In this document: positions 1-64,000 of the stretch, piece by piece
Position numbering within the stretch: position 1 is the stretch's first letter
Layout: the number at the start of each line of letters is the position of its first letter
DNA from: Eisenbergiella porci
GTDB lineage: Bacteria > Bacillota > Clostridia > Lachnospirales > Lachnospiraceae
NCBI RefSeq assembly: GCF_009696275.1
Contig: NZ_VUMI01000025.1
Location: forward strand, 1 to 64,000
DNA: 64,000 nt
Reading direction: 5' to 3'
Position numbers and translations under genes: made by a program
The notes under the pieces: generated by a model
Told to the model about the DNA's origin: nothing
What the model saw: the letters and a program-made list of their open reading frames with translations, nothing else
Databases searched by the model: none

Positions 1-84
1 CCTATAACTTCTGATGGAGGGGGAACTCCTCCTTCCGTTATATCTATATAGATTTATTAGATTGGACTTTGTAACTGTTAACCA

Positions 85-102
85 GTAGTCGTTCTTGACT
101 AC
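85..102. promoter_or_regulatory. Candidate operator inverted repeat
   Basis: GTAGTC, six bases, GACTAC is a perfect 6-bp inverted repeat lying 28 bases before the first ATG of the M28 remnant; TTGACT inside it could be a -35 element. A related half site (GTAGTC next to a TTGACA) lies beside the blaI remnant at 47978-47994. The resemblance to BlaI-type operators is an inference. Confidence 0.3.
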
Positions 103-130
103 ACCATTATTATACTAGGAGGAAAAAGAC

Positions 131-750
131 ATGGAAACACGGAAAAATATCGAAAGGCATTTGAACGTACTTTGTAAGGAAATCGGTGCAAGGCCCACTG
201 GCTCAGAGGCAAACCATACGGCGGTTGAGTATGCGTGCAGGGAGAGCTTCTCTGCGTCAGTTCACGGGAGGAGCTGCGGCGCGCGCCTGTCGCCGGGAAA
301 ATCGTTTTGCTTTGTGGTGAGCTGGCATCGGAACCGCTGATGCCCAAAGGCTTTGTATTCTGGAATCCGGAGGAACACAGGGAAATCATCTCCCTGCTGG
401 AAAACGGCGGCGTTAAGGCGGTGCTTACCGTCAGTCTTTCTCCGGAACGCTTTGTGCCGGTCATTGAGGACGGGGACTTTGAAGTACCCTGCGCCGTGGT
501 TCTTCCGGAAAGCCTGCCCCGGCTATGCAGCGGGCTTCCCGCAGCCCTTACGCCGAACGCGGAACGTCGCCCTGCAAAGGCCGCCAATGTAATTGCCGTC
601 TATGGCAGCGGAAAACATAAGGTATGTTTTTCAGCGCATATTGACACCAAACCGGGAACCCCGGGCGCTTTGGACAATGCCTCCGGCGTAGCCGTTTTAC
701 TCGCGATGGCAGAGAAGCTGTCGGGCAGGGAGCTGCCCTACCGCATCAAT
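131..750 (+). pseudogene. Decayed M28-family metallopeptidase
   Basis: This is a broken zinc aminopeptidase of the M28 type. A good ribosome binding site (AGGAGG) precedes ATG 131, and the first about 35 residues read as a normal M28 start (CKEIGARPTGSEAN). The frame is then lost near 220-245, and the reading continues in another frame with a protease-associated-like segment (APVAGKIVLLCGEL) and the metal-site region HIDTKPGTPGALDNASG (about 637-690). Several dozen residues between the two parts appear to be missing. The coding sequence stops abruptly around 738-750, where it runs into the 3' end of the convergent kinase-like gene, so the C-terminal half with the remaining metal ligands is absent. 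It cannot make an active peptidase. Confidence 0.75.
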
Positions 751-1343
751 GCCCTTTCAATCAGCTCCACGCATCTGTCATATCCCAGCGTTGTGCTGTT
801 CAGGCACAGATCATAGTTCATGGGATCTCCCCATTCCCTGTCCGTATACTGTTTATAATAATCCCTGCGCTGTCTGTCCTTCATACGGATGTAATCCTCC
901 GTTTCCACCATGGCGATATTGTCAATCTGGTTGGCGCGTTCTTTGCGCTCCGCCATAGAGGAGGCATAAATAAACACATTCAGGCTTCTGCATTTCCCCC
1001 GCAGCACCTCGCCCGCGCAGCGGCCGATAAAAATGCAGGGGCCTTCCATGCTAAGACGGCGTATGGTTTCCGCCTGGGCCTGGTAAATCCGGTAAGGCAT
1101 CATGCCTCTTTCATTTCCCCGGAAATTTTCCACGGCGGACGCCACGGTATACAGAAGGCTTTTATTTACCTTTTCATCGTTTGCCTTGACCACGCCGGGG
1201 TTCAGGCCGTATTTTTCAGCCGCCAGCATGAGAAGCTGCCCGTCATAAAAAGGGATGCCCAGCCTCTCCGACAGCCGTTTCCCGATTTCACGGCCGCCGC
1301 TGGCATATTGTCTTTCAATTGTAATTGTTCTCAGATGAGCCAT
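738..1343 (-). CDS. Cytidylate kinase-like family protein
   Basis: A protein of 201 residues of the cytidylate-kinase-like family (P-loop nucleoside monophosphate kinase fold). It starts ITIERQYASGGREIGKRLSE, the family's degenerate nucleotide-binding start, and has the conserved IFIGRCAGEVLRG segment mid-protein and YDLCLNSTTLGYD near the C-terminus. The start at 1343 is chosen over the longer frame because AAGGAG lies at the right distance. It lies 71 bases downstream of the ABC exporter pair on the same strand. Its stop codon lies in the junction with the decayed M28 gene, but the length is normal for the family, so it is probably intact. The true substrate is unknown; members are often annotated as cytidylate kinase without proof. 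Confidence 0.8.
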   Translation of the reverse strand: MAHLRTITIERQYASGGREIGKRLSERLGIPFYDGQLLMLAAEKYGLNPGVVKANDEKVNKSLLYTVASAVENFRGNERGMMPYRIYQAQAETIRRLSMEGPCIFIGRCAGEVLRGKCRSLNVFIYASSMAERKERANQIDNIAMVETEDYIRMKDRQRRDYYKQYTDREWGDPMNYDLCLNSTTLGYDRCVELIERALMR

Positions 1344-1414
1344 TTTTCCGTCTCCTTTTCTGCTGCCGCAAGGCTGCTGTACTGTCCTGTAACTGTGATT
1401 TGCAGCCTCTTGCA

Positions 1415-3253
1415 TTACGCAGTGGCATCTACGAACTGCGAATTGTAAAGCTCCGCGTAAAATCCGTTCTTTGCAAGGAGTTCCTCATGATTGCCCTGTT
1501 CTATAATATCGCCATCCTTCATCACCAGTATGAGATCCGCATCACGGATGGTGGAAAGCCTGTGGGCGATGACAAAGCTGGTTCTGCCTTCCATCAGATG
1601 ATTCATAGCCTTCTGGATCTGCTGTTCCGTCCTGGTATCCACGGAGCTGGTTGCTTCGTCCAGAATCATGATTTTATTGTCCGCCAGAATAGCGCGGGCA
1701 ATGGTGAGAAGCTGCTTCTGGCCCTGGGATACGTTGCTGGCATCCTCATTCAGCTCCATCTGGTAGCCGCCGGGAAGCGTCTGGATAAACCGGTGCGCAT
1801 GGGCCGCCTTGGCCGCCGCAATAACCTCTTCGTCCGTGGCATCCAGCCGTCCGTACCGGATATTTTCCATAATAGTGCCCTTAAACAGCCAGGTATCCTG
1901 AAGCACCATGCCGAAAATCTCACGCAGCTCGCTCCGGTTGAATTCCTTTACATTGTGGCCGTCCACCAGGATAGCGCCGCTGTTCACATCGTAAAAACGC
2001 ATCAGCAGCTTCACCATGGTTGTTTTCCCGGCGCCGGTGGGGCCTACGATAGCCACTGTCTGGCCCGGCTTCACGGAACAGTTGAAGTTATGGATGATCA
2101 CCTTATCCGGGTTGTAGCCGAATACCACATTCTGGAAATCCACCCTGCCTTTGGGGAATTCCAGGTGCACCGGATTCTGCGCAAGCTGTTCTTCCTCCTC
2201 TTCCTCAAGGAATTCAAAAACACGCTCCGCCGCGGCCGCTGTGGACTGCAGCATGTTGGATACCTGCGCCAGCTGGGTAATAGGCTGGGTAAAGTTTCTT
2301 ACGTACTGGATAAACGCCTGGATATCGCCTACCGTAATGGTTCCTCTCACGGCCAGGATGCTTCCCAGAACCGCCACGGATACGTAGCCCAGATTTCCTA
2401 CAAAGGTCATGATGGGCTGCATCAGGCCGGAAAGGAACTGGGATTTCCATGCGGACTGGAACAAAATATCATTGGTATCATGGAAGGTCTTTTCCACATC
2501 CTCTTCCTTGTTATACGCTTTCACGATATTGTGGCCGCTGTAAACCTCTTCCACCTGGCCGTTGATTTCGCCCAGATATCTTTGCTGCGCCACGAAGAAC
2601 TTCTGCGATTTTTTTACCACAATCCCAATCAGGCCTGCGGAAATGGGCAGGATGACTATGGCAATCAGAGTCATCAGGGGGCTGATGCTCAGCATCATGA
2701 TCAGGACGCCGATCATGGTTGTGATAGAGGTAATCAGCTGGGTGATGCTCTGGTTCAGGCTCTGCCCCAGCGTATCCACATCGTTGGTAATACGGGAAAG
2801 GACCTCGCCTACCGTTCTGCTCTCAAAATATTTCATGGGCATACGGTTGATTTTTTCACAGATTTCCTGCCGGAAGCGGTAGGCCAGCTTCTGGGAGATA
2901 CCTGTCATAATCAGCCCCTGTACAAAGGAGAGCACCGCGCTGAGCACGTACAGTCCCAACAGAAGCAGGAGGATATGACCTATACGTTCGAAATTAATGC
3001 TGCCGGTGCCGGAAACCTTGGCAACCAGGCCGTTGAAAAGCTCTGTGGTGGCTTTCCCCGAAATCTTGGGGCCGATGATGCCGAATATGGTACTGCCCAC
3101 CGCAAAAATAAGCACTGCCACAAAGGCAGGCCAGTAACGGCCCATATATTTCACCAGTTTTTTTATGGTGCCTTTAAAATCCTTGGCCTTTTCACCGCCC
3201 ATCCGGACGCCCGGGCCATGCATTCTGGGGGGTCTTCTCTGTGTTTCACTCAT
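1415..3253 (-). CDS. ABC exporter, catalytic half (LmrD/TM288-like)
   Basis: A half-transporter of 612 residues with six N-terminal membrane helices (about 40-335) followed by an ATPase domain. Walker A (GPTGAGKTT, about residue 405), Walker B with catalytic glutamate (MILDEATSS, about 530) and the switch histidine (IAHRLST, about 563) are all canonical, but the signature motif is altered to NVSQGQ. Together with its neighbour at 3250-5400, which has the complementary defects, this is the layout of heterodimeric exporters such as LmrCD or TM287/288, where one ATP site hydrolyses and the other only binds. The start codon overlaps the upstream gene's stop by four bases (translational coupling). 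A drug or lipid export role controlled by the upstream MarR gene is likely; the substrate cannot be read from sequence. Confidence 0.93.
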   Translation of the reverse strand: MSETQRRPPRMHGPGVRMGGEKAKDFKGTIKKLVKYMGRYWPAFVAVLIFAVGSTIFGIIGPKISGKATTELFNGLVAKVSGTGSINFERIGHILLLLLGLYVLSAVLSFVQGLIMTGISQKLAYRFRQEICEKINRMPMKYFESRTVGEVLSRITNDVDTLGQSLNQSITQLITSITTMIGVLIMMLSISPLMTLIAIVILPISAGLIGIVVKKSQKFFVAQQRYLGEINGQVEEVYSGHNIVKAYNKEEDVEKTFHDTNDILFQSAWKSQFLSGLMQPIMTFVGNLGYVSVAVLGSILAVRGTITVGDIQAFIQYVRNFTQPITQLAQVSNMLQSTAAAAERVFEFLEEEEEEQLAQNPVHLEFPKGRVDFQNVVFGYNPDKVIIHNFNCSVKPGQTVAIVGPTGAGKTTMVKLLMRFYDVNSGAILVDGHNVKEFNRSELREIFGMVLQDTWLFKGTIMENIRYGRLDATDEEVIAAAKAAHAHRFIQTLPGGYQMELNEDASNVSQGQKQLLTIARAILADNKIMILDEATSSVDTRTEQQIQKAMNHLMEGRTSFVIAHRLSTIRDADLILVMKDGDIIEQGNHEELLAKNGFYAELYNSQFVDATA

Positions 3254-5400
3254 GATGCGCTTCCTCCTTTCAGCTCCGCCTCAGACAGCTGGGAACGGGC
3301 GATTTCCTGATATGCCCCGCAGGTTGCCAGCAGTTCCTCATGGGTGCCGATGCCGGCGACTTTGCCGTCATCCAGAACGATAATCTGATTGGCATGAAGG
3401 ATGGTGCTGATTCTCTGCGCCACAATAATAATGGTGGCGTCCTCAATTTCTTCATGCAGCGCTTTTCTCAGAACCATATCCGTCTTGTAGTCCAGCGCGG
3501 AAAAGCTGTCGTCAAACAGGAATATCTTGGGATCCTTGGCGATGGCCCTGGCGATGGACAGACGCTGCTTCTGCCCGCCCGATACATTGCTTCCGCCCTG
3601 AGCAATGGGACTTTCATAGCCTTCGGGCTTGCTGTCGATAAATTCCGTGGCCTGGGCGATTTCCGCCGCTTCTATCATTTTTTCATCTGAAATATGGGAA
3701 CCGCCGTATTTGATGTTGGAGGCGATATCCCCGGAGAACAGATTTCCCTTCTGGGGTACAAAGCCCAGCAGGCTGCGCAGCTTATGCTGGGAAATTTCCC
3801 GGACATCCACGCCGTCAATCAATATCCGGCCCGCCGTCACATCGTAAAATCTGGGAATCAGGTGGATCAGCGTGGATTTGCCGCAGCCGGTGCTTCCGAT
3901 AATCGCCGTTGTTTCTCCCGGCTTTGCCGTAAAGCTGATATGCTCCAGCGCATCCTCCGCCGCCCCTTCATAGCGGAAAGACACATCCTCAAAGGTAAGC
4001 TCGCCCTTCGCTTTTTCCAGCTCACCGTCCCTGGAGGCGGAAGGATCATGGATGCTGGGCCGGGTGTCCAGCACCTCCTGGATACGTTCCGCCGCCACGC
4101 CGGCACGGGGCAGCATGACGGAAATCATGGTAATCATCAGGAAGGCCATGACAATCTGCATAGTATAAGTAATAAACGCCATCATATCGCCCACCTGGAG
4201 GTTTCCCGCATCGATCCCCTTTCCGCCGAACCAGATAATCATAACGGTAATGCAGTTCATGATCATCATCATCAGGGGCATCATGAAGGTCATAACCCGG
4301 TTGGTGAACAGCTGGGTTCTCATCAGATCCTTATTGGCTGTTTCAAATCTTTTTTCTTCAAATTTCTCACGGCTGAAGGCGCGGATAACGGGCACGCCGG
4401 TGAGTATTTCCCTGGACACCAGGTTCAGCCGGTCAACCAGGGACTGCATTTTTTTAAACTTCGGCATGGCTATCTGCATCAGGATCAAAACCACCACGGA
4501 AATTGCCGCAACCGCTACGCCGATAATCCAGCCCAGCCCGGTTCTGGTACTGGCTACCTTGACAATGCCGCCGATACCGATGATAGGCGCATAAAGCACC
4601 ATACGCAGCAGCATGACCTCTACCATCTGTACCTGCTGGATATCATTGGTACTCCTTGTTATCAGGGAAGCGATGGAGAATTTATTCAGTTCATTGCTGG
4701 AAAAGGAAACCACCTTGGTGAAAACCTTTCCTCTCAGATCCATACCTATCTTTGCCGCCGTCCTGGAGGACAGAAGGCCCGCCAGTATGGCCGCCGCCAT
4801 CATAAGAAGCGTCAGGCCCAGCATTTTGGCTCCGGTAGAAAGCAGGTAGTTCATCTGCACATCATTCAGGTCCATTCCCATGGCTTCATATTCAGCCTTA
4901 ATAAAAAGAATGGCTTTCTGGGTGATGATGGAATCGCTCATATCTCCCATTTCCTCAGCTGCCTGTTTTTTCATTTCCTGCAGCTTTGTATCGTCAATTC
5001 CCTTTGCCGCCATCATTTCCTTCAGGCCGGCCATGTCCGTCTGCCCGGACTCCTGAATGGAACTGAGTATTACCATAGGCATTCCGAAATCCTGGTTGAG
5101 GCGGTCAATCGTTTCCTTATCCGAGGTATTCCGTTCATAAATGCCGTCCTTCAGATCATAAGCCTGAAGGGCCTCGTTTTTTTCGTCCTCCGTCAAAAAC
5201 AGGGACAGGCTGTCAAAGGTTTCCTCTCTCATTCTTTCAGGGACGGCATTTTCAATACCTCCCTGCTGTATTCCCACGTCCACAATATCCGAGGTGTAGG
5301 AAGGCAGCGCCAGGTCGCAATACGCCTGACCTACCAAAAGAAGAATGATTAAAAGGACGGCAGCCTTATGCTCGCCCAGGTGTTTAAACAATTTCCACAT
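3250..5400 (-). CDS. ABC exporter, degenerate-site half (LmrC/TM287-like)
   Basis: A half-transporter of 716 residues. Walker A (GSTGCGKST, about 505) and signature NVSGGQ (about 607) are normal, but the catalytic glutamate after Walker B is aspartate (FLFDDSFSALD) and the switch histidine is glutamine (IIVAQRIST). These are the hallmarks of the non-hydrolysing subunit of a heterodimeric exporter, completed by the product of the overlapping downstream gene. Between helix 1 and helix 2 it carries an unusually long hydrophilic insert (about residues 50-190, rich in E, K, M), predicted extracytoplasmic, which accounts for the extra length over about 580 residues. It sits 90 bases downstream of a MarR gene, and the three probably form one operon. 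Confidence 0.93.
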   Translation of the reverse strand: MWKLFKHLGEHKAAVLLIILLLVGQAYCDLALPSYTSDIVDVGIQQGGIENAVPERMREETFDSLSLFLTEDEKNEALQAYDLKDGIYERNTSDKETIDRLNQDFGMPMVILSSIQESGQTDMAGLKEMMAAKGIDDTKLQEMKKQAAEEMGDMSDSIITQKAILFIKAEYEAMGMDLNDVQMNYLLSTGAKMLGLTLLMMAAAILAGLLSSRTAAKIGMDLRGKVFTKVVSFSSNELNKFSIASLITRSTNDIQQVQMVEVMLLRMVLYAPIIGIGGIVKVASTRTGLGWIIGVAVAAISVVVLILMQIAMPKFKKMQSLVDRLNLVSREILTGVPVIRAFSREKFEEKRFETANKDLMRTQLFTNRVMTFMMPLMMMIMNCITVMIIWFGGKGIDAGNLQVGDMMAFITYTMQIVMAFLMITMISVMLPRAGVAAERIQEVLDTRPSIHDPSASRDGELEKAKGELTFEDVSFRYEGAAEDALEHISFTAKPGETTAIIGSTGCGKSTLIHLIPRFYDVTAGRILIDGVDVREISQHKLRSLLGFVPQKGNLFSGDIASNIKYGGSHISDEKMIEAAEIAQATEFIDSKPEGYESPIAQGGSNVSGGQKQRLSIARAIAKDPKIFLFDDSFSALDYKTDMVLRKALHEEIEDATIIIVAQRISTILHANQIIVLDDGKVAGIGTHEELLATCGAYQEIARSQLSEAELKGGSAS

Positions 5401-5490
5401 TCTTTCCTATTTCTCCTTTCTGCTGTTCCTTCTGTGCCATTCCTTCAAAAACGTCTCTGAAATTACTTTTCCATAATTCCGGGGCACGCT

Positions 5491-5964
5491 CTAAGAAGGA
5501 TTCTCCGAAACCATTCCGATGTTTTTCTCCATGATGTCTACCAGCTCCTTCCACAAGGCAAGGAACGCATCCATTTTTTCTTCCCCCATCTCCTCCATCA
5601 CCCGGTTGATATACTCGGTGGATACCTCCCAGGCGTACTGCCGGGCCTGTTCTCCGGCCTGCGTTAAACGGACATAGGTTTTCCTCCTGTTTTTATTGTC
5701 AATCATCCGCTCTGCAAGCCCTTTTTCTTCGACGGATTTCAATGTCCTTGACATGGCGGGCGGCGACATAAAGGAACAGCGGGCAAGCTCGGATACACTG
5801 ATTCCGCTGGCGTCAGGATTCCTCTTCATATAGATATGAACCATCTGAAGAGCCGTGAATTCTCCATGGGTAATGTTTCCAAGCCTTATTCCCATATTCA
5901 CCCGCCCGTACCGAAATGTTGTTCTCAGCAAATCAATACGCATCTCATCCGTCGTCATTTCCAT
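5491..5964 (-). CDS. MarR family transcriptional regulator
   Basis: A 157-residue winged-helix regulator. The recognition region reads GISVSELARCSFMSPPAMSRTLKSVEEKG, followed by the wing with the family's D-N-K-N-R-R-K pattern (MIDNKNRRKTYVRLT), and a C-terminal helix for dimerisation. It is the first gene of the operon with the two ABC exporter halves. A palindrome TTAAC-ATT-GTTAA lies between its promoter and start codon, suggesting that it represses itself and the exporter and is released by a ligand, often a small phenolic or drug. The ligand is unknown. Confidence 0.92.
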   Translation of the reverse strand: MEMTTDEMRIDLLRTTFRYGRVNMGIRLGNITHGEFTALQMVHIYMKRNPDASGISVSELARCSFMSPPAMSRTLKSVEEKGLAERMIDNKNRRKTYVRLTQAGEQARQYAWEVSTEYINRVMEEMGEEKMDAFLALWKELVDIMEKNIGMVSENPS

Positions 5965-5995
5965 TCCTTTCCGCGACTGTTTGCAGCTGCAATAT

Positions 5996-6055
5996 TTAAC
6001 ATTGTTAATAGTTGCTTTGGTTAAAGATTATAGTCTCTCCCTGCCTGAAATACAA
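5996..6055 (-). promoter_or_regulatory. Promoter and operator of the MarR-ABC exporter operon
   Basis: On the minus strand TTGTAT (6050-6055) and TATAAT (6027-6032) are 17 bases apart. Downstream, between the -10 box and the marR start, TTAAC-ATT-GTTAA (5996-6008) is a perfect palindrome of the kind bound by MarR dimers. Position and symmetry suggest autorepression. Confidence 0.65.
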
Positions 6056-6227
6056 TTCTTTTTTTAGAAAAAAAGTATAAAAAAACTATAAAGAATCCAT
6101 CAATCCGCACAAAAAAACTCCGGTAAGTCCTCTGCTGTTTCCCGATAAGCTCCTGCTGTTACTTATTGAAATAATCGGATTTATCAGGTAGAATCAAATG
6201 AAACCATGTACTTGCATGGAGGAATGG

Positions 6228-6806
6228 ATGGACGAAACAAGTCAGAAAATAATTGATGCGACAATGACCCTGATCCGGGATAAGGGCTATGTGGCCACCA
6301 CCACAAAGGATATTGCAAAGCTGGCCGGTGTGAACGAATGTACCCTCTTCCGGAAATTCGGCAGCAAAAAGGATATCGCCCTGACCGGCATTGGGCAGGA
6401 GAAATGGCGGGGGAATATTTCCCGGGATATTTTCCAGGATGTGGTATGGGAGCTGCAGCCCGATCTGGAAATATTCATGAGCGCTTATATGGAACGGATT
6501 ACGCCGGATTTCGTCAATCTTTCCATCGGCCTGCGCGCGCCGCAGCTTTATGAAGAGGCGGCCCCTTATATTATGAAGGTCCCACAGGCCTTTTTATCCG
6601 CCCTGACCGAATATTTCCAGGAAATGCACAGGAAAGGAAAGCTTCCTTCCCTGGACTTCCCCAGCCTGTCCATGACGATTTTTTCCGCCACCTTTGGTTT
6701 TACTTTTTTAAAGGCATCCTTTGAGCAGAAGCTGTCGCCGGAGGATAAGGACGGATTCATACGCAAAAGCGTGGAATTGTTTATCAGCGGAATTCCCCGT
6801 TGTTAA
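6228..6806 (+). CDS. TetR/AcrR family transcriptional regulator
   Basis: A TetR-type repressor of 192 residues. The N-terminal DNA-binding domain follows the family pattern: IIDATMTLIRDKGY, then TTTKDIAKLAGVN and ECTLFRKFGSKKDI. The C-terminal ligand domain is not recognisable beyond helices. Start 6228 is preferred because GGAGGA (6218-6223) precedes it closely; in-frame ATGs at 6198 and 6216 lack a comparable site. It is divergent from the MarR-ABC operon and could regulate that operon or itself. The next gene downstream, the ilvB remnant, has its own ribosome binding site and is probably unrelated. Confidence 0.9.
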   Translation: MDETSQKIIDATMTLIRDKGYVATTTKDIAKLAGVNECTLFRKFGSKKDIALTGIGQEKWRGNISRDIFQDVVWELQPDLEIFMSAYMERITPDFVNLSIGLRAPQLYEEAAPYIMKVPQAFLSALTEYFQEMHRKGKLPSLDFPSLSMTIFSATFGFTFLKASFEQKLSPEDKDGFIRKSVELFISGIPRC

Positions 6807-6922
6807 GCGAAACGGATGGGAAAGAGATTTTTATATCTGGATGACAGGATAGTCAAACACCACACCGCAAGCAACGGGGCATCAAATTTGAGACGCCGTG
6901 AACTTAAAGGAGGCTGAAAATA

Positions 6923-8509
6923 ATGCAGATAACCGGAGCCCAACTATTTGTAAAAGCACTGCAGGCGGAGCAGGTGGACACCCTGTTTGCCTATCCCGGC
7001 GGCCAGGCAATCGATTTATTCGACGCGCTGTATGGAGCCGCTGTACCCAAGGTTATCCTGCCCCGCCATGAACAGGGTCTGGTACACGCTGCGGACGGCT
7101 ATGCGCGTTCTACCGGAAAAACAGGAGTATGTCTGGTAACCAGCGGGCCGGGAGCCACCAATCTTGTAACGGGAATCGCCACTGCCAACTATGACAGTGT
7201 CCCTCTCGTATGCTTTACCGGGCAGGTTCCCACCGGGCTGATAGGAAACGATTCCTTTCAGGAGGTGAATATTGTGGGCATTACAAGGAGCATTACAAAA
7301 TATGCCGTAACGGTACGCAGACGCGAAGAGCTTGGTAGCGTCATCAAAAAGGCCTTTTACATTGCCGTAGATATCCCTGTTGTGGCCGATGCAAAAAGCG
7401 CAATCTCCACCCTGCTGGAAAAGGCAGAGCCGCTTCCTACCGGGGAATGGCTGGCGCAGCTTGAGCGCTGGAAGCAGCAGCATCCCCTGCGCATGAAGCC
7501 CTCTGCCCTTTCTCCCCAGGCCATTCTGCAGGCGGTCAATCACTGCTTTGAGAACGCCATTATCGCTACGGATGTGGGACAGAACCAGCTTTGGGCAACG
7601 CAGTTCCTTGCGCTTGATGAGCACCGCAGGCTTCTGACCTCCGGCGGGCTGGGCACCATGGGCTATGGACTTCCGGCGGCCATTGGAGCCAGCCTGGAAA
7701 ATCCCCGCACAGATGTCCTTGTGATCACAGGCGACGGCGGCATGCAGATGAATCTGCAGGAACTGGCAACTGCGGTTGTTTATGAGCTTCCTGTTATCAT
7801 CTGTATTTTTACAACAGCTGTCTGGGGAATGTGCGGCAGTGGCAGGAGATGTTTTATCAGAGACGCTATTCCTCCACCTGCCTGCGGTACCGGAAAAGCT
7901 GCCCTGTCCCCTGCACCGGCCCCGGGGAAAACTGTCCTGAATATACGCCGGATTTCATCAGGCTTGCGGAAAGCTATGGCGCCAGGGGCATCCGGGTAAC
8001 CACTCCTGAGGACATAGAACCGGCGCTGCTGGAAGCCAGGAACAGGAAAAACGGCCCCACGGTTATTGAATTTATGATTGAAAGAGAAGAAAATGTCATG
8101 CCCATAGTCCCGGCGGGGACCCTCGGAGGACCCTTCCATCTACCGGGTTACCATCGGGCTGACCGGTGACGACCGCACCTTTGAACAGATTAAAAAGCAG
8201 CTGAACCGGAGCGTTGAGGTAATCAAGGTAATGGATTTTACCGGGATTCCCGTACATTTAAAGGAGCTCATGTTCCTCCGGGTCAGCGGCTGCAGTCAAC
8301 AGGATATGACGGAGCTGTTCAGACTGTCCCATGTCCTGGGTACCCTGGTGATTGACTATGGTCCGTCTGCCGCGCTGCTACAAAGTGTACAGACAGAGTT
8401 GAAAAATGACGATCTGGTATCCCTGTTTCAGTCCCTGTTCCCCGGACGGATCGAAATTGTGCGCGGCGGGAGCGTGGGGACGGAGGAGATCAGCCTTCGC
8501 GGAGAATAA
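6923..8509 (+). pseudogene. ilvB/ilvN: Broken, fused acetolactate synthase locus (ilvB-ilvN)
   Basis: The start is a normal acetolactate synthase large subunit after AAAGGAGG: FAYPGGQAIDLF, then PRHEQGLVHAADGYAR with the catalytic glutamate, then the thiamine diphosphate site (ITGDGGMQMN). Near 7811 one base seems lost: the frame jumps between IICIF and VRQWQEMFYQRR, the natural continuation. The second frame runs to ENVMPIVPAG, close to the normal C-terminus of IlvB. Directly after it, in a third frame, the middle of the small regulatory subunit begins (SEDPSIYRVTIGLTGDDR, FEQIKKQLNR) and continues to a normal IlvN end (VRGGSVGTEEISL, stop 8507-8509). The IlvB tail and the first half of the IlvN ACT domain are therefore deleted. 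Both subunits are inactivated, suggesting that branched-chain amino acid synthesis by this copy is lost; another copy elsewhere is possible. Upstream at 6854-6895 lies a weak copy of the 44.7-kb repeat. Confidence 0.85.
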
Positions 8510-8536
8510 GCTTTCTGGCGCTGAAGACAAAAGGAA

Positions 8537-8573
8537 CGGAGGAAGCCGCTGCTTCCTCCGCCTTTTATTTTTT
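8537..8573 (+). terminator. Rho-independent terminator after ilvN remnant
   Basis: CGGAGGAAGC and GCTTCCTCCG form a perfect 10-bp stem with a 4-base loop, followed by a T-rich run. It lies 27 bases after the ilvN stop codon. Confidence 0.85.
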
Positions 8574-8602
8574 CCTTCGTTTTCTATAACAGCCCCGGAT
8601 TC

Positions 8603-9385
8603 CTATAGCAGCCCCAGATAATGAAATGCATTCTTCAGGCCATCCTCGCTGATATCCGTCGTCACATAATCCGCGGCCTCCTTCAAAGCCGGTATGCCAT
8701 TGCCCATGGCAATTCCGATCCCGGCGGCCTGTATCATTTCAAAGTCATTCATGCTGTCGCCGATTGCCGCCGATTCCTCCCGGCGTATGCCCCAATGCTC
8801 CAAAAGAAGCTCCAGCCCATAAGCTTTGGAGAGATGTGCCGGGATGACATCCGCGCCTCCTGTAATTTCGCTCATTATGGGCGTGCGCAGCGCCGGGAAG
8901 GTCTGTTCCACCAGCCTGGCCGCTTCCACAGAGTCATCCAGATAGAGCGCGTGCATGGGGATTTCATAAAGCTCTCTGGCATCGTACATTTCCCGGAGGA
9001 ACAGGTGCTCCTTGCCCTTCCACCGGGCCGCCTGCTTTTCCGGGTTGGTGGTATACCATTTTCCCTCATGCTGGCCGCCCAGGCATAAATCATTGGCGTA
9101 GGCAAAGTCCAGCACCTCCTTCTGCAGCTTCGGATCCAGGTAGGTTTCCTTCAGCACGGTTCCCTCCGCTTCCACCAGGGAGCCGTTGGAATGGATGATG
9201 CCGTCAGGCTTTACCAGCTCTTTAATAGGCGCGTTCCACGCATCGTTGAAAAAACGCCCGCTGGCAAGCACCAGCCTGCACTTTCCCCTCACGGCCTCCA
9301 GCGCCTCCCTGGCGCTTTCCGGGATGTTACCGAGGCGGTGGTCAAAAACCGTATTATCATAATCCAGACAAAGTACTTTTATCAT
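8603..9385 (-). CDS. HAD-superfamily (Cof-type) phosphatase
   Basis: A 260-residue HAD hydrolase of subclass IIB (Cof family). Motif I is LDYDNTVFD (nucleophile Asp in residues 7-13), motif II the serine of LVLASGR, and the C-terminal motif IV region reads SAAIGDSMNDFEMI followed by GIGIAMGNG, the Cof signature. It probably dephosphorylates sugar phosphates or flavin/pyridoxal phosphates in the cytoplasm; the substrate is not predictable. It is convergent with the ilv remnant and lies 65 bases downstream of the GH51 gene, so the two may be cotranscribed. Confidence 0.9.
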   Translation of the reverse strand: MIKVLCLDYDNTVFDHRLGNIPESAREALEAVRGKCRLVLASGRFFNDAWNAPIKELVKPDGIIHSNGSLVEAEGTVLKETYLDPKLQKEVLDFAYANDLCLGGQHEGKWYTTNPEKQAARWKGKEHLFLREMYDARELYEIPMHALYLDDSVEAARLVEQTFPALRTPIMSEITGGADVIPAHLSKAYGLELLLEHWGIRREESAAIGDSMNDFEMIQAAGIGIAMGNGIPALKEAADYVTTDISEDGLKNAFHYLGLL

Positions 9386-9451
9386 TCCAGCTCCAGTCCC
9401 CAGGCGCCTACCGGTGTTTTGTCCACAGCCCGCAGCAGCACCTGACTTTCC

Positions 9452-11398
9452 TTATTCTGCGGCAATCCGCAGTACGGTTACGGAGTACGGCTTTATTTCC
9501 GTGCTCACTTCATTTCCTGCAAAGCTTTCCCGGGTCTGCCGATCTGTAATCCTGTCCGGGGCAGCAATGGAATTCACCTGCTGCAGGCTGTCCGCACACA
9601 GCTCGATCCGTGTAAGCTTACCCGAACAGCTCCATTCCTCCAGCCCAAGGCTCACCGTTTCAGCTTTCTCTCCGGCATTTATCAGCTTTACAATCACTTC
9701 ACCCTGTTCCCGATCATAGCTGACCGCCGTATACAGCCCTTCTCCCAGCGCAGGTTTAATTTCCAGTTCCTCCTGCCCCGTATGTACACTGTAAAGCTTC
9801 TGTACATAATAGCTGGGCGTTCCATAGGCATGAACATCGTCAAACCAAATCAGATCCGGCGACCACTGGGTATACCCGATTCTTGCAAATAACGGCGCAT
9901 AACAGGCCAGCACCACTACATCCGCATTCCGTTCGATTCCTGTAAGCAGAGCCGCCTCCGCAAGCGCCGCTTCCATATTATTGCGCAGGGCGATGTCTTC
10001 TATACCCTGGGGATGCGCCGCATATTCCCCTGCAAACACCTTTACATTACGGGGATAATTGTCATAAAAGCCCGTGTTGTCAAAACACCACTTTGGCGGC
10101 ACATAATAATGCTCATCCACCGCATAGACAAAATTTTCTTTTTTCTCTGCCGCCGGACGGATCCAGTTCCAGGCCGCTTCATATTCTTTGGAATTCACAT
10201 TGGGCCCGGCGGAACCAAGCAGCCGGATTTCCGGATATTTTTCATGAATCGCCTGTTCGAACAGCTCATATCTATGGAAGAAATCCACCTCTTCGGTTTC
10301 CCACTGCTCGTTCCCGATGCCCAGCATACGCAGCCCGAAAGGCTCCGGATGTCCGCAGGCAGCGCGCAGCGCCCCCCATTTTGTGGAAGCATCCCCATTT
10401 GCAAATTCAATCAGATCCAGGGCGTCCTGTACAAACTCCTTAAATTCCACACTGTCCGAGGCCACCTTCTGGGTGGACTGATACTGGCAGGCCAGGCCCA
10501 CATTCATCACGGGAACCGGTGAGGCCCCCAAATATTCGCACAGGATAAAATATTCATAATATCCCATTCCCAGCGTCTGGTTATAATGGGAAAAAGGCGT
10601 TTTATAGCCGCACTCTTCCTTGGTGTCATGGACGGACCAGCGGCTCCAGTTCACCCGGCGCTCTTCCATAGGCCCCACGCTTTCCTTCCAGCGGTACCGG
10701 TTATCCAGCGTATTGCCTTCCACGATACAGCCGCCGGGGAAACGCAGGAATCCCGGCTGCAGTTCCTTTAACAGCTCCGCCAGATCACGGCGGAACAGGC
10801 CGCACACCGCATTTTCCGGCATCATGGAAATCATGTCAAAATCCACACAGCCGGCCTCAGACAGGCATATGACAAAGGAAGCGCTTCTCACCTGCGCGGC
10901 CGCTGTCAGCGTAAGCTCATATTTTTTCCACTCCCCGGTCAGTCCAGCGATCTCTGCCTGATCTGTATAAAGCTGACCGTCCTTTTCCACATGCACCAGT
11001 ACCTTGCCGCCGAAGGCAGACGTTCTGGCCCAGAAGCTGACGCGGTAGTTCTCCCCTTTGTTCAGGCAGATGCCGTCGTATGCCTTATTTGTAAAACCGT
11101 CCCCGGCTGCCATCGCCGTAAAATGCAGATAATGCGGGTTTACTTCGTTTTGCGGCTTCTGCGTATCCAGCGCCAGCTTTCCCTGGCCGCGGCAGGCGCT
11201 CCAGCCATATAGCCCGTCGAAATCCTGGCTGTAATGATCATAGTACCCCCTGGATTCCTGGAATTCAAAATTCCGGTTTTCCAGCATCTCCGCATACAGC
11301 CCGCCGTCGGCCGCATAATTGATATCCTCAAAAAACAGGCCGAACATCCCCGGCTGTATGGGCGTTTTCACATTTTTACTGATTTTTACCTGATTCAT
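9452..11398 (-). CDS. Alpha-L-arabinofuranosidase, GH51
   Basis: A 648-residue family 51 glycoside hydrolase, probably cytoplasmic because no signal peptide is visible. The start (PIQPGMFGLFFEDINYAADG) is typical for GH51, followed by a carbohydrate-binding-like beta insert (about 60-190). The TIM barrel holds FLRFPGGCIVEGN, the acid/base glutamate in GIGNEQWE (about 363) and the nucleophile glutamate in FAGEYAAH (about 457). The C-terminal beta domain ends VTVLRIAAE. It removes terminal arabinose from arabinoxylan- or arabinan-derived oligosaccharides. Its start overlaps the end of the upstream CNNM-type gene by 23 bases. Confidence 0.93.
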   Translation of the reverse strand: MNQVKISKNVKTPIQPGMFGLFFEDINYAADGGLYAEMLENRNFEFQESRGYYDHYSQDFDGLYGWSACRGQGKLALDTQKPQNEVNPHYLHFTAMAAGDGFTNKAYDGICLNKGENYRVSFWARTSAFGGKVLVHVEKDGQLYTDQAEIAGLTGEWKKYELTLTAAAQVRSASFVICLSEAGCVDFDMISMMPENAVCGLFRRDLAELLKELQPGFLRFPGGCIVEGNTLDNRYRWKESVGPMEERRVNWSRWSVHDTKEECGYKTPFSHYNQTLGMGYYEYFILCEYLGASPVPVMNVGLACQYQSTQKVASDSVEFKEFVQDALDLIEFANGDASTKWGALRAACGHPEPFGLRMLGIGNEQWETEEVDFFHRYELFEQAIHEKYPEIRLLGSAGPNVNSKEYEAAWNWIRPAAEKKENFVYAVDEHYYVPPKWCFDNTGFYDNYPRNVKVFAGEYAAHPQGIEDIALRNNMEAALAEAALLTGIERNADVVVLACYAPLFARIGYTQWSPDLIWFDDVHAYGTPSYYVQKLYSVHTGQEELEIKPALGEGLYTAVSYDREQGEVIVKLINAGEKAETVSLGLEEWSCSGKLTRIELCADSLQQVNSIAAPDRITDRQTRESFAGNEVSTEIKPYSVTVLRIAAE

Positions 11399-12743
11399 TT
11401 TGTTTCCCCTTTTCTTCCGCTGTACTTTCCGGCATGATTTTACTGATTATCGCTGTTTCTACCCGCTGATCCTCCAGCAGCTCCACATGGACGGCCAGGC
11501 CGTTTACCTGCACGTCAAACTGGCTTCCATCCGCGGGGATAGAGCGCAGGCAGCTGAAAATCATGCCTCCAACAGTATCATAATCCGTATCCTCCGGCAG
11601 GTCAATATCCAGCTCCTGTGCCAGATCCTCTATGTCCACGCTGCCGGAAACCCGCCAAAGGTTATCCTCCAGCCGGACCATTTCCGGAGGCTGGGCGGGA
11701 TCGAACTCATCATAAATATTTCCCACGATTTCCTCCAGAAGATCCTCCATGGTTATGATTCCCGCCGTCTGGCCGTACTCGTCGATAACAATTGCGATAT
11801 GGATTTTATTTTTCTGCATATCACGGAACAGATCGTCCGCATGAATGGTATCCGGTACAAAATAAGGCTCACGCAGCAGCTCCTGCAGCCCGGCGGAGCT
11901 GTCGCCGTTTCTACTGAGCAGATAATCCCTGGCATTTAAAATCCCGACGACATCATTAATATCCTCTTCATACACAGGATAACGGGACAGGCCGCTTTCC
12001 CGGATGGTGCGCAGGATATTTTCTTCGGTTTCCTTCAGGGAAAAGGCAACCACGTCCGGCTCCCTGGTCATGGCGTCCCGTACGGATATATCATCAAAAC
12101 GGAACACGTTCTGTATCCATTCCTGTTCCTCCTGGTCAATTGTGCCTTTTTCACCGCCCAAATCCACCATCATGCGGATTTCCTCCTCCGTAACGGATTC
12201 CTCCTCCGCCTCCGTTTTCATATGAAGTATCCGCAGCACGGTATTGGTGGAAAAGGACAGGAACCATATCACAGGCCTCATAACCACCGCAACGCCGGAA
12301 ATAACGCCGCTGCTGAATTTTGCCACCTCCATGGACTTCTGCATGGCGATCCGTTTGGGCACCAGCTCGCCGAATATCAGTGTAAAATAAGACAGGATGA
12401 TGGTAATGATAATAACTGATATGGTATCCAGCGCTTTCTCCGGCAGTCCCCTGAAACCAATATCATCATAAATCCATCTCACCAGATATTCGGAAAAATT
12501 ATCCGCCGCAAAGGCGCTTCCCAGGAATCCGGCCAATGTAATGCCCACCTGGATGGTAGACAGGAATGAGGCCGGTTCCTCCACCAGCTTCAGAAGCTTT
12601 CCCGCTTTTTTATCCCCTTCCTCCTCCTGCCTGCGCAGCTTCGTTGTGTTCAGGGAAACCACCGCAATCTCCGCCGCCGCAAAAAAGGCGTTCAATAAAA
12701 TCAAAATAATCTGCAACAATAACTGTCTTGGTATGGAACTCAA
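11376..12743 (-). CDS. CNNM/CorC-type (hemolysin-like) membrane transporter
   Basis: A 455-residue protein of the DUF21 (CNNM) family with the order: transmembrane DUF21 domain (about 1-190, with FFAAAEIAVVSLN and GELVPKRIA), two CBS domains (about 205-330, with VRDAMTREPDVVAF and AGIITMEDLLEEIVG), then a CorC_HlyC domain (about 345-435, with YDTVGGMIFSCL). Bacterial members handle Mg2+ (efflux or homeostasis) or Co2+. A strong promoter plus terminated leader (12944-13124) sits upstream on the same strand, suggesting attenuation by an ion or another signal. It is divergent from a P-type ATPase. Confidence 0.92.
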   Translation of the reverse strand: MSSIPRQLLLQIILILLNAFFAAAEIAVVSLNTTKLRRQEEEGDKKAGKLLKLVEEPASFLSTIQVGITLAGFLGSAFAADNFSEYLVRWIYDDIGFRGLPEKALDTISVIIITIILSYFTLIFGELVPKRIAMQKSMEVAKFSSGVISGVAVVMRPVIWFLSFSTNTVLRILHMKTEAEEESVTEEEIRMMVDLGGEKGTIDQEEQEWIQNVFRFDDISVRDAMTREPDVVAFSLKETEENILRTIRESGLSRYPVYEEDINDVVGILNARDYLLSRNGDSSAGLQELLREPYFVPDTIHADDLFRDMQKNKIHIAIVIDEYGQTAGIITMEDLLEEIVGNIYDEFDPAQPPEMVRLEDNLWRVSGSVDIEDLAQELDIDLPEDTDYDTVGGMIFSCLRSIPADGSQFDVQVNGLAVHVELLEDQRVETAIISKIMPESTAEEKGKQNESGKNQ

Positions 12744-12804
12744 AGTTAATCTCTCCTTTTCTTTTTGTAATGCCGGCGCCTTTGCCGCCGGAGGGCAGTG
12801 TTTT

Positions 12805-12932
12805 TGTTACTGTTCACACCAGTAACTGCATAAATCCATTAAAAATTGCCTGCGGCAATGGGATTTATGCACTCTTGAATCACTTTCTTACGTACTGTGC
12901 AGTAAATGCACAGTACTGAGTGAACAGTAACA
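12805..12932. repeat. Structured 128-bp element with 12-bp terminal inverted repeats
   Basis: TGTTACTGTTCA (12805-12816) and TGAACAGTAACA (12921-12932) are perfect inverted terminal repeats. Inside are a hairpin GCATAAATCC/GGATTTATGC (12828-12870) that itself contains ATTGCC-TGC-GGCAAT, and a second hairpin GTACTGTGCA/TGCACAGTAC (12892-12916). Together they form a cloverleaf-like structure. It lies between the leader RNA terminator and the CNNM gene start. The termini resemble half of the dispersed GTAACTGT/ACAGTTAC repeat. Whether it is a miniature mobile element or an RNA structure is undecided. Confidence 0.7.
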
Positions 12933-12943
12933 TGTTTTTTCCT

Positions 12944-13088
12944 CAAAAAAACACAAAAAGACACAGCCTGTCAAGCTGATGCTAACAGGCCATGCCCTTT
13001 AAAAGCTTTCGTTGTCTATAAAGGTTCGTTTCCCCGTCAGGGTCCGCGTCGTCCATCGAATTCTTTTCCTTTCTTCCGGTAAGTTGAT
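12944..13088 (-). ncRNA. Candidate attenuator leader RNA upstream of CNNM transporter
   Basis: A strong minus-strand promoter (13095-13124) is followed after about 100 bases by an intrinsic terminator: GCCTGT/ACAGGC with an inner AGC/GCT pair (12966-12990), then long runs of U (12944-12962). No open frame of note lies between. The segment includes GACGACGCGG, then a small CCC-UGACG-GGG hairpin and GAAACGAACC. The product is a short leader or sRNA ending about 200 bases before the CNNM start codon. It does not match the conserved cores of the M-box, yybP-ykoY, NiCo or fluoride riboswitches as I know them, so the class is unassigned. Confidence 0.5.
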
Positions 13089-13094
13089 AGGAAC

Positions 13095-13124
13095 ATTATA
13101 AAGAATCCGGGCGGAGGCTGTCAA
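13095..13124 (-). promoter_or_regulatory. Strong promoter of leader RNA/CNNM gene
   Basis: Read on the minus strand, a consensus TTGACA (13119-13124) and consensus TATAAT (13095-13100) are separated by 18 bases. Confidence 0.75.
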
Positions 13125-13433
13125 GATAGTTTTGAAGGGCGGAGGCCTCTCTCCGCTGTCCCGCGAGCCTGCGCCCGGCTTTTTCTGCCTTCCCGGCGGG
13201 GTGGTGGGGAGGGCTGATATGGCAGTTATTGTTCCGGATGGTAATGATTCACAGGCCGGATTATAAAACAATTCTTAATCATTCCTTAAATTACCATAAA
13301 TTTAGACAAATGTGGCAAAATGAGTATAGGAACAGGCGTTGTGGAGGGTTATAATAACATAACATATGTTGGGGTCTGTATGAAAAACCAGTTGGATCCG
13401 GCCGGAAGGGTATGGATATGTTATAGCAGAGCA

Positions 13434-13470
13434 GGTAACTGTAAAGCAATTGAACAATTGTACAGTTACC
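13434..13470. repeat. Dispersed GTAACTGT inverted repeat, copy A
   Basis: GGTAACTGT and ACAGTTACC form a perfect 9-bp stem around a 19-base core that contains the sequence CAATTG and its near repeat. It lies directly before the ribosome binding site of the P-type ATPase, so it would fold in the 5' leader of that mRNA. The rest of the 12933-13433 gap holds the minus-strand leader and weak plus-strand promoter candidates (TAGACA 13303-13308 with TATAGG 13325-13330). Confidence 0.7.
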
Positions 13471-13492
13471 AATGCAGAAGGAATGATTGCTT

Positions 13493-15952
13493 ATGAATTG
13501 GAAGAAAAACAGCAAAAGCCTGGAAAACCAGGAAGCAGGGAAAGGAAATGTGGACACAGAGGAACGCAGGGAAATCGCGGTTTTGGAGGCGGATCCCGGA
13601 TGCGGGCTGGATGCTGAGGAGGTGCGGCTGCGGGTAGAAAACGGGTATGTCAACCGCAGTGATTCTTCTCCCACGAAAAGTGTGGGGGATATCATTAAGT
13701 CTAATACGTTTACTTTTTTCAACCTGGTATTTGTTGTGCTGGGGGGCTGTCTGATTGCAGTGGGGTCTTATACCAACCTGCTTTTTCTTGTGATTGCCGC
13801 TGCAAATACGTTTATCGGGATTTTTCAGGAGGTCCGTTCCAAAAGGGCTGTGGACAGGCTCACGCTTCTGGCAGAGCAGAAAATACATTGTATCCGGGAC
13901 GGGGAATGGGAGGAAATTCCTTCTTCAGAGCTGGTGCGGGACGATATTGTGGAATTTGATAACGGGAGCCAGATTTGTGCGGATGCCGTGATTTGCTCCG
14001 GGCAGGTAACTGTGAATGAGTCGCTGCTTACGGGGGAAACCGACGCTATTTTAAAGCAGTCCGGGGACGAGCTGAAGTCGGGCAGCTTTGTAAACGGCGG
14101 GCGGTGTGTTGCCAGGCTTTCGCAGGTAGGCAGTGATTCTTATGCTTCCCGTCTTGCAAGAGAGGCGAAAAGTGATGTAAAGCTGGCAAAATCCGAGATG
14201 ATGCGTTCTTTGGACAGGCTGATCCGGGTGATAGGTATTTTGCTCGTCCCCGTAGGGATCTGCCTGTTCATCAATCAGTATCAGATGCTGGGGCTTCCGG
14301 TGAAGGGGGCTGTAGAGGCGACGGTTGCCGCGCTTATCGGGATGATCCCGGAGGGGCTGTATCTTCTGACAAGCATCGCCATCGCCGTAGGGGTTCTGCG
14401 TCTTTCCAGGCGGAAGGTTCTTGTGCGGGATATGAACTGTGTGGAAATCCTTGCCCGTGTGGACACGCTTTGTGTGGATAAGACCGGCACCATCACTGAG
14501 CCGGGGATGGACGTGGATCGTTTTATTCTGCTGGATGAGGAAAATTTCCCTGAGGAAGCGGTAACGGAAATGCTGGCCGCATTTTATGACAATATGGATG
14601 CGGATAATGATACGGGACGCGCTATGGCGGAGCGTTTCCGGCAGGATTCGGACTGGGAGGCCGCTGATATCGTTCCCTTTACCTCAGATACCAAATGGAG
14701 CGGCATCACCTTTGAGGAGCATGGCAGTTTTCTTATCGGCGCTCCGGAATTTATTATGGGGTCCCGTCTGAAGGAGCTTAAGAAAAAAATCCGTCCCTGG
14801 GCGGAGCAGGGCATGCGTGTCCTTCTTGCCGCCGCTTACGATGGCAATCTGAAGGAAGACGGGCTGCAGGAGGCGTGTATCCGTCCCATGGCTCTCATTC
14901 TCATCACCAACCGGCTTCGGGGCGAGGCCGCGGAAACGTTCCGGTATTTTAAGGAGCAGGGCGTATCCGTCCGGGTTATTTCCGGCGATAATCCTTCCAC
15001 CGTATCCGAGGTGGCAAGGCAGGCCGGCATTGAAGGCGCCGAGCTTTATGTGGATGCTTCCACGCTGAAAACGGAAAGCAGCCTGGAGGCGGCGGCTGAA
15101 AAATACCGTGTTTTCGGACGCGTCACTCCTGAGCAGAAATGCAGGCTGGTGAAGGCGCTGCAGAAAAACGGGCATACGGTGGCCATGACGGGAGACGGCG
15201 TCAACGATGTGCTTGCCCTGAAAGAGGCGGACTGCGGCATCGCCATGGCCTCCGGCAGCCAGGCAGCCTGCCAGATCGCCCAGCTTGTGCTGCTGAATTC
15301 GGATTTCCAGTCCATGCCCGCCATCGTTGGCGAGGGACGGCGTGTTATCAATAATATCCAGCGGGCGGCATCGCTTTTTCTGGTTAAAAATATTTTTTCC
15401 TTCCTGCTGTCTTTAGTAAGCCTGTTTGCCGGCTTCCCTTATCCGCTCCTGCCGCTGCAGCTGTCCTTGATCGGATCCCTGACCATAGGCATTCCCTCCT
15501 TCTTCCTGGCGCTGGAGCCGAACAGCAGCCGTGTGGAGGGGCATTTTATGAGCAATGTCTTTTACAAAGCGCTTCCCGGCGGCCTGACAAACCTGTTTCT
15601 TGTTTTGGGAATCGAGCTGTTTACCTACGCCTTTGATTTCCCGGTGGAACAGCTTTATAGCATTTCCGCCGTAACCGTCCTCTTCGTGGGGCTGCTTGTC
15701 CTTTATCAGGTATGCAGGCCCTTTGACTGGAAGAGGCGCACGGTCTGGGGCGTCATGACCGTTGCCGCCCTGGTCTGTGTTGTCTTTTTCGGAGAGCTTT
15801 TCAGCATACGGCCCCTGACGCTGCAGACCGCGCTGGTTCTGGCAGTATTCCTTCTCCTCGCCCAGCCCGCCATGCATCTGGCCCTGTGGCTGTTTGAGCA
15901 GGGTAACCGTCTGTACCGCTGCCTGAAGAAATACGGAACGGAAAACAATTAG
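13493..15952 (+). CDS. P-type cation-transporting ATPase (CtpE-like)
   Basis: A P-type ATPase of about 819 residues. Visible motifs in order: actuator LLTGETD (TGE), membrane helix 4 motif MIPEGL typical of Ca2+/Mg2+ type pumps, phosphorylation site CVDKTGTIT (about 328), nucleotide-binding domain, and hinge MTGDGVNDVLALKEADCGIAM (hinge aspartates near 565), then six C-terminal membrane helices. The N-terminus (GLDAEEVRLRVENGYVN) and lack of heavy-metal-binding domains fit the CtpE/pneumococcal MgtA branch, for which calcium transport has been proposed. The start is ATG 13493 (AGAAGGA 10 bases upstream); TTG 13487 is an alternative. It is divergent from a CNNM-type transporter, suggesting a divalent-cation locus. 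The ion is inferred, not shown. Confidence 0.92.
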   Translation: MNWKKNSKSLENQEAGKGNVDTEERREIAVLEADPGCGLDAEEVRLRVENGYVNRSDSSPTKSVGDIIKSNTFTFFNLVFVVLGGCLIAVGSYTNLLFLVIAAANTFIGIFQEVRSKRAVDRLTLLAEQKIHCIRDGEWEEIPSSELVRDDIVEFDNGSQICADAVICSGQVTVNESLLTGETDAILKQSGDELKSGSFVNGGRCVARLSQVGSDSYASRLAREAKSDVKLAKSEMMRSLDRLIRVIGILLVPVGICLFINQYQMLGLPVKGAVEATVAALIGMIPEGLYLLTSIAIAVGVLRLSRRKVLVRDMNCVEILARVDTLCVDKTGTITEPGMDVDRFILLDEENFPEEAVTEMLAAFYDNMDADNDTGRAMAERFRQDSDWEAADIVPFTSDTKWSGITFEEHGSFLIGAPEFIMGSRLKELKKKIRPWAEQGMRVLLAAAYDGNLKEDGLQEACIRPMALILITNRLRGEAAETFRYFKEQGVSVRVISGDNPSTVSEVARQAGIEGAELYVDASTLKTESSLEAAAEKYRVFGRVTPEQKCRLVKALQKNGHTVAMTGDGVNDVLALKEADCGIAMASGSQAACQIAQLVLLNSDFQSMPAIVGEGRRVINNIQRAASLFLVKNIFSFLLSLVSLFAGFPYPLLPLQLSLIGSLTIGIPSFFLALEPNSSRVEGHFMSNVFYKALPGGLTNLFLVLGIELFTYAFDFPVEQLYSISAVTVLFVGLLVLYQVCRPFDWKRRTVWGVMTVAALVCVVFFGELFSIRPLTLQTALVLAVFLLLAQPAMHLALWLFEQGNRLYRCLKKYGTENN

Positions 15953-15994
15953 CCAAAATCCGTCGCGGCAGATAATCCGGAATGTTTCCGGGCA

Positions 15995-16022
15995 GTAACT
16001 GTGAGGGGTACTGAACAGTTAC
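15995..16022. repeat. Dispersed GTAACTGT inverted repeat, copy B
   Basis: GTAACTGT (15995-16002), a 12-base core GAGGGGTACTGA, then ACAGTTAC (16015-16022). It lies 43 bases after the ATPase stop and just upstream of the promoter of the HD-domain gene. Confidence 0.75.
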
Positions 16023-16051
16023 AAAAAAATCTTATATCTTTCTTAAATCCA

Positions 16052-16080
16052 TTGATTCACTGGCAAAAACGCGCCATAAT
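16052..16080 (+). promoter_or_regulatory. Promoter of HD-domain gene
   Basis: TTGATT and CATAAT are separated by exactly 17 bases, about 70 bases upstream of the chosen start codon. Confidence 0.55.
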
Positions 16081-16150
16081 CATAGTATAAAGAGTAACGT
16101 TTCAGACCGGAATGTTGCGGCCGTTTCAAAATGGAAAGGACGTGTTGCCG

Positions 16151-16645
16151 ATGGACATTACATTGTCGGAGGATATTGACGCAGAGTATCTTGAGGATGT
16201 TGCCGACATCCTCACAAATAAAGAATTTCTGGCCCTGAACAGCTACAGACACCATGTGGCCACGACAAGGCTGATGCACAGTATTAATGTTTCCTATATC
16301 TCGTGGCTTACGGCAAAGAAGCTGGGATGCGACGCCCAGGCAGCCGCCAGGGCGGGGCTGCTTCATGATTTCTTTCTGTATGACCCCAGAGAGGGCAGGC
16401 CCTCCAGAGAGCTGCAGGCCTTCTGCCATCCCAAGGTAGCCGCCAGGACCAGTGGGGAAACCTTTGAAATTTCCGAAAAAGAAAGGGACGCCATACTGTC
16501 CCATATGTTCCCGCTGGGACCTCTTCCCAAATCCCGGGAAGCATGGATTATATCCGGCGCGGACAAAATATGCGCCTGTGCGGAAGTATTCCATATTACG
16601 ATTGCACTGGCAAGAGACGGACGCGTGGCAGTCAGCCCGGCGTAA
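16151..16645 (+). CDS. HD-domain phosphohydrolase
   Basis: A 164-residue protein with an HD fold. The metal-binding pattern is visible as H in SYRHHVATTRLMHSINVS, then AGLLHDFFLYD (the HD dyad), a further histidine in FCHPKVAA, and D in SGADKICA. The family hydrolyses phosphates or nucleotides in the cytoplasm; members of this size are usually annotated only as HD-domain proteins. The start is ATG 16151 with GGAAAGGA upstream; an in-frame ATG at 16112 has no convincing site. It has its own promoter and terminator and appears monocistronic. Confidence 0.85.
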   Translation: MDITLSEDIDAEYLEDVADILTNKEFLALNSYRHHVATTRLMHSINVSYISWLTAKKLGCDAQAAARAGLLHDFFLYDPREGRPSRELQAFCHPKVAARTSGETFEISEKERDAILSHMFPLGPLPKSREAWIISGADKICACAEVFHITIALARDGRVAVSPA

Positions 16646-16725
16646 GGATGAAGGTTTTCTTTCCAACTGCATAAAGAGTGCCGGAGAGGACGCTTTTCAA
16701 GGCGCTGTTTCCCTCACGGCAGTAC

Positions 16726-16769
16726 AAAGGACCGGCCGGGTTTATCCCGCGCCGATCCTTTGCTTTTTT
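16726..16769 (+). terminator. Terminator of HD-domain gene
   Basis: AAAGGACCGGC (16726-16736) pairs with GCCGATCCTTT (16751-16761) with one mismatch, and a T run follows. Confidence 0.75.
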
Positions 16770-16904
16770 GTCATCCTATAGTAAAGCGGCCTCCGCTGCC
16801 TGCCAGGCCTGAAGCCTGCTGCCCGCCTCATTGTCATGCAGTCCGTCAGGCTCACATCTGGCAGCCTCACATCCGCCTGTTAAATTACGGTATTCCCTTA
16901 TCCG

Positions 16905-19445
16905 TTAAATATAGTACTCCCTGCCTGCGATTTCCTCTGCGTCAAATCCCAGCACATAAGAAATTCCTTTTTCCGCAGTGAAGCTAACCATGCCGTCCTG
17001 CGCCCTGACGTTTACGCCGGGACCGCTTACTCCGGCCAGCCCATTTGCCTTCACACAGCACGGGCCGCCGATAAGGGCTTTGATTTCTCCGGTCCGAAGC
17101 TTTCCCCTGTCCCAGGAAGCCGATACCTCAAAACCGCCTCTGGCGCGCATTCCCCGGAAATGACCGTCAGACCAGTCCACCGGCACCGCAGGAAGGAGCT
17201 CAATGAAGCCCTGGTGACTCTGCAGAAGCATTTCCGCGATTCCGGCTCCCAGACCGAATATGGCGTCAATCTGCTGGTTCACATTGGTCATCATTCCCGC
17301 TCCCAGACCCTCTCCCGTGCTCTTTAAAAGATGGCCGCATTCCAGTGGATTCTTGAACCGGGCCATCAGGCAAATCTTCCAGGATCCGGGCCAGCCGCCC
17401 TGTTTTCTGGCATGAAGAAGCCTTCTTTCCAGGCTGCGCCTGGCCGCTTCAAATAACTCCGGTGTTCTGGTTTCCGTAATCAGTTCTCCCGGATAGACCG
17501 GGTACATATGGGAGGTGTGGGACATTCCCGGCGTACACTCCTCGTAATCCTCATACCATTCCAGCAGCTGTCCGAAGCGTCCGGTACGAAGAGGCGGGAA
17601 TTTTTTCATGGCTTCCTGAGCCTGTGCAGGGACAGGATCGTCCTCCAGCTTGAGAATATCGGCAGCCTGCGCCACATTGGAAAACAGCTCACGCAAAATA
17701 CTCATATCCATCGTGGATCCGATTGTCACCGCGCTGATCCTGGGGTGATTGGGCGAACATCTGCTTTCCCTGGATACCTCGTCGATAAGCTCAATTACCG
17801 TATCCTCCCCATCCGTGATGAATTTGTTTTCCGGGGAAAGGGAAGGCGCCGTCACCAGATAGCCTTCCTTATTTTCCACAAGGAAATCCAGCATAAATAC
17901 CGCGGCCTCCCTGAGCACCGGATACATTTTCCGCAGGAATGCCTCATCCCGGGTAAATTCATAATGCGTCCAGATATGCTGGCACATCCATGCGCCTCCG
18001 AAGGGCCACCAGCTCCAGGAAGCATCCTCACAGCTTGGCTCCGTAGAACGCCACAGATCCGCATTATGGTGGGTTACCCAGCCCCTGCTATGATAATAGC
18101 CTTCGGCTGTCTGTTTCCCGCTTTCGGAAAGCTCCGTCAGCAGATCCATCATGGGCAGATGGCATTCGGGAAGCCCTAACGCCTCACAGGGCCAGTAATT
18201 CATTTCCACATTAATGTTATTGGTATAATTGCTGGACCAGGGAGGCGCGGGCGTATCATTCCAGATACCCTGCAGGTTCAGCGCCTGTGTGCCCGGCCGG
18301 GAACCGGCAATGGTCAGATATCTGGAATACTGCAGCAGCAAGGCGGCCAGGGACGGATCGTCCACACCCTCGGCGCAGTAGGCCAGCCGCTGTGTTGTTG
18401 GCAGGTTCCCGCTAAGCTCCCGTCCCAAATCCAGATCCAGCCGGTTATAAAGCGACTGGTAATCCGAAATATGCCTGTTTTTTATGGGACCATAGCTTAT
18501 GGACTCCGCGGCAGCCCCGACTGTGCTCCCGTACGCTGCCTCAAGGCTGTCCAGATCTTGCCGGATCTGTTCCAGAAGCTTTCCTGCATCCCTGTCACGC
18601 TCTTTACGGAAACCTGCATAATTCGTTTTTGCCTGTACGGCAATCAGCGCATAGCCTGCATGGTTCACATATACCCTGGCCCCATCGGAAAAAACCTTCC
18701 CGTCACAGGATACCACTCTGGCGCAGCAGGCAAAACGTATGGCATCCGATTCCTCCGGCGCCTTGTAGATGAAGCGGGGCGTAACCGCCGTATAATTGGG
18801 TTCCGCATGATCAGGGGCAATCCCTGTCAAATAAGCCTCCCCGTCCTGTGTCCCGTTAACATAATGCAGCGAGGAGTCCAGGCCAAAAGCGAAATCCAGC
18901 AGTTTTTCTCCATCCGCTCCGCCTTCTTCCCTTTCTGCGGTACAGTAAATAAATGCTTTATTATCCGGAAAGCTGACGAAATATTCCCTGGTATAACGAA
19001 TGTTATCCCTCACCCAGGAAACAGTCTCCACTGCAGTTCCAAGCTGCAGCTGCCTTCTGTAATTGCTGATATCATCATTTTGCGGCTCTATCACCATCTT
19101 TAGCGGCATATTCCGTCTGTTATTTGCCTGCCCCACAGTTAAATGCAGGCTTGCCAAAGGCAGATACGCTTCAAACCAGCGCCCTTCCATATCATTATTA
19201 ATGATATTGTTGGCTTCCTTCACCTTTCCTTCCAGGGAAAGCCTTCTTGCCTCTTCAAATTTGTCATAATGCTGAGGATTCAGATAGAATTCCTCGCTGC
19301 CCGACCAGAGAGTGTCGTCGTTGATATAGACCTCTTCCAGCGGCGCGCCTCCCATCACCGACATGCCAAGCCTGCCATTGCCCAGATAATGGGCGTCACA
19401 GAATTTTTCCGCAGGCTTATCTTCCCAAAGCAGATAATCCTTCAT
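16905..19445 (-). CDS. Alpha-L-fucosidase, GH95
   Basis: An 846-residue family 95 hydrolase that removes alpha-1,2-linked fucose (or galactose in some members) from host glycans or plant xyloglucan. The N-terminal beta domain starts LLWEDKPAEKFCDAHYLGNG with the family's YINDDTLWSG. The (alpha/alpha)6 barrel has LNLQGIWNDTPAPPWSSNYT and NINVEMNYWPCE, including the asparagines that activate water in GH95, and a C-terminal beta domain holds GFIELLPAVP. No signal peptide is seen, so it should act in the cytoplasm on imported oligosaccharides. Length matches the family minus a signal peptide. It is followed by convergent genes and preceded by a MATE pump gene on the same strand. Confidence 0.93.
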   Translation of the reverse strand: MKDYLLWEDKPAEKFCDAHYLGNGRLGMSVMGGAPLEEVYINDDTLWSGSEEFYLNPQHYDKFEEARRLSLEGKVKEANNIINNDMEGRWFEAYLPLASLHLTVGQANNRRNMPLKMVIEPQNDDISNYRRQLQLGTAVETVSWVRDNIRYTREYFVSFPDNKAFIYCTAEREEGGADGEKLLDFAFGLDSSLHYVNGTQDGEAYLTGIAPDHAEPNYTAVTPRFIYKAPEESDAIRFACCARVVSCDGKVFSDGARVYVNHAGYALIAVQAKTNYAGFRKERDRDAGKLLEQIRQDLDSLEAAYGSTVGAAAESISYGPIKNRHISDYQSLYNRLDLDLGRELSGNLPTTQRLAYCAEGVDDPSLAALLLQYSRYLTIAGSRPGTQALNLQGIWNDTPAPPWSSNYTNNINVEMNYWPCEALGLPECHLPMMDLLTELSESGKQTAEGYYHSRGWVTHHNADLWRSTEPSCEDASWSWWPFGGAWMCQHIWTHYEFTRDEAFLRKMYPVLREAAVFMLDFLVENKEGYLVTAPSLSPENKFITDGEDTVIELIDEVSRESRCSPNHPRISAVTIGSTMDMSILRELFSNVAQAADILKLEDDPVPAQAQEAMKKFPPLRTGRFGQLLEWYEDYEECTPGMSHTSHMYPVYPGELITETRTPELFEAARRSLERRLLHARKQGGWPGSWKICLMARFKNPLECGHLLKSTGEGLGAGMMTNVNQQIDAIFGLGAGIAEMLLQSHQGFIELLPAVPVDWSDGHFRGMRARGGFEVSASWDRGKLRTGEIKALIGGPCCVKANGLAGVSGPGVNVRAQDGMVSFTAEKGISYVLGFDAEEIAGREYYI

Positions 19446-19568
19446 TCCCTTGTTTCCCCTTTTCCCGCTGCCCGGTTAATTCTTCTTTATGTGCGGCAGC
19501 CTATCTTCTTTGTACCACATTCGGGGAAAAATGGAAAGGAACATTTCTTCACATCCGGTTACAATATT

Positions 19569-20984
19569 TCATGCGTTTTCCTCTTCCATGAACAAAAGCG
19601 CTCCTTCTGTCTCCAGTTCGGGAGCCTCCTCTTCCATATCCTCCGCGCTGTCCGTAAGCGCACTGCTCTTCCAGACACCTTTTTTATAGAAGGAAAGGGA
19701 AAGCACCATGGCCACCATCCAGCCAATCGGCCAGGACAGCCAGATTCCAAGCGTTCCGAAGGGGCCTGCCAGAATAAATGCCAGGATAACGCGAAGCAGC
19801 AGATCCGAAAATGTAGCTATCATAAAAGACTTCATTGCGCCGGCTCCGCGCAGGACACCATCCGCCATCAGCTTCAGGGAAATCACGAAATAGAAGGGCG
19901 ATACAATTTTTAAAAATTCCATGCCCGTTTCCATTGCTACCGTGCTGCCTTCATTCATAAACAGGGACAGCATGACGTGGCTGCCGAAGAAAAAAGCCAC
20001 AAAAAAGGGTACCGTAATAATCAACGCCAGCTTCACAGCTGCGCCAAAGCCCGCTTTCACTCTCCCCTGCTTTCCCGCGCCCAGATTCTGTGCCGTAAAG
20101 CTGCTCGTTCCGTTTCCCAGCGTGGTCAGGCTGGTGATGGCGAAGGTATTCAGCTTAATCGCCGCAGAGTAACCGGCGATAACAGAAGAACCAAAGGAAT
20201 TTATCAGGCCCTGGATGAAAATATTTCCGATAGAGATAAAGGACTGCTGCAAAATACTGGGCACTGCGATTCTGCTGATTTTCCCAAGCATATTCCATGA
20301 AAACAGCGCCGCCTTACCAGTCGTTTCAACAGAGGCCAGCCTTCTTTTCAGGGTAACGAGCGCCAGCACGCAGGCAACGCCCTGGGCAAGGAAGGTAGCC
20401 CACGCCACACCGGCCACGCCCCAGTGGAAAACCGCCACAAATAGCGTATCCAGTAAAATATTTCCGATGGAGGAACCAATCAGAAAATACAGCGGCGTTT
20501 TGGAATCCCCCAGGGAGGTAAAAATTCCTGTTGCCACATTATATAGGAAAAGGAATACAAATCCGCCGATGTAAATCCGCAGATACAGATCCCCGTCCGC
20601 AAAAATATTATCCGGTGTGTTGATCATCACCATCAGGCCTCTGCTGCCCAGAAGCCCTGCGACAGTAAGCACAAGGGAAAGAGCCAGGGAAGCGATCAGC
20701 GTGGTGGACACCGCCGTTTTCATTTTGTCATACCACTTCGCGCCGAAATACTGGGAAATCACTACGGAGCAGCCGATATTGCTTCCCACGGCAATCGCCA
20801 TAAAAATCATGGTAATGGGATAAGAAGCCCCTACCGCAGCCAGCGCGTCCTCTCCTGCAAATTTCCCCGCAATCACGCTGTCCGCAATATTATACATCTG
20901 CTGGAAAATCACGCTTACAAACATAGGAATCGAAAATTTCCACAGTACGCTCTGCGGTTCTCCTACCGTCAGGTCCTTATTCAT
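19569..20984 (-). CDS. MATE family efflux transporter
   Basis: A 471-residue MATE-type antiporter with about twelve membrane helices. The start region KDLTVGEPQSVLWKFSIPMF and repeated QQMYNIADSVIAGKF and QQSFISIGNIFIQGLINSFG show the two internally homologous halves. The C-terminus is a 35-residue acidic tail (DSAEDMEEEAPELETEG). Start 20984 is preferred over 21002 because AGAGG precedes it at a suitable distance. It exports drugs or metabolites in exchange for Na+ or H+. It is divergent from a LysR gene that may control it; a palindrome and promoter lie between them. Confidence 0.92.
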   Translation of the reverse strand: MNKDLTVGEPQSVLWKFSIPMFVSVIFQQMYNIADSVIAGKFAGEDALAAVGASYPITMIFMAIAVGSNIGCSVVISQYFGAKWYDKMKTAVSTTLIASLALSLVLTVAGLLGSRGLMVMINTPDNIFADGDLYLRIYIGGFVFLFLYNVATGIFTSLGDSKTPLYFLIGSSIGNILLDTLFVAVFHWGVAGVAWATFLAQGVACVLALVTLKRRLASVETTGKAALFSWNMLGKISRIAVPSILQQSFISIGNIFIQGLINSFGSSVIAGYSAAIKLNTFAITSLTTLGNGTSSFTAQNLGAGKQGRVKAGFGAAVKLALIITVPFFVAFFFGSHVMLSLFMNEGSTVAMETGMEFLKIVSPFYFVISLKLMADGVLRGAGAMKSFMIATFSDLLLRVILAFILAGPFGTLGIWLSWPIGWMVAMVLSLSFYKKGVWKSSALTDSAEDMEEEAPELETEGALLFMEEENA

Positions 20985-21170
20985 CACTCTTACCTCTCTC
21001 ATTCTGCCGTCATGCCGGCCATTTCTGTTCTGTTCCGGCTTCCTGGCCGCCGGCGGGTTACTATGCAGCCTGCAGCCGCTCTGTAATTACAACCACCCTG
21101 TAACTGCATCCATATTGTAACACCGGCGGACAAAACCTCCGCATAACATTTGCCTTTCAAACCGTCCTGT

Positions 21171-21225
21171 ATTATACTACTTCTAAAAAGATAAATAAAA
21201 TCAATCATTTCTATGTATTACATAG
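21171..21225. promoter_or_regulatory. MATE promoter and LysR-type palindrome
   Basis: The minus strand has TTTATT (21194-21199), 17 bases, TATAAT (21171-21176). Upstream of it CTATGTA-T-TACATAG (21211-21225) is a perfect 15-bp palindrome with the T-N11-A form expected for a LysR-type activator. The remainder of the 346-base region between the MATE and LysR genes holds a cluster of GTTAC/GTAAC motifs (21059-21122) resembling the dispersed repeat, and no gene. Confidence 0.5.
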
Positions 21226-21330
21226 ATTTTATCTATAATTGTATCTTTTCATGATATAAACCGGGATAAATGCTGACGAGGGCAGTGTTGGAAAAAGCAG
21301 AAATATATCTGCCTATGAGAGGAATACCGA

Positions 21331-22269
21331 ATGAGCGTGAGCTTTGATTCTTACAAAACTTTTTATTATGTTGCCAGGCTGGGAAGCTTTACGGAGGCCG
21401 CAAAGGCGCTTTACGTGACCCAGCCCACAGTCACCCACGCCATACAGATGCTGGAACAGGAGCTGGACTGCGTGCTGTTCCAGCGCTCCCGCAAGGGTGT
21501 TTCCCTGACCCCCGAGGCCGCCATGCTCTATGAGCACGTCAGGGCCGCCTGTGAGCACATTTTTGAAGCGGAAAACGCGCTGAAGGCAAAAAAGAAACTG
21601 CTGGAGGGCCAGGTGAGAATCGGCGCCAGCGAAACCACCCTGCACTTTTTCCTGCTGCCCTTCCTCAAGGAATTTAAAACCCTGCATCCCGGGGTGAAGA
21701 TCAAGGTGAGCAACAGCAGCACCCCCACTGCCCTGGCAGCCCTGCGTTCCGGCCATATTGACTTCGCTATTTTGGTCATGCGTCCTGGTTATAAGGGGGC
21801 TTTCCTGCCACAGGATAAATTCTCCGTTACCAGGCTGGCCGGCTTTCAGGATATTTTCATCGCCGGAAATGACTTTTCCGATTTGGCCGGCCGAAGCGTC
21901 ACGCCGGGGGAGCTTTGCGGCTACCCTTTTATCTGCATGGAGCCGGGCACCGTCACCAGACAGTTCCTGGATGATTTTCTTCTTCAGTTCCATCTGGCTG
22001 TAAGCCCGGACATCGAGCTGGCCACCACCGACCTGATCACCCCTATGGCCGCCAATAATCTGGGTGTGGGCTTTGTCCCCCGCGCCTTCGCCCGCAGTGC
22101 GCTGGAGGAAGGAAGCGTCTTTCAAATCCGGCTGACGGAAACAGTTCCCGAACGGGAAATCTGCGTCATATCCCGCACCGATACGCCGCTGTCCCTTGCC
22201 GGGAACGCCTTTTTGCGGCTGTTTTCTGATTTTGCAGAACCTTCCTGTATAAAGAAGGACTGCCGGTAA
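21331..22269 (+). CDS. LysR family transcriptional regulator
   Basis: A 312-residue LysR-type regulator. The N-terminal winged helix reads FYYVARLGSFTEAAKALYVTQPTVT then IQMLEQELDCVLFQR, and the C-terminal periplasmic-binding-like domain begins GQVRIGASETT. It is transcribed away from the MATE gene, the usual arrangement of a LysR regulator and its target, and a palindrome in the shared spacer supports control of the pump. The effector is unknown. The stop codon falls in the loop of a hairpin. Confidence 0.93.
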   Translation: MSVSFDSYKTFYYVARLGSFTEAAKALYVTQPTVTHAIQMLEQELDCVLFQRSRKGVSLTPEAAMLYEHVRAACEHIFEAENALKAKKKLLEGQVRIGASETTLHFFLLPFLKEFKTLHPGVKIKVSNSSTPTALAALRSGHIDFAILVMRPGYKGAFLPQDKFSVTRLAGFQDIFIAGNDFSDLAGRSVTPGELCGYPFICMEPGTVTRQFLDDFLLQFHLAVSPDIELATTDLITPMAANNLGVGFVPRAFARSALEEGSVFQIRLTETVPEREICVISRTDTPLSLAGNAFLRLFSDFAEPSCIKKDCR

Positions 22270-22279
22270 GCGGCAGTCC
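22257..22279. terminator. Hairpin at the LysR gene end, possible bidirectional terminator
   Basis: GGACTGCCG and CGGCAGTCC form a perfect 9-bp stem with loop GTAAG that contains the LysR stop codon. The flanking runs are only moderately T-rich (TTCTTTA on the minus strand), so termination is uncertain. Confidence 0.45.
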
Positions 22280-22331
22280 CTGATAATTGTGTCACCCCGC
22301 GCATGTCCTGGCAGTCCATCTTTCCCTGGCC

Positions 22332-22607
22332 TTACCCGAAGTCCACACTGTCAACTGCCACTCCCATATATTTTTCCCACAGCTCCCATTCTCCGCGCCC
22401 TGCGGCCTCCTCCAGCTCTGCCAGCAGCCTTACCCTGACAGCGCTCCTGTGGATAAAGCAGGGATTGGGATCATTGAAAAATTCCTCGCTCTTTTCCAGG
22501 ATAATCTCTTCCTTCAGCGGCAAATCGGTCAGCGTTCCCCTGTAAACTTCATGTTCTCCCAACCGGACGCAGATTTCATTTTCCTGCTTTTTCTTTTTCC
22601 CAAACAT
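22332..22607 (-). CDS. Small hypothetical protein, charged
   Basis: A 91-residue protein, not recognised. It starts MFGKKKKQENEICVRLGEHE after a strong site (GGGGGAG), is rich in Glu and Lys, and has no membrane segment or signal. It begins 10 bases after the stop of the thioredoxin/CcdA fusion gene and is probably cotranscribed with it, so it may be an accessory of that membrane thiol system. Confidence 0.65.
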   Translation of the reverse strand: MFGKKKKQENEICVRLGEHEVYRGTLTDLPLKEEIILEKSEEFFNDPNPCFIHRSAVRVRLLAELEEAAGRGEWELWEKYMGVAVDSVDFG

Positions 22608-22617
22608 GTTTCTCCCC

Positions 22618-24306
22618 CTAAATCAGCATATACAGAGAAAATACAGCAAACACAATAAACAGCGCCGCATAGCACAGCTTTACCGCCGGCATCCGCCGCA
22701 GGCTTCCTTCCGACAGCGCCAGGATGCTCTTCCCTCCTGCAACCAGAAGAATGATGAACAGCGCAGGAATACACATAGCTCCCACATACAGGCAAAAGAC
22801 GAAGACCGGAATGCCCTTCTGCGCATCCGTCTGCACCCAGCGCAGTATGGAAGCCAGATAAATCTGCCCTGTGCAGAAAAATTCCCCCAGGGAAACCAGC
22901 ACGCTCCCGCCGAATACAGCCAGGAAAAGCAGCCCTCCCAGCCCCGGACGGACTGTGGACTGCAGAAGCTTTTCATTCCATCTGCGCAGCCCTGCGGGAA
23001 GCTGCATTCTGACCTTCCCATAATTTCCTCTTTTTATCTGGACAAAATCCCAGATGTTTCCCAGTGCCGCTGCCAGGCAAAAGCATACCAGTATTACATT
23101 CAATATATTCCGGGCCAGTCCGAAGGCCTCCAAGGGTATAGCCGATGCGGCTGCGGAAACTGCCAGTCCCAGTCCCAGATAAGCCGCAAATTTTCCAGCC
23201 AGGAAACAGAAACCGTACCGCAGGAAACGGCCGCCGGCCGCCGCAAGCAATGAAAGGAACAGAAGCGTCATGGAAAGCGCACAGGGATTCAGGCCATTCA
23301 GCAGCCCCGTAAGAAGGATGCTTCCGACAGAAACCGCTCCTTCGAAGCCTTTTCCCGCCGCGCTGCCAGGCACCCGTCCCCCATCCGCCGGCTTGCCGTC
23401 CGAAGGCAGATACAGCGCCCCAAGGCCTTCCAGTGCATTAATATACTCTTCCAGCCTCCCGCTGCGGATCTGTTTTTCTCCAGCAAGATAGCGAGTTCCG
23501 ATAAATACCACAGGCACCTTCTGATCTGCCGGCGGCACCTGGTAGGAGTCATACAACTCCATCAGGTACTCCGCATTGTCCTCCTCCATCACGGAAATTT
23601 CACCAAGCTCAACGGGATAGCTCCTCCCGTCCGCTACAGCTTCCGTCGGCAGTCCTGCCAGATATTCCTTTGCCTTCTCACAGCTGTTGCAGCTTTCCGT
23701 GATAAACAGCAGAATATGTATGGAATCCTGGGTTTTCCAGCGGAAACCGCTTTCGCTGCTTCCATTCATTCCGGCGTTTCCCCCGTTGACAGAATCTTCT
23801 TCCCCGGCCTTTACCACTCCGTCTACGGCTGCTTCCCCTTCCTCTTGCGCCCCGTATCCGGCTGTTTTCCCCGACCCTGCCTCTCCGCTGCTTCCTTTTT
23901 CAGCAGCCAACTTAAGGCTGTCGTATAATTCCTCTCTTATCTGGGTATAGCCAATCAGACAGCGTTCTCCTATAATTGCCAGCGGATAGGAAATATCCTC
24001 CTGAGAAATTCCCCTCTCTTCCATGAGCCGGTTCATTTTTTCCTTATTTTCCGGCCGGTAAATATAATATTCATCTATCCAGTAGGGAATGTTGTCTTGC
24101 TTTTCCGCAAGCGTATCCCTGACCAGCTCCCTGAATTTTTCACCCTCGTGGCAGGATTCACAGGGATTATTATGGAAAAAATAAATCACTGTTTTTTCCG
24201 GTTCCGTGTCCGCATCAGCCTCTTTTTTCCCCGCTGTCCACAGTCCAAAGAAACCTGCCGCCGCCAACAACACAATAACAAGAACCGCTGCCGCTGCTTT
24301 CCTCAT
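22618..24306 (-). CDS. Double thioredoxin-like/CcdA-type membrane fusion
   Basis: A 562-residue protein with an N-terminal signal anchor (about 4-25) and two soluble thioredoxin-like segments, each with a CxxC: NPCESC (C49, C52) and ESCNSC (about 206-209). A low-complexity G/E/S linker (about 135-190) separates them. The C-terminal half (about 325-562) has six or more membrane helices with LNGLNPCAL and GEFFCTGQIY, the paired cysteines of the CcdA/DsbD transmembrane domain. The likely role is to carry electrons from cytoplasmic thioredoxin across the membrane to extracytoplasmic disulfides. The order (soluble domains first, two of them, then CcdA) resembles DsbD in concept but is not its usual layout. 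Substrates are unknown. Confidence 0.85.
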   Translation of the reverse strand: MRKAAAAVLVIVLLAAAGFFGLWTAGKKEADADTEPEKTVIYFFHNNPCESCHEGEKFRELVRDTLAEKQDNIPYWIDEYYIYRPENKEKMNRLMEERGISQEDISYPLAIIGERCLIGYTQIREELYDSLKLAAEKGSSGEAGSGKTAGYGAQEEGEAAVDGVVKAGEEDSVNGGNAGMNGSSESGFRWKTQDSIHILLFITESCNSCEKAKEYLAGLPTEAVADGRSYPVELGEISVMEEDNAEYLMELYDSYQVPPADQKVPVVFIGTRYLAGEKQIRSGRLEEYINALEGLGALYLPSDGKPADGGRVPGSAAGKGFEGAVSVGSILLTGLLNGLNPCALSMTLLFLSLLAAAGGRFLRYGFCFLAGKFAAYLGLGLAVSAAASAIPLEAFGLARNILNVILVCFCLAAALGNIWDFVQIKRGNYGKVRMQLPAGLRRWNEKLLQSTVRPGLGGLLFLAVFGGSVLVSLGEFFCTGQIYLASILRWVQTDAQKGIPVFVFCLYVGAMCIPALFIILLVAGGKSILALSEGSLRRMPAVKLCYAALFIVFAVFSLYMLI

Positions 24307-24543
24307 ACTCCCGCCCCTGCCTTTACTCTGAATTCACCAGCTATTTACCACTGTCCGGTATCTGCACATTTAACTGAATTATAGCTTTTCCACGTCATAC
24401 ACGTCAATAGCCATGCTGCCGTTCTTTTCCTGCAGAACCGCTTCATTTTGAATGAATCAGCGCATTTTCGTATACAGATGCCTGCACAGAACCATTCCCA
24501 GACACAGGCTGGCATCCTGCCACCACACAACAGCCGGTTCCGG

Positions 24544-25566
24544 CTACCTGCTCCATACGAACCGTACATAACTTCTGCCCTCCCATACGATGCTTCCACT
24601 CCTCTGCCCGCCCAATTTCCGGCATACAGCCAGAGAAGCGCCATTCCTCTCCGCCGCCAGCGCCTGCACCCGCTCAAATCCCAGCTCCCGGAATCCATAC
24701 TCCAGTATTGCGCCACAGGCCTCCATACAGTACCCCTTCCTCTGTGCCTCCTGGGCAATAATGAAGCCAAGTTCCGGTTCATCGAACCCTTCCCTCATAA
24801 AAAACCCCGCTCTTCCCACACATCTGCCCGATTCCCTCTCCACAAGCATCCAAAGCCCAAATCCGTAAAAAGGATAGGCCCGTTCTATATAAGCCCTGAC
24901 ATATGCCCGTTCCTCCTCCCTATCCTCCGACAGCCCATCCATAACATCCTCAATTCCCGACTGGTCATAGATCTGGTACAGCGCATCCAGATCCTCCTCT
25001 GTCATTTCCCGGACAATAAGCCGGTCCGTCTGCAGAATCTCCCAGGGCTCCTTCACATGCCGCTGATAGACCTTTTCCAGGAAATCTCCGTCCAGGCCTT
25101 CCAGGCCTTCCACCGCATAAGGAATATCCCCCCATACTTTGCCCCTGTTTTCTTCTGTCAGATACAACAAAATGCAGGCATCTTCTCCCGCTGCCGCCCT
25201 GACCGCATCAGGCCTGTCCGTAATGTAGACGGCAGCGTCTTTCCCGGAAGCTTTTCCCTCAGCAATCCGGCCCGCCCCAACCGTTTTATCCGTCCTGTCT
25301 GCCTTATCTGCTTTGTCTGTCTTATCCGCTTTGTCTGCCTTATCCGCCTTATCTGCATTTCCCGCCTTACCTGCCCGTTTTTTCCCCCCACACAGCCCTG
25401 TATCCACCAGCAGCTCCGTCTGATACAGTGCAAGATTCTCCCTAAGTTCCTTTATTTTATCTTCCGCCGCCTCTTTTTCCAGCGACACAATCACTTTTTC
25501 CAACATAAACCGGTTAGCTCCCTTTACGAATTCCCGCATTTCGGCTACAATAGACCTGTCGGCCAT
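24544..25566 (-). CDS. GNAT acetyltransferase with Lys-Ala-Asp repeat linker
   Basis: A 340-residue protein. The C-terminal about 165 residues are a GNAT N-acetyltransferase of the RimJ/RimL type: LIVREMTEEDLDALYQIYD, then GRAGFFMREG, IIAQEAQRKGYCMEA (acetyl-CoA loop) and ERNGASLAVCRKLGG. The preceding about 180 residues are a separate domain (AVYITDRPDAVRAAAGED and LLYLTEENRGKVWGD), seen in related Lachnospiraceae proteins but without known function. Between residues 71 and 93 a run of KAD/KTD triplets interrupts the N-terminal part. The substrate is unknown. A 237-base spacer lies downstream with no recognisable gene. Confidence 0.8.
   Translation of the reverse strand: MADRSIVAEMREFVKGANRFMLEKVIVSLEKEAAEDKIKELRENLALYQTELLVDTGLCGGKKRAGKAGNADKADKADKADKTDKADKADRTDKTVGAGRIAEGKASGKDAAVYITDRPDAVRAAAGEDACILLYLTEENRGKVWGDIPYAVEGLEGLDGDFLEKVYQRHVKEPWEILQTDRLIVREMTEEDLDALYQIYDQSGIEDVMDGLSEDREEERAYVRAYIERAYPFYGFGLWMLVERESGRCVGRAGFFMREGFDEPELGFIIAQEAQRKGYCMEACGAILEYGFRELGFERVQALAAERNGASLAVCRKLGGQRSGSIVWEGRSYVRFVWSR
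25285..25356 (-). repeat. In-frame 9-base tandem repeat (Lys-Ala-Asp)
   Basis: About eight units of a 9-base repeat (GCAGATAAG-like on the minus strand), encoding the KAD/KTD/RTD series in the GNAT protein. It is a multiple of three, so unit gain or loss would not break the frame. Confidence 0.75.
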
Positions 25567-25594
25567 GCGCCTTGCCGCATAGGCTTATTGCAAC

Positions 25595-25621
25595 GTAACT
25601 GTGAGGACATTGAACAGTTAT
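25595..25621. repeat. Dispersed GTAACTGT inverted repeat, copy C
   Basis: GTAACTGT (25595-25602), core GAGGACATTGA, then ACAGTTAT (25614-25621). It sits 38 bases before the cyclophilin start. Confidence 0.7.
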
Positions 25622-25659
25622 ATTGTAACCAAATAAATACCAGAAAGGAAGTTTTATTT

Positions 25660-26181
25660 ATGGCACAGAATCCCGTTGTAACAATCACCATGGAAAACGG
25701 AAATGTTATAAAGGCAGAGCTTTATCCTGAAATCGCCCCTATTTCCGTAAATAACTTTATCAGTCTGATCAATAAGAATTTCTATGACGGGCTGATTTTC
25801 CACAGAGTCATCAAAGGCTTTATGATCCAGGGCGGCGACCCGGTTGGTAACGGAACCGGCGGCCCCGGCTACTCCATCAAAGGAGAATTCTTCCAGAACG
25901 GTGTAAAAAATGACCTGAAGCACACGGAAGGCGTTCTTTCCATGGCCCGTTCCATGGCTCCCAACTCCGCAGGCAGCCAGTTCTTCATCATGCATAAAAA
26001 TTCACCCCATCTGGATGGCTCCTATGCAGCCTTCGGAAAGGTCATCGAAGGAATGGACGTGGTAAACAGCATCGCTGAAACCCGCACGGATTATTCCGAT
26101 CGCCCGCTTGAGGATCAGCGCATCAAAACCATGACCGTGGAAACCTTCGGTGTGGATTATCCGGAACCGGAAAAAATGTAA
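25660..26181 (+). CDS. Peptidyl-prolyl cis-trans isomerase, cyclophilin type
   Basis: A 173-residue cytoplasmic cyclophilin that speeds proline isomerisation during folding. The active-site strand FHRVIKGFMIQGGD (catalytic arginine), GSQFFIMHKNSPHLDGSY and AFGKVIEGMDVV are all conserved. The true start is ATG 25660 after AGAAAGGAAG; the reading frame is open much further upstream but lacks any start signal or homology there. It is a stand-alone gene with the dispersed repeat in its leader region. Confidence 0.95.
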   Translation: MAQNPVVTITMENGNVIKAELYPEIAPISVNNFISLINKNFYDGLIFHRVIKGFMIQGGDPVGNGTGGPGYSIKGEFFQNGVKNDLKHTEGVLSMARSMAPNSAGSQFFIMHKNSPHLDGSYAAFGKVIEGMDVVNSIAETRTDYSDRPLEDQRIKTMTVETFGVDYPEPEKM

Positions 26182-26223
26182 GCTATAGCCGTCCGGGCAG
26201 CCGGATGGTTACACAGGCTTTTC

Positions 26224-26309
26224 CCAAAAATTTCAGCCGGAGCCGGAAAGCGTATTTACGTAACAGTTCAGATAATCCTGAACCTGCTGCCGCCTCCGGC
26301 TCCGGCTGA
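26224..26309 (-). terminator. Long hairpin, probable terminator of GNAT gene
   Basis: TCAGCCGGAGCCGG (26233-26246) and CCGGCTCCGGCTGA (26296-26309) are perfect 14-base inverted repeats enclosing a smaller hairpin GTTCAG/CTGAAC. On the minus strand the stem is followed by AAATTTTT, so it best serves the minus-strand GNAT gene and may also end the cyclophilin transcript. Confidence 0.55.
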
Positions 26310-26324
26310 ATCATGGACTTTTCC

Positions 26325-26891
26325 TCACTCACACCGCAGCATAAAATAATCACCATAGGCCGTCCCATCATGGCCTTTCAGCTTTTCCGCCGTCTCCTTA
26401 AATCCCAGACGTTCCAGAGCCTTCCGCCTCTCCGCCGCTTCCTTCACCGCCTTGGTGGAAACAGATTCACACCCGAACAGCTCCGGCGCCTGCTCCAGCA
26501 GCGGCTCCAAAATACTGCAGATCACATCTTCCTTCTCATACTCACTTTTTAAATCCAGCCGCAGCAGCCCCGTCTTATTAAAAAAATCATCCGCCATCCT
26601 GCAGAACATTTCAATCGTTCCCACCGCCTTGCCGCTGCTCCGGTCAAAAATACTCCATCTGACAAATGCCCTGCTCCGATAAGAAGCTTCCCAGAAGTTT
26701 ATCTCTGCCTGCATCTGCTCCAGCGTCCTGTAAAAAAAATTGTCCCCGTTACAGTTATCACTGTTGAAAAAAGGCACCGCCTTCTCATCAGAATAAACCT
26801 CCAGAAGCTCCTGAGCATCCGCCATCACCGTTCTTTGCAGCAAAAAAGCCTCGTTTCCTAATACCGGACATTCTACATACACATCTTTCAT
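26325..26891 (-). CDS. GNAT family N-acetyltransferase
   Basis: A 188-residue acetyltransferase-like protein (RimJ/RimL-type GNAT). It opens with a ligand strand (AFLLQRTVMADAQELLEVYSD), has the central GKAVGTIEMF strand and ends ERRKALERLGFKETAE. The canonical Q/R-x-x-G-x-G/A acetyl-CoA loop is poorly conserved, so activity is less certain than the fold. It stands alone between a terminator hairpin and the YcaQ-like gene. Confidence 0.75.
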   Translation of the reverse strand: MKDVYVECPVLGNEAFLLQRTVMADAQELLEVYSDEKAVPFFNSDNCNGDNFFYRTLEQMQAEINFWEASYRSRAFVRWSIFDRSSGKAVGTIEMFCRMADDFFNKTGLLRLDLKSEYEKEDVICSILEPLLEQAPELFGCESVSTKAVKEAAERRKALERLGFKETAEKLKGHDGTAYGDYFMLRCE

Positions 26892-26987
26892 ATTGCCCTT
26901 CCCTTTCCCACTGTTTTTCCCAATGTTTTGCTTAACCTTTCACTTGATATTTGACATGCTGTTTTACTTGATGTTCTGCTTAACCTT

Positions 26988-28193
26988 TTACTTAATCACC
27001 TGCGCTGTCCCTTCCGTTCTCTCAGCGCCGAGATACGCCCCGAACCGTTTCCATGCATCCGCCAGAGACTCCCGCATATCCATGTCACCCCCGCAGCCTT
27101 CCTCCCACCACCAGTTTTTAATCCGCAGCACAGAATCCCCCTGCCGATACTGCTCCGGCTCAAACCTTCCCGCAAACCGGCTTCCATACAACACAGGCAG
27201 TACGTAGTAACCGAATTTTCTTTTATCTGCGGGCAAATATACCTCCCAGCTGTAGGTAAAATCAAACAGCACCCGCAGCATCTCCCTGTCCCACAACAGA
27301 TTATCCAGCGGCGCCATAAAAGCCGTCCTTCCCTCCTGAAACGGCCTGTTCAGAACATCCGCATCCTCTGTGCGCATATAAAAAGGCTCTTCAATCCCCT
27401 CCACCCGGAATTCCCGCAGCTCACCCCTATCCAAAAGCTGCCGGATACACGCCCCGCGCCGCTCCCTGTCCGATACAAAGTGCCCCAGCCAGGCGCCTCC
27501 GTTTTTATTCCACAGCATTCCCACACTGCCAATCCTGCGCTTCACATACCATCGGAAAAAAGCTGCCTCTCCATCCTCTCCCTGGAATTCCTCTGTCCTT
27601 ACTTCGTGAAACAGATTTTCAGTGAAATCAAATATCTTCTGAGTGCCTGTTTTTCCCGCAACCGACAGCTCACCCGTATTGTAAAGATAATCCAGCGCCG
27701 AGCTGGACAGCTTTTTCGGCCCCCACCTTCCCTTCCGGTTACAGCCGATGGAAAAATCCTTCGCCTGGGCAGGCCCGTTCCTGCGGATATCCTCCCGTAT
27801 CACATCCAGAAGCTCCAGCGCTTCCGTCTGTCCCCGGCGCCGCATCACAGCCGCCGCGCCATCCGCCGCCGCTTTCCTGACCCGCGCCATCCTTCCGAAA
27901 TCCTCCGTCCTGTAAATGCACATCATCTTGTCATAGCCATCCACCAGGCTCCGATCCGTATACAAAAGCTCCTCCAACAGCCTGGGCCGATAGCCTTCAA
28001 TTCTTGACTGCAATACTAAGTCCGCGTTCCGCCCCGCCACATTCAGCGGATCGTACTGAATACAACCCACGCGGTTCATAAACCGCATGATCCCATCCTT
28101 TCCCGACAGCCCCTGGCTGCCGTCCAGTCCATGGTACTTCACCAGGAAACGCCTGGCCTCCTCTTTTGATATACAATTGCTGCCAGCTGTCAT
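26988..28193 (-). CDS. YcaQ-like winged-helix DNA glycosylase family protein
   Basis: A 401-residue protein of the HTH_42 family that includes E. coli YcaQ and Streptomyces AlkZ, glycosylases that open DNA crosslinks and bulky alkylated bases. Family segments visible are RVGCIQYDPLNVAGRNADLVLQSR near the N-terminus, the tandem winged helices, and AFMAPLDNLLWDREML near the C-terminus. The family's catalytic QxQ/QxD motif falls in the middle region and cannot be assigned with confidence here. The start at 28193 is supported by an AGGAGAGGAAG-like site. Neighbours give no metabolic hint. Confidence 0.8.
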   Translation of the reverse strand: MTAGSNCISKEEARRFLVKYHGLDGSQGLSGKDGIMRFMNRVGCIQYDPLNVAGRNADLVLQSRIEGYRPRLLEELLYTDRSLVDGYDKMMCIYRTEDFGRMARVRKAAADGAAAVMRRRGQTEALELLDVIREDIRRNGPAQAKDFSIGCNRKGRWGPKKLSSSALDYLYNTGELSVAGKTGTQKIFDFTENLFHEVRTEEFQGEDGEAAFFRWYVKRRIGSVGMLWNKNGGAWLGHFVSDRERRGACIRQLLDRGELREFRVEGIEEPFYMRTEDADVLNRPFQEGRTAFMAPLDNLLWDREMLRVLFDFTYSWEVYLPADKRKFGYYVLPVLYGSRFAGRFEPEQYRQGDSVLRIKNWWWEEGCGGDMDMRESLADAWKRFGAYLGAERTEGTAQVIK

Positions 28194-28412
28194 ACCTGCC
28201 CTTCCTCTCCTGCATTTCTTACATTATACCAGCCAAAGTATGACAGCTGTATGTCATAGTTGCCCTGCCCGGAATTTTAGCAGCAGAAATATTCGTAACA
28301 GACGGGGCCTGACCATCATAACTATTCCTCTCCGGACCTTAATGAATCCATATCAGACATAATCTCATAATAATGATAATCCCCGCTAATCCGTTCACAC
28401 ACCGGAAAATTT

Positions 28413-29366
28413 TTATATTCGGTTTTTATATAACGCATGCCGCTTTTCTGCATAACACGCAAGCACATCCCTGCAGTCCCGGCAAATCCGTTCCTTCAGG
28501 CTTTCCGGCTCCAGAACCTTTATCTGGTTTCCCAGCCCCAGAATTGTCCCATACCAGAAATGCTCATTTTCCGGCACCCTGAGCCGCATTATGAAATCCC
28601 CGTTTTCCTTCTCCTCCTCAATTTCCCCCTTCAGGTATTCCATACATTTTACCTTTACCTTCTTCCTGCCCTCCAGCCTGATGTCCAACTGTTTTCTTGT
28701 ATCCGGCCTGCTGCGCAGTATTTCCGCAGCCTCCCCTGCATCATGCTTGCGCTGCATCCTCTCCTCCATACAGCAAAGTGTGCGCATCCTCACCAGCTTA
28801 AACAGACAGTAGCTTTCCTTTTCCGGATAATATGCCGCCAGATACCAGGCGTACCATTGAAAAATACAGGCGGCAGGCTCCACCTCAAACTGCTTTTCCC
28901 TGTCTTCGGCATTCGTATAAAGAAAGGACAGCTTTTTCCCCTGATCCATGCATTCCCTGATAATCGCCAGCTTTCCGCTGATGCCGTTTTCCTCCCTGGC
29001 CACGCTGAAGTCAAGGATTACCTCCGGAGCGGATGTTCCCGCCAACGCCTTCATTTTTTCAAGCGTATCTTCGGCCGTCTCTTCCTCATATGCGGAGAGC
29101 AGGCCCTGCAGCGCCGCCACAATATGCTGATAATCCGTCTGCTCTGCGGTCTGGCGTTCCATGCAGAAGGTATCCAGTATTTCATAGCCGCCGTCAGCGC
29201 CCATGCTCGCCGCAACAGGGATTCCCGCCATACACAGGGCTTCAATATCTCTTTGAATCGTGCGTACTGAAACCTCAAAGCGCTTTGCCAGGGTACTGGC
29301 GCTGGTTTTCTCATGGTTCAAAAGATAAATTGTGATTCCCAGAAGTCGGTCCAGCTTCATTTTCAC
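28413..29366 (-). CDS. WYL-domain transcriptional regulator (YafY type)
   Basis: A 317-residue regulator with an N-terminal HTH (STLAKRFEVSVRTIQRDIEALCMAGIPV) and a WYL domain around residues 145-240 (ACIFQWYAWYLAAYYPE), followed by a C-terminal extension domain. Such proteins sense a ligand, sometimes oligonucleotides, and control nearby or distant genes. GGAGGTG precedes the start. Target genes are not evident here; the downstream YcaQ-like repair gene on the same strand is a possible partner. Confidence 0.88.
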   Translation of the reverse strand: MKMKLDRLLGITIYLLNHEKTSASTLAKRFEVSVRTIQRDIEALCMAGIPVAASMGADGGYEILDTFCMERQTAEQTDYQHIVAALQGLLSAYEEETAEDTLEKMKALAGTSAPEVILDFSVAREENGISGKLAIIRECMDQGKKLSFLYTNAEDREKQFEVEPAACIFQWYAWYLAAYYPEKESYCLFKLVRMRTLCCMEERMQRKHDAGEAAEILRSRPDTRKQLDIRLEGRKKVKVKCMEYLKGEIEEEKENGDFIMRLRVPENEHFWYGTILGLGNQIKVLEPESLKERICRDCRDVLACYAEKRHALYKNRI

Positions 29367-29597
29367 CTCCGCCGTCTGCTATTACAGACGTATAAAACAT
29401 GTTTTTTTCTGTCAGTTTTTGCCAAAAACAGCGTTCATATTTTGTTCATATTTATTTCAAAGAAAGTTAATCTGCCAATCACTGTTTAGACACTTCTCTT
29501 TACTATACTATAAACATAAGATGAAGCGAGAAAAACATACAACTTCATCTTCCCTCCTTTAGCGTACAACAAAACTTTTTATAAATAGCTTTTTCAT
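29367..29597. other. Intergenic stretch without a gene
   Basis: No coding sequence is seen. A weak plus-strand promoter (TTTAGA 29485-29490, 18 bases, TATAAA 29509-29514) is followed at once by a 9-bp hairpin (AAGATGAAG 29518-29526, CTTCATCTT 29543-29551). Any transcript would be only a few tens of bases, so its meaning is unclear. Confidence 0.35.
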
Positions 29598-29627
29598 AAT
29601 AAATGCCAGGTAAACAGTTACCTGGCA
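29598..29627 (-). terminator. Terminator of GH31 gene
   Basis: TGCCAGGTAA and TTACCTGGCA form a perfect 10-bp stem with a 4-base loop, and on the minus strand TTTATTATG follows. It lies 41 bases after the GH31 stop. Confidence 0.65.
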
Positions 29628-29668
29628 TCCTCCCTGTCCAGGGGAGTTTTTTTTGCGTTTTTTTGAAG

Positions 29669-31720
29669 TCAAATCAAATAAAATTCCTTCCGGCTTCCCT
29701 CTCCGCCGCTGCTTATCCTTCCCTCTGCGTCCACAGTAATCTGCGTATAGTGGGAAGGCGATTCATAATCCCTGCTGTATCCGTCGTCATCATACAGCTC
29801 ATAGGAGCCTTCCTTTTCCACAAAGCCCAGGAGTCCAAGATGATCAAAATCCACCTTTTCCACACAGCTTCCGCCCTTTGACATGGGAACCAGATGGTCC
29901 GGCCGGATAAAGAAAACCACCTCATCCAGAGCGATATCCACATAATGGTGGCCCTTTTCAAGCACCTCTTCCTTCCTGTCCTCAGGCCCCCGGAAACGTA
30001 CCAGCTTCATTCTCTCCGGCAGATATACATAACGCCCCTTTGCGTTCTGCTCATACACAGGAGCAATCATAATGCTTTCGCCCACCATCAGCTGATCCTC
30101 CACACGGCGGGCAAAGCGATCCCCGGCATACACAAAGGACAGCGGACGGAACATCATTTCATCTCTCAGCGCCGCCTTCATATATTCACTATACAGGTAG
30201 GGAAGCAGACAGTAGCGCAGCGCAATTATTTTCCGGAAGCTCCCTGTCTGGGTAAAACGGTAAACCTCCTGCCGTCTTGTCCCCCAGGCAGAATGGTTGC
30301 GCATCAGCGGCGTGAAAATTCCCAGCTCCAGCCAGCGCATGAGCAGTTCCTCCGTCGTATTCGAGCCGAAGCCTCCGAGATCAGCCCCTGTGTACAGGAA
30401 ACCACACATATTCAGGGAAGGCATCATATGCAGATTCAACAGGATATGGGACCACCAGGAAAGATTATCCCCCGTCCAGATACCGCCGTAACGATGCATC
30501 CCGATATAGGAGGAACGTGAAAACATAAGAATCCTCTTATCCGGCTCCAGCTCCTCAAACGCCTCTCCCGCAGCACGGGTCATATTGTATCCGAACAGAT
30601 TATGTACCTTATCATGCCTTACCCTGCCATCCTTATGCTCATGGTAAAAAAGCTTATAATCCTCTTCATTATTGCTCAGTCCGCCAACCAGCCTGTTCAG
30701 GGACGCGGAGGCTTCATTATCCAGATTGATCCCCCTGAATTCCTCCAGCTGCTCAAAAACCTCCTGCAAATGCTTTTCGGAATAGAAAATAGCCGGTTCA
30801 TTCATATCATTCCAAAAGCCCTCAATCCCCTGATCAAGAAGCACCTTATATTTTCCGCCGAACCATTTTCTCGCATCCGCATTGAGCATATCAGGAAAAT
30901 GCACACGCCCGGGCCATACGCCGGCCACAAATTCACTGCCGTCCTCTTCCTTGCAGAAATATCCGCCCGCCATGCCTTCCTCGTAAATATCATAGCCCTC
31001 TTCTATTTTCACACCCGCATCGATTATCGGCACCAGATGGATTCCCTGCTCCTTCATCTCTTCCGCAAAGCCCGCAAGATCCGGGAAGGTTTCCTCATTT
31101 ACGGTAAAATCCTTATACCTAACCATATAATCAATATCCAGATAAATGCTGTCCAGGGGAATACCGGCCTCCCTGTGCTTCTTCACCACCTCCCGGATTT
31201 CATCCTCATTCATGTAGCTCCATCTGCTCTGTCCATAGCCGAAAGCCCACTTGGGCGGAATGTAGCTGCGTCCCACAAGCCCGCGGAACTGCTTCGCGAT
31301 GTCCTCCGGCCCCTCTCCTTCGATCACATAAACATCAATATCCCCTGTCTGTGCTTCTATGAGCATCACGTTCCGGTCGGTATAACCGATATCAAAGGTA
31401 AGCTTACCCGGATAATCAAAAAACACGCCAAAGCATTCCTTTCCATCCACTATAAGGAAATTATGGGCGCCGTAAAGAGAGCGCTTGTCCTCCCTGTGGT
31501 TCGGATCATCGCTGCATTTGCTCTCATAAATCCAGCCTCGCTTATTGATTCCGCGCACATTTTCCCCAAGGCCGAATACAATATCCTCCTCCGCCATCCT
31601 GTAGGAAAATTTTCTTCCCTCTTCCTGGGAAAAATAAGGCAGCTCTCCCTGCCAGCTTTCATAGGCTCCGGTAACCGCCTCCGTATCGAAGGGGGCTCCA
31701 TAGGTTATTTTCTTTATCAT
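29669..31720 (-). CDS. Alpha-glucosidase/alpha-xylosidase family, GH31
   Basis: A 683-residue family 31 hydrolase with an N-terminal beta domain and a TIM barrel. The barrel begins PPKWAFGYGQSRWSY, holds IYLDIDYMVRYKDFTVNEE and the catalytic nucleophile aspartate in GFWNDMNEPAIF (about residue 304); IWTGDNLSWWSH probably carries the general-acid region, and GADLGGFG follows. It cleaves alpha-glucosidic (or alpha-xylosidic) ends of oligosaccharides in the cytoplasm. Start 31720 is preferred to 31750 because AAAGGA lies 10 bases upstream. No neighbouring transporter genes are seen. Confidence 0.92.
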   Translation of the reverse strand: MIKKITYGAPFDTEAVTGAYESWQGELPYFSQEEGRKFSYRMAEEDIVFGLGENVRGINKRGWIYESKCSDDPNHREDKRSLYGAHNFLIVDGKECFGVFFDYPGKLTFDIGYTDRNVMLIEAQTGDIDVYVIEGEGPEDIAKQFRGLVGRSYIPPKWAFGYGQSRWSYMNEDEIREVVKKHREAGIPLDSIYLDIDYMVRYKDFTVNEETFPDLAGFAEEMKEQGIHLVPIIDAGVKIEEGYDIYEEGMAGGYFCKEEDGSEFVAGVWPGRVHFPDMLNADARKWFGGKYKVLLDQGIEGFWNDMNEPAIFYSEKHLQEVFEQLEEFRGINLDNEASASLNRLVGGLSNNEEDYKLFYHEHKDGRVRHDKVHNLFGYNMTRAAGEAFEELEPDKRILMFSRSSYIGMHRYGGIWTGDNLSWWSHILLNLHMMPSLNMCGFLYTGADLGGFGSNTTEELLMRWLELGIFTPLMRNHSAWGTRRQEVYRFTQTGSFRKIIALRYCLLPYLYSEYMKAALRDEMMFRPLSFVYAGDRFARRVEDQLMVGESIMIAPVYEQNAKGRYVYLPERMKLVRFRGPEDRKEEVLEKGHHYVDIALDEVVFFIRPDHLVPMSKGGSCVEKVDFDHLGLLGFVEKEGSYELYDDDGYSRDYESPSHYTQITVDAEGRISSGGEGSRKEFYLI

Positions 31721-32069
31721 CCTTCTGCATCCTTTCTGCGGTATTGCCATAATTTGATAACACCCTTTTGCAAAACCTCAATTCCGCCGGTTCCTTCTGC
31801 CAGCCCGGCTCCCTGGCAAAACCTTTTCACCTTCCTGGTAATCCTGGTAAAACCGGCTCTTTTTTATACTATAACCGTGCAGGTCCGTAACTGTCAATCC
31901 GAATATTATTGACTGTCAGGATGAAAATTTTTTTAATAATATGCATCAGCATAAAGCTGCAGGTACACCGTCTTCCATTTTTAATTCTTATCTGCATGGC
32001 TGTTCTGCACAGTTCCCGCAGCAGGCAGAAAATCACCTGCCGCCCCCCCGCTGTCCCGGCCCATCTATT
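31721..32069. other. Intergenic stretch without a gene
   Basis: Upstream of GH31 there is no recognisable gene. A GTAACTGT half repeat lies at 31889-31896, near a TATACTATAA-like stretch (31866-31875), probably part of promoters for the minus strand. Nothing else could be assigned. Confidence 0.4.
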
Positions 32070-32101
32070 TAAAAAGAGCGCCGGCATACTGCCGACGCTC
32101 T
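32070..32101 (-). terminator. Terminator of fructose-bisphosphate aldolase gene
   Basis: AGAGCGCCGGCA (32075-32086) pairs with TGCCGACGCTCT (32090-32101) with a single mismatch, and five T follow on the minus strand. Confidence 0.8.
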
Positions 32102-32191
32102 AATTTTATCTGTAATTATAAACCTGTGAAAGTCCGATAAATACGCAAGCGCATTCATCCGGCCTGTCCCCGGAAGAAATAAAACCTATAT

Positions 32192-33055
32192 TCAGGCTTT
32201 TCCAACGGAACCGAACATTTCCATTTTCTCTTTCACAGTATCCTTGATAGCCTGTGCTCCGGGAGCAAGAAGCTTACGAGGGTCGAAGCCCTTGCCTTCC
32301 TGATCCTTGCCTTCTTCGATGTACTTTCTGGTAGCTGCTGCGAAGGAAAGCTGGCACTCTGTGTTAACATTGATTTTGGAAACGCCGAGGGAGATAGCTT
32401 TCTTGATCATGTCTTCCGGAATACCTGTGCCGCCGTGAAGAACGAGAGGCATGTCCCCTGTCAGCTGCTGGATGGCATCCAGGGTTTCGAAGGAAAGTCC
32501 CTTCCAGTTTGCAGGATATTTTCCATGGATGTTGCCGATGCCTGCTGCCAGGAAATCAATTCCCAGATCAGCGATCATCTTGCATTCCTGAGGATCTGCA
32601 CATTCGCCCATTCCGATAACGCCGTCTTCTTCACCGCCGATGGAACCAACTTCAGCTTCGATGGAAAGTCCTTTTTCATGAGCCGCTGCAACCAGTTCTT
32701 TGGTCTTGGCAACGTTCTCTTCAATAGAATAATGAGATCCGTCGAACATGATGGAAGAAAAGCCAGCTTCGATGCACTTGTAGCAAGCGTCATAGCTGCC
32801 GTGGTCAAGGTGAAGAGCTACGGGAACAGTGATGTTCATCTCTTCCAGCATTCCGTTAACCATACCAACTACAGTCTTGTATCCGCACATGTATTTGCCA
32901 GCGCCTTCGGATACACCGAGGATTACAGGAGAATTCAGTTCCTGTGCTGTCTGCAGAATGGCTTTTGTCCATTCCAGGTTATTAATGTTGAACTGGCCGA
33001 CTGCATAGTGGCCTGCTTTTGCTTTGTCGAGCATTTCTTTAGCTGATACTAACAT
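32192..33055 (-). CDS. fba: Fructose-bisphosphate aldolase, class II
   Basis: A 287-residue zinc aldolase that splits fructose 1,6-bisphosphate into two triose phosphates in glycolysis. The metal and substrate motifs are visible: VALHLDHGSYDACYKCIEAG with the catalytic region, EAEVGSIGGEEDGV, GNIHGKYP, LVLHGGTGIPED and KINVNTE. The start is ATG 33055 with GGAGGTAA upstream; the open frame runs further upstream without support. It has a TATAAT-type -10 box at about 33105 and its own terminator, so it is monocistronic, as expected for a strongly expressed glycolytic gene. Confidence 0.96.
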   Translation of the reverse strand: MLVSAKEMLDKAKAGHYAVGQFNINNLEWTKAILQTAQELNSPVILGVSEGAGKYMCGYKTVVGMVNGMLEEMNITVPVALHLDHGSYDACYKCIEAGFSSIMFDGSHYSIEENVAKTKELVAAAHEKGLSIEAEVGSIGGEEDGVIGMGECADPQECKMIADLGIDFLAAGIGNIHGKYPANWKGLSFETLDAIQQLTGDMPLVLHGGTGIPEDMIKKAISLGVSKINVNTECQLSFAAATRKYIEEGKDQEGKGFDPRKLLAPGAQAIKDTVKEKMEMFGSVGKA

Positions 33056-33169
33056 TTTATTTACCTCCGTTAAATTGTAAAATAAATTCCCTTTACTGGT
33101 GTTATTATAACCCATCTTCTTCAAAAAGGAAATAAGGAAAGTTAAACTTTTCACATAACTTGCCTGAAT

Positions 33170-33196
33170 GTAACTGTTCAGTCCCTCCACAATTAC
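33170..33196. repeat. Dispersed GTAACTGT inverted repeat, copy D (reverse)
   Basis: Read on the minus strand it is GTAATTGT, GGAGGGACTGA, ACAGTTAC, close to copies B and C. It lies between the lipid kinase stop and the aldolase promoter. Confidence 0.7.
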
Positions 33197-33229
33197 TTCC
33201 CAAAACACAGCGGGCCGGAAGCCGCTGCC

Positions 33230-34141
33230 TTAAATCAACACATTTTCAGGCCAGGGAACCCTGATTTCCAGAGCCTGCTTCCGGTTTTCCATATCCACTA
33301 CCCTGTGGCGCCCTCCGAATTCCCCGTCCAGGGTCCAGGCAACCTCTTCTTCGGATTCAATATGAAGGGAAGCTGTCTTAAAGCAGTACATCTGATCCGT
33401 ATCTATGTTCCTGTTTACAAGATCAGTAAGGATCTGGTTCAGCTCAATGGCATTGATGGGTCGCTTAATCAGGGTCACTTCGAATTCCCCGTCATCCAGT
33501 TCCACATATTTTCCGGTTATCCGCTTGAAGCCTCCCACGGACATGGAATTGGTAATCATACCGAAAATGAAGTCGCCTTCAATCTCCAGGTTCTCCGCCG
33601 TTACCTTCATCTGATAGGATTTGATGGAAGGCAGGCGCTTCATCCCTTCCAGGATATATGCCATATGTCCCAGGACGTTCTTATATTCCTGCTTCGTCTC
33701 ATAGGAAACATCGGTAAAAAGCCCGAAAGCCGCAATGTACACAAACGTGTCGTCATTAAAGGCGCCGATATCGCAGGCAAAGGGTCTGCCGCCAACCACT
33801 GTTTCCGCGGCGGCCTTCATATTCCTGGGAATCCCTAGGCTGTTGGCGAAATCATTGGTGCTTCCCGCCGGGATATAGCCCACCGGAACCAGCTTGTTGC
33901 TCTTCATAATACCGGTGACCACCTCATCCAGCGTCCCGTCGCCCCCGCTGCAGACAACACAATCGTATTTCTTTGACTTCTCAGCAGCCATCCTTACCGC
34001 ATCCCCTGCATACTGGGTGGGATAAACGGTGACCTCATTCCCTGCCTTTACAAAAACATCTATAATATCACAAAGGTTGTTTTTAATCTGTCCCTTGCCG
34101 GCCTTTGGATTATAAATAAACAGCATTTTTTTCTTAGCCAT
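33230..34141 (-). CDS. Diacylglycerol kinase family lipid kinase (YegS/DgkB-like)
   Basis: A 303-residue lipid kinase of the DAGK catalytic fold. It begins LFIYNPKAGKG, has the nucleotide loop CSGGDGTLDEVVTGIM and GYIPAGSTNDFANSLGIP, then the metal-binding DDGEFEVTLI segment. It phosphorylates diacylglycerol or a related lipid at the inner membrane face, recycling lipids from cell-wall polymer synthesis. It lies downstream of the crh-like gene but behind that gene's terminator, so it has separate transcription. Confidence 0.92.
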   Translation of the reverse strand: MAKKKMLFIYNPKAGKGQIKNNLCDIIDVFVKAGNEVTVYPTQYAGDAVRMAAEKSKKYDCVVCSGGDGTLDEVVTGIMKSNKLVPVGYIPAGSTNDFANSLGIPRNMKAAAETVVGGRPFACDIGAFNDDTFVYIAAFGLFTDVSYETKQEYKNVLGHMAYILEGMKRLPSIKSYQMKVTAENLEIEGDFIFGMITNSMSVGGFKRITGKYVELDDGEFEVTLIKRPINAIELNQILTDLVNRNIDTDQMYCFKTASLHIESEEEVAWTLDGEFGGRHRVVDMENRKQALEIRVPWPENVLI

Positions 34142-34215
34142 CTCAAATCCTCCATGTTTTGCGGAGCAAAATGCGAACTCACTGTTTTCCTCTTTTTAAT
34201 GGCCCCCTCAGAACT

Positions 34216-34244
34216 CCAAAAAAGGAGCATGTAAATGCTCCTTT
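34216..34244 (-). terminator. Terminator after crh-like gene
   Basis: AAAGGAGCAT and ATGCTCCTTT form a perfect 10-bp stem with loop GTAA. The minus strand continues with T6. Confidence 0.85.
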
Positions 34245-34272
34245 CGCTATTATTTTAAAGCCTTTTCTTCAT

Positions 34273-34536
34273 TCAGTTGCTTTTGCCGCTGCAAAGATAT
34301 TTTGCAATGTCTTCCACCGCAACCTCCTCGTCAGGGCCATCGGCGATTACAGTTACCATTTCGCCGCTGTCCAGTCCAAGGCTCATCATTCCCATGATAC
34401 TCTTTGCGTTTACCTTCTTGCCTTCCGATTCCAGATAAACAGTACTGTCATGCTGGCTGGCCACCTGAACAAGCATAGCTACGGGTCTCGCTTCCAGTCC
34501 GCCGTTTAACTGAATTCTGACTGCCTTCATTTTCAT
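34273..34536 (-). CDS. Crh-like HPr protein (Glu15, Ser46)
   Basis: An 87-residue HPr-fold protein. The position of the phosphocarrier histidine is glutamate: NGGLEARPVAML, with E15 instead of H15. The regulatory serine is kept at position 46 in NAKSIMGMMSLGL. It therefore should not take phosphate from enzyme I of the sugar PTS but can be a substrate of HPr kinase, as Bacillus Crh (Gln15) is. The gene ends a minus-strand block that also holds hprK, so a catabolite-control role with CcpA is the natural inference. A true PTS HPr is presumably elsewhere in the genome. The start has an AGGAGG-type site. Confidence 0.88.
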   Translation of the reverse strand: MKMKAVRIQLNGGLEARPVAMLVQVASQHDSTVYLESEGKKVNAKSIMGMMSLGLDSGEMVTVIADGPDEEVAVEDIAKYLCSGKSN

Positions 34537-34573
34537 AATTACTCCTCCTTTTACTGCTTTCCTTCCACTTCTG

Positions 34574-35599
34574 TTAACTCTTTATCCCCTGCTGTGATCT
34601 GACCTTGTCCGCCAGCTCACCCAATTTACGAAGCCTGTGATTCACACCGGACTTACCAACAGGAGGATCCAGATATTCCCCCAGCTCCCTCAAGGGGGCG
34701 TCGGGATAGGCCAGTCTGACCTCCGCCATCTCCCTCAGGCTTTCCGGAAGATTCTCAAATCCGTATTTTTGCTGCAGGAGAAGGATATCCTCCGCCTGTC
34801 TTGTGGACGCACTAACGGTTTTGCCGATATTCGCCGTCTCACAGTTCACTCTCCGATTTACAGAATTGCGCATTTCTTTTACAATCCTGAAATTTTCAAA
34901 ATTCATCAGGGATACATGCGCTTCCACAATGTTCAGGAAGTCTGAGATCCCGGTGCCGTCCTTCATATAAACCACCTGGTACTTCTTCCGCTGTACAATC
35001 CTCGCTTCCACTTCAAATGCAAGAAGAATGGACTGTATCTGCTCCGCCTGGAATAAATTCGTACATACAATTTCCAGATGGTAGCTCTTTCCCGGATCGC
35101 TCATAGAACCCGACGCCAGAAACGCCCCTCGCAGGAATGCCCTCTGACAACATGAATTCTTGATAAGAATCGCGCTGACAGGCGCTTTCATATCCCTCAG
35201 ATGCCCTTCCCCGTCCATGAATTTAGTGGCCTGGAGAACCTGCTTTATCTGAGAGGGATCCGTAAGCTCAATCTCATAAGCCCTGGGCTTTGCACCGGTC
35301 CCGGCGCCTGCTTTTCCGCTCTTTCCGACTCTTTTTTCATTCACGCTAGTATTTATATTAAATGTTTTCTTCAATAATGTAAAGCATTTTCTGATAACCG
35401 CCTCATTTTCTGCCTGAATCAGCAGCTTTTCAACGTTAAAAATGCTCTTTTTTTCTTCATTTTGTAAATTATTACTGCCCTCCGCCGCCGTATGGCTGCC
35501 GCAGAAATGCAGTATGGATGCAAGCTCCGCCAGCTGGCAATGCCTGGCCGGAGGCGTGTGTTTCATCAGTTCTTCTTTTACTTCTCCCGAAAAAGACAT
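34574..35599 (-). CDS. whiA: DNA-binding protein WhiA
   Basis: A 341-residue WhiA, a conserved Gram-positive protein with an N-terminal degenerate LAGLIDADG homing-endonuclease fold and a C-terminal HTH. Visible are SFSGEVKEELMKH at the start, CCQRAFLRGAFLASGSMSDP in the middle and the HTH region LRELGEYLDPPVGKSGVNHRLRKL. In Bacillus it affects cell division and chromosome segregation. It follows rapZ directly, the conserved gene order of this cluster. A short GKSGKAGAGTGAK insert (about 92-104) is a local low-complexity spot. Confidence 0.96.
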   Translation of the reverse strand: MSFSGEVKEELMKHTPPARHCQLAELASILHFCGSHTAAEGSNNLQNEEKKSIFNVEKLLIQAENEAVIRKCFTLLKKTFNINTSVNEKRVGKSGKAGAGTGAKPRAYEIELTDPSQIKQVLQATKFMDGEGHLRDMKAPVSAILIKNSCCQRAFLRGAFLASGSMSDPGKSYHLEIVCTNLFQAEQIQSILLAFEVEARIVQRKKYQVVYMKDGTGISDFLNIVEAHVSLMNFENFRIVKEMRNSVNRRVNCETANIGKTVSASTRQAEDILLLQQKYGFENLPESLREMAEVRLAYPDAPLRELGEYLDPPVGKSGVNHRLRKLGELADKVRSQQGIKS

Positions 35600-35634
35600 A
35601 TTGCGCCCTCCTGGATATGAGTCCCGCCGGCCAT

Positions 35635-36495
35635 TTATTTCACATCCCGGTGGCTTAATGTCAGTCCATAGTTCCCTTTATCCTTCATGCGCCCGTACAG
35701 TTCATTTGCAAGCGTCACGCTGCGGTGTTTTCCTCCGGTACAGCCTATGGCAACCACCAACTGATATTTACCTTCTTTAATATAGTTGGGGATCAGAAAA
35801 TGCAGCATGTCCTCCAGCCTGTCCAGAAACTGCCCGGCCTCAGGAAAACTCATCACATAATCCTGTACGCCTTGATCAAGGCCTGTCAGATATTTCAGCT
35901 CGTCAATGTAAAATGGGTTGGGCAGGAATCTCACGTCAAAAACAAGATCCGCGTCCGCCGGTATTCCGTGCTTGAAGCCGAAGGAAACAATGCTTACTAT
36001 AAGATTATTATATTCCCCGTTCTGCACAAAAATTCTGTCTATTTCTTCCTTCAGCTCGCGGGTCAGCAGCTTGGAAGTATCTATGATATAATCCGCCTGT
36101 TTTTTCATGGCGGTAAGGATTTCCCTTTCCCTGCGGATGCCGCTCTCAATCCGGTTATCCTCCGGCGTAGCCAGGGGGTGTACCCTGCGGCTTTCCTTAT
36201 AACGCTTCATCAGGGTTGCATCGCTGGCATCCATAAAAAGGATTTCAAAAACAAAGCCGTTCTGGCGCATCTTATTCAGGATTTTCATGGCATCGCCAAA
36301 GGACTGGTCAGCCCTCACATCCAGCCCCAGCGCAGCTTTGGATATTTCGTTATTGGGCATCATGAGCAGTTCCATGAACTTCTCAATTAAAGGCACCGGC
36401 AGGTTGTCCACGCAGAAAAATCCCGAATCCTCAAGCATTCTCATGGCTGTGCTCTTGCCCCCGCCGCTCATTCCCGTCACAATTACGAATCTCAC
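35635..36495 (-). CDS. rapZ: RapZ (YvcJ) nucleotide-binding protein
   Basis: A 286-residue P-loop protein. Walker A is GMSGGGKSTAMRML near the N-terminus, and the C-terminal domain has the family segments VSFGFKHGIPADADLVFDVRFLPNP and VAIGCTGGKHRSV. E. coli RapZ guides RNase E to small RNA GlmZ; in Firmicutes (YvcJ) it binds UDP-sugars or nucleotides and influences competence and metabolism. It lies in the canonical cluster with whiA and hprK. Confidence 0.96.
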   Translation of the reverse strand: MRFVIVTGMSGGGKSTAMRMLEDSGFFCVDNLPVPLIEKFMELLMMPNNEISKAALGLDVRADQSFGDAMKILNKMRQNGFVFEILFMDASDATLMKRYKESRRVHPLATPEDNRIESGIRREREILTAMKKQADYIIDTSKLLTRELKEEIDRIFVQNGEYNNLIVSIVSFGFKHGIPADADLVFDVRFLPNPFYIDELKYLTGLDQGVQDYVMSFPEAGQFLDRLEDMLHFLIPNYIKEGKYQLVVAIGCTGGKHRSVTLANELYGRMKDKGNYGLTLSHRDVK

Positions 36496-36594
36496 CTTTT
36501 ATACCTCCTGCATATCGCAGGCCTGCCTGCGATACTGCATAAATCAGTAGTTTGAAAGGAATCTTGCGCTTCCCTTCCGTATTCCGGCAGGCAG

Positions 36595-36622
36595 AACGAA
36601 AGCCCCTGCAGGGGCCTCCGTT
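36595..36622 (-). terminator. Palindromic hairpin between murB and rapZ
   Basis: GCCCCTGCAGGGGC (36602-36615) is a perfect palindrome flanked by AACG/CGTT. On the minus strand TTTCGTT follows. It may end or attenuate transcription after murB. Confidence 0.45.
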
Positions 36623-36670
36623 TACCCGTTTCATACTGTTAAAAGCGCTGTCCACACAAAGAACAGCCGC

Positions 36671-37594
36671 CTAAAAATCTCCCAGGAAAATAACCTCCGG
36701 CTCCAGTGTGACTCCGAATTTTTCCTTTACAGTCTCAATGACCTCCTGGATCAGCTCCGCAATGTCCGCCGCTACTGCCGTGCCGTCATTAATCACAAAG
36801 CCGCAGTGCTTTTCGGACACCCGCGCGCCGCCGATTCTGGCGCCCCTCATACCGCTGTCCATAATGAGCTTTCCGGCAAAGTGGCCTTCCGGCCTCTTAA
36901 AGGTACTGCCCGCGCTGGCGTATTCCAGCGGCTGCTTTTCCTTCCGTCTTGCCGTCAGTTCATTCATTCTGGCAAGGATCGCCTCCCTGTCACCCTCCTG
37001 AAGCCTCATGGAAACCTGGAGCACCACATAAGGCCTGTTTTTGATTACGCTGTTGCGGTAACCGAACTCCATGGTCTCATTGTCAAGGTCCAGTATGCTT
37101 CCGTCCTTGTACATCACCTGTACGGATTCCACGATATTGCGCATTTCGCCGTCATAGGCCCCTGCGTTCATCTTGACGCCTCCGCCCACGCTTCCCGGGA
37201 TGCCGGAGGCAAATTCCATTCCGGCCAGGCCGTTTTCCATGGCCGCCCTGGCGGCTGCGGACAGCAGTACGGAAGCCCCCGCCGTCAGAAGCGTCCCTTC
37301 CACCGTAAGATGGTTGAAATCACCGCCCAGCCGGATGATGACTCCCCGGTAGCCTTTATCCCCTACCAGCAGGTTGCTTCCGTTGCCAAGGATAAAATAA
37401 GGCCGCTCCACAAGATTCAGGTATTTGATTATCTTTTCCAGTTGTTTACTATTCTCGACAGTTACAAATACCTCTGCCGGTCCTCCCACCCGGAAGGTGG
37501 TATGCTTGTGCATGGGTTCCTCCAAAAGGATGTTCTCTGCCGGTACCACACTTTCCAGATATTCTATCAAAGCTCTACTCACTTGTGCTCCCAT
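36671..37594 (-). CDS. murB: UDP-N-acetylenolpyruvoylglucosamine reductase
   Basis: A 307-residue FAD enzyme that reduces enolpyruvyl-UDP-GlcNAc to UDP-MurNAc in peptidoglycan synthesis. FAD-binding segments are visible: HTTFRVGGPAEVFV, LGNGSNLLVGDKGYRG and EFASGIPGSVGGGVKMNAGAYDGEM. SAGSTFKRPEGHFAGKLI contains the catalytic serine, and PEVIFLGDF ends the protein. This is the type II (MurB of Firmicutes) form. It lies between the glucokinase and rapZ genes. Confidence 0.97.
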   Translation of the reverse strand: MGAQVSRALIEYLESVVPAENILLEEPMHKHTTFRVGGPAEVFVTVENSKQLEKIIKYLNLVERPYFILGNGSNLLVGDKGYRGVIIRLGGDFNHLTVEGTLLTAGASVLLSAAARAAMENGLAGMEFASGIPGSVGGGVKMNAGAYDGEMRNIVESVQVMYKDGSILDLDNETMEFGYRNSVIKNRPYVVLQVSMRLQEGDREAILARMNELTARRKEKQPLEYASAGSTFKRPEGHFAGKLIMDSGMRGARIGGARVSEKHCGFVINDGTAVAADIAELIQEVIETVKEKFGVTLEPEVIFLGDF

Positions 37595-37636
37595 TCCTCA
37601 TAAACTTAAAAATATATTATGCCGTATCCAGCGCTT

Positions 37637-38575
37637 TTAGTCCAGCACCATCTTTGCCGCTCCGTAAATACCGGCGTCATTTCCCAGGGTCGCCAGCGCA
37701 AACAGCGCGCCCCTGCTTCCTGCGAAGACATAAGGTATGTAATTCTTCTGGATATAATCCAGCAGAATCGGGCCTGCTTTGGATACGCCGCCGCCGATTA
37801 CAAAAATTTCCGGATTCACAACGCCTGCAATGTTGGCAAGCTCCTTACCCAGGATTTCACCGAACTGCTCCGCCACCTCGATTGCCAGCTCATCCCCTGC
37901 CTTTACCGCATCGAATACGGTCTTGGCGGAAATGCTGTCGTTCCCTCTCAGGCTGCTGGGCTTATCATCAGCCGCCAGCCTGCGCTTTGCAAGCCTTACG
38001 ATACCGGTTGCGGAGGTGTACTGCTCCAGGCAGCCGTAGTTGCCGCAGTTGCACATTTCCTGCTCGCCGTCCATCACATGGATGTGTCCGATTTCCCCCG
38101 CGGCTCCCGTGGCCCCGGAAAGAATTCTGCCGTCGGCGATGATGCCGCCGCCAACGCCGGTTCCCAGCGTAACAGCCACCAGGTTCTTATGGCCCTGGCC
38201 GCCGCCCTTCCACATCTCTCCCAGAGCGGCCACGTTAGCGTCATTGCCTGCCTCTACGGGAATGTTCAGAAGTCCCTGCAGCTGGGTCTTAATGCTGAAG
38301 GTTCCCCAGCCCAGGTTTACGGCATTATAAACGGTTCCTTCCCCGTCAATGGGACCGGGAGCGCCTACGCCCACGCCGATAACATCTTCCCTGGAAATCT
38401 CACGCTCTTTCATCTTGTCCAGAATGCTGGCGGCAACGTCGGGCAGAATCGCCTCGCCGCCGTTGGCCGTCCTTGTGGTAATCTCCCATTTTTCCAGAAG
38501 GGTTCCCTCCGTATCAAAACAGCCCAGCTTGACGGTGGTGCCTCCCACATCTACTCCGAAACAGTACTTTGCCAT
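37637..38575 (-). CDS. glk: ROK-family glucokinase
   Basis: A 312-residue ROK sugar kinase that phosphorylates glucose with ATP. It has the phosphate-binding YCFGVDVGGTTVKLG, the catalytic GNDANVAALGEMW, EIGHIHVMDGEQEMCNCG and the zinc motif CxCGxxGCxE (CNCGNYGCLEQY). The start is ATG 38575, two bases after the hprK stop, with AGGAGG inside the end of hprK. Its place between hprK and murB couples sugar phosphorylation to the HPr kinase gene, suggesting joint expression. Confidence 0.94.
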   Translation of the reverse strand: MAKYCFGVDVGGTTVKLGCFDTEGTLLEKWEITTRTANGGEAILPDVAASILDKMKEREISREDVIGVGVGAPGPIDGEGTVYNAVNLGWGTFSIKTQLQGLLNIPVEAGNDANVAALGEMWKGGGQGHKNLVAVTLGTGVGGGIIADGRILSGATGAAGEIGHIHVMDGEQEMCNCGNYGCLEQYTSATGIVRLAKRRLAADDKPSSLRGNDSISAKTVFDAVKAGDELAIEVAEQFGEILGKELANIAGVVNPEIFVIGGGVSKAGPILLDYIQKNYIPYVFAGSRGALFALATLGNDAGIYGAAKMVLD

Positions 38576-38577
38576 AA

Positions 38578-39525
38578 TCAATCGTCCTCCTCATCTTCTT
38601 CTCTTCTGCGGGCCAGGGAATTCTGGACACGGGTGTACAGCTCCTGCGCCGCGTTATAGCCCATCTTCTTCTGGCGGTGGTTAACTGCCGCAGATTCACA
38701 GATAATGGCCAGATTACGTCCGGGACGGATGGGAATATTGTGGCAGACAACCTTGTTGCCCAGATAATCCGTATATTCCTCCTCCAGACCGAGTCTGTCA
38801 TATTCCTTATCCTTATTCCAGTCCTCCAGACAGATCACCAGATCAATGGACTGGGTATCCTTTACGCTGGAAACACCGAACAGCGTCTTTACATCAATGA
38901 TTCCAATACCGCGCAGTTCAATGAAATGCTTTGTGATATCAGGCGCATTGCCAATCAGAGTATCATCGCTGACCTTGCGGATTTCCACCACGTCGTCGGA
39001 TACGAGACGGTGTCCTCTCTTAATCAGCTCCAGGGCCGCCTCGGATTTACCAATTCCGCTCTCTCCGGTAATCAGCACACCTTCGCCATAAACGTCCACC
39101 AGCACGCCGTGTACGGAAATGCAGGGCGCCAGCATCACATTCAGCCAGCGGATAATTTCCGCCATAAAAGCGGATGTCGCCTTCTTTGTCATCAGAATAG
39201 GCACATTTTTTTCCTTTGCTATCTGCAGGAAAAGAGGGTCGGGATGAAGCTCCCTGGAAAATACGATACAGGGAATGGGATAGGACAGTAGCTGGTTATA
39301 AATCTTGTTCTTCCTCTCCTCCGTCATCGCTTCCATATAGGTATATTCCACAAAGCCGATAATCTGCAGGCGGGTGGCCTCGTAATGCTCAAAATACCCC
39401 GCCATCTGCAGCGCCGGCCTGTTGATGTCCGGCTGGGTGATTTTGATCCCCTTGACATCGATTTCCGGTGTCAGGTTTTCCAGTTTCATTTTCTCAATGA
39501 TCTGTGTTAGATTCACATGTGACAT
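38578..39525 (-). CDS. hprK: HPr kinase/phosphorylase
   Basis: A bifunctional enzyme of 315 residues that phosphorylates HPr/Crh at Ser46 when fructose bisphosphate and ATP are high and removes the phosphate when they fall. The N-terminal domain is followed by VHGVLVDVYGEGVLITGESGIGKSEAALEL (Walker A) and VRxxD-type signature ELRGIGIIDVKTLFG. The C-terminus ends in an acidic EEDEEDD tail. Start ATG 39525 is chosen for GGAGGACAAGGT. A Crh-like partner lies in the same block. Confidence 0.96.
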   Translation of the reverse strand: MSHVNLTQIIEKMKLENLTPEIDVKGIKITQPDINRPALQMAGYFEHYEATRLQIIGFVEYTYMEAMTEERKNKIYNQLLSYPIPCIVFSRELHPDPLFLQIAKEKNVPILMTKKATSAFMAEIIRWLNVMLAPCISVHGVLVDVYGEGVLITGESGIGKSEAALELIKRGHRLVSDDVVEIRKVSDDTLIGNAPDITKHFIELRGIGIIDVKTLFGVSSVKDTQSIDLVICLEDWNKDKEYDRLGLEEEYTDYLGNKVVCHNIPIRPGRNLAIICESAAVNHRQKKMGYNAAQELYTRVQNSLARRREEDEEDD

Positions 39526-39588
39526 ACCTTGTCCTCCACTTTTATATTTTCCGCTGTAATACATATATCGCTGCGCGTTTATCTTTGC

Positions 39589-41460
39589 TTATTTTACCAC
39601 AGAACCATGAAAAAAAGAATAGATTTCTTCCGCGATATGCTCCGGTATCTCCGGCACCCGGGAAAGCTGCGCCGCGTCCGCCGAACGGATGTCGTCTATG
39701 GATTTGAAATGCCGCATCAGCGCCTTGCGCCGCGCAGGCCCCACGCCGGGTATATCGTCCAGCACGGAGCGCACCTGTTCCTTGCTCCGCAGGGAGCGGT
39801 GGTATTCTATGGCAAACCGGTGGGCCTCATCCTGGATGCGGGTAATGAGCTTAAAGCCCTCGCTGCGGGTGTCTATCTCAATTTCTTCATTCTGATAGTA
39901 AAGCCCTCTGGTACGGTGGTTGTCATCCTTCACCATGCCGCACACCGGTATGTTAATATGCAGCTCCTCCAGCACCTGCTTCGCCACGTTCACCTGGCCC
40001 TTGCCGCCGTCCATCAGCAGCAAATCCGGGAATTTGGTAAAGCTGCCGAATTCCTTTTCCAGCTGTTTTTCCTGCAGCTCCTTCGCTTCCTCCATACCGT
40101 GGAGGAACCGCCTGGTGAGGACCTCCTTCATGCAGGCGTAATCATCCGGGCCGGACACTGTGCGGATTTTGAATTTCCTGTAATCGCTCCGCTTCGGTTT
40201 TCCTTTTTCATAGACCACCATGGAGCCCACGTTTTCAAAGCCGCTGATGTTGGAAATATCGAAGGCCTCCATCCGGCTGATTTCGGGCAGGGAAAGAAGC
40301 GCGCAGATCTCCTTCACGGCGCCGATGGTCCTACCCTCCTCCCGCTTGATGCGCTCCCTGTCCTTGCTCAGGACAAGCGCCGCATTGGTAGCGGCAAGCT
40401 CCACCAGCTTTTCCTTGGTTCCCTTTTTGGGCACCCGGATATGGACGCGGCTTCCCCTGCGGCCGCTGAGCCACTGCTCCACAACCTCCGTATCCTCAAT
40501 TTCCTCCTGCAGCATCAGCTCCCTGGGCACAAAAGGCGTTCCCGCATAGAACTGCTTGACGAAGTCCAGGAGTATCTGGGCCGAGGTGCTGTCCGAAATA
40601 TGCGTCATATAAAAATGCTCCCTGCCGATCAGCCTGCCGTCCCGGACAAAAAACACCTGGACCACCGCATCGTTATCATCCTTGGCAAGGGCGATAATGT
40701 CCTTATCCTCCCCGTTGCTGTCCGTGATTTTCTGCTTCTGGGCTACCTGCTTCACACTGTTGTACAGATCCCGGTAGCGGATAGCTTCTTCAAAATCCAG
40801 GTTTTCCGACGCTTCCTCCATCTTCTGCTGCAAATCCGTAAGTATGGGCTTGAAGTTGCCGTTCAGGAAATCCAGCGCCTTATCCACCTGCTCCCGGTAT
40901 TCCTCTTTGGTAATCATTCCCTGGCAGGGCGCGCTGCACTGTCCGATATGGTAGTTGAGGCAGGGCCTGTCCAGACCGATATCCCTGGGAAGCACCCGGT
41001 TACAGGTCCGCAGACGGTACAGCTTATTGATCAGCTCTATGGTGTCCTTCACCGCCGCGGCGGAAGTAAAGGGCCCGAAATATCTGGATTTATCCTTTTT
41101 CATCTGTCTGGAAAAAAGGACTCTTGGATATTCTTCCCCTGTTGTCACTTTAATATAAGGATAGGTTTTATCATCCTTAAGCATGGTGTTGTAGCGCGGG
41201 CTGTGCTCCTTAATCAGATTGTTTTCCAGCACCAGCGCTTCCAGCTCGGAATCCGTAACTATATATTCAAATCTGGCGATTTTAGTCACCATTTTTTCTA
41301 TTTTGGGGCTTTTATTTGTGCTCTCCCGGAAATAGGAACGCACCCGGTTGCGCAGACTGATGGCCTTTCCCACATAAATAATCGTGTCATCCTTGTCATG
41401 CATAATGTAAACACCGGGCTTGGGGGGGAGCTTTTTCAGTTCTTCTTCGAAGTTAAACAT
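39589..41460 (-). CDS. uvrC: Excinuclease ABC subunit C
   Basis: A 623-residue UvrC, the dual endonuclease of nucleotide excision repair. Order: GIY-YIG domain ([19 protein letters not shown], residues 14-90), cysteine-rich segment [30 protein letters not shown] motif (about 200-240), RNase H-like domain with [11 protein letters not shown] and LLMDGGKGQ, and C-terminal helix-hairpin-helix ([18 protein letters not shown]). Complete and of normal length. It is the upstream neighbour of hprK, 63 bases apart. Confidence 0.97.
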
Positions 41461-41538
41461 ATGTTTTTCCTCCCTGCGGGTGTAAAAGTGTATAGCGGCA
41501 AAATATATGGCGGCATCAGGAGACTGCCGACAGGAAAA

Positions 41539-41571
41539 GGGATTCTTACTTTATCTTAACATAAGAATCCC
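41539..41571 (-). terminator. Terminator of ftsH
   Basis: GGGATTCTTA (41539-41548) and TAAGAATCCC (41562-41571) form a perfect 10-bp stem, with CTTTTCC following on the minus strand. It separates ftsH from uvrC. Confidence 0.75.
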
Positions 41572-41644
41572 TTATCCGTAGCTTTTTTTATGAATTTAAT
41601 GTCCCGCCTCGCTTTGTTTCCTGCGAGGGAATCTTAATTACAGG

Positions 41645-44122
41645 TTATTTCCTGTCTGACGGCGGAAGAACCGTATTGGAAAACCTGCCTACCGGGCCGG
41701 CGGGCTTGCCCGCTCCTGCCGCGCCGTCATCCGGCGCGCTGCCGGCGTCTGTGCCGTTTTCCGGTTGTCCGGCCGCCTGTTCTGAAGAGCCTTCCTGATG
41801 GGAATCACTTCCGTTCCCATTCTCCTCCGTGCGGAAGAAATTCAAATCCTGCCCGGGGATGCCGCTTTCGCCGCCGCTCCACCAGTCATTGCCGTCCGGT
41901 CTGTTAGATTCGTTTCCTGCCGGGGCTGCGTTAGCTTCCCCTGCTGATGCAGGCGTCTGTCCCATGGGCTGCTGCCCTGCGGGCATTTGCTGCATTCCTG
42001 CCGTATTTTCCCCTGCCGGCGCGCTGTTCTGCGTCTGCTGGAAATGGAGATCCCAGGGCTTGGGGACAATCTCTTCCTGCGGCTGTGCCGGAGCGCCCTG
42101 TGTTTTCTGTATGTCCACAGTTGTAACGGAAGGGGTATTTTCACTGATCCTCGGCCTGGCCTCCTCCGGGGTCTCCGTTTCCTCAGGCTCCGGGATTCCC
42201 TTTTCCCTGCGGTATATCTTCATAAATTCCTTACCGGTAATGGTTTCCTTTTCGATAAGGTACTCTGCGATCTTATCCATAACGGCGCGGTTTCCGCCAA
42301 GCAGCTCCAGCGCCTTTGCGTAGCATTCCTTGAGGATGCGCATTACCTCGGAATCCACCTCCGCCGCCGTCACGTCGGAACAGTTCATAACCGCGCGGCC
42401 GTCCAGGTACTGGCTCTCCACCGTCTGCAGGCCGATCAGGCCAAATTTCTCGCTCATGCCGTACTGGGTTACCATAGCTCTCGCGATGCTGGTCGCCTTC
42501 TCAATATCGTTGGAAGCGCCGGTAGTTACCGTATCAAATACGATTTCCTCCGCGGCCCGGCCTGCCAGCAGGCCTACCAGCATATCGTGAAGCTCCGCCT
42601 TGGTATTGAGGAACTTCTCCTCCTCAGGCACCTGCATCACGTATCCAAGCGCGCCCATGGTCCTGGGGACGATGGTGATTTTCTGCACAGGCTCCGAGTT
42701 TTTCTGCAGCGCGCTCACAAGCGCGTGGCCCACCTCATGATAGGAAACGATGCGGCGTTCCTCCTTGCTCATGATGCGGTCCTTCTTTTCCTTACCTACA
42801 AGCACCTGTTCCACCGCCTCGAACAGATCCTTCTGGCAGACATAATCCCTGCCCTGCTTTACCGCATTGATGGCGGCTTCATTTATCATATTGGCAAGAT
42901 CGGAGCCTACGGCCCCGCTGGTTGCCAGCGCAATGGCGTCAAAATCCACGGTGTCATCCATCAGCACATCCTTGGCGTGCACCTTCAGGATTTCCACGCG
43001 GCCCTTCAGATCCGGCTTATCCACAATGATCTGACGGTCAAAACGGCCGGGACGCAGAAGCGCCTTATCCAGGATCTCCGGGCGGTTGGTAGCGCCCAGG
43101 ATCAGGATGCCCCTGGAGCTGTCAAAACCATCCATTTCAGACAACAGCTGGTTCAGCGTCTGCTCCCGCTCTTCATTGCCTCCGCCGTACTTGGAATCAC
43201 GGCTGCGGCCGATGGCATCAATTTCATCGATAAAAATAATACAGGGGGCGTTCTTGGTGGCCTCCTTAAACAGGTCACGCACACGGGATGCGCCCACACC
43301 TACGTAAAGTTCGATAAAGTCGGAACCTGTCAGGGAAAAAAACGGCACATGCGCCTCTCCTGCCACCGCTTTGGCCAGCAGCGTCTTACCTGTTCCGGGA
43401 GGTCCCACAAGCAGCGCGCCCTTGGGCAGCTTGGCGCCGATTTTGGAATATCTTCCCGGATTGTGCAGGAAATCCACCACCTCCACAAGGGATTCCTTGG
43501 CTTCGTCCTCTCCGGCAACATCCTTGAAGGTAACACCGGTTTCCTTCTGTACATATACCTTGGCATTGCTCTTGCCCACGCCCATGGGACCGCCGCCGCC
43601 GGACATTTTCTTCATCAGGAAATTGAAAAGGAAAATGATTACTACAAAGGGGAGTACATAGGTCAGTAAAATAGAGAGCAGAAAACCTGAATTATCGGGG
43701 ATTTCCCCGTTGATTTTCACGTCCTTTTCCAGAAGGTGGGAAATCAACGTGGCATCCTCCACCCGTCCAGTATAATAGGTAATTTCTTCCGCGGGCATGA
43801 ACGGGTTTTCCTTGGCGTCGGATTTGGGGACTATATTGATCTGTTCATCCGTAATCTCTACGCTTTCAACCTCTCCCGCGTCCACTTTTTCCAGAAATTC
43901 ATTGTAAGTGATTTCCTGGTTGGAAACGCCGCTGAGCATCTTCATAAAAAAGCTCATGCATACCAGCGTCACCAGCGCCGCAACCAGAAGGAGCATCAAA
44001 TTCTGCTTCTTCGGAGGCTGCCCGCCGCCCCCCGGTCCGCCCTGGCCGTTACCGGGACCGCCGCCCTGGCCGTTATTGTAGCCATTGCCGCCGTTATAGC
44101 TGTTCAAATTATTATTATCCAT
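41645..44122 (-). CDS. ftsH: ATP-dependent zinc metalloprotease FtsH, extended tail
   Basis: An 825-residue membrane AAA+ protease. A Gly/Asn-rich cytoplasmic N-terminus (about 1-35) precedes the first helix ([19 protein letters not shown]), an extracytoplasmic domain and the second helix (about 130-150). The AAA domain has Walker [15 protein letters not shown], Walker [13 protein letters not shown] and the second-region [20 protein letters not shown]. The zinc site is [10 protein letters not shown], where alanine of the usual HEAGH is valine; the zinc ligands are kept. The last about 195 residues (from about 630) are a low-complexity P/Q/G/E tail, longer than in most FtsH proteins, which are 600-650 residues. 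It degrades membrane and regulatory proteins. Confidence 0.96.
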
Positions 44123-44542
44123 AATGTAAAAACCTTTCTATAAACAGTTTCCCTCGGGAAACTGGCTAAATTCTGATAATCATTTCCTATTATAGGGTTT
44201 CAGGAAATATAAATCAATATTAATTCTATGAAAATATGGGGCAAACTATAAAAGATTTATTAATTTTTTTGCATGAAACGCTGGATTTTTTTACGTTTCC
44301 CGTTGTATAATAATGAAATTGGATTGTTTTTGCGCGGGTTTGTGAAAAGCCGGAAACAAAGGGCGCAGTCCAGTTCCAGAAAATGCATGTTTTCTATACT
44401 GCATGCTATACAAAGGACGGGGAACCGGTACGCTTAACGGCGTACTTTTCTAATTTATCCATAACTGTAAGCCCCATCACAGTTGCAGCTTGCTGAAGCT
44501 TTGTATTGTAAAGCCGTCACCTACGGCAAAATGGAGAACGTC
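44123..44542. other. Intergenic region between ftsH and pyrG scrap
   Basis: No gene is seen. TATAAT at 44306-44311 (plus strand) is a promoter candidate with a weak -35. An imperfect copy of the dispersed repeat (ATAACTGT, core, ACAGTTGC) lies at 44462-44485. The ftsH promoter must also lie in this AT-rich part (44160-44330) but could not be placed. Confidence 0.4.
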
Positions 44543-44626
44543 ATGGCAGTAAAATATGTATTTGTAACAGGCGGCATGGTATCCGGGCCCGGAAAGGGAA
44601 TTACCGCCGCATCCCCGGGAAGGCTT
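44543..44626 (+). pseudogene. pyrG: N-terminal scrap of CTP synthase
   Basis: After GGAGA the frame opens [19 protein letters not shown] then ITAASPGRL, the first 28 residues of PyrG, whose usual form is [25 protein letters not shown]. Three residues differ, at normally invariant positions (V to M, L to P, L to P), and the similarity ends at GRL. The rest of the about 535-residue enzyme is absent. CTP synthase is essential, so an intact copy should exist elsewhere; this is a relic of a second copy or a duplication endpoint. Confidence 0.7.
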
Positions 44627-44685
44627 CAACAGGCCACACCCCCTTTTCAGGGGATTTGTGTCTGCGGCCCTGCAGAAGTAAAATC

Positions 44686-44815
44686 AAAAACCCCGCTGCA
44701 AGCAACGGGGTATCAAACTTGCAGCGCTGCAGAGCAGCGGGGTATTTGACCCTCGCGGCAGTCGCCAAATATCCATGCAAGCATGGCTACTTGGCTCGTT
44801 GCTCGCGGGAATAAA
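44686..44815. repeat. Hairpin-rich CCCCGC intergenic repeat element
   Basis: CCCCG-CTGCAAGCAA-CGGGG (44692-44711) is followed by a hairpin-forming AGCGGGGTATTTGACC/ GCCAAATATCC segment, a palindrome CCATGCAAGCATGG (44773-44786) and a CTCGCGG...CTCGCGGG direct repeat. A degraded relative (AGCAACGGGGCATCAAATTTG) occurs at 6871-6891. The element separates the pyrG scrap from the DUF1846 gene and looks like a dispersed non-coding repeat. Confidence 0.5.
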
Positions 44816-44868
44816 TAGCTGTAAAAAACTGAACACAAACCAAAAAAATAAAATACAAAGAGGGAACT

Positions 44869-46344
44869 ATGAAGTACGGATTTGATAATAACAAATATCT
44901 GAAAATGCAGTCAGAACACATTAAGGAGCGGATCGCCATGTTCGGCGACAAGCTTTATCTGGAGTTTGGCGGAAAGCTTTTTGACGATTACCATGCTTCC
45001 CGCGTCCTTCCCGGCTTTGAACCGGACAGCAAATTCAAAATGCTCCAGCAGCTGAAGGATCAGGCGGAAATCGTACTGGTCATCAGCGCGCCTTCCATTG
45101 AAAAAAATAAAATCCGCAGGGATTCCGGCCTTACCTACGACGCCGAGGTCCTGCGCCTTATCGAAACCTTCCGCAAAATGGGCTTCCTGGCCAATTCCGT
45201 TGTTATCACCCAGTATGCGGGACAGCCCTCCGCCGACCAGTACCGCCGCCGCCTGACCAATCTGGGGCTCCGTTCTTATCTTCATTATGTAATTGAAGGT
45301 TATCCGGATAATATCGACCTGATTGTCAGCGATGAAGGCTACGGCCGCAACGAATATGTGGAAACCACCAAACCGCTGGTTGTCATCACAGCGCCCGGCC
45401 CTGGAAGCGGCAAGATGGCCACCTGCCTTTCCCAGCTGTATCATGAGCATAAAAGAGGGATCCAGGCAGGCTACGCCAAATTCGAAACCTTCCCCATATG
45501 GAACCTGCCTCTGAAGCATCCTGTGAACATGGCCTATGAAGCCGCCACCGCGGATTTAAACGATGTAAACATGATTGACCCCTTCCACCTGGAAGCCTAT
45601 GGCCAGACAACGGTCAACTATAACCGTGACGTGGAAATCTTCCCTGTCCTCAATGCCATTTTCGAACAGATTCTGGGGGACAGCCCTTATAAATCACCCA
45701 CGGATATGGGCGTCAATATGGTAGGCAACTGTATACTGGACGATAAAATCTGCTGTGAGGCCGCCAACCAGGAAATCATCCGCCGCTACTATCACTGTCT
45801 CTGCGATCTGAAGCGGGGCAACAGCTCCAAGGAAATCCTTTATAAGCTGCAGCTGCTCATGAAGCAGGGAGGACTTACCATCAATGACCGTCCCGTAGTG
45901 AAGGCCGCCATGCAGCGGGAGGAGGAAACCGGCCATCCCGCCGTGGCGATTGAGCTTTCCGACGGCACGCTGGTCACCGGAAAGACCACGGAGCTTCTGG
46001 GCGCCGCCTCCGCGTGCCTCCTGAATTCCCTGAAGGTGGTGGAGGGCATTGACCACGAAGTGCATCTGGTATCCCCTCAGGCCATTGAACCCATCCAGAC
46101 ACTGAAAACCTCTTATCTGGGAAGCATTAACCCCAGGCTGCATACGGACGAAATCCTCATTGCCCTGTCCATCAGCGCCGCAACGGACAAGCAGGCCGCG
46201 CTTGCATTAAGCGCCCTGCGCCAGCTGAAGGGCTGCGAGGTCCATTCCTCCGTCATGCTTTCCTCCGTGGATGAAGCGGTCTTCAAGAAGCTGGGAATGC
46301 ATCTGACCTGCGAGCCGAAAACAGAATCGGATAACCATCAGTAA
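44869..46344 (+). CDS. DUF1846 domain-containing protein
   Basis: A 491-residue cytoplasmic protein of the conserved DUF1846 family, common in Firmicutes. It opens FDNNKYLKMQSEHIKERI and has VVITAPGPGSGKMATCLSQLYHE, a loop that resembles a nucleotide-binding site, plus VEIFPVLNAIFEQILG. No enzymatic role is established to my knowledge. Length is typical, AGAGGGAACT lies upstream, and a strong bidirectional-type terminator follows. Confidence 0.9.
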   Translation: MKYGFDNNKYLKMQSEHIKERIAMFGDKLYLEFGGKLFDDYHASRVLPGFEPDSKFKMLQQLKDQAEIVLVISAPSIEKNKIRRDSGLTYDAEVLRLIETFRKMGFLANSVVITQYAGQPSADQYRRRLTNLGLRSYLHYVIEGYPDNIDLIVSDEGYGRNEYVETTKPLVVITAPGPGSGKMATCLSQLYHEHKRGIQAGYAKFETFPIWNLPLKHPVNMAYEAATADLNDVNMIDPFHLEAYGQTTVNYNRDVEIFPVLNAIFEQILGDSPYKSPTDMGVNMVGNCILDDKICCEAANQEIIRRYYHCLCDLKRGNSSKEILYKLQLLMKQGGLTINDRPVVKAAMQREEETGHPAVAIELSDGTLVTGKTTELLGAASACLLNSLKVVEGIDHEVHLVSPQAIEPIQTLKTSYLGSINPRLHTDEILIALSISAATDKQAALALSALRQLKGCEVHSSVMLSSVDEAVFKKLGMHLTCEPKTESDNHQ

Positions 46345-46387
46345 ACAGACTTCATGCAGGAAAACTGTCAGCAAATAAAAACAGCAC

Positions 46388-46449
46388 AAAACCCCCGGAA
46401 AGAAAAGCCGTCTGTCAGGCAGGGCGCTTTTTCTTTCCGGGGGGTTTTT
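46388..46449 (+). terminator. Terminator after DUF1846 gene
   Basis: AACCCCCGGAAAGAAAAGC (46390-46408) pairs with GCTTTTTCTTTCCGGGGGGTT (shown in positions 46426-46446) with small bulges, followed by T5. The A run before it allows function on both strands. Confidence 0.85.
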
Positions 46450-46451
46450 AC

Positions 46452-46481
46452 ACGGCGGACGTGCATAAGCACGTCCGCCGT
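46452..46481 (-). terminator. Perfect 13-bp hairpin downstream of yitT
   Basis: ACGGCGGACGTGC and GCACGTCCGCCGT enclose ATAA. It lies 44 bases after the YitT stop and directly abuts the previous terminator. It lacks a T run of its own on the minus strand (GTAAAAA follows), so it probably works with the adjoining stem. Confidence 0.5.
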
Positions 46482-46525
46482 CATTTAAAAGGCATAAATC
46501 AAATTTGTGCTTCCATATTACAGGC

Positions 46526-47440
46526 TTACAGACGCGTTTTATAATTTCTCACCACGTTCACGCCTTCGTTTACCACGATAAAGGCATGGGGGTCATATTT
46601 ATGGACTATATTTTTCAGCTGGCTCAATTCGTACTTGGATATGAGCACAAATAAAATGTGTACGGACTCATCCGTATAAGCGCCGATGGCCTCCCACTTG
46701 GTTATGCCGCGTTCCAGCTCGGTGAAGATCTCTTTTTCCATCCCCTCGTCCTGCGCCTTGGTTATGATGCGCACCTCCACGTTTATCGTCTGGGCGTGCA
46801 CCTTATCTATGGCAAAGGAGCTCAGGGAAGCGTAAATAAGGGAATAAATCACCGTAGGGATATCAAACAGGAACAGGCAGACCGAATACAGGATAATGTT
46901 GGTGATCAGATTCACCCGGCCGACCCTGAAATCCTTGCGCCATTTAATCAGCATCATGCCCACAATGTCCATGCCGCCCAGGGAACCGCCGTTCTTTAAG
47001 GCAAGTCCCATTCCCAGGCCGCAGATAATTCCGCCGATTACACAGCAGGCCAGCGTATCATCAGGCAGTATGGGCTGCATAGGAATCGGTATCACCGACA
47101 GAAGGACAGTAACCGTAGTTACGCACATCACCGTTTTAATAAAGAACCTTCTCCCAATCCGCTTCATGGAAATCAGCAGAATAGGAATGTTGATCAGATA
47201 ATAAATTACACCGGCGATATCAAAATTCTGCAGGGGCAAATTCAGGTACTGGATAAGAATCGTCCTCAGTATCTGTGAAAAGCCCATGATTCCGCCGCTG
47301 TACAGGGCTACCGGCACAATAAACAGATTGATACCCAGGGAATAAACCACCGCGCCTGCCAGCGCGCCGAAGAATCTGTTAATCTGATACCACTTCCAGC
47401 TTTTTTCCATATCCCTGAACTTCTGCATCGCAGTTTCCAT
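46526..47440 (-). CDS. YitT family membrane protein
   Basis: A 304-residue protein with five to six membrane helices (DUF161) and a C-terminal cytoplasmic DUF2179 domain (about 225-300). Signature parts are FIVPVALYSGGIMGFSQIL, GLGMGLALKNGGSLGGMDIVG and ISKYELSQLKNIVHKYDPHAFI. Function is unknown; transport or regulation of a small solute has been suggested. Start 47440 is supported by AGGAGG nine bases upstream; TATAAT at 47477-47482 (minus strand) is its probable -10 box. Confidence 0.9.
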   Translation of the reverse strand: METAMQKFRDMEKSWKWYQINRFFGALAGAVVYSLGINLFIVPVALYSGGIMGFSQILRTILIQYLNLPLQNFDIAGVIYYLINIPILLISMKRIGRRFFIKTVMCVTTVTVLLSVIPIPMQPILPDDTLACCVIGGIICGLGMGLALKNGGSLGGMDIVGMMLIKWRKDFRVGRVNLITNIILYSVCLFLFDIPTVIYSLIYASLSSFAIDKVHAQTINVEVRIITKAQDEGMEKEIFTELERGITKWEAIGAYTDESVHILFVLISKYELSQLKNIVHKYDPHAFIVVNEGVNVVRNYKTRL

Positions 47441-47531
47441 TGATAAAATCCTCCTGTTGCCAGTATTTCCAAATCTATTATAACTTACCCGCAGAGGGAT
47501 TGCATCAACCATTTTTACATTATTTTGAAAA

Positions 47532-47654
47532 TTATATGCAAAAAATAAAAAATACCGGAAACCGCTGACGCAATACCTTTCCTGCAGAAAGAAGAAGCAC
47601 TAAAAGCGTACCAGACAGCGATAATGAAAGAACAAGCTTCCATAACTCACTCAT
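47532..47654 (-). pseudogene. BlaR1/M56 sensor remnant
   Basis: A 40-codon frame beginning MSELWKLVLSLSLSGTLLVL and ending at a stop after FPVFFIFCI. It matches the first membrane helix typical of BlaR1/MecR1-type M56 peptidases, and its ATG overlaps the blaI stop, exactly as in intact blaI-blaR1 operons. Everything after the first helix, including the HExxH protease and the sensor domain, is missing. Confidence 0.6.
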
Positions 47655-47967
47655 CATTTTCCCCCCTGTCCCAGAATTCCTGCAGCTTTGCGTAGTCCTC
47701 CGGCGTAAGCATTTCCTTTTTAATCAGGGTGGCCAGCAGGCCCTGTACGTTTCCTTCATAGATTTTTTCCACAAAGCTTTCCGTCTGCCCCGCCTGATAT
47801 TCCTCCTGGGAAAGCAGCGCCGTATACCGGTTCCTTCTGCCGAACTTGTCCGTACGAAGCATTCCCTTTTCCACCAGGCGGGAAAGCAGGGTTATTATGG
47901 TATTCTTATTCCAGGTATTTCCCTCTGCCGCCAGTCTTCCGGCTATCTGCGCATAAAAAGCGCTGCC
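47647..47967 (-). pseudogene. BlaI/MecI family repressor, N-terminus lost
   Basis: The frame carries AQIAGRLAAEGNTWNKNTIITLLSRLVEKGML and FGRRNRYTALLSQEEYQ, the recognition helix and wing of BlaI-type repressors, and ends EFWDRGENDE. The first about 20-25 residues are missing: an in-frame stop (47968-47970) precedes it, and the next upstream sequence is a TTGACA (47989-47994) with a GACTAC half site, probably the old promoter. A deletion from the promoter into the gene explains this. A short translation from an internal ATG (47874) would lack the DNA-binding helix. Confidence 0.7.
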
Positions 47968-48004
47968 TTAACGCCGTGTAGTCCAATTGTCAACAGAGGA
48001 TTTG

Positions 48005-48051
48005 AAAAATGCCATGCTGAATCAGCTTTTCCTGTTCAGCATGGCATTTTT
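48005..48051 (-). terminator. Strong terminator of GH3 gene
   Basis: AAAAATGCCATGCTGAA and TTCAGCATGGCATTTTT form a perfect 17-bp stem with a 13-base loop; the A/T ends give a T run on either strand. It lies 64 bases after the GH3 stop. Confidence 0.85.
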
Positions 48052-48114
48052 ATCTTCCATGATAACAGATCAGGACAGTGCTCCGTCCCGATCCATTACC
48101 ATCAATTATATATA

Positions 48115-50388
48115 TTACTGCGCTGCATTCAGCTGGTCCAGAAGCCCCGTCAGCTGCTCCAGGGTTACCTTGCCTCCGGCAAAGCTGAGGATTCCGCGGA
48201 TTGGCATATATTTCATCATGGCTTCCATCATCTCGCGGGATATTGCCTCTGCCGCTGCATCGCTTTCATTCTGCTGGCCGCCGATATTAAGCTGCATCAT
48301 GGGAGCAATGATCTGCATGGCTTTTTCGTCCTTCATCAGATCGCCGAAGGTGGTATCCATCGTATAATGTACGGGAACCTTCACTGTGGATTCCACGGTC
48401 ACCGCTGCTTCCAGCTGGATATCCCGGGAGGATTTTCCGATAAGGATACGGAATTCTCCGGTTTCCACATGCCAGTCATGCAGCTGGGTGTTCCAGTAAG
48501 CAAAGGCCCTCTTATCCAGGGTGAAGGTGACAGTCTTTGTCTCTCCGGGCGCAAGCTCTACTTTTTCAAAGCCCTTCAGCTCCTTAACGGGGCGGATCAC
48601 AGTGCTCTCCACGTCGGAAACGTACAGCTGCACCACTTCTTTTCCTGCCATGCCGCCTGTATTGGTCACGTCCACGCTGACCTCCAGGACGTCGGTGTCT
48701 TTTATGTGATCTGCGCTGACCTTCAGGTTGGAATACTCATAACTTGTATAGGAAAGGCCGAAGCCGAAGGGGAAACGGACCTCCATTTTCTTGGTATCAT
48801 AGTAACGGTAGCCTACAAACACGCCTTCTCTGTACTCCACCCTGTCGCCTTCGCCAAGATAGTACAGGTATGACGGATTATCCTCCAGCTTGTAGGGGAA
48901 GCTTTCTGGAAGCTTTGCACTGGGATTCACTTTCCCGAAGAGGATATCCACAGTAGCAGCGCCTACAGCCTGGCCGCCCAGGTAGGCTTCCACAATGCCC
49001 TTTACCTTGTCCGTCCAGGGCATTTCCACGGGGGAGCCATTATGTAATACCACGATGGTATTGGGCTGAACGGCCGCAACGCGTTCAATCAGCTCGTTCT
49101 GGCAGTCCGGCATTCCCATGTGCGCCCTGTCAAAGCCTTCGGATTCAAAGGCATCCGGAAGCCCGGCAAAAATAACCGCAGCCTTCGCTTTGGAGGCATT
49201 GGCAACCGCTTCCGCGATCATGGCCTCATCCACAACATCCGCGTCATCCGCATATCCTTCTGCAAATGTGATATTTCCCCAGTCCTTTACGCAGTCCCAG
49301 GCGCCGGTTACCTTATGGCTGTTGATGTGTGAGCTGCCGCCGCCCTGATAGCGGGGTTTTCTCGCATATTTGCCGATAAAGGCGATATCTTCCTTTTCGG
49401 AAAGCGGAAGAAGATTGTCTTCATTCTTCAGAAGGACAATGGTTTCTTCAGCGACCTTTTTCGCCATTTCATGATCCCTGTCTCTGTCAAATACCGCTGT
49501 TTTATCCCTGTTTTCCTCAAAACGGTATACAATGTTCAGGATACGCTCCACAGCCCTGTCCAGCACCGCTTCATCCAGGCTGCCGTCCTTTACCGCATCC
49601 ACGATCAGCTTATCATTGATGCCGCCGGAGGAGGGCATTTCCAGATCCAGGCCGGCTTCCAGATCGGGCACTCTGTTGTTCACCGCACCCCAGTCACTTA
49701 CCACAAAACCATCAAAGCCCCATTCCCCTCTCAGGATATCGGTGAGCGCTTCTTTATGCTCTGCCGCATAGGTGCCGTTGATTTTGTTGTAGGAGCACAT
49801 AACGGTCCAGGGCTTCTGTTTGCTTACCGCCCCTTCAAAGGCCGCCATATAGATCTCGCGCAGCGTCCTTTCGTCAACCTCGGAGGATGAGGACATCCTG
49901 CGTGTTTCCTGGTTGTTTGCCAGGAAATGCTTGATGCTGGTCCCCACGTTTTTGCTCTGTACGCCCTTGATCAATGCGCCTGCTATCTCGGAAGCCACAA
50001 GGGGATCCTCGGAATAATATTCAAAATTACGTCCGCAGAGAGGAGAACGCTTGATATTCACCGCCGGCCCGAGGATAACGCCTACGCCCTCCGCCTGGCA
50101 TTCTTCTCCCAGTGTCTCTCCCATTCTGGTAATCAGCTCTCTGTTGAAGCTGGCCGCCGTGCCGCAGCCTGCCGGGAAGCACACAGCCTTAATGCTGTCA
50201 TTCATTCCCAGGTGATCCGCCTCCTGGTCCTGCTTTCTTAAGCCGTGAGGGCCGTCGGACACCATCATTGCCGGAATCCCCAGCCGGTCAACGCTTTCCG
50301 TATGCCAGAAATCTGCGCCAGAACACAGGGACGCTTTTTCCTCCAGTGTCATCTGTTTGATTAATTCCTGTAATTTTTCCCTTTCCAT
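48115..50388 (-). CDS. Beta-glucosidase family, GH3
   Basis: A 757-residue family 3 glycoside hydrolase without signal peptide. It shows MTLEEKASLCSGADFW at the start, KHFLANNQETRR, the nucleophile aspartate in FVVSDWGAVN (about 230), the (alpha/beta)6 domain with GGGSSHINSHKVTGAWD and PNTIVVLHNGSPVEMPW, and a C-terminal fibronectin-like domain VSVDVTNTGGMAGKEVVQLYVSD. It removes beta-linked glucose (or xylose/other sugars) from oligosaccharides in the cytoplasm. It is divergent from an AraC regulator with a direct-repeat operator between them. Confidence 0.94.
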   Translation of the reverse strand: MEREKLQELIKQMTLEEKASLCSGADFWHTESVDRLGIPAMMVSDGPHGLRKQDQEADHLGMNDSIKAVCFPAGCGTAASFNRELITRMGETLGEECQAEGVGVILGPAVNIKRSPLCGRNFEYYSEDPLVASEIAGALIKGVQSKNVGTSIKHFLANNQETRRMSSSSEVDERTLREIYMAAFEGAVSKQKPWTVMCSYNKINGTYAAEHKEALTDILRGEWGFDGFVVSDWGAVNNRVPDLEAGLDLEMPSSGGINDKLIVDAVKDGSLDEAVLDRAVERILNIVYRFEENRDKTAVFDRDRDHEMAKKVAEETIVLLKNEDNLLPLSEKEDIAFIGKYARKPRYQGGGSSHINSHKVTGAWDCVKDWGNITFAEGYADDADVVDEAMIAEAVANASKAKAAVIFAGLPDAFESEGFDRAHMGMPDCQNELIERVAAVQPNTIVVLHNGSPVEMPWTDKVKGIVEAYLGGQAVGAATVDILFGKVNPSAKLPESFPYKLEDNPSYLYYLGEGDRVEYREGVFVGYRYYDTKKMEVRFPFGFGLSYTSYEYSNLKVSADHIKDTDVLEVSVDVTNTGGMAGKEVVQLYVSDVESTVIRPVKELKGFEKVELAPGETKTVTFTLDKRAFAYWNTQLHDWHVETGEFRILIGKSSRDIQLEAAVTVESTVKVPVHYTMDTTFGDLMKDEKAMQIIAPMMQLNIGGQQNESDAAAEAISREMMEAMMKYMPIRGILSFAGGKVTLEQLTGLLDQLNAAQ

Positions 50389-50537
50389 ACCTTCTCCTTC
50401 TTAAACTTGCTGTTATCCCCCAGCCGGCTGCCGTCTCCGGCCGTCCTCAGCCAGGGCTTTCCTGAACCTCCGGCGCCGTCCGCCGGCGCCTGTATTTTCA
50501 TCATAGCATGTTATAACCTGCTTTTCTATTGCAAAAA

Positions 50538-50586
50538 TGACTTACATTGGGTCAATATTGACTTATTTTGAAAAATAACGGATAAT
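50538..50586. promoter_or_regulatory. AraC-type operator and araC-like gene promoter
   Basis: Two direct repeats TGACTTA (50538-50544 and 50559-50565) are spaced exactly 21 bases, two helical turns, typical of AraC-family sites. The second overlaps the plus-strand -35 box TTGACT (50558-50563), which has GATAAT (50581-50586) 17 bases on. On the other side a minus-strand -10 candidate TATAAC (50510-50515) has a poor -35 adjoining the repeats, as expected for an activator-dependent GH3 promoter. GTCAATATTGAC (50551-50562) is also a perfect palindrome. Confidence 0.6.
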
Positions 50587-50629
50587 TAAGAGGTATTTTA
50601 AGGCAATTCTTAACCTTATGGAGGTTTTC

Positions 50630-51592
50630 ATGAAATATTATAATGAAGCGGGGCATTTCCCCGCAAACTGGGGTGAAAAGGAAATCGGTTATCAGGGTAC
50701 CTCCGATTCCTGTCCCGGCAGTTATTTTGACGGCATCCAGGTAAAGGAATCCTTTTCACCGGTTGTTTATACCCATGAAAACATCCAGGTGGAGCCGGAT
50801 ATCCAGGTCCGCTGTTTTTCCTATGAGGATGCCGGAATCCTGGTCCCCCGGCACTGGCACAACAGTCTGGAAATTCTCTATATCGAGGCAGGGGATATGG
50901 ATCTGCTGGTCAATGATCTCTCCATACGCCTGGAAAAAGGGGATTTTGCCATCATCAATTCCAGGGATATCCATGCCACCAGCAGTTCCGAGCATTCCCG
51001 CATAGATGTGCTTCAGATTCCCTATCAGTTCCTGAAAAAACACATTCCGGATTTTGACCGCATCCGCTTTATGAACGGCTCCTGCGGGGAAACGCGCTCC
51101 GATGAAGCCCTTGTCTACTGTCTAAAGGAAATACAGGAGATTTACATCCGTAAGCCCTATTGCTATCAGCTGCATTTCACCAGCCTGCTTTATGAGCTGC
51201 TTTTTCTTTGCGTCAACTGCTTCCGGCTACCCGCGGGAGAGGGCGGAGGCAGCCTGAACGACGAGGAGCGCGCCCGGCTGATCACGGTAATGGATTATGT
51301 AAATGCACACTATCAGGAAAGCATCAGCCTGCGTGACGCCGCCGCCCAGGTGGCTCTGAACCCGGAGTATTTCTGCCGTTTTTTCAAAAAAAATATGGGA
51401 ATGACCTTCCTGGAATTCGTAAACCAGGTTCGTTTTTCCCATATCTGCGAAGACATTCTGCGTACCGATACAAGCATTACCGAGCTTCTGGTGCGCCATG
51501 GCTTTACCAATTATAAATTATTCCGGCGGATGTTTTACGAAAAATACGGCTGCACGCCTTCCGCCAAAAGAAAAGAGACCTCCGGAAAATAA
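50630..51592 (+). CDS. AraC family transcriptional regulator
   Basis: A 320-residue regulator with an N-terminal cupin-type ligand-binding domain (VPRHWHNSLEILYIEAGDMDLLVN, about 68-130) and two C-terminal HTH motifs (ESISLRDAAAQVALNPEYFCRFFKK and TSITELLVRHGFTNYKLFRRMF then CTPSA). Start 50630 has GGAGG six bases upstream; a 50618 start would precede that site. Divergent to GH3, with suitable operator repeats between, it is the probable sugar-responsive activator of the GH3 gene. Confidence 0.93.
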   Translation: MKYYNEAGHFPANWGEKEIGYQGTSDSCPGSYFDGIQVKESFSPVVYTHENIQVEPDIQVRCFSYEDAGILVPRHWHNSLEILYIEAGDMDLLVNDLSIRLEKGDFAIINSRDIHATSSSEHSRIDVLQIPYQFLKKHIPDFDRIRFMNGSCGETRSDEALVYCLKEIQEIYIRKPYCYQLHFTSLLYELLFLCVNCFRLPAGEGGGSLNDEERARLITVMDYVNAHYQESISLRDAAAQVALNPEYFCRFFKKNMGMTFLEFVNQVRFSHICEDILRTDTSITELLVRHGFTNYKLFRRMFYEKYGCTPSAKRKETSGK

Positions 51593-51609
51593 TTTTTTTC
51601 TTCCGGAGG
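51579..51609. terminator. Bidirectional terminator between AraC and DUF378 genes
   Basis: CCTCCGGAA (51579-51587) and TTCCGGAGG (51601-51609) form a 9-bp stem. The AraC stop codon lies in the loop region, and T-rich runs follow on both strands. Confidence 0.7.
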
Positions 51610-51627
51610 CTTCTTCGTATTTTCTGC

Positions 51628-51840
51628 TTATTCGTCTCTTCCGTTTCCAACACGGCCGAAAAAGGTAAGCAGATAGATTCCGCAGATACCCACAATCACA
51701 TAAATGATTCTGGAAATCCAGCTCATCTGGCCGAATATCAGCGCTACCAGATCCAGTCGGAACAATCCGATAAGTCCCCAGTTTACGGCGCCGATAACTG
51801 CAATCACAAGTGCTGTATAATCAAGACCTTTGTTTCCCAT
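51628..51840 (-). CDS. DUF378 small membrane protein
   Basis: A 70-residue protein with two predicted membrane helices (about 8-28 and 42-62) matching DUF378: YTALVIAVIGAVNWGLIGLFRLDLVA followed by RIIYVIVGICGIYLL. The conserved NWGL motif is present. The function is unknown in the family. AGGAGGTAGC upstream makes it a well-translated gene. Confidence 0.9.
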   Translation of the reverse strand: MGNKGLDYTALVIAVIGAVNWGLIGLFRLDLVALIFGQMSWISRIIYVIVGICGIYLLTFFGRVGNGRDE

Positions 51841-51950
51841 GACAGCTACCTCCTTTTTCTTACATAACTATCATGCCCGTTCAATTCCTTTTTTATACTT
51901 TTTTTGTATTTTCCTTTTTTAAGTTAAAATGTTCTGAAAAATACGGCGGT

Positions 51951-52231
51951 TCAGGCGATAAAATACGTATTGTGTCCTTCCTTTTTTGCCCGGTACAGCG
52001 CTTTATCCGCCTTGATGTAGAGGGAATCATAATCATTCTGCGGCCTGGCCAGAACAAGGTCATCCCCAACTGTATGGGATACCCTACACGAATCATCTGC
52101 CTGCCTCCGTCCGCAGCCAGGCTCTGTATCGGCAGCAGATGCCAAAACAACAGCATCAGCAATCCCGCCAGGCAAAGCTTCCCTTTAAAAAAACGCCTGC
52201 TTCCCCCTGTCACAGCCAGCTTATTATGCAT
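51951..52231 (-). pseudogene. Diguanylate cyclase/solute-sensor gene reduced to its ends
   Basis: The first about 55 residues are a signal peptide and the start of a solute-binding domain (FKGKLCLAGLLMLLF, then SLAADGGRQMIRVGYPIQ). In another frame, the end is the last part of a GGDEF domain (NDYDSLYIKADKALYRAKKE, ending GHNTYFIA). Intact relatives in Lachnospiraceae are long sensor cyclases of the form signal peptide, extracellular binding domain, membrane helix, GGDEF. Here the region in between has been deleted, so the gene keeps the two ends only and cannot function. Confidence 0.7.
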
Positions 52232-52443
52232 ATGTTTTATCCTCCGGACACTTCCGTCCCTGTAATACTGTTCCTGTTATTTTATCACGGAGTGAAGAAT
52301 AAAACCATACAGAATAATAAAAATAAATGAAATATCGGACTGGCGCTTTCAAACGCCCCTTACAGGAAACACTGCCGGGCCAGGGAGCAGCCGGGAAGAA
52401 CGGCTCGTCGCACCGCAACGGATAAAACTGTGTTAAAATTCGG

Positions 52444-55317
52444 CTATTTTGAAAGATTCAGATATTCCGTTATTATTTCTTCAGGCATCAGGCCTCCGCC
52501 TGTGGCCCACACGATGTGGGTCGCCTGGGCGGTCTTTTCATAAAGGCCCTGTTGTTTGAGCCAGGCGCGTCCCTGTTCTCCGGCCAGGATTTTGGGGCCG
52601 CCCAGGCAGGCGCAGGCGGAGGGTTCTATTATCACGCCTTCCGTTTCGTTAAGCCGTTGCATCCATCCGGGAAGGCATTCGTCCTGTACCGTATAAATGC
52701 CGTCCAGAAGCGGACGCATATTGCGTGCCACAAGCTCTGAGGGCCGCCCTACCGCCAGGCCGTCCGCCAGCGTTTTCCCGCTCAGTCCGAAGTCCTGTAC
52801 GCAGACTTGATCCCCTTTGCCGGTTGCCATGCCAAGGAGCATACAGGGGCTTTGCACCGGTTCCGCAAAAAAGCAGTGCACCGCGTCCCCGAATACATAT
52901 TTCAACCCCAGGGTAATGCCGCCCGGCGCGCCTCCCACGCCGCAGGGCAGGTAAACAAACAACGGATGATCACCGTCCACGGGGATCTGTTTATCCGCCA
53001 GCTGTTTTTTCAGCCGGAGTGCGGCGGCGGCATAGCCCAGAAACAGTCTGGAGGAATGTTCGTCATCCACAAAATAACTGTTTTCATCCGCATCGGACAG
53101 CGCCCTGCCCTCTTTGACCGCAGCGCCGTAATCTCCCTCATATTCTTTTACAATAACCCCTTTGCTCCGGAGGAGATCTTTTTTCCACTGCCTGGCGTCC
53201 GAGGACATATGCACCACCGCCCGATAGCCGATGGCTGCGCTCATAATGCCGATGCTCAGTCCCAGGTTTCCTGTAGAGCCCACCTGCATGGTATAGTGTG
53301 AAAAAAAGTCCCTGTGCTTCAAAAGGACGGAATAATCATCCGTTTCCTTCAGAAGCCCGGCCTTCAGGGCGAGCTCCTCCGTGGCTGCAAGTACCTCGTA
53401 AATGCCGCCTCTGGCTTTGACGGATCCGGCCACCGCCAGCTCACTGTCCAGCTTCATGAGCATGCGTCCATGTCTGAGAGGCTCCCCCTCTCCCGCCCCG
53501 CAGCCGTCCCAGAGGCTTTCCGCCATGGCCGGGATATCCTGCAGCGGGGATTCGATGATTCCTCCGGTTTTCTGAAGCTCCGGGAAGCAGCCTTCCAGAA
53601 ATGGGGCGAACCTGAGCAGGCGCGCCTGGGCCTCTTCTATATCCGCCATCGTAAAGTCCAGGCTTTCCTTCGCTTTTGCGAAAGAAACACGGTGGGGATT
53701 GATCCAGAAGACCTCCCTCTGCGCTGTCACCCGGGCGATGATATCCGATGCTTCCTCCATTGCCGCATCCGGCACTGCCTGTGGCTGCGGACCCACCGTT
53801 TCCTTTGTGGAAACGGCGTGATCCAGGGAGCGCTGCAGGCGGAATACCTCATCAGGGAAGCGGTTCAGCGTTTCCTCCTCTGTCAGCGGCTCCGTATGGA
53901 TCCGGCCATCCCAGACCATTTTTTCCCGCTCGTCTCCCAGCGGCTTCCATTCCGGGATGCCCTCCCAGTTGGGATCTCCGGTTTCGAAAAAGCGGACGTA
54001 GCTTTCATAGATAATTTCCGCGGTCTTTCTACGTTCCTCCAGGGCAATTCCGGGGAATAAAGCATCATCCCGCCAGGCGCCGTCAAATGCGGCGGACTGA
54101 TCCAGCACATGGGACGCCGTACCGAAATCCATGCTGTAATACCAGACCTGGCTTCCGTTTTTCGCCAGAAGTTCCGCCAGGCGCCTGCTGTAGGTACGGT
54201 ACATGTAGTCGGAAAGAAGCTGTTCCCATTTCAGCGCCCTGCGTAAAGCTAAACCACTTTCTTCCTGCCGCTCCCCGGCGTCGAACTCCTCGAATTCCTC
54301 TATGGCAATCTCCGCGTTCTGCCCAAACAGGGCCCTGGCAATGGCAGGGCAATGGGCCGTAAAATCAGGATCGCCCAGGCGGCGGAATACCATTTCATGG
54401 CGGCAGCTGCCCACAATTGCCTTGCCCGACCAATGCCTGCCGCTTCTCAGCGCTTCCCTCCAGTCCATGGGAACCGTAATTCCATCGGCAACCGGGCCGA
54501 AGGTACAAGTATTTCCCGGATTATCCACAAGCCGCTCCTGTACTGCCAGCAGGTTATCCACATCCATGGTCAGGATATCCTCCGGCCTTTTAAGCCCTGC
54601 CAGCGAGAAAAAGGAATCCGCAACCGCAGCAGCTGTTTCTTCTTCACGGATACACTGGTAAGCGCCGCTGGCCATCAATACCTGGCTGCAACAGGTTTTC
54701 AGCTCCGGCCTCAGCAGAAGCGCGCCAAGAGTCTTGGCTCCTGCGGATTCGCCAAACACGGTAATCCTGCTGCGGTCGCCTCCAAACTCCCCGATATTAT
54801 CATATATCCAGCGCAGGGCCGCCAGCTGATCCAGGGTCCCGTTGTTTCCGGTGCCCCGGTATTCCTCACCCAGCGCAGTTCCCAGATAAAGATAACCCAA
54901 TACGCCCAGGCGGTAATTTATGGAAACATAAATAAAGCTATGATCGCGTATGATCTGTTTTCCGCTCCGGTCACGGTTGCTTCCGTTCTGGAATGCGCCG
55001 CCGTGAATATAGACCGCCACAGGCAGGCCCCTTCCTTCCCGGCGCGCCTCCAGGGCGGCCCGCGCCGAAACATAAATATTCAGATTCAGACAGTCCTCCC
55101 CGTATTCCTTCCGCCCTTCCAAACCGGCCTGCGTTTCTTGCGCAGGATGGGACTGGACCGCTTTTTTACCAAACGCGTCAGCCTGAAACATCCCTTCCCA
55201 GTTTATTTCCCGGGGCGCCTGAAACCGCTCCGCCCGGGCATAGGGAATCCCCAGAAAATTCTGAAGTCCGTTTTCCTCAAATCCTTCCACATAACCGCCT
55301 GTTGTTTTGATTCTCAT
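52444..55317 (-). CDS. Carboxylesterase-D-serine dehydratase fusion protein
   Basis: A single 957-residue frame with two complete enzymes. Residues 1 to about 495 are a type-B carboxylesterase: oxyanion segment YIHGGAFQNG (105-109), nucleophile serine in FGESAGA (S191), probable acid E308 (SCRHEMVF) and histidine H403 (ASHVLDQS). Residues about 525-957 are a DsdA-type D-serine ammonia-lyase: ITAQ-like start REVFWINPHR, RFAPFL, then GSVKARGGIYEVL with the PLP lysine K634, GSTGNLGLSIG (680-690), YLPCGVGG and THIVWATGGGLMPEE. The linker is about 25 residues. D-serine is converted to pyruvate and ammonia; the esterase substrate is unknown. The ATG overlaps the lpd stop by four bases, so it is the last gene of the glycine cleavage operon. 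No signal peptide is present, so it is cytoplasmic. I know of no described enzyme of this form. Confidence 0.9.
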   Translation of the reverse strand: MRIKTTGGYVEGFEENGLQNFLGIPYARAERFQAPREINWEGMFQADAFGKKAVQSHPAQETQAGLEGRKEYGEDCLNLNIYVSARAALEARREGRGLPVAVYIHGGAFQNGSNRDRSGKQIIRDHSFIYVSINYRLGVLGYLYLGTALGEEYRGTGNNGTLDQLAALRWIYDNIGEFGGDRSRITVFGESAGAKTLGALLLRPELKTCCSQVLMASGAYQCIREEETAAAVADSFFSLAGLKRPEDILTMDVDNLLAVQERLVDNPGNTCTFGPVADGITVPMDWREALRSGRHWSGKAIVGSCRHEMVFRRLGDPDFTAHCPAIARALFGQNAEIAIEEFEEFDAGERQEESGLALRRALKWEQLLSDYMYRTYSRRLAELLAKNGSQVWYYSMDFGTASHVLDQSAAFDGAWRDDALFPGIALEERRKTAEIIYESYVRFFETGDPNWEGIPEWKPLGDEREKMVWDGRIHTEPLTEEETLNRFPDEVFRLQRSLDHAVSTKETVGPQPQAVPDAAMEEASDIIARVTAQREVFWINPHRVSFAKAKESLDFTMADIEEAQARLLRFAPFLEGCFPELQKTGGIIESPLQDIPAMAESLWDGCGAGEGEPLRHGRMLMKLDSELAVAGSVKARGGIYEVLAATEELALKAGLLKETDDYSVLLKHRDFFSHYTMQVGSTGNLGLSIGIMSAAIGYRAVVHMSSDARQWKKDLLRSKGVIVKEYEGDYGAAVKEGRALSDADENSYFVDDEHSSRLFLGYAAAALRLKKQLADKQIPVDGDHPLFVYLPCGVGGAPGGITLGLKYVFGDAVHCFFAEPVQSPCMLLGMATGKGDQVCVQDFGLSGKTLADGLAVGRPSELVARNMRPLLDGIYTVQDECLPGWMQRLNETEGVIIEPSACACLGGPKILAGEQGRAWLKQQGLYEKTAQATHIVWATGGGLMPEEIITEYLNLSK

Positions 55318-56705
55318 GTTCTCTCCTGTTGCAGCAACCGGGCCGCTTCACCGATGCCCTCCCCAAAGGTGGGATGGGGATGGATGACTCCGGCCAGCTC
55401 CCCTGCGGTAATTCCGCGGCTGATTGCCAGCGCAAGCTCTCCAATCATATCGGTGGCGCGGGCGCACATCAGCTGCGCTCCCACAATTTTTTCATTATCC
55501 TCCCGTGCCACAAGCCTGATAAAACCTCTCTCCTGGCCGGAAAGCACGAATTTTCCGTTCAGGGACATTATGTACTTCGCTGTTTTTACCGGGACGCCTG
55601 AAGCCTTTGCTTCCTCACAGGTAAGGCCCGCACAGGCAATTTCCGGATCTGTATATACGCAGGAAGGAATGACCCTTCTGTCTATGGAAGGTTCCCTGCC
55701 TTCCATATGATCCAGCGCAAGCAGCCCCTCCGCAGTGGCAGCGTGAGCAAGCTGTATGCCCCCTGTCACGTCTCCCACGGCGTATATGCCGGGAATCCGG
55801 GTCCGGTAATTCTCGTCCACAGGAATGCGTCCACGCTCCGTCCCGCTTGGCCCCAGCAGCTGCCCTGACCAGACGGACTCCCCGTCCGCCCTGCGGCCCA
55901 CCGCTGCCAGAAGCCCTTTTGCGGAAGCCGAAAACGCCTGTCCTTTTTCTTCATAATAACATACAAAGCCTCCCTCTTGCATTCTTTCCACACGGGTTAC
56001 GGAAGCTTTTGTATGGATATCCACACCTCTTTTTTTCAGTATCATTTTCAGATTCTGGGAAATCTCCCGATCCATGCCGGGCAAAATCCGATCCATGGCC
56101 TCCAGTACGGTGACCTTTTTCCCCAGGTCAGAATAGAAGGAGGCAAATTCCATGCCGATCACGCCTCCGCCTATAATAATAAGGCTGTCGTATGGTTTCT
56201 GTCTTGCAAGAAGGCCGGCGCTGTCCTCCACACCGGGCAGATCGATTCCCGGAATCGGCGGAACAGCGGTTTTAGCCCCGGCCGCGATAAGGATGCGGGG
56301 CGCTGTAAGAAGAATTTCCTCTTTTCCTGTCGTTACCAGCACCTTTTCTTTTTCTAGGATCCGGCCGGTACCGGTAAAAAGAGTCACACCCTTTTTCTGA
56401 AACTGCACGGCAATTCCCTCCCGCAGGGAGGAGATTACCTCAAGACGGCGTTCCTGCAGCCGGGCCATATCCACATGAGCCTCCGACACGCTCAGCCCCT
56501 CCGCCTGCGCTTCCTGCAGCCTGCGGTACAAACCTGAAGCATGAAGCAATGTCTTTGTGGGAATACAGCCGCGATTCAGACAGGTTCCTCCCAGCTCATC
56601 TTTTTCTATGACAGCCACCCTGCGGCCGCCCTCCGCCGCACGAAGCGCCGCCGGATAGCCTCCCGGCCCTGCGCCGATAACAATCAAATCAAATTCCTGT
56701 GCCAT
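55314..56705 (-). CDS. lpdA: Dihydrolipoyl dehydrogenase
   Basis: A 463-residue flavoprotein that reoxidises dihydrolipoyl groups (here of GcvH) with NAD+. It has the FAD loop VIGAGPGGYPAALRAAEGG, redox disulfide GGTCLNRGCIPTKT, the NAD loop IIGGGVIGMEFASF, the second FAD loop IYAVGDVTGG, and the C-terminal active-site histidine-glutamate pair in VIHPHPTFGEGIGEA. Start is preceded by GGGAGGTAA. It lies 30 bases after lplA in the glycine cleavage operon. Confidence 0.96.
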   Translation of the reverse strand: MAQEFDLIVIGAGPGGYPAALRAAEGGRRVAVIEKDELGGTCLNRGCIPTKTLLHASGLYRRLQEAQAEGLSVSEAHVDMARLQERRLEVISSLREGIAVQFQKKGVTLFTGTGRILEKEKVLVTTGKEEILLTAPRILIAAGAKTAVPPIPGIDLPGVEDSAGLLARQKPYDSLIIIGGGVIGMEFASFYSDLGKKVTVLEAMDRILPGMDREISQNLKMILKKRGVDIHTKASVTRVERMQEGGFVCYYEEKGQAFSASAKGLLAAVGRRADGESVWSGQLLGPSGTERGRIPVDENYRTRIPGIYAVGDVTGGIQLAHAATAEGLLALDHMEGREPSIDRRVIPSCVYTDPEIACAGLTCEEAKASGVPVKTAKYIMSLNGKFVLSGQERGFIRLVAREDNEKIVGAQLMCARATDMIGELALAISRGITAGELAGVIHPHPTFGEGIGEAARLLQQERT

Positions 56706-56735
56706 TAATTACCTCCCGCTGCCAAAGGCCGCATA

Positions 56736-57731
56736 TTATAAAAGCAGGCCCAGCAGTCTTTCCAAATCATCCTTCATGGATGCCTGCAGCCTGTTTTGCG
56801 CCGGTATCTGCCGGAAGGCCTCCGCAACCGCAGCCTTCGTCAGCTGTGTTCCGGGAAGCGCCTCCGTAAGCGCAGTCACCAGCTGTGTATCCAACGCATC
56901 CGTATGGAGGATCAATTCACTAATCCTCCCCCCATCCGCCTTCAGCGCAAGCTGTACCTCTCCCCAGGAAAAACGGCGGGAAATTTCATCGCTGAAGGGA
57001 ATCTGTCTGCCATACTTCCATTCCCAGGAAGCAAAGGCAGCCGCCCGGCTGCGGATTTCACCACCCTCCAGCCGTTCTCCCGGAAACGGCTCCACCGGCA
57101 GCCCGTAGCGCCCGGCGAAGGCCTCCTTCAGCACAACAGCCATCCTTTCCTTCGTAAGCTCCGGCATCAGATCACACAGATTGATGACCCGGCTGCGCAC
57201 GGACTCCACCCCTTTGGATTCCAGCTTCTGCCTGGAAACATGCAGATATTTTTCCATCTGCTCCTGATCCGCGTGCATGAGTATCGTACCATGATGGTAA
57301 CAGCAGTCTCCCGTAGAATAATACGCATTTCCTGAAAATTTACATCCGTTGATGGTGATATCGTTACGGCCGCTTTTACAGGCGGAAAGCCCCAGGCGTT
57401 TCACCGCCTCCAGGACGACATCCGTCTGTTTATCCACATCATAATTGCACCTGCGCGCCAGAAAAGTGAAATTCAAGTTCCCCAAATCATGAAATACGGC
57501 GCCGCCGCCGGAAAGACGGCGGGCAAGATACCCGCCGTCCGCCTCCAGCTCCTTCGTCCTGCATTCCTTCCAGGCATTCTGGTTCCGTCCGATGACCACC
57601 GTCCGTTCATTCTGCCACAAATAAAGAATACATTCGTCCTCTCCCGCCTGGTACATCAGATATTCTTCCAGCCCCATATTCTGATACGGATTAAAACAGC
57701 CTGATTCTATGGTATATATTTTTTTTATCAT
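56736..57731 (-). CDS. lplA: Lipoate-protein ligase
   Basis: A 331-residue ligase that activates lipoate with ATP and attaches it to target lysines, here presumably GcvH K64. Motifs are LARRLSGGGAVFHDLGNLNFTF, the catalytic-lysine region INGCKFSGNAYY and YHHGTILMHAD. The C-terminal about 75 residues are the small accessory domain. It overlaps gcvPB by four bases, which makes coordinated lipoylation of the H protein likely. Confidence 0.94.
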   Translation of the reverse strand: MIKKIYTIESGCFNPYQNMGLEEYLMYQAGEDECILYLWQNERTVVIGRNQNAWKECRTKELEADGGYLARRLSGGGAVFHDLGNLNFTFLARRCNYDVDKQTDVVLEAVKRLGLSACKSGRNDITINGCKFSGNAYYSTGDCCYHHGTILMHADQEQMEKYLHVSRQKLESKGVESVRSRVINLCDLMPELTKERMAVVLKEAFAGRYGLPVEPFPGERLEGGEIRSRAAAFASWEWKYGRQIPFSDEISRRFSWGEVQLALKADGGRISELILHTDALDTQLVTALTEALPGTQLTKAAVAEAFRQIPAQNRLQASMKDDLERLLGLLL

Positions 57732-59170
57732 AATCCATAATGCAGTTTGGGATTCCTGGCCGCCTGCACCTCATCCAGCCGTGAAATTTCCGTCTTATGG
57801 GGTGCGCTGCGTATCCACTCCGGATCCTCCTGCGCCTTTCTGTGAATTTCCATAAAAGCCGAAATCAGCTCCTCCAGATTCTCCGGGGATTCCGTTTCCG
57901 TAGGCTCAACCATCAACGCTTCATGCACGATGAGAGGGAAATACATGGTAGGCGGATGGATCCCGTAATCAAGCAGCGCCTTTGCAATGTCCATGGCGCT
58001 GACCTGCAGCTCCTCCTTTTCCGGCTGAAGGGTCATGACAAACTCATGCATGCAGGTTTCCTGATAGGCCATGTGATACGCCTCCGACAGCCTGACACGC
58101 AGATAATTGGCATTCAGCACCGCCATATGGGCGGCATCCCTGATCCCCTCGGCCCCCAGTGTAAGCGCGTAACACAACGCCTTCACCACCACGAGGAAAT
58201 TGCCGTAAAACGCCCTTACCATGCCAATGGATTTTTCATAATCCGCTCTGTAAAAAACGCCGTTTTCTTCCCGGATTTCCTTACCCGGCAGAAATTTTCC
58301 CAGAAAAGCCTTACAGCCCACCGGACCGCTTCCCGGCCCTCCGCCTCCGTGGGGCGTGGAAAAGGTCTTATGCAGGTTCAGATGCACCGTATCAAAGCCC
58401 ATATCTCCCGGCCTTGCCACGCCCATCACCGCATTCAGGTTGGCGCCGTCATAATAGCACAGGCCGCCGGACTCATGGACAATGCGGGTAATTTCCAGGA
58501 TATTTTTGTCAAAAAGCCCTACAGTATTGGGATTGGTCAGCATCAGCCCAGCCGTATCCTCTCCCACCGCCGCCTTCAGCGCCTCCAAATCCACACAGCC
58601 TTCCTTCGTGGAAGGGATATTGATGACCTGATATCCTGCCATCGTGGCGCTGGCAGGATTGGTGCCGTGGGCGGAATCCGGAACGATGATTTTTGTCCGT
58701 TTTACGTCCCCCCGGCTTTCATGGTAGGCCCGGATGAGAAGAAGGCCGGTAAACTCCCCATGCGCCCCGGCCGCCGGCTGGAAGGTCATGGCATCCATTC
58801 CCGTGATTTCACAGAAAACCCGCTCTGCATCGTGAAGGACATGCAGACAGCCCTGCACCGTCTCCTCCGGCTGCAGGGGATGAATCCGCGTGAAGCCGGG
58901 AAGAGAAGCCATTTCGTCATTCAGCTTGGGGTTATATTTCATGGTACAGGAGCCCAGGGGATAGGAACCGTCATTCACTCCGTGGGTGGCATTGGCCAGC
59001 GCGGTATAATGCCGGCTGATGTCGTTTTCCGATACCTGGGGAAGACGCAGCGGACTTTTCCTTCCGGCCGCGGAAAGCGGCTTTTCCCCGGTTCCGATTA
59101 CCGGCACATCACATTCCGGCAGTATACTGCAGCGCCTGCCCGGAACACTTCGTTCAAAAATCAGTTTCAT
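57728..59170 (-). CDS. gcvPB: Glycine dehydrogenase (decarboxylating) subunit 2
   Basis: A 480-residue subunit with the PLP lysine in HLNLHKTFSTPHGGGGPGSG. It forms with GcvPA the P-protein, which decarboxylates glycine and passes the methylamine to lipoyl-GcvH. It starts KLIFERSVPGRRC and has ANATHGVNDGSYPLGSCTMKYNPK, typical of subunit 2. Start 59170 is selected because its ATG overlaps the gcvPA stop (ATGA) and GGAGGTG lies eight bases upstream; 59179 is an alternative. Confidence 0.96.
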   Translation of the reverse strand: MKLIFERSVPGRRCSILPECDVPVIGTGEKPLSAAGRKSPLRLPQVSENDISRHYTALANATHGVNDGSYPLGSCTMKYNPKLNDEMASLPGFTRIHPLQPEETVQGCLHVLHDAERVFCEITGMDAMTFQPAAGAHGEFTGLLLIRAYHESRGDVKRTKIIVPDSAHGTNPASATMAGYQVINIPSTKEGCVDLEALKAAVGEDTAGLMLTNPNTVGLFDKNILEITRIVHESGGLCYYDGANLNAVMGVARPGDMGFDTVHLNLHKTFSTPHGGGGPGSGPVGCKAFLGKFLPGKEIREENGVFYRADYEKSIGMVRAFYGNFLVVVKALCYALTLGAEGIRDAAHMAVLNANYLRVRLSEAYHMAYQETCMHEFVMTLQPEKEELQVSAMDIAKALLDYGIHPPTMYFPLIVHEALMVEPTETESPENLEELISAFMEIHRKAQEDPEWIRSAPHKTEISRLDEVQAARNPKLHYGL

Positions 59171-60486
59171 TGTCCGCACACCTCCTTCACCAGACTTACC
59201 AGCTCATCCATTTCTTCTCTCGAATTCTTTTCCGTGGCGCACCACAGCAGGTTCCCGTCCGGCAGCAGAAGCCCGCCCAGAAAACCCTTTCCCTCCAGCG
59301 CTCCCAGAAGCCTTTTCCCATCCACCGGGGAAGCCGTAACAAACTCATGGAAAAATTCCTTTTTATAAACCGGAGGCAGCCCGGCTTTTTCCAGCTCCTT
59401 CTGCAGATAATGCGCCTTGGAGGCGCACAGGACAGCCGTCTGTGTAATCCCCTCCGGCCCCATGGCGGACAGATACACGGACGCGATCAGAGCACAGAGC
59501 GCCTCATTGGAACAGATATTGCTGCCTGCTTTTTCCCTGCGGATGTGCTGCTCCCTTGCCTGAAGCGTGAGCACAAAGCCTCTGTTCCCCCTGGAATCCA
59601 CTGTTTCCCCCACAATACGGCCCGGCAGCTTACGCATCATATCCCTGGAAGCTGCCATAAAGCCCAGATAAGGGCCGCCGAAGGATAAAGGCAGGCCCAG
59701 CGGCTGCCCTTCCCCCACCGCCACATCGGCCCCGCATTCCCCGGGTGTCTCCACAATAGCCAGCGCAATGGGATTGCAGCCCATGATGAGCTTCCCACCC
59801 CTTTCATGGACGGCCTCGGCGCATGCCCTCCCGTCCTCCAGGATTCCATAAAAATTAGGCTGCTGCACATAAAAACACGCCACCGTGTCATCCAGCATGC
59901 TTTTCAGAGCCTCCAAATCCGTGCTTCCGTCCCTGGCCGGCACCATTTCCACTACAGCCTGCCTGCCGTGGCAATAGGTTTTTATCACCTCCGTCACCTG
60001 AGGATTGGTGGTTTCGGAAACCAGCACGCGGGTGCGTTTTCTTTCCCTGCACATGAAAACACCCTCTGCCGCAGCGGACGCGCCGTCATAAACGGAAGCG
60101 TTGGCAGCGTCCAGGCCTGTCAGTTCACAGATCATCGTCTGATATTCGAAAATAGACTGAAGCAGCCCCTGGCTGATTTCCGCCTGATACGGCGTATAGG
60201 CGGTGACAAATTCCTCCTTCGAAACAACCTCCTTTACAATAGACGGAATATAATGATCATAAGCGCCTGCGCCCCTGAAAATATGGCGGAAGATACGGTT
60301 TTCCTCCGCATAGTCTTCCATTTTCCGGGCAGCTCCCAGCTCTGACAGCCCTTTAGGCAGCTGCAGTTCCCCCTTCAACTTTACTTCCTCAGGCAGCGCC
60401 GCAAACAGCTCCTCCGTGGAAGTAAGGCCCACAATTTCCAGCATCCTCTGTCTTTGTTCTTCTGTTGTCGGTATGTAGGATCCCAT
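59167..60486 (-). CDS. gcvPA: Glycine dehydrogenase (decarboxylating) subunit 1
   Basis: A 439-residue subunit 1 of the P-protein. Conserved segments are SYIPTTEEQRQRMLEIVG, FRGAGAYDHYIPSIV, SKEEFVTAYTPYQAEISQGLLQ, YDGASAAAEGV and GGPYLGFMA. It lacks the PLP lysine, which is in subunit 2, as in all two-subunit P-proteins. Start 60486 has AAAGGGGG upstream; 60513 is an alternative that would overlap the gcvH stop. Confidence 0.95.
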   Translation of the reverse strand: MGSYIPTTEEQRQRMLEIVGLTSTEELFAALPEEVKLKGELQLPKGLSELGAARKMEDYAEENRIFRHIFRGAGAYDHYIPSIVKEVVSKEEFVTAYTPYQAEISQGLLQSIFEYQTMICELTGLDAANASVYDGASAAAEGVFMCRERKRTRVLVSETTNPQVTEVIKTYCHGRQAVVEMVPARDGSTDLEALKSMLDDTVACFYVQQPNFYGILEDGRACAEAVHERGGKLIMGCNPIALAIVETPGECGADVAVGEGQPLGLPLSFGGPYLGFMAASRDMMRKLPGRIVGETVDSRGNRGFVLTLQAREQHIRREKAGSNICSNEALCALIASVYLSAMGPEGITQTAVLCASKAHYLQKELEKAGLPPVYKKEFFHEFVTASPVDGKRLLGALEGKGFLGGLLLPDGNLLWCATEKNSREEMDELVSLVKEVCGQ

Positions 60487-60512
60487 TCCCTTTTCCCCCT
60501 TTCCCGGCCGCA

Positions 60513-60896
60513 TTACTGCTTCCGGGTTTCCACATACACTTCATAATCCGCAGCGTCCAGCAGCTCCTCCTGATCCGTAATATCCTTTACCCTGATCATC
60601 CAGGCTTCATTGGCATCCGTATTAATCAGTTCGGGACTGTCCAGCAGCTCTTCATTGATTTCCTCCACAATTCCGGTCACCGGGGAATACACATCCGATA
60701 CCGCTTTTACGGACTCCACATCCCCGAAGGGCTCCCCGGCGGTTACCTCATCCCCTTCCTCAGGCAGATTCACGAATACCAGGTCTCCCAGCTCCTTCTG
60801 CGCATAATCGGTAAGGCCGATCCGCGCGCTGCCGTCTTCTTCAAATAAAACCCATTCATGAGATTTGGAATACTTGTAATTATCCGGATAATTCAT
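60513..60896 (-). CDS. gcvH: Glycine cleavage system H protein
   Basis: A 127-residue lipoyl carrier. The lipoylated lysine is K64 in [14 protein letters not shown]. Start and end follow the family: [25 protein letters not shown]. The lipoyl group would be attached by LplA encoded two genes downstream. The 88-base gap before it holds an imperfect repeat copy (ATAACTGT at 60963-60970). Confidence 0.97.
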
Positions 60897-60984
60897 ATAT
60901 TTTTCCTCCTGTTTTATGCCCTTCAGGCACTTTTATTTAAATTTTATAGCTTTCCCCTGCAATAACTGTAAAAGAACTGAACCC

Positions 60985-62070
60985 TTACCTTTTATAAAAA
61001 GGAAGCTCCACGATTTCCGCTTCCACGCGGCGGCCCCGCACCTCGGCCTCCACCCGCCTTCCTGGCACTGCCTCCTCCGCCTGAAGCAGCGCCATAGCCA
61101 CCGGATATCCCAGGTAAGGCGCATGGGTTCCGGAAGTCGTAACCCCGATTTTCCCATCCCCCGCATATACTCCGGCCTGCTCCCTGATAATTCCTCTTCC
61201 CGTCACTTTCAGGCCAACCCTTTTTCTTGACGGGGTTCCCTGTTTCTCAAGAGCATCCCTGCCGATAAAATTCTTCTTCATTTTTACCGCAAAAGAAAGC
61301 CCTGACTCCAGAGGAGAAATCGTATCATCCATTTCATGACCATATAGCGGCATGGCGGCCTCCAGCCGGAGCGTATCCCGCGCCCCCAGCCCGCAGGGAA
61401 TCAGCCCCTCCTCCCTTCCGGCCTCCATCAACGCTTCCCACAACGCCGGCGCGTCCCCGGCCGCCATATACAACTCAAACCCATCCTCGCCGGTGTAACC
61501 GGTCCTGGAGATAACGCACCGGATACCCGCCGCCTCCCCCTCAAAAATACAGCTATAATACTTCTCAGGAATAACCTCATCCCCTGCAACCCTGCCAAGA
61601 ATCCCCCGAGCCTTCGGCCCCTGAAGCGCTATCTGCCCCACATTATCCGAAATATCCCGGAATTTGGCGCCGCCCCTCTGATGCTCCAGCATCCACGCAA
61701 AATCCTTATCCTTATTTGCCGCGTTCACCACAAAGAAATAATGATTATCCCTGACCTTATAAACAATCAGATCATCCACCACCCCGCCGTTTTCATTACA
61801 CATGGGACTATACCTGGCCTGACCGTCACGCATATTCGTAAAATCATTCGTCAGCAGATAATTCAGATTCTCCAACGCCCCCTCCCCTTCACAAAGTATT
61901 TCCCCCATATGGGATACATCAAAAAGCCCGCAGTCCCGTCTCACCGCCATATGTTCCTGAATCACCCCGTACCCCTCATACTGCACCGGCAAAAGATACC
62001 CTGCAAACGGCACCATCTTCCCGCCATACCTCACATGAACATCATACAACGACGTCCTCCGCTCCTCCAT
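60985..62070 (-). CDS. gcvT: Aminomethyltransferase, glycine cleavage T protein
   Basis: A 361-residue enzyme that releases ammonia from aminomethyl-lipoyl-GcvH and makes 5,10-methylene-tetrahydrofolate. Visible are KMVPFAGYLLPVQYEG, RRDCGLFDVSHMGE, the folate-binding SRTGYTGEDGFELY and GLGARDTLRLEAAMPLYGHE. Start ATG 62070 with AAGGAG is preferred; the open frame extends to 62142 through the riboswitch terminator region without homology. It is the first gene of the operon behind the glycine riboswitch. Confidence 0.97.
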   Translation of the reverse strand: MEERRTSLYDVHVRYGGKMVPFAGYLLPVQYEGYGVIQEHMAVRRDCGLFDVSHMGEILCEGEGALENLNYLLTNDFTNMRDGQARYSPMCNENGGVVDDLIVYKVRDNHYFFVVNAANKDKDFAWMLEHQRGGAKFRDISDNVGQIALQGPKARGILGRVAGDEVIPEKYYSCIFEGEAAGIRCVISRTGYTGEDGFELYMAAGDAPALWEALMEAGREEGLIPCGLGARDTLRLEAAMPLYGHEMDDTISPLESGLSFAVKMKKNFIGRDALEKQGTPSRKRVGLKVTGRGIIREQAGVYAGDGKIGVTTSGTHAPYLGYPVAMALLQAEEAVPGRRVEAEVRGRRVEAEIVELPFYKR

Positions 62071-62130
62071 TACCCCCAGCTCCTTCCTTTTTAAAAACAA
62101 AATTCCCATCCACAAAAAATATTTCCGCAC

Positions 62131-62166
62131 GCAAAAAGGCATACGGCGCTAACAGCCATATGCCTT
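62131..62166 (-). terminator. Riboswitch expression-platform terminator
   Basis: On the minus strand AAGGCATATGGC pairs with GCCGTATGCCTT around a seven-base loop and is followed by T5. It lies directly between the glycine aptamers and gcvT, so glycine binding presumably prevents its formation. Confidence 0.8.
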
Positions 62167-62345
62167 CCCTGTCTTCGTACCTGAAAGATTACCCCTTACC
62201 CTACAAGAGGCTGCCTCGTCGGTGGCAACAGTGCACTAACCTACTGCACCTCACCTTTCCAGAGCTTCGTCCAAATCCGGTCCTTTTGCCTGAGAGTTTA
62301 TGCCCCTTCGGCGCAATTAAGTTGTCTCTCCCGAATCCTTCTCCC
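62167..62345 (-). promoter_or_regulatory. Tandem glycine riboswitch
   Basis: Minus strand: the first aptamer has GGGAGAGACAAC, CGCCGAAGGGGCAUAAAC, CUCUCAGGCAAAAGGACCGG and GGACGAAGCUCUGGAAAGG, the standard glycine-I core. After a short linker the second aptamer has CACCGACGAGGCAGCC, AAUCUUUCAGGUACGAAGA and CAGGG. The two lie in tandem, as in most glycine riboswitches, with a terminator after them. Glycine should turn on the operon gcvT to the esterase/D-serine dehydratase gene. Confidence 0.93.
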
Positions 62346-62397
62346 GAAAATATTTACAGAAAGACACCACCTCCGATGCCCTCCCCTTTGTATGTCC

Positions 62398-62426
62398 AGT
62401 CTAACACAATTCCCCCAACACAGCAA
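62398..62426 (-). promoter_or_regulatory. Promoter of the glycine cleavage operon
   Basis: Minus strand TTGCTG (62421-62426), 17 bases, TAGACT (62398-62403), about 50 bases upstream of the first aptamer. Confidence 0.55.
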
Positions 62427-62610
62427 TCACAATCATTATACAAATCCAACAATTTTTATCCCCACCTATCTATATATACTATCTCCACAAACCATCTATA
62501 CCTTCTCTTTATATCTTTATAATCTCTCTTTATATCTTCATAATATCTCTTCATACTATCTATACATACCATCAACACAGACCTACCTGAACACCTACTG
62601 CCCTGGCGCA
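62427..62610. other. Non-coding pyrimidine-rich A+T region
   Basis: No gene is seen. The plus strand has imperfect repeats of CTCTTTATATCTTTATAAT, CTCTCTTTATATCTTCATAAT and ATCTCTTCATAC (62510-62565), about 20 bases each, making a C/T/A-rich tract. It lies between the operon promoter and the long inverted repeat. Confidence 0.5.
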
Positions 62611-62925
62611 GCCTTCCCGTTATAGTTCTCCCCCGCACATTCCTGCCCGCCGCTCTGTTACGCACCGCTTTCTGGCCGCTCCCCGCGTCTGTCCGGCCGG
62701 GTATTGTTTTCTGTAAGGGTCGTTTAAAAACGCCGGTACTAACGCCGCGTATTGTGCGGCGTTAGTACCGCTGCGTTTTTAACCGAGCGAAAGCAAGACG
62801 ACTTTCAGTCGTCTGCCCACACAGAAAATAATACCCGGCCGGACAGACGCGGGGAGCGGCCAGAAAGCGGTGCGTAACAGAACGGCGGGCAGGAATCCCG
62901 CGGGGGAGAACTATAACGGGAAGGC
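62611..62925. repeat. Long inverted repeat element (about 105-bp arms)
   Basis: The left arm 62611-62714 (CCTTCCCGTTATAGTTCTC to TATTGTTTTCTGT) and right arm 62819-62925 (ACAGAAAATAATACCCGG to GAACTATAACGGGAAGG) are reverse complements apart from a handful of differences. The central about 104 bases hold a second hairpin (CGGTACTAACGCCGC / GCGGCGTTAGTACCG around GTATTGT, 62734-62770) and a third (AGACGACT-TTC-AGTCGTCT). No open frame of sense is present. The size and structure fit a MITE-like element or a large RNA fold. It ends seven bases before the trmL stop codon. Confidence 0.85.
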
Positions 62926-62931
62926 GTCCCA

Positions 62932-63423
62932 CTACCTCCAATGGAGTCTGTGGAGGTCGCCTTCGAGGAGCATTCCTTCGAAACTGTTCTGGCGCAGGGC
63001 CTCATAAAGCACAATCGCAACGGAATTGCTTAAATTCAGGGAACGGATTTTATCCAGCATGGGGATACGGATACAGGTATCTTCATTTTCCACTAGGATT
63101 TCTTCCGGGATTCCCGCGCTTTCCTTGCCGAACATAATATAGTCGTCCGGGCCGAAAGCAACGTCAGTGTATACATGCTTTGCCTTGGTAGTGGCCATCC
63201 ATATTTTCGCCCTGGGATTTTTCTCCAGGAAGTCTTCATAATTGATATAGCGCCGCACGTCCAGATCCTTCCAGTAATCCATGCCCGCCCTTTTGATTTC
63301 CTTTTCGTTCAGACGGAAGCCAAGCGGCTCTATGAGATGCAGGACGGAACCCGTGGCTACGCAGGTCCTGCCGATATTTCCGGTATTAGCCGGGATCTCC
63401 GGCTGATGCAGTACAATATTCAT
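62932..63423 (-). CDS. trmL: tRNA (cytidine(34)-2'-O)-methyltransferase
   Basis: A 163-residue SPOUT methyltransferase that methylates the wobble nucleotide of tRNA-Leu. The fold's conserved parts are HQPEIPANTGNIGRTCVATG, the SAM knot FGKESAGIPEEIL and RIPMLDKIRSLNLSNSVAIVLYEALRQ. Normal length. It has a GGGGAGAATTG site. The stop codon lies seven bases from the edge of the long inverted repeat. Confidence 0.96.
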   Translation of the reverse strand: MNIVLHQPEIPANTGNIGRTCVATGSVLHLIEPLGFRLNEKEIKRAGMDYWKDLDVRRYINYEDFLEKNPRAKIWMATTKAKHVYTDVAFGPDDYIMFGKESAGIPEEILVENEDTCIRIPMLDKIRSLNLSNSVAIVLYEALRQNSFEGMLLEGDLHRLHWR

Positions 63424-63460
63424 TTCAATTCTCCCCGATGTCTTTCGTTTTATTTTTACA

Positions 63461-63507
63461 AAAGCGGCAGCCCCGTCTCCTGAATTATACAGGATACAGG
63501 GCTGCCG
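63461..63507 (-). terminator. Terminator of the aminotransferase gene
   Basis: CGGCAGCCC (63465-63473) and GGGCTGCCG (63499-63507) form a 9-bp stem enclosing a CCTG/CAGG inner pair. The minus strand continues CTTTTGT. Confidence 0.7.
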
Positions 63508-63599
63508 GAACCGCCGGCGTCCGGCGGCAGTATTACAATGCCAAAATGATAACTGTCAGCTCTTTCCCCACTGCTTGGAACAGCAGGCGCCACGGGCTG

Positions 63600-64000
63600 T
63601 TACCTTGCCTGTTCCTTCTTCAGCCTTGCCACGAAATCCGCCAGCCTGCCGATGGCAACCTTCAGATTTTCGAGGGAATAGGCGTAGGAAATACGGATAA
63701 AGCCTTCTCCGCAGTCCCCGAATGCGGTCCCAGGAACCACTGCCACTTTTTCCTCCTGCAGGAAGCGTGTGGCGAACTCATCGCTGGTCATGCCGAATTC
63801 CCTGATGCAGGGAAATACATAAAAAGCGCCGTAGGGTTCAAAGCAGGGCAGCCCCATTTCCTTGAAGGCATACATCAGGTAGCGCCGTCTCTGGTTATAG
63901 GCTTCCCGCATCTCCACCACATCGTCGTCGCCGTTGCGCAGGGCTTCCACCGCCGCATACTGGCTTGTGGTGGGCGCGCACATGATGGCAAACTGATGGA
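63600..64000 (-). CDS. Class I/II aminotransferase, C-terminal part
   Basis: The last about 133 residues of a PLP-dependent aminotransferase (aspartate aminotransferase/AlaT-like), running off the window's right edge. Visible are QFAIMCAPTTSQYAAVEAL, QRRRYLMYAFKEMGLPCFEPYGAFYVFP, LLQEEKVAVVPGTAFG-type segment and GFIRISYAYSLENLKVAIGRL, where the carboxylate-binding arginine is in FIRISYA. The PLP lysine lies outside the window, so the substrate cannot be judged. The apparent start at 63983 is internal. Confidence 0.9.
   Translation of the reverse strand, partial: HQFAIMCAPTTSQYAAVEALRNGDDDVVEMREAYNQRRRYLMYAFKEMGLPCFEPYGAFYVFPCIREFGMTSDEFATRFLQEEKVAVVPGTAFGDCGEGFIRISYAYSLENLKVAIGRLADFVARLKKEQAR

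Follow-up and report, generated by a model that had tools for sequence, protein, structure and literature searches.

The fusion gene and its domains

The window, i.e., the whole 64,000-nucleotide stretch of Eisenbergiella porci DNA analyzed here, carries on its minus strand (52444..55317) a gene whose 957-residue product joins a type-B carboxylesterase to a D-serine dehydratase (DsdA, or D-serine ammonia-lyase). The first-pass annotation, which gave no strand, had described a single uninterrupted frame, and the gene indeed runs from ATG to TAG with 0 internal stops. A Pfam scan of the protein matches COesterase over residues 3-467 (E 1.5e-67) and PALP over residues 618-908 (E 1.6e-34). The N-terminal part belongs to the type-B carboxylesterases, as PF00135 scores 229.2 bits against a gathering cut-off of 27, with positions 5-493 of the 515 in the profile covered. 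For D-serine ammonia-lyase, two NCBIfam models match: NF002823 reaches 603.2 bits (cut-off 246) over residues 520-954 (profile positions 9-438 of 444), and TIGR02035 566.2 bits (cut-off 368.25) over residues 526-953 (profile positions 7-431 of 431). With these scores above the cut-offs over whole domains, both domains are complete, as had been proposed.

The esterase domain (53848..55317, minus strand) spans residues 1-490 and contains the oxyanion motif HGG (105-107), S191, E308, and H403. A linker (53761..53847, minus strand; about residues 491-519) leads to the DsdA domain (52447..53760, minus strand; residues 520-957), with the PLP lysine K634, GSTGNLG from residue 680, and GVGG from residue 793. 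Alignment places S191, E308, H403, and K634 exactly where they had been assigned from the sequence alone. H105, G106, G107, S191, E308, and H403 are invariant across 13 aligned esterase rows; K634, within GSVKARGG, and GSTGNLG are present in the three fusions described below and invariant across 6 aligned DsdA rows. We take the Ser-Glu-His triad and the HGG oxyanion loop to be catalytic in the esterase half, and K634 and GSTGNLG to be the PLP lysine and the phosphate-binding loop of the DsdA half. Catalytic residues are, then, kept in both halves.

The closest known system for the DsdA half is solved DsdA (3SS7, 3SS9, 3R0X, 3R0Z, 6AA9). In the best solved match, residues 16-438 of the 442 of 3SS7 align with residues 527-953 of the fusion (E 9.3e-138), and the PLP lysine and glycine-rich loops of the solved enzymes are kept. 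Three PDB DsdA sequences (442-448 aa) consist of DsdA alone, whereas in the fusion this domain comes after a 490-residue esterase. The closest bacterial type-B carboxylesterases are Est50 (2OGS/2OGT) and the p-nitrobenzyl esterase 1QE3, with which fusion residues 4-476 and 4-483 align near full length (E 1.6e-50, for the best solved esterase match, Est50 2OGS, and 4.3e-42). They share the triad and the HGG motif with the fusion, but their chains (489-498 aa) are esterases alone, to which the fusion adds a C-terminal DsdA. A structure model of the whole fusion protein, built on an alignment with five DsdA rows, has pLDDT values that stay under 50 from residue 1 to 537 and is uninformative as to how the domains pack. 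Viral contigs, scanned as a source of further esterase rows, yielded 0.

The glycine-riboswitch operon

The fusion is the last gene of an operon in the order riboswitch-gcvT-H-PA-PB-lplA-lpdA, whose genes, all on the minus strand and identified by ORF, Pfam, and NCBIfam analysis, are gcvT (60985..62142), gcvH (60513..60896), gcvPA (59167..60513), gcvPB (57728..59179), lplA (lipoate-protein ligase, 56736..57731), and lpdA (dihydrolipoyl dehydrogenase, 55314..56705). They are tightly packed, the widest gap being 88 bases (gcvT-gcvH). The four-base overlap of lpdA with the fusion start, described in the first-pass annotation, holds in the window but is replaced by gaps of 21 and 24 bases in the two fused relatives. 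Upstream of gcvT and on the same strand lies a glycine riboswitch (62165..62347), made up of a strong aptamer matched by RF00504 (62268-62343, 58.1 bits) and a weaker second half, the two-part model RF03166 matching 62165-62347 at 65 bits, below its gathering score of 110. The RF00504 match and the gene order bear out the proposed place of the fusion as the final gene of a gcv operon headed by a glycine riboswitch. A terminator-like hairpin (62734..62770, minus strand; 15 pairs counted on the minus strand and 17 on the plus strand), between a trmL-like gene and the riboswitch, sets the gcv unit apart from that preceding gene. Glycine riboswitches ahead of gcv genes are described, in passages of PMC11477304 dealing with other bacteria, as behaving as ON switches.

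Twenty gcv loci of other family members were drawn from 51 other gcvPB-bearing genomes, and 16 of them have the same gcvT-H-PA-PB-lplA-lpdA order; three have no lplA match, and the remaining one breaks off with its contig before reaching lpdA. The riboswitch was found in four of the five loci scanned for it. No DsdA or esterase match of at least 35% identity was present in the stretches fetched around these 20 loci, and the idea that dsdA habitually travels with gcv operons was, therefore, rejected. The reverse search led to the same result: no best match to gcv, lplA, or lpdA genes lay within four ORFs of dsdA in 45 loci, some of them cut by contig ends. These 45 loci come from 44 family genomes, out of 48 listed, the fusion's own locus being counted apart.

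Distribution of the fusion

The full fusion was found in three of 13 genomes of the genus, namely that of the window, G012, and G005, with about 70% identity and in the same operon. The G012 protein is 70% identical over residues 1-954; that of G005, a single-contig genome of 7.3 Mb, is 73% identical over residues 91-955, and a separate match within that open frame covers residues 1-90 at 54%. The first-pass annotation had seen no sign of a chance deletion fusion and, as the frame is open across both domains in two further species, chance or sequencing error is excluded. All three fusions stand behind gcvT, gcvH, gcvPA, gcvPB, lplA, and lpdA in that order, both relatives have a glycine riboswitch before gcvT, and gcvPB is confined to these same three among the 13 genomes. 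Directly behind the fusion gene and on its strand, both relatives carry a GGDEF protein gene with solute-binding domains (L067:4678-7203 (-), L068:11873-14368 (+)); in the window, the interval from the fusion to an AraC-family gene showed no gene of this kind.

Samples of genomes from the family (397), the class (391), and the phylum (378) were searched, two to four candidates per genome being scored in the wider searches; the matches listed, which for the family reach far below the rank of the fusions, include no further protein with similarity to both halves. A search of 195 relatives returned the same three fusions only. Across the family, class, phylum, and relatives, the three fusions apart, the open frames that contain the listed DsdA matches do not exceed 808 residues, and those of the DsdA-metallohydrolase fusions discussed below are the longest. 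In the genomes sampled for phylogenetic spread and genomic context, as suggested at the outset, the architecture is limited to one clade of one genus and stands behind the gcv operon in each case.

Regarding prior descriptions, no carboxylesterase-D-serine dehydratase fusion was found in open-access full text, among the matches listed, which agrees, within that literature, with the earlier remark that no enzyme of this form was known. PMC10673610 and PMC12838360 name D-serine ammonia-lyase only in passing, in the parts consulted.

The free-esterase locus and the probable origin of the fusion

In eight of the 13 genomes of the genus, the esterase occurs alone, at the same locus and with 56-60% identity, and gcvPB and dsdA are absent; two other genomes have no close esterase ortholog. 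The free esterase is flanked in all eight loci by a trmL-like gene and, on the opposite side, by AraC and GH3 genes. In the window, the corresponding genes are a TrmL-like SpoU methylase (62932..63435, minus strand), which immediately precedes the free esterase in 8/8 sister loci, an AraC-family regulator (50618..51592, plus strand), matched beside the free esterase in 8/8, two of these matches (in G008 and G003) being short, and a GH3 glycosidase (48115..50388, minus strand), conserved in 8/8 and taken here as a proxy for species relationships. No DsdA, gcvPB, or lpdA match was found in any of the eight stretches. The esterase is a local resident of this locus. In two of the sister species, a sulfatase gene follows the free esterase on the same strand (L073:11192-12643 (+), L075:11377-12798 (+)).

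The window has the same flanks, with the gcv operon separating the trmL-like gene from the esterase, and dsdA behind the esterase. In the fused relatives, stretches reaching about 1 to 1.6 kb past the riboswitch did not show the trmL-like gene just upstream of the operon, so this insertion picture is drawn from the window. Free esterases of the genus stop at about window residue 494; the fusion, thus, places two entire proteins almost directly one after the other. Outside the fusions, a DsdA query returned only PLP-enzyme matches of 25-29% identity in the genus. Recent horizontal arrival readable from base composition was considered and dropped: GC3 is 0.58-0.65 over the gcv, lplA, and lpdA genes, the esterase half, and the DsdA half, resembling the flanks (0.60-0.63), and gives no such signal.

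A quick tree groups the DsdA domains of the three fusions in a single clade (support 100) that falls within the DsdA of this family; its sister is loosely placed (support 90). The three fused esterases also form one clade (99/97), in a tree whose outgroup is long-branched and in which the order of three groups within the genus is unsettled. The tree of the neighboring GH3 gene, rooted at midpoint, unites the same three species (100/99) and puts G006 and G009, two species with a free esterase, next to them as sisters (100/100). Judging from these trees, a single gain of gcv and dsdA would be the simplest account, repeated loss being the other possible one.

Selection on the two halves and the linker

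Pairwise NG86 comparisons of the three fusions gave dN/dS ratios of 0.144-0.152 for the esterase half, 0.073-0.127 for the DsdA half, and 0.28-0.50 for the linker region, all to be read as rough values, as dS reaches up to 2.6 and is saturated in several cases. The linker also contains an indel: it is about 25 residues long in the window, as first estimated, and 14-20 residues shorter, depending on the alignment, in the fused relatives. The three proteins have remained fused while diverging to dS values close to 1 or higher. This pattern points to purifying selection on both halves, which both look functional, and the linker looks like a weakly constrained tether.

Other hydrolases near or fused to DsdA

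Another genus of the same family has DsdA joined to a C-terminal metallohydrolase, in all three genomes concerned (G044, G361, and G1224). The corresponding genes include L077:8389-10797 (+) and L078:6216-8540 (-), assigned to the CehA/McbA type by NCBIfam domain matches that, at 75.5 and 69.5 bits, stay below the cut-off of 80. Like the fusion studied here, they combine DsdA with a hydrolase; unlike it, they use another type of hydrolase, placed C-terminally rather than N-terminally, and they do not adjoin a gcv operon. One such fusion (L062) falls in another DsdA clade of the tree. In genome G248, a separate CehA/McbA-type gene (L152:6005-6970 (+)) lies directly before dsdA, in the order opposite to that of the fusion. 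That DsdA has been fused to a hydrolase twice independently within one family may reflect a functional link; three CehA cases among the 45 dsdA loci fall short of a pattern.

Two other kinds of dsdA neighbor were considered and rejected. A carboxylesterase is not a habitual one: a weak esterase-profile match occurs within four ORFs in only two of the 45 loci (304 and 307 aa), and the one of these that was scanned, at L169, proved to be an Abhydrolase_3 protein. Nor are the recurrent neighbors deacylases; in the one or two members scanned of each cluster, they are PTS enzyme I, a xanthine/uracil-type permease, a GntP permease, an alanine symporter, and regulators instead.

Possible roles of the fused enzyme

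The probable reading is that of a bifunctional fusion made once and maintained in a single clade, in which the esterase keeps a role of its own and DsdA has come under glycine control. The gcv operon and a dsdA gene would have come to surround the resident esterase gene, whose stop codon was then lost; we infer the direction of this change, gain over repeated loss, and the exact joining event. Both halves are most likely active, judging from their conservation. The DsdA half is predicted to turn D-serine, and perhaps D-threonine, into pyruvate and ammonia. As the last gene of the riboswitch transcript, the fusion would be made when glycine is high, and D-serine, which may enter by the glycine transporter, could be cleared or burnt along with glycine. 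The ON-switch and shared-transporter points are drawn from other bacteria and would have to apply in this organism as well. The esterase half, a predicted ester hydrolase, may keep an older, unrelated role, with the linker serving as a loose tether for 1:1 co-expression rather than as a channel; the two parts probably work side by side. Two observations run against this explanation: the fused state has persisted to dS values close to 1 or higher, although nothing would oblige a neutral tether to last so long, and the independent DsdA-hydrolase fusion of the second genus could mean a functional link.

A coupled enzyme, in which D-serine (or D-threonine) released by the esterase from an ester is then deaminated by DsdA, channeled or not, appears unlikely. 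It would account for the long retention of the fusion, for the joining of DsdA to a second, unrelated hydrolase in the three genomes of another genus, and for the separate CehA/McbA-type neighbor at L152. Nevertheless, the esterase stands alone in eight of 13 genomes, those devoid of gcvPB and dsdA, which implies a job independent of DsdA; no full-length carboxylesterase lies within four ORFs of dsdA in the 45 fetched loci; the linker is under weak constraint; and nothing hints at the esterase substrate. The specific proposal of the first-pass annotation, a substrate channel acting on a serine ester, found no support and is weakened by these free esterases and by a linker that varies. A broader form of the idea is hardly more probable: the joining of DsdA to unrelated hydrolases on at least two occasions in this family could point to a pathway so far undescribed, one that cuts D-serine or D-threonine out of an ester, amide, or phosphodiester and deaminates it in place, with glycine as the switch in the present case.

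It is rather improbable that one half is a degenerate or structural appendage, the fusion merely placing the other half under the operon. The loose linker, the restriction to one clade, and the slightly lower constraint on the esterase half by NG86 would fit, but the catalytic residues are kept in 3/3 fusions and dN/dS is about 0.15 or less in both halves. Finally, an assembly or sequencing artefact joining two genes is barely conceivable and found no support: estimated contamination is 4.92, 10, and 13% in the three genomes, yet the flanks are conserved, and a comparison across species, in line with the strain comparison proposed as a refuting check, revealed the same fusion with differing sequence in each, including the one assembled as a single contig, which refutes it.

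Each of the two enzymes is of a well-known kind; their joined arrangement, of which the papers searched gave no description, is kept in three species. If it is true that the halves cooperate, these bacteria would have a hidden source of D-serine; if they do not, the gene offers a clean case of a fusion kept for co-expression, and would put D-serine breakdown under glycine control. Carboxylesterase-like matches also occur in 1310-residue frames of two class genomes (G553:C7:87487-88887 and G597:C2:27943-29346), perhaps another multidomain esterase.
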